A stretch of DNA of 31,757 nt from contig LSKJ01000034.1 in NCBI GenBank assembly GCA_001557035.1, positions 1 to 31,757 of the forward strand, read 5' to 3'. The notes under the pieces are model-generated. The model ran no database searches, was not told where the DNA came from, and saw only the letters and a program-made list of their open reading frames with translations. Numbering within the stretch: position 1 is the stretch's first letter; each line of letters opens with the position of its first letter. Of this stretch, positions 1 through 31,757 are shown piece by piece. The position numbers and the translations under genes are program-made. Source of the stretch: Rhodospirillaceae bacterium CCH5-H10. Lineage in GTDB: Bacteria; Pseudomonadota; Alphaproteobacteria; Reyranellales; Reyranellaceae.

Positions 1-2
1 AA

Positions 3-113
3 CCTCATGCTGAGGAGCGCTCCACAGGAGCGCGTCTCGAAGCATGGGCACGAGCGCCGCGTTTGTTGCCCATCCTTCGAGACGCCGCGCATGCGCGGCT
101 CCTCAGGATGAGG
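3..113. repeat. Imperfect intergenic palindrome with nested hairpins
   Basis: The two halves are near-perfect reverse complements. Both outer ends carry CCTCAT(G/C)CTGAGGAGC and both inner parts carry GCGTCTCGAAG(C/G)ATGGGCA. Between these blocks each arm holds its own small hairpin of different sequence: GCGCTCC-aca-GGAGCGC on the left and CCGCGC-at-GCGCGG on the right. Structure is thus kept while sequence differs. The outer motif resembles a high-copy intergenic repeat of alphaproteobacterial genomes; that is from memory, not from a search. It lies beyond the 3' end of the gene at 146-1654 and could act as an RNA 3' structure. No other copy was seen in the window. Confidence 0.75.
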
Positions 114-145
114 CCAGTACTTGATCTATCCGAATCAGAAAGACT

Positions 146-1654
146 CTAGGGAACGGCGTCCGGGTCTGCCCGCAGCGTCAGGTTCTTGTCGTCGAAGGTG
201 ATTCGCAGGAACGGAATCTCCGGCAGCGCGGCGCTTCCCTGCGCCTGGCCGTCGAATTCGCGATCCACATCCCCGAACAGGCGGATGTAGAGCTTCCACT
301 CGATCATCGTCGGATCGATCGGCACGCTGACCTTCTCGTTCCAGTCGAGCGCCCTGATGCCGCTCGCCACGACGCCGTCGACCGGCTTGTCGCGCACCAG
401 CGTCGCCTCGAAGCGGCCGATCGTGGCGCTGCGCGCGGCCTTGGTCACGGGCTTGGCCACGACGGAAATGCAGATCTGACCGGGCGCATCCTCGCGCACG
501 AAGTCAACGCCGCCGCCGTTCATCGTCTCGTCCGGAATGTCGTCGAGCCAGCCCAGCCGCTCCACGATGACCACGCGCCGCTTGTCCTTGTCGAAGCGCC
601 AGCCCGGCGGCGGATCGAAGCAACGCCTGACCGTGCGCGTCTCGCCGACCGGCGCCCGCGCGAGGATCTCCGGCGACACCAGCGTGTTGGATTCCGCCGT
701 CATGGTCCGCACCTTCTGGTCGAAGGCGAAGGAGCCCGGTTTCTCCGGCAACGAGAGGAAGAGAAGCTGGAAAACCTGCGTCCGCGAGGCATGGCGCACG
801 AAGAGCGAACCTGCCGCCAGCCTCGTGCGCGTGACGTCCGTCGGGAAGGCACTCCGTGGCACCGCGAAGCGCAGACGCTCGGGCAGGACGTTCGCCTCGC
901 CACGCCAGGCGCCCATCGTCAGAATCGGCGGGGTCTGACCGGCCGTCAGGCGCAGTCCCACGATATCGACCTCGACCACAGGGTCTTCGGCAGCAGGCGT
1001 GGCGAAACTCGGCGCGAACCGCGGCACCATTCCGCTGGAGGCTTCGCCGCCGGCGGGCTTGCCCGCCGTGGCATCGCGCGCGACTGCCTCCGCGGGAACG
1101 GCCGCTGCGAACTCCGAGGGCAGTGTGAGTTCGCTTGCCATGCGGCGGGGGGCGAGGATTTCCGGCGTGTAGGACAGGATTACCGGAGCCAGTTCGTGCG
1201 AGGCGAGCCGTTCGAGATCTCCGGAGATGCCGCTCGCGGCCTGCCTTACCGCGACCGCGCGGCCGGGAGCCCCCGGGCGATCGAGCGCGGCACGCAACGC
1301 CGCATTGACCGCCTCGAGTCTGTCGAACATTTCCCGGCGTCGCGGCGGCAGCCGGTCGTAAGGCTGCTCCCGCTCCGGCTCGTACAGCGCGGCCAGCGCA
1401 TCGAACAGGAGACTGGCGGCGCGGAAGGACGCCAGCAGCTCGATGCGCGCCATGCCGTCCGCGCGCGCCTGCAATTCGGCACGCTCGGCACGCAGGTTCA
1501 CGAGCTTCTCGGCGATCGTCGGTACGCCCGAGGTGCCGCGTTCCTTATGCAACAAACCGAACGCAAGCATCCCGCCCGCGGCCAGGACGACCGCGACGAG
1601 CACCAGTGTGCGGCCCCAGAGCGATTCCCCGGGGGCGGTCGAACCAGCCGTCAT
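146..1654 (-). CDS. Membrane-anchored protein of unknown function (502 aa)
   Basis: I do not recognise this protein. Residues 1-13 are hydrophilic and residues about 14-36 form one strong hydrophobic helix, so it is probably a single-pass membrane protein with a large periplasmic part. Residues about 45-75 are charged and alanine/leucine-rich, as in a short coiled coil (AEKLVNLRAERAELQARAD). A proline/alanine-rich linker lies near residues 190-220, followed by a mixed-strand C-terminal half without a motif I can name. The ATG at 1654 has no good ribosome binding site. It is preceded by a strong hairpin at 1673-1696, and the universal stress gene lies upstream on the same strand. Long open frame and codon use support a real gene; function unknown. 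Confidence 0.75.
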   Translation of the reverse strand: MTAGSTAPGESLWGRTLVLVAVVLAAGGMLAFGLLHKERGTSGVPTIAEKLVNLRAERAELQARADGMARIELLASFRAASLLFDALAALYEPEREQPYDRLPPRRREMFDRLEAVNAALRAALDRPGAPGRAVAVRQAASGISGDLERLASHELAPVILSYTPEILAPRRMASELTLPSEFAAAVPAEAVARDATAGKPAGGEASSGMVPRFAPSFATPAAEDPVVEVDIVGLRLTAGQTPPILTMGAWRGEANVLPERLRFAVPRSAFPTDVTRTRLAAGSLFVRHASRTQVFQLLFLSLPEKPGSFAFDQKVRTMTAESNTLVSPEILARAPVGETRTVRRCFDPPPGWRFDKDKRRVVIVERLGWLDDIPDETMNGGGVDFVREDAPGQICISVVAKPVTKAARSATIGRFEATLVRDKPVDGVVASGIRALDWNEKVSVPIDPTMIEWKLYIRLFGDVDREFDGQAQGSAALPEIPFLRITFDDKNLTLRADPDAVP

Positions 1655-1672
1655 GCGGCGCGTTCTAGCACG

Positions 1673-1696
1673 GCCGCCGGTTGGAGAACCGGCGGC
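1673..1696 (-). terminator. Strong 10-bp hairpin after the universal stress gene
   Basis: GCCGCCGGTT and AACCGGCGGC form a perfect 10-bp stem closed by a 4-base loop. It sits between the stop of the universal stress gene (1709) and the start of the next minus-strand gene (1654). No T-tract follows on the minus strand, so it is not a classical intrinsic terminator. It may slow transcription or protect the upstream mRNA end. Confidence 0.4.
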
Positions 1697-1708
1697 GGAT
1701 TGTCTGGA

Positions 1709-2515
1709 TCAGTACGAGAAAAGCACTGGTAGGGGCGACGACAGGATGAGATCGCGCGTGACACCGCCGAAAATCATCTGACGCAGCCGGCTCTGGGTGT
1801 AGGCGCCCTTCACGATCAGGTCGGCTCCCAGCGCCTGTGCGCGATCGATGATCGTCTGGCCCGCCGTCTTCGTGCCCGGCTTCACATGCTGGCCCGTCAC
1901 GTTCAGCCCGTGGCTCTTGAGCGACTCCGCGATTTCCGCCGAGGTCGGGCCCGGCACCATCGCTCCCTCGACGCTCAGGACCTCGATGGCCTCGGCCCCG
2001 CCAAGAACGGGCATGGCGAGCGAGATGGCGCGTGCGCTTTCCGTCGAGCCGTTCCAGGCGAAGAGGATGCGCTTGCCAACCATGCCCGTGAAACCGGGCG
2101 GCACGACGAGGACCGGCCGGCCCGAATCGAACAAGGCGGTCTCGAACACGCTTTCCGGCATCTTGGGCAGAGCGCCCGGTTGCGGCAGTACGATCAGGTC
2201 GTAGGCGCGTCCGATGGTTCCGATCGCGGTCGGGCCGCTATCGTCGGCCGAACGCCATTCGGAAGCGAGTCCGGCCGCTCGTTGTTCGAAGGCCTGCTTG
2301 ACCGCGGCGATCCTCTGACGCTCTTCCGCGTCCTCGGCCAGACCTCCCCCGATCGGAGCGCCCATGCCGGCGTCAGCCCAGGCCATGCTCATGACCCCGT
2401 AGGAAGGTGGCTCGAGGCCGATCAGGCGCGCCCCGAAGGTGCGCGCGATCTTGGCCGCCAGATCAAATGCCGACGGATCTTCCGCCGTCCAGGCCATGGT
2501 CAGAATGGACTTCAT
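1709..2515 (-). CDS. Universal stress protein, two UspA-like domains
   Basis: The 268-residue protein has the Usp fold pattern twice. The first half opens with MKSILTMAWTAED and ends in SGRPVLVVPP. The second opens with GKRILFAWNGSTESARAI and ends in a nucleotide-binding-like segment (GAYTQSRLRQMIFGG) followed by LILSSPLPVLFSY. Usp proteins are cytoplasmic stress factors, some of which bind ATP. The second domain has only part of the G-2x-G-9x-G(S/T) motif, so ATP binding is uncertain. The start at 2515 is chosen because GAGGAGGG lies six bases upstream; an in-frame ATG at 2587 lacks such a site. It is read divergently from the small pilin gene at 2699. Confidence 0.85.
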   Translation of the reverse strand: MKSILTMAWTAEDPSAFDLAAKIARTFGARLIGLEPPSYGVMSMAWADAGMGAPIGGGLAEDAEERQRIAAVKQAFEQRAAGLASEWRSADDSGPTAIGTIGRAYDLIVLPQPGALPKMPESVFETALFDSGRPVLVVPPGFTGMVGKRILFAWNGSTESARAISLAMPVLGGAEAIEVLSVEGAMVPGPTSAEIAESLKSHGLNVTGQHVKPGTKTAGQTIIDRAQALGADLIVKGAYTQSRLRQMIFGGVTRDLILSSPLPVLFSY

Positions 2516-2698
2516 GACGTGCCCTCCTCTTCGACCGACGATACCACGCGGATCGACACCGCGCGCGCCGGGATGAACTTGATACAATTCTCACATTGAA
2601 TGGGTGTTTCAGTCCAATACGTTGATCGGGTTTCCTGATGCCGCGATTGAAGGCGGGCCGGCGAACGGCCCCCAGCATTTCCTGATCCGGAGTTATGC

Positions 2699-2830
2699 AT
2701 GCTGTCGTTTTTTCGCCGCCTGTTGACGGACGACAAGGCCGCCACCGCGATCGAATACACACTGATCGCATCCTTGATCGCCGTCGCGGCGGTCACGGCC
2801 ATCAGCACCGTCGGCGGCAGGACTCTCTAA
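2699..2830 (+). CDS. Short Flp/Fap-type pilin (43 aa)
   Basis: The frame encodes MLSFFRRLLTDDKAATAIEY followed by a hydrophobic helix and a short tail ending GGRTL. This is the Flp (type IVb) pilin pattern: a short basic leader, the ATAIEY block with its glutamate-tyrosine pair, then one membrane helix. The residue before ATAIEY, where the TadV-type prepilin peptidase normally cuts after glycine, is alanine here. At 43 residues it is shorter than usual Flp pilins (about 50-65). GGAG lies seven bases before the ATG. The leader contains a hairpin (GGGCCG-gcgaa-CGGCCC, 2655-2671). No tad/cpa assembly genes are in the window, so it is an orphan; it may be decayed or a minor pilin. Confidence 0.75.
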   Translation: MLSFFRRLLTDDKAATAIEYTLIASLIAVAAVTAISTVGGRTL

Positions 2831-2865
2831 GGTCCCCCGCCGACAGGCCGATCGGCTGCAGGCGA

Positions 2866-3456
2866 TCAGACGATCTGCCCGGCCGAGGGCACGATCCACG
2901 CAAAGCGGTCCGACAGCGCGGCCAGCGTTATCTTGTTGATCGCATCGGCACCGATCGTGCCTCCACCCGTTGCATCGGGCAGGTCGCGCGTCGCCACCGT
3001 ATCGGCGGCGATGGTGCTCATGTAGCCCTGGTCCGTCGCCGCGCGCACCGTCGCCGACACGCACATATGGGTCATGAAGCCGCCGACGATCAGGTTCTTG
3101 CGGCCGATCGCGGCAAGCCTGGTGGCAAGATCGGTGCCAGCGAAGGAATTGGGCATGCCCTTGTCGACGATGGTCTCGCCGTCGCGCGGCGTCAGTTCCT
3201 TGACGATCTCGAAGCCCGTCGAACTGGGATTGAACGCCTTGCCCTTGGACTGGTGTCGAACGTGGACAATCGGCGTTCCCGCCTTGCGTGCTTTTTCGAG
3301 CAGCACCGCGAGCGCATCGACAGCCGGCTGCACGCCGGTCAGCGGCAGCAGCCCATCCGTATATTCACGTTGCGCATCGATGATCAGCAGGATTCCGTCG
3401 GCCATGGTGGCCGGCGTCGGTTGAGCGCCTGCCATCTGCAGCATGGTCATTGCCAT
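2866..3456 (-). CDS. Isochorismatase-like cysteine hydrolase
   Basis: This 196-residue cytoplasmic protein belongs to the isochorismatase/nicotinamidase superfamily. The catalytic triad is visible: Asp27 in LLIIDAQREY, Lys99 in VDKGMPNSF, and Cys132 in GGFMTHMCVSATVRAA. The preceding GGFMTHMC block matches the family's cis-peptide plus nucleophile region. Members hydrolyse isochorismate, nicotinamide, N-carbamoyl compounds and other amides; the substrate cannot be read from sequence. Three in-frame ATGs lie within 33 bases. The one at 3456 is chosen because AAGGA sits six bases upstream, while that site abuts the ATG at 3462. It is divergent from the flavoprotein gene at 3598. Confidence 0.88.
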   Translation of the reverse strand: MAMTMLQMAGAQPTPATMADGILLIIDAQREYTDGLLPLTGVQPAVDALAVLLEKARKAGTPIVHVRHQSKGKAFNPSSTGFEIVKELTPRDGETIVDKGMPNSFAGTDLATRLAAIGRKNLIVGGFMTHMCVSATVRAATDQGYMSTIAADTVATRDLPDATGGGTIGADAINKITLAALSDRFAWIVPSAGQIV

Positions 3457-3540
3457 GTTCATTCCTTCGACAATTTCACGGTTGTACAAGTCGCGCCGAC
3501 ATCAACGCCGAAGGCGGCCCGATTTGCAAGACCCTCCAGA

Positions 3541-3556
3541 GGGAGTCTGGACTCCC
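3541..3556. promoter_or_regulatory. Perfect palindrome in a divergent intergenic region
   Basis: GGGAGTC-tg-GACTCCC is a perfect 7-bp inverted repeat centred between the divergent hydrolase (start 3456) and flavoprotein (start 3598). Its position suits a dimeric regulator's operator. No regulator gene is adjacent and no clear -10/-35 pair was found, so the role is inferred. Confidence 0.35.
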
Positions 3557-3597
3557 CTGAAGTGCCAAGGCGCCGCGACTGCGCTAGGGATGTCACC

Positions 3598-4719
3598 ATG
3601 AAAGCGATCATCATCGGCGGCGGCATCATGGGCCTGGCGACGGCCTGGGGACTGGCACGCCAGGGACATGAGGTCGAGCTGTTCGAGCAGGGGCCTCTTC
3701 CCAACCCGCTGGCCTCCTCAATGGATGAGCACAGGTTGATCCGTCACCCCTACGGCACCCATGCGGGCTATGCCCGCATGATCGACGAGGCCTACGCCGC
3801 CTGGGATCTGCTGTGGGCCGATCTCGGCCAGACGCTGCATGAGCCGACCGGGACGCTGGCGCTGTCGGGCAACGGCGCGGATTGGGCGGAGAAGTCCGCG
3901 GCCACCCTCGCTTCGATCGGCCGGCCGATGACCGAACTGTCGATGGAGGAACTGCCCCGCCGTTTCCCCCTGCTCGACACCAGGGGACTGGAGCGCGCCT
4001 TCTGGATCGACACCGGCGGCGTCTTGCTGGCGCAGGACATCGTGTCGGCACTCGTGTCTCACCTCCGTGCGCAGCCGCGCGTAGGGCTGCATGCCGGCAC
4101 ATCAGTGCGCTCGGTGGACCTGGAGCATGGCCGCATCGTCACCGAAGCCGGCGCGACGCACGCCGGCGACGTCGTCGTCGTGGCGGCCGGCGCCTGGGCG
4201 TCGCGCCTGTTGCCCGATCTCGGCAGACGCGTCGTGCCCTCGCGCCAGGTGGTGGTCTATTTCGACCTGCCGGAGGACCAGCGCGCGTCCTGGGCCAAGG
4301 GACCGATGATCATCGAGAAGACCGGCGATGTCGGTCTTTACCTCGTCCCGCCGGTGCGGGGACGCGGCATGAAGGTCGGCGACCACGAGTTCAGCCGGAG
4401 CGGAGATCCCACGGCAGCACGTGACGCGCAGCCGCGCGAGATGTCCGCCCTGCTCGACCGGTGCAGCAGCCTGCTCAAGGGCTTCGATCGCTGGACCATC
4501 CGCAACCTCAAGGTCTGCTTCTACAGCGTGACCGGGGATGAGCGCTTCATCGTCGAGAAGCAGGGGGCGAAGGGCTGGGCGATGTCGCCCTGCTCCGGCC
4601 ATGGCTTCAAGTTCGGCGCGGTGATGGGTCTCGAACTGGCGCGGACCATCGCCGAGGATCGCGACTCCACGGCGCATGCAAGCTGGGCCGCCGGTCTGGT
4701 CGGCGATGAGACGACCTGA
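3598..4719 (+). CDS. FAD-dependent oxidoreductase, sarcosine oxidase-like
   Basis: This 373-residue protein is of the DAO/monomeric sarcosine oxidase family, which oxidises secondary or N-methyl amino acids. The dinucleotide-binding motif GGGIMG is at residues 7-12, followed by ELFEQ, the acidic end of the second strand. VVVVAAGAWASRLLP near residue 192 is the usual second FAD-contact block. Cys307 in KVCFYSVTGDERFIVE aligns with the cysteine that binds flavin covalently in monomeric sarcosine oxidase and N-methyltryptophan oxidase, and SGHGFKFG follows as in those enzymes. The ATG at 3598 has AGGGA about seven bases upstream. The sugar-acid dehydratase gene starts 33 bases downstream, so the two are probably co-transcribed. 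Substrate not determined. Confidence 0.88.
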   Translation: MKAIIIGGGIMGLATAWGLARQGHEVELFEQGPLPNPLASSMDEHRLIRHPYGTHAGYARMIDEAYAAWDLLWADLGQTLHEPTGTLALSGNGADWAEKSAATLASIGRPMTELSMEELPRRFPLLDTRGLERAFWIDTGGVLLAQDIVSALVSHLRAQPRVGLHAGTSVRSVDLEHGRIVTEAGATHAGDVVVVAAGAWASRLLPDLGRRVVPSRQVVVYFDLPEDQRASWAKGPMIIEKTGDVGLYLVPPVRGRGMKVGDHEFSRSGDPTAARDAQPREMSALLDRCSSLLKGFDRWTIRNLKVCFYSVTGDERFIVEKQGAKGWAMSPCSGHGFKFGAVMGLELARTIAEDRDSTAHASWAAGLVGDETT

Positions 4720-4752
4720 CAAAATGCAGTGAATTCCGGGAGAGAAACCGAC

Positions 4753-6498
4753 ATGGCATCCGCCAAACGCCGCCGCACGTCGAAAACCGCACTGAAGAAG
4801 GAGACCGGGCTGCGCCAGGGCCTCGCCACCTACGGCGACGCCGGCTTCTCGCTGTTCCTGCGCAAGGCCTTCATCAAGGCCGGCGGCTACTCCGACGACG
4901 CGCTCGACCGGCCGATCGTGGGTATCACCAACACATTCTCCGACTACAATCCCTGTCACGGCAACGTGCCGGACCTGATCGAAGCGGTGAAGCGCGGCGT
5001 CATGCTGGCCGGAGCGCTCCCCATGGTCTTCCCGACCGTGTCGATCCACGAGAGCTTCTCCCATCCGACCAGCATGTTTCTGCGCAACCTCATGTCGATG
5101 GACACCGAGGAGATGATCCGCGCGCAGCCGATGGACTCGGTCGTGCTGATCGGCGGCTGCGACAAGACCCTGCCGGCCCAGCTCATGGCGGCGGCGAGCG
5201 CGGACCGGCCGGCCGTCGTCCTGCCGGTCGGCCCGATGCTGGTCGGTCATTTCAAGGGCGAGGTGCTGGGCGCCTGCACCGACTGCCGCCGCCTCTGGGG
5301 CCAGTACCGCGCCGGGACCTTCTCGGAGTCCGACATCGAGCAGGTGAGCGAGCGTCTCGCGCCGACCAAGGGCACCTGCATGGTGATGGGCACGGCCAGC
5401 ACCATGGGCTGCATCGTCGAAACGCTGGGCATGGGCCTGCCGACCAGCGGCTCGATTCCCGCGACGCATTCGGACCGGCTGCGCATCGCCGAGCAGACCG
5501 GCCGGCTTGCGGCCGAGATGGCCGTGAAGCAGGGCCCGAAGCCCAGCGAGATCATGACCAGGTCCGCCTTCCGCAACGCGCTCACCGTGCTGCAGGCGAT
5601 CGGCGGCTCGACCAACGCGCTGGTGCATCTCACCGCCGTCGCGCGCCGGCTCGGCATCGACATCGAGCTGGAGGAGTTCGACGAGATCGGACGCAACGTG
5701 CCGGTGCTGGTCGACCTCAAGCCGTCGGGCGACCACTACATGGAGCATTTCCACTGGGCGGGCGGCAATTCGCGCCTGATGAAGGAGATCCGCAAGAATC
5801 TCGACGAGAAGTGCAGGACGGTCGCCGGCAAGACGATCAAGCAGGTGATCGACGCGGCCGAAATGGTGCCGGGCCAGACCGTGATCCGGACGCACAAGAA
5901 CCCGATCAAGCCGACCGGCGGCATGGCCGTGCTGCGCGGCAACCTCGCGCCGCGCGGCGCCGTCATCAAGCATGCGGCCGCCTCGCCCGCTTTGATGACC
6001 CATACCGGCCGCGCCGTCGTCTTCGAGTCGCTGGAAGATCTCGCCGCCCGCGGCGACGATCCCGACCTCGACGTGAAGGCCGACGACATCCTCGTGCTGC
6101 GCAACGCCGGCCCCAAGGGCGCGCCCGGCATGCCGGAAGCGGGCTCCTTCCCCATTCCGATGAAGCTCGCGCGCACCGGCGTGAAGGACATGATCCGCAT
6201 CTCCGACGCCCGCATGAGCGGCACGGCCTTCGGCACCATCGTGCTGCATGTCGCCCCGGAGGCGGCCGTCGGCGGACCGCTGGCCTTGGTGAAGACCGGC
6301 GACCGGATCACGCTCGACGTGCCCAAGCGCAAGCTGGAACTCCACGTCGACGCCAGGACTCTGGCGACGCGCAAGAAGGCCTGGAAGGCGCCGCCGGCCC
6401 ACCCCGGCAGCGGCCGCGGTTACACGGGCCTGTTCTTCAAGACCGTGCTGCAGGCCGACGAAGGCGTCGACTTCGACTTCCTCGGACCGGAAAAGTGA
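4753..6498 (+). CDS. IlvD/EDD-family dehydratase, sugar-acid (arabinonate/xylonate) type
   Basis: This 581-residue enzyme belongs to the iron-sulfur dehydratases that include dihydroxy-acid dehydratase and pentonate dehydratases. Likely cluster ligands are Cys68 (DYNPCHGN), Cys136 (GGCDKT, with Lys138 nearby) and Cys209 (GTCMVMGTASTM). The candidate catalytic Ser489 lies in RMSGTAFG. These positions are each nine residues beyond those I recall for characterised L-arabinonate dehydratase (59, 127, 200, 480), which favours a 2-keto-3-deoxy sugar-acid pathway over branched-chain amino acid synthesis. The ATG at 4753 has GGGAGAG about nine bases upstream; an upstream GTG at 4729 would swallow that site. 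The stop overlaps the next start as GTGA. Confidence 0.88.
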   Translation: MASAKRRRTSKTALKKETGLRQGLATYGDAGFSLFLRKAFIKAGGYSDDALDRPIVGITNTFSDYNPCHGNVPDLIEAVKRGVMLAGALPMVFPTVSIHESFSHPTSMFLRNLMSMDTEEMIRAQPMDSVVLIGGCDKTLPAQLMAAASADRPAVVLPVGPMLVGHFKGEVLGACTDCRRLWGQYRAGTFSESDIEQVSERLAPTKGTCMVMGTASTMGCIVETLGMGLPTSGSIPATHSDRLRIAEQTGRLAAEMAVKQGPKPSEIMTRSAFRNALTVLQAIGGSTNALVHLTAVARRLGIDIELEEFDEIGRNVPVLVDLKPSGDHYMEHFHWAGGNSRLMKEIRKNLDEKCRTVAGKTIKQVIDAAEMVPGQTVIRTHKNPIKPTGGMAVLRGNLAPRGAVIKHAAASPALMTHTGRAVVFESLEDLAARGDDPDLDVKADDILVLRNAGPKGAPGMPEAGSFPIPMKLARTGVKDMIRISDARMSGTAFGTIVLHVAPEAAVGGPLALVKTGDRITLDVPKRKLELHVDARTLATRKKAWKAPPAHPGSGRGYTGLFFKTVLQADEGVDFDFLGPEK

Positions 6499-7490
6499 GC
6501 GACGCCAGGCTTCCCAGCATTTCGGTCGTCGTCACGTGCTTCAACTGCCGTGACTACATCGCCGACGCCATCCGCTCCGTTGCGCATCAGACGCTGCGCG
6601 ACTTCGAGTGCGTGGTCGTCGACGATGCCTCGACCGACGACTCGGCCGCGGTCGTGCAGCAGACGCTCGACGAGCTCGCGGACGCGCGTTTCCGGCTGGT
6701 CCGCCTCGACAAGAATGTCGGACAAACCGGCGCGACACGGCGCGGCCTTGCCGAGACGAACGCGACCTTCGTCTGCTTCCTCGATTCCGACGATCTGTGG
6801 AATCCGGATTTCCTCGAACGCCATCTCGCGGCGCACCTGAACGAAAGCTACGCGGTGGGCTTCACGGCGTGCAATGCGCGCGTGATCGACGGACAGGGCA
6901 AGCTGATCGCCGGCGGCTTCTACTGGTTCGGCAAGGACCGCGCCCGGGCCGATCGCGACCAGGCCTTCGTGCCGATCGACGCCGCCCGTGTGCCGACGCT
7001 CGACGCCGCGCAAGGCACGGCCAGATGGCAGGGCGACACGCCCTACCGGCTTTACACGAAGCGCGTGGTGCACTGGGTCTGGGTCAGCACCTCGTCGATG
7101 ATGTTCCGCCGCTCGCTGATCAATCTCGTCTTCCCCGCGGATGATGAGGTGTTTCGGCTCCACATGGACTTCTACGTGGTGGTCATGGCTCAGATGGTGG
7201 CGGGCTCGCTGCTGATCGACGAGGCGCTCTATTCCTACCGCCTTCATGGCCGCAACGGCGCCGCCGACAATCCGGTGCTGGGCGGACGTCTCCATCTTTC
7301 CAGTCGGAACTGGGGCAGCACCTATTCGACGATGCTTGATCGCATGCTCGATGCAATGTTGAAGGAGAAGGAGCGTTTCATAACGGCTCTCGGCGATCGG
7401 CAGTATCGACGGATGGTGCTGCGAATGCGAGCCGCGCGCGCGGGCCCCATCGTCGGATGGATGCATACAGTCCGGAGTTGGTTGATCTAG
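6495..7490 (+). CDS. Family 2 glycosyltransferase
   Basis: The 331-residue protein has the GT-A fold signature of family 2. It opens with PSISVVVTCFNCRDYIADAI, has the nucleotide-binding strand CVVVDDASTDDS near residue 40, and carries the metal-binding DSDD at 97-100 in CFLDSDDLWNP. No membrane helix is evident, so it probably acts at the cytoplasmic face on a lipid- or polymer-linked acceptor. The GTG start at 6495 overlaps the TGA of the dehydratase by four bases (GTGA), implying coupled translation. Pairing a transferase with a sugar-acid dehydratase is odd, and the overlap is the main evidence for a link. Donor and acceptor cannot be inferred. Confidence 0.88.
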   Translation: MSDARLPSISVVVTCFNCRDYIADAIRSVAHQTLRDFECVVVDDASTDDSAAVVQQTLDELADARFRLVRLDKNVGQTGATRRGLAETNATFVCFLDSDDLWNPDFLERHLAAHLNESYAVGFTACNARVIDGQGKLIAGGFYWFGKDRARADRDQAFVPIDAARVPTLDAAQGTARWQGDTPYRLYTKRVVHWVWVSTSSMMFRRSLINLVFPADDEVFRLHMDFYVVVMAQMVAGSLLIDEALYSYRLHGRNGAADNPVLGGRLHLSSRNWGSTYSTMLDRMLDAMLKEKERFITALGDRQYRRMVLRMRAARAGPIVGWMHTVRSWLI

Positions 7491-7557
7491 CACGGTTCCT
7501 GCCTCATTCTCTGTCACAAGAGTTTCGCGGAAGCGGCGGGGCTCGGGGGAGAATCTG

Positions 7558-8925
7558 GTGAGCAGGCTTGGACTTTGCGTGAGCGTCGTCGCTCTGCTGG
7601 CCGCCGCCGTATCGGCGACGATCGTCGGCGTGCGCCCGGCGATCGCGCAGCAGACGCAGGCCGTTTCGCCGGAGCTGGAGGCGGAATACGACGCCGCATT
7701 CCAGGACATGCTGCAGAAGCCCTCCGATCTCGATGTCCTCTTCAAGTTCGCGACCATCGCCTCGAAGACCGGCGATCTCGAGGGCGCCATCTCGGCGCTC
7801 GAGCGCATGTTGCTGGTCGATCCGGACCTGCCGCGCGTCCGCCTCGAACTGGGTGTGCTCTACTACAGGCTGGGTTCCTTCGAGGTGGCCCGCAGCTATT
7901 TCGAGGTCACGCTCAAGTCGGCATCGCTTACGCCGGACGTGAAGGCCCGCGCGGAGCAGTTCCTCGCGGAGTCGGAGAAGCGCCTCACCAGGTCCCGGTT
8001 CACCGGCGAGATCTTCGCGGGCATGCGTTACCAGTCGAACGCAAATCTCGGCCCGCCGACGTCGAGCGTCCGCCTGTTCGGGCAGACGGCCAATCTCAAC
8101 CAGGCGGCGCTGGGCACGGCCGACTGGGGCGCGGTGACGTCGGGCTTCCTGCGCCATATCTACGATCTGGGACAGAACAACCCCGCCCAACTCGAGACCC
8201 AGCTCTCGGGCTATCTCAACCGGCAGTTCCAGATCCAGGCGGCGAACGTGTCGATTGTCGATCTGACGTCCGGGCCGCGCTTCAAGGCCTTCAATGGGAT
8301 CTTCGAGGACGTGACCCTGAAGCCGTTCGGTACGGTGGGCTACATCTGGGTCAACGACGTCCCCTACTACGGCAGCTTCGGTTCGGGCCTCGAGGTCGGC
8401 ACCCTTCTGTCGGACAAGCTGCGCAACACCACGAACTTCGTGTGGCGGCGGCAGATGTACCAGAACACCTGGTACATTCCGACCAACAACCAGTTCACCG
8501 GCGTCGAATACTCGGCCAACTCGACCTTCCAGTACGCAGTGAACGAAGCCGTGATGCTGTATGCGAACGGCAATCTCCAGCGTTACCAGACCGACAGCAC
8601 GCCGTGGCAGAACTACATGCTCTACGGTGTCGGGGGCGGCATGTCGTTCTCCTTCACCGACCCGCTGTTCAAGAGCCAGATGCCGTGGAGCATCAGCCTG
8701 TTCGGAAACGTCCAGTGGTGGTATTATGACCAGCCGGACGCCGTCGTAGATCCGACCGTTACCCGACAACAAACCGACACGATTCTGAACCTTACTCTGT
8801 CGATCCCCTTCGACCAGCGGACGATGTTCACGGTTTCGGGTGGCAGGTTCGTCCGGTCGTCGGACATTCCCAACTATGCGTTCACCAACAACAGTGCGCT
8901 CATCGGAGTAACTTGGCGCTTCTAG
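7558..8925 (+). CDS. TPR plus beta-barrel outer-membrane protein, DUF560/Slam-like
   Basis: This 455-residue protein has a signal peptide (residues 1-31, cut likely after PAIA). A TPR-rich region follows at about 40-130, with helices such as AISALERMLLVDPDLPRVRLEL and LYYRLGSFEVARSYFE. From about residue 150 the sequence alternates like a beta-barrel, starting FTGEIFAGMRYQSNANLG and ending ALIGVTWRF, with the terminal phenylalanine typical of BAM substrates. N-terminal TPRs plus a C-terminal barrel is the layout of DUF560 proteins, including Slam, the translocons of type XI secretion. The GTG start has GGGGGAG about six bases upstream. The FecR-domain gene follows after 19 bases. Membership is judged by eye; a generic TPR-porin is the alternative. 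Confidence 0.72.
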   Translation: MSRLGLCVSVVALLAAAVSATIVGVRPAIAQQTQAVSPELEAEYDAAFQDMLQKPSDLDVLFKFATIASKTGDLEGAISALERMLLVDPDLPRVRLELGVLYYRLGSFEVARSYFEVTLKSASLTPDVKARAEQFLAESEKRLTRSRFTGEIFAGMRYQSNANLGPPTSSVRLFGQTANLNQAALGTADWGAVTSGFLRHIYDLGQNNPAQLETQLSGYLNRQFQIQAANVSIVDLTSGPRFKAFNGIFEDVTLKPFGTVGYIWVNDVPYYGSFGSGLEVGTLLSDKLRNTTNFVWRRQMYQNTWYIPTNNQFTGVEYSANSTFQYAVNEAVMLYANGNLQRYQTDSTPWQNYMLYGVGGGMSFSFTDPLFKSQMPWSISLFGNVQWWYYDQPDAVVDPTVTRQQTDTILNLTLSIPFDQRTMFTVSGGRFVRSSDIPNYAFTNNSALIGVTWRF

Positions 8926-8944
8926 CGCCGCTCAGGAGATCACA

Positions 8945-10177
8945 GTGGCCTTCAGACTTCCCGGTGCGAACCTCTCCCTGTTGACGGTCGCCCTGCTTGC
9001 CGCAGGCTCGTCTTCCCTGCTCCCGACGATGGCCCAAGCCAAGGTCGGCGTGACCTCGGCCACCGACGGAGATCCGCGCGGCAAGCCGCCGGCCGAGGCC
9101 GAACGCGTGCTGCGGGTCGGCGTGGACGTTCAGGCCAACGAGTTGATCACCACGACCGCCAACGACCGCGCCCACCTCATGTTCCTCGACGGCACGTCGC
9201 TGTCGGTCGGCCCGAACGCACAGCTCACCATCGACAAGTTCGTCTACGATCCCACGACCAAGACGGGCGACCTGGCAATCAATGCCAGCAAGGGCGTCTT
9301 CCGGCTGGTCGGCGGCAAGATCAGCAAGACCAACGCCATCACGGTCACCACTCCGTCGAGCACGATCGGTATCCGCGGCGGCATCAGCCTCTTCAATGTC
9401 GAGCAGCGCTCGACGACGTCCGTCTTCGTCTTCGGCATCAGCATGAGCGTCGGTGCCGGCGGTCGGCTCGAAATCGTGACGCGTCCGGGTTTCCAGGTGG
9501 TGACGCTGTTCGGTGGCCTGCCGGGCCGGCCGGGCGCCGTGCCACCGGGCGCGCTGACGGCTGCCCTGGGCCAGCTCGAGGGCGGCAGGAGTGGCGGTCA
9601 GCAGGGCGGCGGCGCCGATCAGTCGGCGCAGAATTCGGGCTTCTCGAATGCCAATTCAGGCCAGGGCTCGGGGAACACGCTGGGCAACCGCTTCGGCAGC
9701 GGCCCCGGCCCGCGCAACGTCAATCCCAGCAACATCGTCACCAACGCCGTGACCAATGCGTTCGAAACGGCGCCCTCCAACCAGCCGACGCTGCCGGATA
9801 AAGTCGTCTCCCAGGCGACGCCGATGCAGCAGACGATCACCTACAACGGGGTGATGGGCGGCCTGGTCAGAAACAACGGCAATACCTCGTTCGGAACCGG
9901 CACCTATCAGCAGGTCTGGTCGATGGGCAGCAACAGCGGCACCACCACGGCCAACTTCAACAACAGCAGCTACAGCGGCACCACGAATCGCGTTGGCAAT
10001 TCCGGCTTCCAGGCCACGATGCCGACCACCACGCCCGGCACGCCCGGCCGTACGATGAACATGAATGGCGCCTTCGTTGGCCAGGGAACATTCCCGAACA
10101 ACCAGGCCGGTACCTTCACGGTCAACGGTCCGAACTATCGGGCCGGTGGCGCGTTCGCCGGACAGAAGGCTCCCTAG
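8945..10177 (+). CDS. Exported FecR-domain protein with Gly/Asn-rich C-terminal region
   Basis: The 410-residue protein starts with a signal peptide (cleavage likely after MAQA, residue 32) and no lipobox cysteine, so it is probably soluble once exported. Residues about 50-150 form a FecR-type beta domain (HLMFLDGTSLSVGPNAQLTIDKF, then TPSSTIGIRGG). The middle is rich in Gly, Ser, Gln and Asn. The last 100 residues are short Gly/Thr/Asn-rich strands ending RAGGAFAGQKAP, resembling small TbpB-like barrel tails (GxFGxxK ends). The GTG start has AGGAG seven bases upstream, and the gene lies directly behind the DUF560-like protein, suggesting it may be its cargo. Its stop overlaps the convergent mobB stop by four bases. 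Confidence 0.8.
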   Translation: MAFRLPGANLSLLTVALLAAGSSSLLPTMAQAKVGVTSATDGDPRGKPPAEAERVLRVGVDVQANELITTTANDRAHLMFLDGTSLSVGPNAQLTIDKFVYDPTTKTGDLAINASKGVFRLVGGKISKTNAITVTTPSSTIGIRGGISLFNVEQRSTTSVFVFGISMSVGAGGRLEIVTRPGFQVVTLFGGLPGRPGAVPPGALTAALGQLEGGRSGGQQGGGADQSAQNSGFSNANSGQGSGNTLGNRFGSGPGPRNVNPSNIVTNAVTNAFETAPSNQPTLPDKVVSQATPMQQTITYNGVMGGLVRNNGNTSFGTGTYQQVWSMGSNSGTTTANFNNSSYSGTTNRVGNSGFQATMPTTTPGTPGRTMNMNGAFVGQGTFPNNQAGTFTVNGPNYRAGGAFAGQKAP

Positions 10178-10677
10178 CCGACTTTCGCGGCGATGAAGTC
10201 CGCGATGGCGGCGATGTCGTCGCGGCGGAACCAGGGCAGCCCGGCATCGCGCGGCTGGACGTCCGATGCGATCGCCACGATGGCGGGATCTCCCGGCGCA
10301 AGCATCTTTGCCTCGTCGGAAGCGCGGACCTCGATCTTGAGATGCGGCTCGCTCTTGTAGCCTTCGATCAGGACGAGATCCGCCGGCGACAGGCGCGCCA
10401 GCACGTCGCCGATCGACGGCTCGGGCGTCTCGCACAGGATGGCGTAGCGCCGACCTCCGACCAGAGCCACCTCCCCCGCGCCGGCCGCGCGATGGCGCCA
10501 GGAATCCGTGCCCGGCTGGTCGATGTCGATGTCGTGGTGAGCATGCTTGATGGTCGCCACGCGCCAGCCGCGGCGCACGAACTCGGCCACCAGGCGTTCC
10601 GTCAGGGTTGTCTTGCCGGCATTCTTCCAGCCGGTGATGCCGAAGACCCGTTGACCAGGCGCGCCGTGATCGCTCAC
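10174..10677 (-). CDS. mobB: MobB, molybdopterin-guanine dinucleotide biosynthesis adaptor
   Basis: This 167-residue GTP-binding protein helps MobA attach GMP to molybdopterin, making the bis-MGD cofactor used by formate dehydrogenases. The Walker A motif GWKNAGKTT is at residues 16-24. TIKHAHHDIDIDQPGTDSWRH and LVLIEGYKSEPHLKIEV are diagnostic MobB blocks. The start is GTG at 10677, overlapping the TGA of fdhD by four bases (GTGA), so it is translationally coupled to fdhD. That context ties it to the formate dehydrogenase encoded at 20628-23720. No mobA was seen nearby. Confidence 0.95.
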   Translation of the reverse strand: MSDHGAPGQRVFGITGWKNAGKTTLTERLVAEFVRRGWRVATIKHAHHDIDIDQPGTDSWRHRAAGAGEVALVGGRRYAILCETPEPSIGDVLARLSPADLVLIEGYKSEPHLKIEVRASDEAKMLAPGDPAIVAIASDVQPRDAGLPWFRRDDIAAIADFIAAKVG

Positions 10678-11474
10678 GCCGTGATCCGATCGGCACAGGC
10701 ATAGGCGGTCAAACGACCCTCGCGCACGAACGCCACCAGCGCGATACCCGCCTGCTCGGCCGTCTCGATGGCGAGCGATGTCGGCGCGGAGACGGCGGCG
10801 ATGGCCGAGGCGCCGATGGCCGCCGCCTTCTGCACCATCTCGTAGGAACAGCGGCTCGTCACGACCACGAAGCCGCCCGCACCGGCGGAACCGCCCGGCG
10901 CGAGGGCACCCGCCAGCTTGTCGAGCGCGTTGTGTCGTCCGACATCCTCGCGCACGGCGACCAGCGCACCCTCCAGCGAGGCCCAGGCGGCGGCATGCAT
11001 CGCGCCGTTGAGCCTGTTGAGAAGCTGCTGCGCGGGCAGCGCCGCCATCGCCCGCTCGATGGAGAGGCGCGACACGGGCCGGGGTTGCCCGACGGCTGGC
11101 ACCGGCCGCAGGGCCGCGTCGAGGCTGTCGACGCCGCAGAGGCCGCAGCCGGTGCGACCGGCAAGGCTGCGGCGGCGCTCCTGAAGACCGGCCATCCGCT
11201 GCGCGGCAATCTCGAGCCGCACTTCCATGCCGCGCCCCACCGGCTCTGCCTCGATGTCATAGATCTCCGAAGCCTGCCCGACGATGCGCTCGGTGAGGGA
11301 AAAGCCGCGCCCGAAATCCTCGAGATCGCACGGCGTCGCCATCATCACCGCGTGGCTGATGCCGTTATAGACCAACGCCACGGCGACCTCCTCGGCCACC
11401 GCTTCCTCCAGCGACTCGCTGCCGGCGGCCGTCAGACGGCGGGCCGCCCGGCGGACCGTGCCGTCCGGGCTCAT
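10674..11474 (-). CDS. fdhD: FdhD, formate dehydrogenase sulfurtransferase
   Basis: The 266-residue protein matches FdhD, which passes sulfur from a cysteine desulfurase to the molybdenum cofactor before insertion into formate dehydrogenase. The catalytic CxxC is Cys110/Cys113 in TGCGLCGVDSL. Other family blocks are TPCDLEDFGRGFSLTE, REDVGRHNALDKLAG and VVTSRCSYEMVQKAA. The start at 11474 overlaps the stop of the upstream hypothetical gene as ATGA; the frame is open further upstream but that part overlaps another gene. It belongs to a four-gene minus-strand run (11851-12348, 11471-11842, fdhD, mobB). Confidence 0.95.
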   Translation of the reverse strand: MSPDGTVRRAARRLTAAGSESLEEAVAEEVAVALVYNGISHAVMMATPCDLEDFGRGFSLTERIVGQASEIYDIEAEPVGRGMEVRLEIAAQRMAGLQERRRSLAGRTGCGLCGVDSLDAALRPVPAVGQPRPVSRLSIERAMAALPAQQLLNRLNGAMHAAAWASLEGALVAVREDVGRHNALDKLAGALAPGGSAGAGGFVVVTSRCSYEMVQKAAAIGASAIAAVSAPTSLAIETAEQAGIALVAFVREGRLTAYACADRITA

Positions 11475-11842
11475 GCCGCGGTCTCGTCGATCCGCAGATG
11501 ACGGCCCTCGCGATCGAAGAAGAGGCCGCGATTGAGCGTCAGCGGATCGGCCTTCACGTCGGCTTCGACATCCTTGAGCCGGCGCGCCGCCACCGGATCG
11601 GGCAGCGGGCCGCCTTCGTGCCCCAGCCCCACGAAAAACGCGACACCGTCCCAGGGCGTGCGTGCGCCATCGAGCAGGCCGCGCATCTCCGGCCATGTCA
11701 TGTCGTCACCGATGAGATGGGCGTAGCTCGATCGCGACGGCACGGCGCTTGTGGGCGTGATCCGGACCAGCAGGATGAAGATCGTGAAGGGCCCGGTCTC
11801 GGCGAACTGTGCCGCAAGCCAGTGCTCGAAGTCGGTCTTCAT
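11471..11842 (-). CDS. Hypothetical protein coupled to fdhD (123 aa)
   Basis: I do not recognise this family. The protein begins MKTDFEHWLAAQFAETGPFT, followed by a hydrophobic strand IFILLVRITP. It contains HLIGDDMTWPEMRGLLDGA and GVAFFVGLGHEGGPLPDPVAA, and ends FFDREGRHLRIDETAA. No signal peptide or cysteine motif is present, so it is probably cytoplasmic. Its stop overlaps the fdhD start (ATGA), and the upstream hypothetical gene ends eight bases before its ATG. Translational coupling to fdhD and mobB suggests a role in formate dehydrogenase maturation, but that is only context. Confidence 0.82.
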   Translation of the reverse strand: MKTDFEHWLAAQFAETGPFTIFILLVRITPTSAVPSRSSYAHLIGDDMTWPEMRGLLDGARTPWDGVAFFVGLGHEGGPLPDPVAARRLKDVEADVKADPLTLNRGLFFDREGRHLRIDETAA

Positions 11843-11850
11843 CGTGCGAC

Positions 11851-12348
11851 CTAGAACTCGACCACGGGCGTGGGCGGCACGTAGCGGTCGAAGACCTGCA
11901 GGAAGGGCTCGCCCCGTTCGGCCTCGTACCAGGCCTCGAAGGCGCGGAAGGCGGCGATGGGATCGGCGATGACCGGAGGCTCCGCCGCCTCTCCTTCCGC
12001 GGTCTCCGCCGGATGAGCGCCGGCATGCAGAGCCTCGGCGATCGGGCGAAGCCAGTCGAGCAGCGGTCGCGCGCCCTCGCCGAGTTCCGAAAGCCCCGTT
12101 TCGATCCAGCCGATGTCGCGAAACAATGCTTCCAGCTGCCGCTCGACGGCGACGTCGCGATCCGGTTCGAGGGCCGCCACCCGCGCCATGTCGGAGAGAG
12201 CGCTGAGCCGGCGCCATGCGAAGGTGCGCGCGCGCTCGGCTTCCCTGATCTGGGCTTCCAGCGAAGCGCGCACCTGTCGCTCGGCGGCTTCGGCCGCGGT
12301 GCAATCCGCCTGGAGGCGGGCGATGAGCGAGTCTGCGGCAGCCGGCAT
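11851..12348 (-). CDS. Hypothetical helical protein, first gene of the fdhD run (165 aa)
   Basis: I do not recognise this protein. Residues 1-75 are almost wholly helical, charged and alanine-rich (SLIARLQADCTAAEAAERQ, then SLEAQIREAERARTFAWRRL), consistent with a coiled coil or helical bundle. The C-terminal part is acidic, with tryptophan and tyrosine (AFRAFEAWYEAERGEPFLQV), and ends in the short tail VPPTPVVEF. No export signal is seen. It heads the run with the 123-residue protein, fdhD and mobB, with an eight-base gap to the next gene. An adaptor or chaperone role in formate dehydrogenase assembly is possible but unproven. Confidence 0.78.
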   Translation of the reverse strand: MPAAADSLIARLQADCTAAEAAERQVRASLEAQIREAERARTFAWRRLSALSDMARVAALEPDRDVAVERQLEALFRDIGWIETGLSELGEGARPLLDWLRPIAEALHAGAHPAETAEGEAAEPPVIADPIAAFRAFEAWYEAERGEPFLQVFDRYVPPTPVVEF

Positions 12349-12388
12349 TCCGCCAGTTGACCCGACGGGCCGGGCTGCCGCAAGCCTG

Positions 12389-12901
12389 TTACTTGGCGTA
12401 CTTCAGCTCGACCTCGGCGACGCCGGCCGCAACGTTCAGGCCGACGCTGCCCTCGACGCTGACCGGCTGCAGGGTGATCTGGCCGCTGCCGCCGCCCAGC
12501 AGGACATTGGCGCCGACGCCGCCACCCACCGTGGCCTGGGCGGTCGCACCGGCATAGCCGCCGGTGAGCGCGCCCGGCGCGATGCTGCCGGGAGCGAAGA
12601 CCAGCCAGACGATCTGCGATTCCTTGGTGAATCCGATGTCGACGCCATAGCGCTTGATCGACCCCGTGTACTTCTCGCCGACACCGTCGGTGCGCGCGAA
12701 GAGGCAGTCGAGGTCTTTCGAGGAACCGAAGATGAAGCCCATGCCGCCCGCGACCTTGCAGGTGAGCGAGCCCACATTGGCGCCGGAGCGGCCCGCCGCC
12801 TGCGGCGTGCCCGGCGCCGCGGGAGTCTGCGCCTGGGCCGCGAAGCCGGCGCTCACCAGAAGCGTTGCGGTGGCGGCGGTCGTCAGCAGGGATCGAAGCA
12901 T
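12389..12901 (-). CDS. DUF992 exported protein
   Basis: This 170-residue protein has a clear signal peptide with cleavage likely after AAQA (residue 24). The mature part contains GSLTCKVAGGMGFIFGSSKDLDC, a cysteine pair with the G-S-K-x-L-x-C pattern of DUF992. It also has YTGSIKRYGVDIGFTKES, and a glycine-rich tail with alternating strands. DUF992 proteins are mainly alphaproteobacterial and have no established function. AAAGGA lies about eight bases before the ATG. It lies inside the formate dehydrogenase/selenocysteine region, but nothing in its sequence links it to that function. Confidence 0.85.
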   Translation of the reverse strand: MLRSLLTTAATATLLVSAGFAAQAQTPAAPGTPQAAGRSGANVGSLTCKVAGGMGFIFGSSKDLDCLFARTDGVGEKYTGSIKRYGVDIGFTKESQIVWLVFAPGSIAPGALTGGYAGATAQATVGGGVGANVLLGGGSGQITLQPVSVEGSVGLNVAAGVAEVELKYAK

Positions 12902-12925
12902 GTCGAAATCCTTTCCGGTTGGAGG

Positions 12926-13096
12926 TCAGTCTTCCTTCTTCGCTCGGTCGATCGCTTCGAGAATCTCGGTCAGGCCGGTGTAGTAAACGACGCCCTGCTT
13001 GTGCATCTCATGCCGAATCGTGCGGATGAGCCCCGCCTTGCGGATCATGAGATCGGCGAGCGCGATCTTTGCATCTGCCCGAGTCTTGGTATCCAT
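12926..13096 (-). CDS. Small hypothetical protein (56 aa)
   Basis: The protein starts MDTKTRADAKIALADLMIRK and is basic and helical throughout, with no export signal. The ATG at 13096 is preferred over an in-frame ATG at 13150, which would overlap the upstream lipoprotein gene. A GAGGA sequence lies about ten bases upstream. It fits tidily between the lipoprotein (16 bases away) and the DUF992 gene (24 bases away), which supports coding, but the short length keeps confidence moderate. Confidence 0.55.
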   Translation of the reverse strand: MDTKTRADAKIALADLMIRKAGLIRTIRHEMHKQGVVYYTGLTEILEAIDRAKKED

Positions 13097-13112
13097 CGTC
13101 AAGACGTCCTCG

Positions 13113-13463
13113 TCACTCTGTTGGCCGGGACAGGCCACCATACTGCCCACGGGCTTTCATCACGTAGCCCGCAGCCCTGAAATCCGAGTCCTGCCGGATT
13201 GCAGCCGTAACGACCGGATCGTTGTGCGGGTTGCTGCTGGCGATCAACGCATTCGTTTCGGCCTGACAATTCGCGCTGATGGTGCGCCCGATGCTCGACG
13301 GGTCCTCGGTCCCCGCAGCATGGGAAGCCGCTTCGCGCTGCAGGCACGCATCCCGCGCCTCATAGGTCTTGCCGACGGCTTTGACGGTCCAGGGCTCGGA
13401 ATACTGAGAATTAGCCGAGCAGGCCGTCAGCGACAGCAAGGCGACGACAATCAGGATACGCAT
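13113..13463 (-). CDS. Small putative lipoprotein (116 aa)
   Basis: The N-terminus MRILIVVALLSLTACSANSQ is a lipoprotein signal peptide with the lipobox LTAC, so Cys15 would be lipid-modified after cleavage. The mature part is about 100 residues with two further cysteines (DACLQREA and SANCQAET), possibly a disulfide in the periplasm. The next residue after the lipid cysteine is serine, which favours the outer membrane. Family unknown. It is the first gene downstream of the selenocysteine tRNA on the same strand. Confidence 0.75.
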   Translation of the reverse strand: MRILIVVALLSLTACSANSQYSEPWTVKAVGKTYEARDACLQREAASHAAGTEDPSSIGRTISANCQAETNALIASSNPHNDPVVTAAIRQDSDFRAAGYVMKARGQYGGLSRPTE

Positions 13464-13508
13464 CAGGGGGCCGAACTCCGGGAACGACAGAAGAAAGACA
13501 TGGAAAGA

Positions 13509-13604
13509 TGGCGGAAGAGAGTGGGAGTCGAACCCACTAAGAACCGCCTAACGGCCCTCTCTGGCTTTGAAGGCCAGCCGCCCCACCGGGAGCGCTTCCC
13601 CTCC
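13509..13604 (-). tRNA. selC: tRNA-Sec (anticodon TCA), 96 nt with encoded CCA
   Basis: On the minus strand the gene starts GGAGGGGA and ends TCTCTTCC-G-CCA. This gives the long 8-bp acceptor stem (two G-T pairs) unique to bacterial tRNA-Sec. The anticodon arm CTGGC-CTTCAAA-GCCAG places TCA in the loop, which reads UGA. A long variable arm follows, then the T arm GTGGG-TTCGACT-CCCAC. Segments such as GGCGGCTGG, TTCAAA and GGTTCGACTCC match E. coli selC, also about 95 nt. This tRNA is charged with serine, converted to selenocysteine by SelA and delivered by SelB, both encoded upstream. Confidence 0.96.
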
Positions 13605-13611
13605 AAGGCCG

Positions 13612-13640
13612 ATGATTCACCAGAATGAATCCCCTGTCAC
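13612..13640 (-). promoter_or_regulatory. Candidate promoter of the tRNA-Sec gene
   Basis: On the minus strand GTGACA (13635-13640, five of six bases of the -35 consensus) is followed, after a 17-base spacer, by AATCAT (13612-13617, four of six for the -10). The -10 ends seven bases before the first G of the tRNA. Transcription would thus begin at or next to base 1, and selC need not depend on the selB operon. Confidence 0.5.
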
Positions 13641-13680
13641 CTGCCGTGCTAGGCTGAATGTCCCCAGAGGAATCAGGACC

Positions 13681-14031
13681 ATGTCGATCGAGCTGAAGTA
13701 CATCGTCGGAAACGTCTCGGATCTCCCGGCAGCGGTCGCTTTCTGGCGCGACACCGTCGGGCTGAAACTCAAGTTCCAGACGCCGGAGTGGGCCGAACTC
13801 GACACCGGCACCACCCGTCTGGCCCTCCAGCCCGCATCGCCCGCGAATCCGGCCGGCACATGGCAGCCGGGACTGCGCGTGCCGGATCTGGCGGAAAAGC
13901 GCGCCGAACTGCAGGCACGCGGCGTGAACATTGGAGCGGCCCCGCACGAGGAGCACGGCTTCCTGCTGTCGCTTTTCATCGGACCGGACGGTGCGCCGGC
14001 GAGCCTGAGCGGACCCGTCCCTAAGCCGTAG
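13681..14031 (+). CDS. VOC-family (glyoxalase-like) protein
   Basis: This 116-residue protein has the vicinal oxygen chelate pattern: ELKYIVGNVSDLPAAVAFWR then DTVGLKLKF in the first babbab unit, and GLRVPDLAEKRAELQARGVN then GPDGAPASLS in the second. Such proteins act as metal-dependent lyases, dioxygenases or antibiotic-binding proteins; the subtype cannot be told. The ATG at 13681 has AGAGGA about nine bases upstream. It is the only plus-strand gene in the selenocysteine island. Its 3' end overlaps the selB 3' end by 11 bases, and it diverges from selC. Confidence 0.82.
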   Translation: MSIELKYIVGNVSDLPAAVAFWRDTVGLKLKFQTPEWAELDTGTTRLALQPASPANPAGTWQPGLRVPDLAEKRAELQARGVNIGAAPHEEHGFLLSLFIGPDGAPASLSGPVPKP

Positions 14032-15919
14032 GCGGCGGGCCGTACTGGCCGCTCTTCAGCGGCACGGCACGGCGCAGGTCGCCGCGCCGGATGGTGATGC
14101 CGTGGCGGTCGAAGAACTCCAGGATCTGGATCGCGACCTTGCGGCCGTTGTCGAGCTTGTCGCGGAACTCGGCCGCGGTGAACTCCTTCCCGAAGCCGTT
14201 GGCGATGCCGATCATTTCCGCGACCACGGGGCGCAGGAAGTAATGATCCGGCGCCACCTCGACGACGCGGCCCAGCTTGGCCAGACGCTGCAGGAGCCGC
14301 CGCGTATCGGCCTCCGGCGCATCGTAGGTCTCGGCGAAGTCGCGCACGCGCGGCGGTTTGAACCTGTCGCGCGTCATGTCCGCCGAGATTTTCTGCCAGA
14401 GGGCCTCGTCGCGCGATCCGAGCTTCAGAGAATGGCCAGGCAGGCGCAGGAAAGCGCCGTCGACGGTCACGGCCTTGGCGCGGATCGCCTGGTCCAGCAG
14501 AGCCTTGAACACGGCGGCCGGCCAGCGACGCTTCAGGGTCACCCTGAGCCGCTCGGCCTGGAGGCCCGGCGCGTCGGCCCTGGTCTCGTGGAACGTCTTG
14601 AGCGTGTCGACGATGTCCTTCTTAGCCGCTTCGAGGGTTTCGGCCAGGAAACCGAACCCTTCGAGCCTCGCCCCGCCTGCCGCTTCCAGCAGTTTCTCCA
14701 CCTCCGCCGGCCTCAGATTGCGCGACAGGCCGAAGCGCGCGAGATCGACGAAGCCGCTTTCGAGACGCAACAGCTGCGGCATCACGTCGGCGTCGGGTTC
14801 GACGAGCGCCGCGAGTTCCAGCAGGCGCCGCTCGGCGCGCCGGTTACGCGGCGGACCGAACGGATCGATCGTCGTGGCGCCGGCCATCGTGCGGGTGGCG
14901 GAGGGATCGCGCAGGATCACCCGGTCGCCCGCCAGCGCACCCACCTTCTCGTCGAGGACGATCTGCGCGAGCCCGCCGTCGCCGGGCTGCAGGCGCTCGC
15001 CTTCGAGCAGCGCCACGCGGCCCATGACATGGGCCGATCCGAGATGCACATGCACCGGCGACCAGTGTTTGAGCGGCTGCGCCTCCGAGGCGAGCAGATT
15101 CAAACGAACGTCGATGCGATCGGTCGGCGCATGGAGTTCGGGACTGACGACCCAATCGCCGCGTCGGATCGCGTCCCTGGAAAGCCGGGGGCCTGCGAGA
15201 TTGAGCGCGCAACGCTCCCCCGCCCGTCCGATCTCCGCCGGCCGGTTCTGCGCGTGCAAGGACCGCACGCGGGCCTCGATGCCGGAGGGTGTCAGCAGCA
15301 GCCGGTCGTCGACCCTGATCTCGCCGGCATGAACGGTGCCGGTGACGACCACGCCCGCGCCGGACAGCACGAAGCAGCGATCCACCGCGAGCCGGGCGAA
15401 GCCTGCGGCGCCCTTGCCGCTCTCGCCGAGGACGAGGAGCTTTTCCTTGAGTTCCTCCACACCCTGTCCGGTCACCGCCGACACCGGGACGATCTCCGCG
15501 CCGCGCAGCGAGGTGGTGGACAGCAGCGTCTCGACCTCCGCCATGCGCTCGAGAAGCTGGTCGTCGTTGACCAGGTCGGACTTGGTCAGCGCCACGATGC
15601 CGCGATCGAGGCCCAGCAGGTCGAGGATCTGCAGATGTTCGACGGTCTGCGGCTTGATGCCTTCGGCTGCCGACACGACGAGCAGCGCCGCGTCGATGCC
15701 GGTCGCGCCCGCCAGCATGTTGTGCACGAAACGCTCGTGGCCCGGCACGTCGACGAAGCCCAGTTGCCTGCCGTCGCCGAGGTCGCTGTAGGCGTAGCCC
15801 AGGTCGATGGTGATGCCGCGCGCCTTCTCCTCCTTCAGTCGATCGGCATCGACGCCGGTCAGCGCCTTCACCAGCGCGGTCTTGCCGTGGTCGATATGGC
15901 CGGCGGTCCCGACGATCAT
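14021..15919 (-). CDS. selB: SelB, selenocysteine-specific elongation factor
   Basis: This 632-residue GTPase carries Sec-tRNA-Sec to ribosomes stalled at a UGA followed by a SECIS hairpin. The GTPase motifs are visible: GHIDHGKT (residues 7-14), the switch I block [14 protein letters not shown] near residue 58, and TKSD for guanine specificity. Beta-barrel domains follow. The last about 250 residues are the winged-helix repeats that bind the SECIS (for example [20 protein letters not shown]). Length agrees with known SelB (about 610-640). The ATG overlaps the stop of the upstream Sel1-repeat gene as ATGA, implying coupled translation. Confidence 0.97.
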
Positions 15920-16672
15920 GACAGGGGCTCCTCGGCGCGGCGCTCGGCTTCGGCGCGCTGCGACGGCTTGGCGTGCGCCCGCGCCTCCTTCAGGAAACCG
16001 GCCGCCAGTTCACCCGCGCCGTTCATCTCCGCGCGCCGCAACCAGTGCAGCGCTTCCACGACGTCGCGTTCGATTCCCTTGCCCGCGAGGCAGGCCGCGC
16101 CCAGCATCGCCTGCGCCTCGGGATGCCCGAGTCGCGCTGCGCGTCCCCACCAGCCGGCAGCCGCTTCAGCGTCGCGCTCGACGCCCAGCGCGTTGTGATG
16201 CATGTCGCCCAACCGCGCCATCGCCGCGGCGCGGCCCTGGGCCGCCGCCTTCTCCGCCCAATGCCGCGCACCGGCATAGTCCTGCGGGCAACCACCGCCG
16301 AGCAGCTTCATCCACGACAGCATGTCCTGCGCGTCGGCATCGCCCTGCAGGGCTGCCTTCTCGTAAAGAAGCGCGGCCTCGGCCTGGTCCTGCGGCACGC
16401 CCCAGCCCTCGTAATGGCAGAGCGCCAGGTTGCGCTGGCCGCCGGCATCGCCCTGCCCGGCGGCGCGCCGCAGCCAGTCGACCGCCTTGGCGTGATCCTG
16501 CTCCACGCCGCGACCTTCGAGGAAAGCCGCCCCCATGTTGCTCTGCGCCCGCGCGTGTCCCTCATGGGCAAGCGGCGCCCACAGGTCGAGTGCGACGCCG
16601 TAGTCGCCCGCCTTCCAGGCCGCCAGCGCCTCGGCCATCCGCTGCGCCGGCGGCGGCTTGCGATCGAGCAGC

Positions 16673-16689
<17 letters not shown>
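15916..16689 (-). CDS. Sel1-repeat (SLR) protein between selA and selB
   Basis: The 257-residue protein contains about five Sel1-like repeats of 36 residues, for example [20 protein letters not shown] followed by [20 protein letters not shown]. Each has the GxGVxxDxxKAxxWxxxAAxxG pattern. SLR proteins are alpha-helical scaffolds for protein-protein contacts; the shared name with selenium genes is coincidental. No signal peptide is seen, so it is probably cytoplasmic. The start at 16689 overlaps selA by 17 bases and the stop overlaps selB by four. An upstream ATG at 16728 would lengthen the overlap. Position in the operon hints at a scaffold for selenocysteine synthesis or delivery, but this is context only. 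Confidence 0.85.
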
Positions 16690-18061
<1,372 letters not shown>

Positions 18062-18134
18062 GGTTCTGTTTCCTGCAGGGTTTGGACGGACGGTCGTCCT
18101 CCGCGGACCAAGATGGCCCAGCACCCGGTATCGA

Positions 18135-19070
18135 TCAATGGTGCTGCATGATGCCTAGCACGAAGGGATTGGGCACGCGCGCGAACCCCTCTTCGCCGAC
18201 CAGCACGTCTAGGCCGAGCGATGCGAGATCGTCGGCCAGCGGCTCGATGGCGCGGACCTTCTCGACATAGAAGACCTTGGAATAGCCCTGACAGACCTCG
18301 CAGCATTCGGCGCGGAGATAGTCCGTGCCCGCCAGATTGCGGAACGAAATCTTGTCGGTGCTGCCGCAATGCACGCAGCGCACGCGGACATAGCGCCACG
18401 AGGTCGCGCACAGCGAACAATGAAGGTGGCGATGGCCGAACTTGGTGCCGCCCGGCGAGACCAGGCCGGAGACCGGCGGCGATCCGCAGGCCGGGCAGTC
18501 CCCGCTCTCTGCTTCGCTTGCGAGGTCGGCAGCGTCGAGCAGTGCCGCCATGCGTGTCCAGACGACCTGCAGGGCGGCCGCCACGAAAACCGCCTGCGCT
18601 GCTTCGGCGCCCGTGACGTCTCCCCCGAGGAAGCGATCGGCCAACGCCTCGAGGTCGGCCGGGCTGGCCGCGGCGAGGGTGTCTCTGGCCGCGCGCGCGG
18701 ACTCGGGCAGGATCTCTGGATCGATCCTGTCCAGGATTCGCAACAGGGCCACGCGCCAGCTTTCGTCACGCGACCAGATCGCTGGATCGAGCGGCGCGCG
18801 TTTCACCAGCTTCGCCTTGGCGATTTCGGCCGCGCCCGGCAGCGAGCCCGGCGGCAGGCCCGACAGGGCCTCGTGCTGGGCCGTCACCAGCCCCGCGATG
18901 AGGCGGAGGAACCCCTCGAGATCGTGACCCGGCGCCAGCTCACGCAGGCGCGCGGCGCGGACCTGGAAGAGCGTCGCGAGGTCGGGCAGGCGCACGCGCG
19001 CGCCCTCGGCGGCAGCGCCGAGGATGTTCTCGCCAAAATTAGCGGACGGATTTTCGGGACCGGAACTCAG
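18135..19070 (-). CDS. fdhE: FdhE, formate dehydrogenase accessory protein
   Basis: FdhE is a cytoplasmic rubredoxin-like protein needed for activity of exported formate dehydrogenases. Four cysteine pairs are present: CPACGS (192/195), CSLCAT (218/221), CVHCGS (232/235) and CEVC (257/260), plus the family segment VKRAPLDP in the middle. The start is uncertain. A CTG at 19070 overlaps the stop of the cytochrome b gene (CTGA) and gives 311 residues, near the 309 of E. coli. The first conventional in-frame start is GTG at 18995, with GAGGG seven bases upstream, giving 286 residues. I prefer the longer form because GENILGAAAEGARVRLPDL looks like a normal FdhE N-terminus. Confidence 0.92.
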   Translation of the reverse strand: MSSGPENPSANFGENILGAAAEGARVRLPDLATLFQVRAARLRELAPGHDLEGFLRLIAGLVTAQHEALSGLPPGSLPGAAEIAKAKLVKRAPLDPAIWSRDESWRVALLRILDRIDPEILPESARAARDTLAAASPADLEALADRFLGGDVTGAEAAQAVFVAAALQVVWTRMAALLDAADLASEAESGDCPACGSPPVSGLVSPGGTKFGHRHLHCSLCATSWRYVRVRCVHCGSTDKISFRNLAGTDYLRAECCEVCQGYSKVFYVEKVRAIEPLADDLASLGLDVLVGEEGFARVPNPFVLGIMQHH

Positions 19071-19696
19071 GACTTCCCGACTTCCTGACGGAACCACTTG
19101 CGATGGTGCTTCCATGCCCAGCCGCCGCTGACTGAACCGCGCGTCATGGCGCTCATCGTACCCTTGACCCAGATGGCTGCATAGACGTGCACGATCCAGA
19201 TCAGGATGGCCCCGATGGCGCACAGCGCATGGACGACCGCGGACAACCGCTTCTGGTCGATCGTGGTGTAGGACGCGAAATAGGTGTCCCACAGTACGAA
19301 CCCGCTGCCGAGCAGCAGCAGGATCAGGATCGACTGGCCCCAGAAGACGAGCTTCTGGCCGGCATTGTACTTGCCGAGTTCGGGCAGCCCCTCTTCCTTG
19401 TTGTTGATCACCGATCCTAGGTTCTTCATCCAGACCGTGTCGTCGCGGTTCCAGAAATTGAGCGTGAAGAAGCGGATGAAGAGGCCGAGGAAGCTGATGC
19501 CCAGGACGACGCCGATCCACGGATGGATGATGCGCGTCATCTGCCCGCCGCCGAACAGGTAGGTGAGGAAGTAGAGCGAAGGATGAAACAGCGCCATGCC
19601 GCTCAGGGCCAGCAGGACCAGCGACACCGCCGTGATCCAGTGGTTGATGCGCGCGGCCGTGGTGTAGCGGCTGACAGGCTTTGTGTGCTCGCTCAT
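19067..19696 (-). CDS. fdhI: Formate dehydrogenase cytochrome b (gamma) subunit
   Basis: This 209-residue integral membrane protein has four predicted helices, at about residues 20-38, 55-75, 115-135 and 150-172. It is the FdnI/FdoI type: it anchors the enzyme and passes electrons through two b hemes to quinone. Likely heme histidines are His19 (RINHW), His58 (IIHPW), and the histidines of VVHALCAIG and IVHVYAA. Length compares with 217 in E. coli FdnI. The ATG overlaps the stop of the iron-sulfur gene as ATGA, so the subunits are translationally coupled. Confidence 0.94.
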
Positions 19697-20613
19697 GCCT
19701 GCTTGCTCCCGGCCCCATCGGTTCCCGCCAGCTCGGCCGCCTTCTCCTCGTCGTGCTCGGTCACCCGGTTGGGTCCCTTGGTGACGTAGTGCATGAGGCC
19801 GAAGGCGCCGGCGAAGGCGATGGCCGCCAGCGACAGGGGCTTCATCACGCCCTTCCAGATGCCGACCAGCGGGCTGATGCGCGGATTGTCCGGCAGGCCG
19901 GCGTAGAGCGACGGCTTGTTGGCGTGCTGCAGCACGTACATCACGTGCGTGCCGTTCACGCCCGGCGGATTGTAGAGGCCGGCATTCTGGTAGCCGCGCG
20001 ACTTCAGGTCGGTGATGCGCTTGCCGGCATGGGCGATCATGTCTTCCTTGGTGCCGAAGTAGATCGCCTGCGTCGGGCAGGCCTTGGCGCAGGCCGGCGC
20101 CTGCCCGACCACGACGCGGTCCGAGCAGAGCGTGCACTTGTAGGCCTTGCTGGTGACCTGCGAGATGCGCGGGATGTTGAAGGGGCAGCCCTTCAGGCAG
20201 TAGCCGCAGCCAATGCAGTTGTCCGAGATGAAGTCGACGATGCCGTTTGTGTACTGCACGATCGCGCCCGGCGCCGGACACGCCTTGAGGCAGCCGGGAT
20301 CGTCGCAATGCATGCAGCCGTCCTTGCGGATCAGCCACTCCAGGTCGTCGCCGCGCTCGTGCTCGGTGTAGCGCATCACGGTCCACGACGCGGTCGTGAG
20401 ATCGGTCGGGTTGTCGTAGGTGCCGTCGGTGAAGCCGATCGGCTGGTCGAGCTGGTTCCACTCCAGGCACGCGGTCTGGCAGGCCTTGCAGCCGATGCAC
20501 TTGCTGACGTCGATCAGCTTCGCGACAGGAACCGCGGCAGGCTTGCCCGCGGCCGGCGGCGGCACGCTGGAGGCGGAGCGGCGGCGGAGATCGAGAGCTT
20601 GCATTACAGACAT
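19693..20613 (-). CDS. fdhB: Formate dehydrogenase iron-sulfur (beta) subunit
   Basis: The 306-residue protein is the four-cluster ferredoxin subunit that carries electrons from FdhA to the cytochrome b. Cysteine groups are 39/42/45/49 ([11 protein letters not shown]), 100/103/108/112, 133/136/139/143 ([11 protein letters not shown]) and 160/163/175/179. One membrane helix near residues 257-276 ([20 protein letters not shown]) anchors it, as in FdnH. GGGAGG lies about five bases before the ATG at 20613. It begins 14 bases after fdhA, and its stop overlaps the start of the cytochrome b gene. Confidence 0.95.
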
Positions 20614-20627
20614 CTCACCCTCCCCGA

Positions 20628-23600
20628 TCAGGCCACGGCCGGCGACGACGCCGGCGGGGTGGTTTTCTTCACGTCCACCAGGAACGCCTTGTATTCAGGC
20701 GTATTGGTGCTGGCGTCCCCGACCGCCGGCGTGAGCGTGTTGAGCGGATAGGACTTCCGCGCCATGCCCACGAAGCCGTAGTGGATCGGCAACCCGATCA
20801 CGTCGCAGGGCTTGCCGTCGACCATGATCGGCCGGAAGCGCTTCGACACGGACGCCTTTGCCTTGATCATGCCGCGCTGGCTCGAGACCTCGACCCAGTC
20901 GCCGTTCCTGATGCCCTTGGCCTTGGCCAGCCGCTCGCCCATTTCGACGAACATCTCCGGCTGGACCACGGCGTTGTCGTGGACGTTCTTGGTCCAGTAG
21001 TGGAAGTGCTCGGCGAGACGATACGAGGTCGCCACGATCGGGAACTTGTCGGGCGTGCCGAACGACTTGGCGTCGGCCGCGAACACCCGCACCACCGGAT
21101 TGGTGTTGACCTTGGGATGCAGCGGGTTGGCGATGTAGGCGTCCATCGGCTCGTAATGCTCGGGGAACGGCCCGTCGGGCATGGCGGTGCGGGAGAAGAG
21201 CCGCGCCGTGCCTTCCTGATTCATGATGAACGGACCGACCGACTTGTCGGGGGCCACCGTGGGCGCGTAGTCCGGCACGTCGGCACCGACCCAGCGCGAG
21301 CCGTTCCACGTGACGTACTTCTTGCGCTCGCTCCACGCCTTGCCGGCAGGATCCGCCGAGGCGCGGTTGTACAGGATGCGCCGGTTGGCCGGCCAGGCGT
21401 AGCCCCAGGTGGGGTGAACGCCGAGCCCGCTCGGGTCGCTGGCGTCGCGCCGCATCGCCATGTTGCCGGCCTCGGTATAGACGCCGGTGTAGATCCAGCA
21501 GCCGCCCGAGGTCTTGCCGTCGTCGCGCATCACCGCGAAGCCCGGCAGCAACTGGCCCGCTTTCAGCATCACCTTGGTGGGATCGGCCGGATCGGGCAGG
21601 TCCTCCAATGCGTAACCGTTGATCTCCTTCAGGAGCTCGACGGGCTCGGGATGCGCGGGTTTGGCGTAATTCCAGGTCGTGTTGAGAATGGCATCCGGGA
21701 AGGCCCCGCCATCCTTCGCGTACAGCGCCCGCAGCCGGCTGTGCAGATCGGCGACGATCTGGATGTCGCTGCGCGATTCGCCCGGCCCCTCCACCGACTT
21801 CCAGTGCCACTGGATCACCCGGCTCGAGTTGGTGAAGGTGCCTTCGTCCTCGGCGTAGGCCGTGGTCGGAAGCTGGAAGACCTCGGTCTGGATCGCCTTG
21901 GGATCGACGTTGTTGAACTCGCCGTGGTTCTCCCAGAAGCGCGCCGTTTCGGTCTGGAGCGGGTCCATGACGACCAGCCACTTGAGCTTCGACAGGCCCG
22001 CATGGATCTTGGCCTTGTTGGGCACGGCCATCATGACGTTGAGGCCCTGGCAGAACAGGCCGTTCATCTGCCCGCCCGCCATCATGTCGACCATCTTGAG
22101 GACGTCGTAGGAGGTGTCGAACTTGGGCAGGTAGTCGTAGGCCCAGTCGTTCTCCCTGGTCGCCGCCTTGCCGAACAGGCTCTTCTGCTGGCTGACGAAG
22201 AACTTCCCGTAATTCTGCCAGAAGCTGGTCTGGCCGGGACGGATCGGCTTGAAGGCGCGCGCCTTCATGTAGTCGGCGTAGGTCGCCTCACGTTCGGTCG
22301 GCAGGACCAGGTAACCCGGCGTCGAGGTCGTGAGCAGCCCGAAGTCGGTGATGCCCTGGACGTTGGAATGGCCGCGCAGCGCGTTCACGCCGCCGCCCGG
22401 GACGCCCATGTTGCCCAGCAGGAGCTGGATCATGGCCATGCTGCGGATGTTCTGGGCGCCGGTGGTGTGCTGCGTCCAGCCCAGCGCATAGAGCGAGGTC
22501 ATCGAACGCTCGCCGTTGGCGGTCGTGGCGATCAGCTCGCAGACCTTCAGGAACTTGTCCTTCGGCGTGCCGCAGATCCGCTCGACCATCTCGGGCGTGT
22601 AGCGCTCGACATGGGCTTTGAGCAGATTGATCGCACAGCGCGGGTTCTGCAGGGTCTCGTCGACCTTGGCCATGCCCTGCTCGTCGAACTCGTAGTCCCA
22701 CGCCGAGCGATCGACGTAGCTCTTGCGGGCCTCGTCGTAGCCCGTGAAAAGTCCATCCTCGAACTTGAAGCCTTCCTTCACGATGTAGGAGGCGTTGGTA
22801 TAGGCGTTGACGTACTGCTGGTGGATCTTGCCGTTACCCAGCAGGTAACGCATCACGCCCGACAGGAACGCGATGTCGGTGCCCGGCCGGATCGGCGCAT
22901 AGAGGTCCGAAACAGCGGCCGAGCGCGTGAAGCGCGGATCGACCACGATCAGCTTCGCGCCGTTGTTGGCCTTTGCCTCGACCACCCACTTGAAGCCGCA
23001 CGGATGGGCCTCGGCGGCATTGCCGCCCATGATCAGAACGACGTCAGCATTCTTGATGTCGTTCCACGAGTTGGTCATCGCGCCACGTCCGAATGTGGGG
23101 CCAAGACTGGCCACCGTCGGTCCGTGTCATATTCGTGCTTGATTCTCCAAGGCCAGTATCCCGGTGGACCGGATGGCCTTGTAGGTGAGGTAGCCCGCCT
23201 CGTTGCTGCAGGCGGAGCCGGCCAGGAAGCCGGTACTCACCCAGCGGTTGACCGTGACGCCGTCGCGGTTCTTCGCGATGAAGTTCTTGTCGCGGTCTTC
23301 CTTGGCGAGCTTGGCGATGCGCTCCATCGCGAAGTCCCAGCTCACGCGCTCGAACTTGTCGGAGCCGGGCTTGCGATGCATCGGGTACTGCAGGCGATTG
23401 ACGCTGTTGGCGAAGCCCAGCGAGGCTGCACCGCGCGCGCAGAGCGTGCCCAGGTTGATGGGATTGTCCGAATCGCCCTCGATGTGGACGACGCGCGCCT
23501 TCGTGTCCTTGGCGCCGTCGGTCGTCGAGTAGACGAGGACGCCGCAACCCACCGCGCAGTAGGGGCAGGTATTGCGTGTCTCGGTCGCCTTCTCGAGCCG

Positions 23601-23720
23601 GTACGGCCTGACGCCCGCGGCGAGCCCCTCGCTCGCACCGATGAAGCCCAATGCGCCCACGGAAGACGCGGCGAGGCCAGCAGCGCTCACCTTCATGAAT
23701 TGCCGACGTGTAACGGCCAT
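20628..23720 (-). CDS. fdhA: Formate dehydrogenase catalytic (alpha) subunit, selenocysteine-containing
   Basis: This is one gene of 1030 residues (E. coli FdnG 1015), read through an in-frame TGA at 23127-23129 as selenocysteine 198. It oxidises formate to CO2 at a bis-MGD molybdenum or tungsten centre in the periplasm. The N-terminus [12 protein letters not shown] is a Tat signal. CPYCAVGCG plus a later cysteine (GTLCARGA) binds a 4Fe-4S cluster. The site reads [19 protein letters not shown], with the conserved histidine after Sec, then [18 protein letters not shown]. The ATG at 23720 is chosen for GGAG seven bases upstream. The true stop is also TGA, so discrimination rests on the hairpin after the first TGA. 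Confidence 0.95.
23095..23114 (-). promoter_or_regulatory. bSECIS hairpin downstream of the Sec codon in fdhA
   Basis: On the minus strand GGCCA-GTCT-TGGCC (23099-23112) is a perfect 5-bp stem with a GTCT loop. It is extended below by GT pairing with AC across a two-base bulge. The hairpin begins 12-14 bases after the TGA, close to the spacing of the E. coli fdhF/fdnG elements (about 11), whose loop also contains GTCT. SelB would bind here while recoding the UGA at 23127-23129. Confidence 0.8.
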
Positions 23721-23882
23721 GTTCATCTCCATCCCAACGACGCTTATGAGGCAGTTAACCACCTCGTTTTTGTTTCGCGTCGCGGGACAGTCAAACGCTT
23801 CAGGGTGCGCGAATCAACAGGTAACTGGCCGATAACCGAAATTTGAGTGGGTTTTCCCGGTGCGCCGGGGCTCGGACGTGCC

Positions 23883-25124
23883 TCAGGGCTTGCGCTGGAA
23901 ACCCCAGTTTTCCGCAAGAATCTCCCCCATCCGGGCGGCGATGATGCGGTTGCCGGGGCTCTCGTTCACCGCATCCCGGGCGTAGTGGATGTGGTCGGCG
24001 TAGATGGTCCCCTTCTCCCCGGCGAAGATCTGCGTCAGGTCGTAGATCGGCGTGCCACCATCCCGCAGGGTCATGAGGCCCGTGACGATGTTGGCGTACA
24101 TGTTCTTGTAGGAAAGGTCGCCGACGAGGCGCTTTTCCTCCTCGGTCAGCTCCTTGCCGATCGCGGGAGCCGGCTGGATGAAGTAGGCGGCCTTGACGTT
24201 GTTGTCCTTCGCGACCGCCACCGTGGCCTTGATGTACTTCTGATAGAGGCCGAGCTGGGTATCGAAGGCCAGCTTGTGGTTCGACCGGATGTTCTCGGGC
24301 ATGTGGAACATGCTGTTCAGGGTCGTCTTCTTGGCCGACTTGAAGATGTCCTTGCCCTTGGCGGCCTGCTCGATGCCGCGCACCACCATGTAGGCGGCAT
24401 GCGAACGGCCGAGGATCGGGTTGAGCGCCAGGGTGCCGGCGATCCGGCCCATCACCCAACCGATCGCGGCGTCGCCGAAATTCTCGTCGGCCACGAAAGG
24501 ATTCACGTCGAGGAAGTTGCTGAGCGGCCGTTCGAGACGCTCCTCGGCGCCCGGCCAGAAGAAATAATGCTCGTTGAACCCGCCAAGCACCGCCACGGCG
24601 TCGACCGACGAGGCGTAGAGCGAGAACAGGATGAAGGGCTGTGGCTCCTTCCAGGCGCCGTCGCCGCCGTTCAGCACCATGAACGGCTTGCCGTTCGGGC
24701 TGATGTACTTCCTGTTGAGCTCTTCCTCGAGATAGCGCGGCGCGGGCGGCGCCGCGTTCTGGCCGAGCTGCGAGGCGACCGACCCACCGGTCAGCATCAC
24801 GACGTAGTAGTCCTTGGGCTTCAGGACCGGATAGTCGGGGCCGAACAGGCCGACATTGTTGACCCAGGGGATGCCACAGGGCGGGTTGGCATGATGGACG
24901 AACGCCACGTAGGGATGCGGGAACAACGTGTCGACGTAACGGCACGACGTGCCCTTGGTGGCGTCGCGCACATAGGTGTTCTGCGTGCGCTCGAACAGCT
25001 CCTCGGCCGAGGTGTAGCGGCCATCCTCCAGATACAGCCAGACGATCGCCGTGACTTCGAGCGCGGCGAGCGACAGGACGATGCCGAAGAGGACGGAGAT
25101 CCAGCCGAAGATGCGCTGCTTCAT
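23883..25124 (-). CDS. Membrane-anchored SGNH/GDSL-like protein (413 aa)
   Basis: Residues about 7-31 form one hydrophobic helix without a clear cleavage site, so the protein is probably anchored with its body in the periplasm. The pattern YYVVMLTGGSVASQLG (GGS at 113-115) resembles the nucleophile block of SGNH hydrolases. Asp377 and His380 in YADHIHYARDAVNESPGNRI resemble the catalytic DxxH. Assignment to the SGNH fold is by motif only; activity and substrate are unknown, though many membrane SGNH proteins modify polysaccharides. GGAGAGGAG precedes the ATG, which lies ten bases after the CoxL-like gene, so the pair is likely co-transcribed. Confidence 0.75.
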   Translation of the reverse strand: MKQRIFGWISVLFGIVLSLAALEVTAIVWLYLEDGRYTSAEELFERTQNTYVRDATKGTSCRYVDTLFPHPYVAFVHHANPPCGIPWVNNVGLFGPDYPVLKPKDYYVVMLTGGSVASQLGQNAAPPAPRYLEEELNRKYISPNGKPFMVLNGGDGAWKEPQPFILFSLYASSVDAVAVLGGFNEHYFFWPGAEERLERPLSNFLDVNPFVADENFGDAAIGWVMGRIAGTLALNPILGRSHAAYMVVRGIEQAAKGKDIFKSAKKTTLNSMFHMPENIRSNHKLAFDTQLGLYQKYIKATVAVAKDNNVKAAYFIQPAPAIGKELTEEEKRLVGDLSYKNMYANIVTGLMTLRDGGTPIYDLTQIFAGEKGTIYADHIHYARDAVNESPGNRIIAARMGEILAENWGFQRKP

Positions 25125-25134
25125 CTCCTCTCCA

Positions 25135-27432
25135 CTACTTCCGCGTGGACTGGATCGCCTGCCAGACGCGCTGCGGCGTCGCCGGCATCTGAATGTTGCG
25201 AACGCCCAGCGGCCACAGCGCGTCCATGATCGCGTTCATGACCGTGGGGGTCGAGCCCACCGTGCCGGACTCGCCGACGCCCTTGGCGCCGATCGGGTTG
25301 CTCTTGGCCGGAACGGTGTCGTCGAGCTGGTTGTTGAAGTTCGGGAAGGTCTCGGCGCGCGGCATCGCGTAGTCCATGAAGGAGCCGGTCACGAGCTGGC
25401 CGCTCTCGCGGTCGTAGACGTTCTCTTCCAGCAGCGCCTGGCCGATTCCCTGGGCGCAGCCGCCATGGATCTGGCCGAACACGATCGGCCGGTGCAGCGG
25501 CTTGCCGACATCGTCGACCGTCGTATAGCGCTTCAGTTCGACCATGCCGGTGTCGGGATCGATCTCGACCTCGCCGACATGGGCGCCGTTGGGCCAGGCG
25601 ATGCCGTCGACCGTGTTGACGTTCTCGATGTAGATGCGCTTGTCGGGCTGCTTCGCCGCCAGCTCGCCGAGGCCGATGCCGCGGTCGGTGCCGGTGATGG
25701 TGAAACGTCCGGCCGAATAGACGATGTCGGCGGTGGCCGCCTCCAGCGCGTCGGCCGCCAGTTCCTTGCCCTTGTCGACCAGCTTCTCGCTGCCGCTCAG
25801 CACGGCCGAGCCGCCGATATAGGCCGAGCGCGAGCCCATCGACCCGACGCCGCCGACGCGGTCGGAATCGCCCATCGCGATCTCGATCTTCGACGGATCG
25901 ATTCCCAGCAGTTCGGACGCAAGCTGGGTGAAGCTGGTCTGCAGCCCCTGCCCCATGCCCTGGGTGCCCATCCAGATCACGACCTTGCCGTCCGCCTTGA
26001 CCTCGTAATGCGCCATCTCGTTCATGACGTTGGCCGAAGTCCATTCGACATAGGAGGCAAGGCCGCGGCCATAGAGCTTGCCGCGCTTCTCGGCCTCCGC
26101 CTTGCGCGCCGCGAAGCCGTTCCAGTCGGCCGCTTCGAGCGTCTTGGTGAGGAAGAGATCGAAGTCGCCGGAATCGTACTTCTCGCCCATCGCCGTCGTG
26201 TAAGGCATCTGCGAGGGCTTCACGAAGTTACGCCGGCGCAGTTCGGCCGGATCCATGCCGATCTGGCGCGCCGCCGTGTCCATCAACCGCTCGAGGTTGA
26301 GGATGCACTCCGGGCGGCCGGCGCCGCGATAGGCGCCGATCGTGGCGGTGTTGGTGATGACGCAGGTGATCTTGAGGTCGATCAGCGGGATGTCATAAGT
26401 GCCGGTCGTGACCTTCGGGCCGACGAACAGCGGGATGACCACGCCGCCGCGCGACGGATAGGCGCCGATATTGGCGAAGGCTTCCATGCGCAGCCCCAGG
26501 ATGCGGCCGTCCTTGTCGAAGGCCATCGAGGCCTTGTGGAACTGGTCGCGGCCGGCGGTCGTGGCGGCGAATTCCTCGCCACGCTCGGCGCGCCAGCGCA
26601 CCGGGCGCTTCAGCACCTTGGCGGCCCACACGGCCACCGCCTCGTCGGGCTGGATGCCGACCTTCATGCCGAAGCCGCCGCCGATGTCGCGCACGACGAC
26701 GCGGACCTTGTCCTTGGGCATCTTCAGGATGACGTCGCACAGCGTGTCGCGGGTCACCGAGGGGTTCTGGCTGCCGATATGGACGATCAGCCGGTCGTTT
26801 TCCCACTCCGCCATGACCGCGCGCGGCTCCATCGCGTTCACGATCAGGCGCTGGTGCACGATGTCGAGCGACACGATGTGCGCGGCGCTCTTGAAGGCCG
26901 CCTCGGCCTTGTCGTGGTCGCCGAACTTGTTGTAGCCCGCGATGTTGCCGGGGGCGCCCTGCCAGACCTGCGGCGCGCCGGGCTTCAGCGCGTCCTCGAT
27001 CTCGGTGACCGAGGGAAGCTGCTCGTATTCGATCTCGACCAGTTCGACGGCATCCTGGGCCTGCTCGCGCGTGTCGGCCACGATGGCGACGACCGCCTCG
27101 CCGACATAGCGGACGACTTCATGGGCCAGCGACCGGCGCGGGGTCATCTCGGGCTTGCTGCCGTCGGCGGCGGGAAACATCGTCGGGAAGGCGAAATTGC
27201 CGGCGCCTTCCTTTTCCATGTCGGCCCAGGTGAAGACGGCGACCACGCCCGGCGCCTTTTTGGCGGCCGAGGCGTCGATCTTCAGGATTTTTGCATGCGC
27301 ATGGGGAGAACGAACGAGGACCACATGGGCCTGGTTCGGGCGCGAGAGGTTGTCGGTGAAGCCACCCGTGCCGGTCAGAAGCCGGTCATCCTCGACACGC
27401 TTGATGTACTGAGCCTTGCCAAACACCGCCAT
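25135..27432 (-). CDS. Form II CoxL-like molybdenum hydroxylase large subunit
   Basis: This 765-residue protein is the molybdenum-binding subunit of the xanthine dehydrogenase/CO dehydrogenase family. Visible blocks are the N-terminal RVEDDRLLTGTGGFTDNL, GGGFGMKVG near 251-259, and AYRGAGRPE at 367-375. The active-site glutamate is Glu721 in GAKGVGESGT. The AYRGAGR loop marks form II; true CO dehydrogenases have AYxCSFR, with the copper-binding cysteine. The substrate is therefore probably an aldehyde or N-heterocycle. No medium (FAD) or small (2Fe-2S) subunit gene lies beside it, which is unusual. The ATG at 27432 has GGGAG about seven bases upstream. Confidence 0.92.
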   Translation of the reverse strand: MAVFGKAQYIKRVEDDRLLTGTGGFTDNLSRPNQAHVVLVRSPHAHAKILKIDASAAKKAPGVVAVFTWADMEKEGAGNFAFPTMFPAADGSKPEMTPRRSLAHEVVRYVGEAVVAIVADTREQAQDAVELVEIEYEQLPSVTEIEDALKPGAPQVWQGAPGNIAGYNKFGDHDKAEAAFKSAAHIVSLDIVHQRLIVNAMEPRAVMAEWENDRLIVHIGSQNPSVTRDTLCDVILKMPKDKVRVVVRDIGGGFGMKVGIQPDEAVAVWAAKVLKRPVRWRAERGEEFAATTAGRDQFHKASMAFDKDGRILGLRMEAFANIGAYPSRGGVVIPLFVGPKVTTGTYDIPLIDLKITCVITNTATIGAYRGAGRPECILNLERLMDTAARQIGMDPAELRRRNFVKPSQMPYTTAMGEKYDSGDFDLFLTKTLEAADWNGFAARKAEAEKRGKLYGRGLASYVEWTSANVMNEMAHYEVKADGKVVIWMGTQGMGQGLQTSFTQLASELLGIDPSKIEIAMGDSDRVGGVGSMGSRSAYIGGSAVLSGSEKLVDKGKELAADALEAATADIVYSAGRFTITGTDRGIGLGELAAKQPDKRIYIENVNTVDGIAWPNGAHVGEVEIDPDTGMVELKRYTTVDDVGKPLHRPIVFGQIHGGCAQGIGQALLEENVYDRESGQLVTGSFMDYAMPRAETFPNFNNQLDDTVPAKSNPIGAKGVGESGTVGSTPTVMNAIMDALWPLGVRNIQMPATPQRVWQAIQSTRK

Positions 27433-27525
27433 ACGCCACTCCCGCCGCAAAACCCCTATCGGGTCGGCCGGACTATAGCGGCGATGCCGCGACCTACAAG
27501 CCAGCGCGACGCATGGCCCCGGGCC

Positions 27526-28323
27526 TCAATGGCGGAGGCTGGGCATCTCCGGCAGCGGCACGATGCGGATTCCCGCCGCTTCCAGGCCCTCGCGGACCGC
27601 CCTGGAGACGGTCACGGCGGTCGGCCCGTCGCCATGGACGCAGATCGAATCGACCTGGCAGGGGATGCGCTTGCCCGAGGTCGAGTAGATCGCCTGCTCG
27701 TCGACCATGCGCCGGACATGCTCCACCGCCTTGGCCGGATCCTTGATCATGGAATTGGCTTCCTTGCGCGGGGTCAGGAAACCGGCATCGGTGTAGGTCC
27801 GGTCGGCGAAGACCTCCTCGGCGACGCGCAGCCCGTGCTTGCGGGCGGCCTTGCCCTGCTCGGTATTGGCTTGGGCGAGGAAGATCAGGTCGCGATCGAC
27901 CGCCCTGGTCGCGCGCGCGATGGCTTCGGACATCTCGGGGCTCTCGGCCGACATGTTCGCCATCATGCCGTGCGGCTTCATGTGGGTGACCTTGCCGCCG
28001 TGGAGGGCCGCGATCGCCTGCAAGGCGCCAATCTGGTAGGCGATATTGGCCTCCAGTTCCTTGACCGTGAGGTTGATCACGCGACGGCCGAACCCCTGCA
28101 GGTCGGCGAAGCCCGGATGGGCGCCGATCGACACGCCGTTCTGCGTGCAGAGCTTCACCGTATCCATCATCACGACCGGGTCGCTGGCATGGAAGCCGCA
28201 GGCGACGTTGGCCGAGGTCACGATCTTCAGGACCTCGGTATCGTTGCCCATCACCCAGGGGCCGAAGCTCTCGCCCAGGTCGGAGTTGATGTTCACGTGT
28301 CCGGCATTCGTCGCGGCGGCCAT
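27526..28323 (-). CDS. pxpA: 5-oxoprolinase subunit A (LamB/YcsF family)
   Basis: The 265-residue protein matches PxpA, which with PxpB and PxpC forms the ATP-dependent 5-oxoprolinase that opens 5-oxoproline to glutamate. Family blocks include HVNINSDLGESFGPWVMGND, TSANVACGFHASDP, SIGAHPGFADLQGFGRR and THMKPHGMMANM. The ATG at 28323 has GAGGGAG six bases upstream and is preferred to one at 28338. Unusually, pxpA is divergent from pxpB with only 37 bases between start codons, while most genomes have them in one operon. The CoxL-like gene starts 93 bases downstream. Confidence 0.94.
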   Translation of the reverse strand: MAAATNAGHVNINSDLGESFGPWVMGNDTEVLKIVTSANVACGFHASDPVVMMDTVKLCTQNGVSIGAHPGFADLQGFGRRVINLTVKELEANIAYQIGALQAIAALHGGKVTHMKPHGMMANMSAESPEMSEAIARATRAVDRDLIFLAQANTEQGKAARKHGLRVAEEVFADRTYTDAGFLTPRKEANSMIKDPAKAVEHVRRMVDEQAIYSTSGKRIPCQVDSICVHGDGPTAVTVSRAVREGLEAAGIRIVPLPEMPSLRH

Positions 28324-28360
28324 GGGAGACTCCCTCAATTCGAGACGCTATCGTAGCAGA

Positions 28361-29098
28361 GTGAGCGTTCGGTACCTATCCTGCGGCGACACCGCCTTCA
28401 CTGTCGAGTTCGGCAACGAGATTTCCCCCGAGATCAACGGCCGGGTGATGGCGCTTCATGCCGCCATCGGCCTGGCCCGCGAGGCCGGCGAGATCGAGGG
28501 CGTCGTCGAGACTGTCCCCACCATGCGGTCCCTGATGGTGACCTACGACCCGCTGTCGACCTCGCGGGCCGACCTGCAGCCCCGGATCGACACGCTGATC
28601 GCCCGCGGTCTGCCTGTCGGCGCCGGAAGCCGGCGGGTCACGATCCCCTGCTGCTACGACGATCCCGAGTTCGCGCCCGACCTCGCCGAGGTTGCCGAGC
28701 GCACGAAGAAGAAGCCCGAGCAGGTGATTGCCGCCCACCTCGGCTCGCCCTTCAAGGTCTACGTGCTGGGCTTCATGCCCGGTCTCGCCTACGTCGCAGG
28801 ACTGGAACAATCCCTCTTCCTGCCGCGCCGCAGCCAGCCGCGCGTGCGCGTGCCGCGCTCGTCCGTCGCCATCGCCATGGACATGACGACGATCTATCCG
28901 TTCGAGAGTCCCGGCGGCTGGCACCTGATCGGCCGTACGCCGCTGTGGATGTTCGACAAGCGCCGCGAGCAGCCGGTCTTCCTGTCGCCTGGCGATTCGC
29001 TCGCCTTCGAGCGCATCGACCGCCGGAGCTTCGACCGCATCGCGCGCGAGGTCGAGGCCGGCACCTTCGACTGGTCGAGCCTGGTGAAGGGCAAATGA
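28361..29098 (+). CDS. pxpB: 5-oxoprolinase subunit B (KipI-like)
   Basis: This 245-residue protein starts VRYLSCGDTAFTVEFGNEIS. It contains the diagnostic GFMPGLAYVAGLEQSLFLPR, the block RVPRSSVAIAMDMTTIYP, and SPGGWHLIGRTP. PxpB is the allophanate hydrolase subunit 1-type partner of PxpC. The start is GTG at 28361; the ribosome binding site is weak (AGCAGA). The frame is open upstream on this strand but that part lies over pxpA. The stop overlaps the pxpC start as ATGA. Confidence 0.94.
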   Translation: MSVRYLSCGDTAFTVEFGNEISPEINGRVMALHAAIGLAREAGEIEGVVETVPTMRSLMVTYDPLSTSRADLQPRIDTLIARGLPVGAGSRRVTIPCCYDDPEFAPDLAEVAERTKKKPEQVIAAHLGSPFKVYVLGFMPGLAYVAGLEQSLFLPRRSQPRVRVPRSSVAIAMDMTTIYPFESPGGWHLIGRTPLWMFDKRREQPVFLSPGDSLAFERIDRRSFDRIAREVEAGTFDWSSLVKGK

Positions 29099-30192
29099 GC
29101 GCCGCGTTGAAAGTCGTCCGCGCGGGACTGTTCGACACGCTTCAGGATTTCGGCCGCACCGGCTTCATGGCGCTCGGCATGCCGACTGCCGGCGCGATGG
29201 ACCGGATCGGGCTCGGCCTCGCCAATGCACTTGTCGGCAATCCCCAGGACACCGCCGGCATCGAGATCGGCGTCATGGGTCCCGACCTGCTGGTCGAGGC
29301 CGACAGCGTGCGCGTCGCTCTCGTGGGCCCGCTCTCGCCCCAGCTGATCGACGGGCCCGACGCAACGTCCAAGCCGCTCGAGTCCGACCGCAGCCATCTG
29401 CTGAAGCGCGGCCAGACCCTGCGCGTCGGCATGATCGAGGGAGCAAGTACGGCATACGTCGCGGTGGCCGGCGGCTTCGCGCTGCCTTCCTTCATGGGCA
29501 GCCTCTCGACCTATTCGCGCGCCGGCATCGGCGGCTTCGACGGCCGCAAGCTGGCCGCCGGCGACCTGCTGCCGCTCGCGAAGGCCAGCGTGCCGGCGGT
29601 CAACGAACGAAAACTCGCACAAGCTTTCGACTATGGCAGCGGCCCGGTCCGCGTGATCTGGGGACCGCAGGAAGATTATTTCAGCGAGGCTGGACGCAAG
29701 ACCTTCGTCGAGTCCGAGTATCGCGTCTCCAAGGAAGCCGACCGCATGGGCATCCGCTTCGAGGGGCCGGTGATCGCCCACGCGAAGCCCGTCGACAAAG
29801 GCGGCGCCGACATCATCTCCGACGGCATCGCGCCCGGCGCCATCCAGGTGCCCGGCGCCGGCCTGCCCATCGTGCTGATGGCCGACCGGCAGACGGTCGG
29901 CGGCTATCCCAAGATAGCCACCGTCGCGTCCGTCGACCTGCCACGCCTCGGCCGCTTGCTGCCCGGCCAGACCGTGCGCTTCGCCGCGATCACCGTCGAG
30001 GAAGCCGAAGCGCTGCGCCGCGACCAGGAAGCGAGGCTGCAGCGCGCCATTGCTGGTTTTGTCGTCGCGCGCCCGCCTGGTGGTATCGATCTCGTCCGGC
30101 TCTATGAAGAGAACCTGATCGACGGCGTCGTTTTCGATTCGCCGTGGAACGTCACCTCGAAGCCTTCATCGGCCGAGGGCGGCACGAAGTAG
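29095..30192 (+). CDS. pxpC: 5-oxoprolinase subunit C (KipA-like)
   Basis: The 365-residue protein begins LKVVRAGLFDTLQDFGRTGF and has the family blocks GMPTAGAMDRIGLGLANALV, TAYVAVAGGFALPSFMGS and RMGIRFEGPVI, then GAIQVPGAGLPIVLMADRQT. Together with PxpA and PxpB it forms 5-oxoprolinase. The ATG at 29095 overlaps the pxpB stop by four bases. The last 91 bases, after the usual conserved end, overlap the convergent P-loop gene on the other strand. The C-terminal segment FDSPWNVTSKPSSAEGGTK looks like an extension. Confidence 0.94.
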   Translation: MSAALKVVRAGLFDTLQDFGRTGFMALGMPTAGAMDRIGLGLANALVGNPQDTAGIEIGVMGPDLLVEADSVRVALVGPLSPQLIDGPDATSKPLESDRSHLLKRGQTLRVGMIEGASTAYVAVAGGFALPSFMGSLSTYSRAGIGGFDGRKLAAGDLLPLAKASVPAVNERKLAQAFDYGSGPVRVIWGPQEDYFSEAGRKTFVESEYRVSKEADRMGIRFEGPVIAHAKPVDKGGADIISDGIAPGAIQVPGAGLPIVLMADRQTVGGYPKIATVASVDLPRLGRLLPGQTVRFAAITVEEAEALRRDQEARLQRAIAGFVVARPPGGIDLVRLYEENLIDGVVFDSPWNVTSKPSSAEGGTK

Positions 30193-30638
30193 CTGGTGAA
30201 GAGATCGAACTCAGCGTCGCTGACGTTGTAGGCGTGAGTACCGGCGGCATTGCGGGCACGCAGCCGGGCCTTGCAGACATCGTCGGGCACGTCGAGGAAA
30301 TGGAGTTGGTGACTCGCACCGGCGCGCTCGAACAGGCTCCGCATCCACTGACGGCTGGCCGGCGTGTTCGCGGGAAAGTCGAGCACCACCGAAAGTCCCG
30401 CCTCCAGCAGCGTTACGATATGGTCGCCCATCACCTCACGCAGGCGGCGGGAGTTGCGAACATAGTCCTCGATCGTCTTCTGCTCGTCCTTGAAGAGACA
30501 GGCGAGCCACGCATCTTCGCTGATCCGGATTGTGTGGGGATGTGCTGCCAGTTTGGCGGCGAGCGTCGACTTTCCGGCGGCGATCTTGCCGCAGATCATG
30601 TGGAGCGTCGCTCCTTCCCGCCTTGCCGTTTCGTCCAT
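30102..30638 (-). CDS. P-loop ATPase/kinase-like protein (178 aa)
   Basis: The N-terminal THLHMICG-like start is followed by the Walker A motif GKIAAGKST at residues 17-25 and ISEDAWLACLF, the kinase-type second motif. GLSVVLDFPANTPASRQWMR looks like a Walker B-containing strand and acceptor region. A lid-like LDVPDDVCKARLRARNA follows. This pattern matches small AAA/zeta-toxin-like kinases of unknown substrate. The ATG at 30638 has AGGGAAG six to seven bases upstream, which favours it over an ATG at 30656. No antitoxin-like partner gene is present, so a toxin-antitoxin role is not supported. Its 3' end lies under the end of pxpC by 91 bases. Confidence 0.82.
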   Translation of the reverse strand: MDETARREGATLHMICGKIAAGKSTLAAKLAAHPHTIRISEDAWLACLFKDEQKTIEDYVRNSRRLREVMGDHIVTLLEAGLSVVLDFPANTPASRQWMRSLFERAGASHQLHFLDVPDDVCKARLRARNAAGTHAYNVSDAEFDLFTSYFVPPSADEGFEVTFHGESKTTPSIRFSS

Positions 30639-30747
30639 CGGTCGCTTCCCTTGCAAAGACCGGTTTACAGTAGCCGCTCCGGTTCTTGATTGGTACGAAC
30701 CGCAAGGGCTGGAAACGTTCCGACAAACGATCGGGGGATGCGTCGAG

Positions 30748-31757
30748 ATGAGCTGGCAACCGGAAATGGACGAGTTGCGCCGCCGTCAGGAATTGACGAA
30801 GCGCATGGGCGGCGCCGACAAGGTCAAGCGCCAGCACGATGGTGGCCGACTGACGGTACGCGAGCGCATCGAACGGCTGCTCGACAAGGATTCCTTCCGG
30901 GAGATCGGCAGCGTCGCCGGCAAGGCTGAATATGATGGCAAGAACGACCTGGTCGACCTCACGCCCGCCAACGTGGTGATGGGCCGCGGCAAGATCGATG
31001 GCCGTCATGTCGCCGTCACCGGCGACGACTTCACAGTGCGCGGCGGCTCGGCCGACGCGACGATCAAGGAGAAGTCGAACTTCGTCGAACGCTACGCCAA
31101 CCAGTACCGGGTCCCGGTTATCCGGCTGATCGAGGGATCGGGCGGTGGCGGCTCGGTGAAGACCATCGAGACGACCGGCCGCGCCAACGTACCCGGTGTG
31201 AGCGGCTGGGAATGGGCGGTGCGCAACATGGGCGCGGTTCCGACCGTGGGCCTCGGCTTGGGCTCCGTCGCGGGCCTGGGCGCCGCGCGCCTGGCAGCGA
31301 CGCACTATTCGGTGATGGTCAAGGAAGTGTCGGCGGTGTTCGTTGCCGGTCCGCCCGTCGTGAACCGCCTCAGCCCCAAGCAATACGACAAGCAGGAACT
31401 GGGCGGCTGGGAGATCCAGCTTCGTGCCGGCGCCATCGACGAAGCCGTCGACAGCGAGGACGAGGCCTTTGCCGCGGCGCGCCGCTTCCTCTCCTACCTG
31501 CCCTCTTCGGTCTACGACGCGCCGCCGCGCGGCCCCGTCACCGACGATCCGGCGCGGCGCGAGGAATCTCTGTTCGAAGTCATCCCGCGCGATGTGCGCA
31601 AGGTCTATCGCATCCGCCCCATCGTCGAGAAGGTCGTCGACCAGGGCAGCTTCTTCGAGATGGGTCGCCTCTACGGCCGCTCCGTCGTGACGGGCTTCGC
31701 GCGCGTCGACGGCTGGCCGGTCGCGGTGATGGCGAGCGACCCGATGTTCTATGGTGG
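30748..31757 (+). CDS. Acyl-CoA carboxylase carboxyltransferase subunit (3' end cut by window)
   Basis: The frame begins MSWQPEMDELRRRQELTKRM and stays open to the window edge (336 codons). The N-terminal carboxyltransferase domain of the propionyl-CoA/methylcrotonyl-CoA carboxylase beta family is visible: GGRLTVRERIERLLDKDSF, the VMGRGKIDGRHVAVTGDDFT block and IKEKSNFVERYANQYRVPVI, then the glycine-rich IEGSGGGGSV and GPPVVNRLSPKQYD. The C-terminal domain starts near VYRIRPIVEKVVDQGSF. It would transfer a carboxyl group from biotin to an acyl-CoA. GGGGGA lies about eight bases before the ATG. The biotin carboxylase partner, if present, is beyond the window; substrate unassigned. Confidence 0.9.
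   Translation, partial: MSWQPEMDELRRRQELTKRMGGADKVKRQHDGGRLTVRERIERLLDKDSFREIGSVAGKAEYDGKNDLVDLTPANVVMGRGKIDGRHVAVTGDDFTVRGGSADATIKEKSNFVERYANQYRVPVIRLIEGSGGGGSVKTIETTGRANVPGVSGWEWAVRNMGAVPTVGLGLGSVAGLGAARLAATHYSVMVKEVSAVFVAGPPVVNRLSPKQYDKQELGGWEIQLRAGAIDEAVDSEDEAFAAARRFLSYLPSSVYDAPPRGPVTDDPARREESLFEVIPRDVRKVYRIRPIVEKVVDQGSFFEMGRLYGRSVVTGFARVDGWPVAVMASDPMFYG

Follow-up and report, generated by a model that had tools for sequence, protein, structure and literature searches.

The formate dehydrogenase and selenocysteine gene cluster

The DNA analyzed, here called the window, is a stretch of 31,757 nt. Translation with table 11 gave two adjacent frames on the minus strand, one of 211 aa (23762-23127) and one of 828 aa (23114-20628). 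When the TGA closing the first was read as a residue, a single minus-strand frame (23720-20628) was obtained, running from an ATG at 23720 to a stop at 20628 and encoding 1030 residues, with codon 198 as its only internal TGA. This uninterrupted frame bears out the proposal of an earlier note on this DNA that the two frames are one gene. The genes follow one another on the minus strand in the order fdnG, fdnH, fdnI, fdhE, selA, a Sel1-repeat gene, selB, tRNA-Sec and, further on, fdhD:

20628..23720, minus strand: fdnG/fdoG, formate dehydrogenase-N alpha subunit, 1030 residues through UGA codon 198 (TIGR01553; 1kqf_A)
23127..23129, minus strand: in-frame TGA, predicted selenocysteine codon 198, coinciding with the modified residue, X, of 1kqf_A
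23074..23132, minus strand: SECIS element, bulged U below an apical hairpin (Rfam RF01989 SECIS_3; fold; paired changes in relatives)
19693..20613, minus strand: fdnH/fdxH, iron-sulphur beta subunit (TIGR01582, 446 bits, cut-off 334.7)
19067..19696, minus strand: fdnI, cytochrome b gamma subunit, 209 aa, ATG at 19696 (PF01292, 85.5 bits in frame 19067-20500)
18135..19115, minus strand: fdhE, formate dehydrogenase accessory protein (TIGR01562, 241 bits, cut-off 187.65)
16673..18124, minus strand: selA, selenocysteine synthase (TIGR00474, 565.8 bits, cut-off 267.9)
15916..16728, minus strand: gene for a Sel1-repeat protein, placed between the selA and selB frames and overlapping each of them (PF08238, 5 stretches)
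14021..15919, minus strand: selB, selenocysteine-specific elongation factor (TIGR00475, 467.1 bits, cut-off 242.25)
13509..13605, minus strand: selC, tRNA-Sec, anticodon TCA, 97 nt (ARAGORN; Rfam RF01852, 71.5 bits, gathering score 47)
10674..11696, minus strand: fdhD-like gene, formate dehydrogenase sulphur-carrier/accessory family (PF02634, 236.1 bits, residues 101-338)

The fdhE match covers residues 244-521 of frame 18135-19718, and ATG 19115 and GTG 19097 are both candidate starts. A plus-strand frame, 20781-23846 (1021 aa), was interpreted as a coding-strand shadow on account of its GC content by codon position (0.89/0.45/0.58, compared with 0.58/0.45/0.91 in the main fdnG frame). Elsewhere in the window, the large subunit of a xanthine/CO-dehydrogenase-type molybdenum enzyme lies at 25135-27450 on the minus strand, its best NCBIfam match falling under the curated cut-off. 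At 27526-31755 a minus-strand LamB/YcsF gene stands opposite two carboxyltransferase-domain genes and a carboxyl transferase on the plus strand, a set that recalls the 5-oxoprolinase PxpABC sets.

Reading of the in-frame TGA

The joined product matched TIGR01553 with 1436.4 bits (curated cut-off 814.2) over model positions 2-1009 of 1009. The alignment with FdnG called for in the earlier note was made with HMMER and joined residues 1-1019 to E. coli FdnG (1kqf_A) with 1391.5 bits, placing codon 198 on X, the modified residue of 1kqf_A; the TGA thus sits at the selenocysteine position of FdnG-type enzymes, as had been claimed. The genes for the beta and gamma subunits (fdnH, fdnI) adjoin fdnG, as for formate dehydrogenase-N alpha, and the window shares with the E. 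coli enzyme (PDB 1kqf) both the modified-residue position and the beta and gamma subunit set. In E. coli selA, selB, selC and fdhE lie apart from fdnGHI, whereas in the window they are clustered with fdnG.

A genome scan gave at least 587 confirmed stretches, of which the best 80 were compared. These are a sample of the closer relatives, and the scan therefore says nothing on cysteine forms at a greater distance. The TGA was present at the site in 80/80 of these relatives, 79 by alignment and one (L051) by direct reading, and also in two plasmid relatives. A TGA within a long frame is a stop by default, which would fit either an error in sequencing or a nonsense mutation that arose recently, in a pseudogene or in a gene that normally carries cysteine at this place. 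However, its occurrence in all of the best 80 of at least 587 makes a sequencing error untenable, which disposes of the objection that the earlier note had itself raised. The error or pseudogene explanation is also at odds with purifying selection on both halves of the gene, with omega below 1, and with the SECIS match and the selenocysteine machinery alongside; we consider it scarcely conceivable. Omega before and after the TGA was 0.036/0.058 for L001, 0.090/0.074 for L002, 0.108/0.081 for L003, 0.226/0.236 for L006 and 0.297/0.280 for L007, the comparison being ungapped, so that indels would inflate the L006 and L007 values. Purifying selection therefore acts on either side of the TGA (omega 0.04-0.30, five relatives).

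The nearest DNA among the best 80 of at least 587 was that of L001, a Rhodospirillaceae MAG (86.7% over 21 kb), followed by one Rhodospirillales MAG and then by Reyranella MAGs. The source of the window is a Reyranella-like alphaproteobacterium. Two other records, titled Mycobacterium sp. KBS0706 (L053) and Candidatus Eremiobacteraeota MAG (L012), carry this proteobacterial-type cluster with an FdnG identity of 61-62%, and are probably mislabelled, misbinned or transferred.

Since FdnG homology extends on both sides of the UGA, a SECIS match follows it, and selA, selB and tRNA-Sec stand in the same cluster, the UGA is predicted to be read as selenocysteine, as the earlier note had proposed. 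An alternative is that it is read through as another amino acid, for example cysteine by way of an unusual tRNA, or that it mostly terminates translation. Against this, the window holds a standard tRNA-Sec (anticodon TCA) together with SelA and SelB above their family cut-offs, and we regard this alternative as very improbable. It is in our view almost certain that the product is the catalytic alpha subunit of an FdnGHI/FdoGHI-type enzyme bound to the membrane, with UGA 198 decoded as selenocysteine.

Among the best 80 of at least 587, fdnH was found in 78/80 loci, selA in 56/80, selB in 58/80 and tRNA-Sec in 53/80, counts in which many loci end at contig ends. A relative of the Sel1-repeat gene was present in 25/80 loci of this same best 80. 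No selD was identified within the 31,757-nt window. In 11 related genomes SelB was over its cut-off in 11/11 and SelD in 9/11, L001-L003 included; 2/11 were without selD over the cut-off. The selD matches of L001, L002, L003, L007 and L051 lie in open frames of 745-801 aa, whereas the family spans only 311 positions, so that in these genomes SelD may form a fusion with some further domain. In Enhydrobacter aerosaccus (L042) an fdnGHI-fdhE set was found with selA and selB absent from the 10 kb downstream; selB was over the cut-off in that genome, on another contig or past the locus.

The SECIS hairpin and its slid form

The match to RF01989 (SECIS_3) spans the whole model and scored 63.4 bits, where the gathering score is 63; this small margin of 0.4 bits counts against decoding as selenocysteine. 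The apical hairpin, GGCCA-GUCU-UGGCC, begins 14 nt past the TGA, in keeping with the earlier description of a hairpin with a GTCT loop 12-14 bases downstream. The stem is of 5 bp, and the loop of 4 nt opens with a G 19 nt past the UGA, values within the bSECIS limits quoted in PMC13188914.

Folding energy was dropped as evidence for the SECIS element. The window's 59 nt folded with a z of -1.04, and 30/200 shuffles folded equally well; in five sequences z was -1.04, -0.85, -1.64, -1.40 and +0.64. Mean synonymous conservation over codons 199-213, the 15 codons past the TGA, was likewise unremarkable (rank 249 of 766 windows of codons). Single codons were invariant in 80/80 sequences compared (relatives drawn from the best 80 of at least 587 stretches), namely His199 (CAC) and Ser205 (AGT), the latter within the hairpin loop; in the same 80 sequences Thr202 was ACG in 75/80 and Val203 was GTG in 71/80. 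What stands above chance is the homology on either side of the TGA, the conservation of the TGA and the hairpin changes that come in pairs.

The usual form of the hairpin is GG-U-GGCCA-GUC-UGGCC-CC, and that of the window GG-U-GGCCA-GUCU-UGGCC-CC. The bulged U and the stem are equal, while the loop is longer by one base and the 3' arm is displaced downstream by one base, the reading frame being kept. Compared with Rfam SECIS_3 (RF01989), the window thus shares the bulged U, the 5-bp apical stem and the whole model from the UGA on, and differs in its GUCU rather than GUC loop and in the shifted 3' arm. In five relatives the RF01989 score was 81.8 and 84.6 with the usual hairpin, and 63.4, 63.4 and 64.9 with the window's form.

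When the window's register was imposed on all 80 sequences of that comparison, 50/80 showed three of five pairs. A later count scored both registers and added L051, the match of which is split by a run of N, giving 81 sequences: the window, 79 relatives and L051, drawn from the best 80 of at least 587. The slid form was found in 7/81 (the window, L001, L004-L007 and L051), all seven with seven pairs formed; in each of them codon 206 is CTT and codon 207 encodes Gly. Among the remaining 74/81, 71 formed seven pairs in the usual register and three formed six in either register; Gly207 also occurred in 28/74 of these non-slid sequences and is therefore not peculiar to the slid form. The pair at columns 24-30 was C-G in 65 of the 81, G-C in 12 and A-T in 4, and that at columns 21-33 was G-C in 67, A-T in 6, G-T in 5 and C-G in 3. 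The hairpin pairs are kept while both sides change. For the usual form, 62 distinct sequences came from the best 80 of at least 587; on average they formed 6.98 of 7 pairs, compared with at most 6.27 in 1000 shuffles and at most 4.27 when slid, a kind of comparison that is inflated where sequences are related.

The slid hairpin is a small and less ordinary lineage trait. A narrow literature search (Reyranella selenocysteine; formate dehydrogenase bSECIS apical loops) met no earlier account of it; the match listed for Reyranella with selenocysteine was a paper on fish feed.

Decoding of UGA 198 would then proceed as follows. SelB with Sec-tRNA-Sec would bind the hairpin just past the codon, and the ribosome would insert selenocysteine rather than stop. 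Judged by its family, the residue would be a ligand of the active-site metal, in a membrane-located enzyme predicted to oxidize formate. From the cluster would come the other two subunits, beta and gamma, with FdhE and FdhD for maturation, and SelA, SelB and tRNA-Sec; SelD is expected elsewhere in the genome. Frame, site, SECIS match, neighbouring genes and conservation were read directly from the DNA.

Cluster architecture and the separation of selB and selC

Linked fdhA-selA-selB-selC clusters are already described by Zhang 2006 (PMC1794560) and Mukai 2021 (PMC8124441). The alphaproteobacterial fdoGHI-selABC(D) clusters discussed there have the same content and order (fdnG-H-I-fdhE-selA-selB-selC) as the window, which differs in that its selC is neither nested in nor adjoining selB and that no selD was identified in it. 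The gene in the window is thus of a well-described selenoprotein kind in a well-described kind of cluster.

The earlier note had further held that conventional annotation would split the gene. Table 11 does yield two frames, but as a general statement the claim goes too far, because in the Terrarubrum flagellatum record fdnG is annotated at full length as one CDS across the in-frame TGA at codon 198. Among the plasmid records listed, 15 of 1261 matching, four had fdnG annotated under the match, nine had none and two were unannotated, counts resting on a gene table that is incomplete by its own description.

In the window, selB and selC are separated by 415 bp, and in the window and L001-L003 the gap is 414-415 bp. 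Two features lie between the two genes:

13681-14031, plus strand: glyoxalase-like gene (PF00903 in frame 13567-14031), convergent with selB, the two sharing 11 bases at the 3' end of selB
13640-13612, minus strand: promoter-like pair GTGACA, 17 nt, AATCAT (9/12 letters), just before selC

The glyoxalase-like gene also parts selB from selC in the three relatives L001-L003, and had no match in the loci beyond these among the best 80 of at least 587. In L006, L007 and L051, which are without it, the gap is 31-52 bp. A strong SelB match was present in 57 loci of the best 80 of at least 587, 53 with and four without tRNA-Sec. Of those 53, 29 had selC lying within the selB frame and two had the selB stop inside selC, while the gap was below 150 bp in 17 and larger in five. 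These counts agree with Mukai 2021 (PMC8124441), which describes selC nested in selB and fdoGHI-selABCD clusters in Alphaproteobacteria; the overlap trait described there was not seen in the window. The separation of selB and selC by a convergent glyoxalase-like gene is, like the slid hairpin, a small lineage trait and less ordinary.

In seven aligned related sequences TGACA and AAT-AT of the promoter-like pair were invariant. The position of the pair before selC and its invariant core letters suggest that selC has its own putative promoter. It is conceivable, though rather unlikely, that this Reyranella-like lineage has been rewired, with the SECIS apical hairpin slid by one base (loop changed from GUC into GUCU, 3' arm displaced), with a SelB adapted to that form, and with selC under its own promoter, so that a convergent gene could come between selB and selC and the tRNA escaped the selB-selC coupling proposed for Alphaproteobacteria.

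For correct annotation, the locus should be recorded as a single selenoprotein gene rather than as two fragments; it belongs to a compact unit in which the genes for selenocysteine decoding and their client sit side by side. As small natural variants, the slid hairpin and the parting of selC from selB could serve to find out which SECIS features are needed by SelB and whether the linkage of selB with selC has any function.
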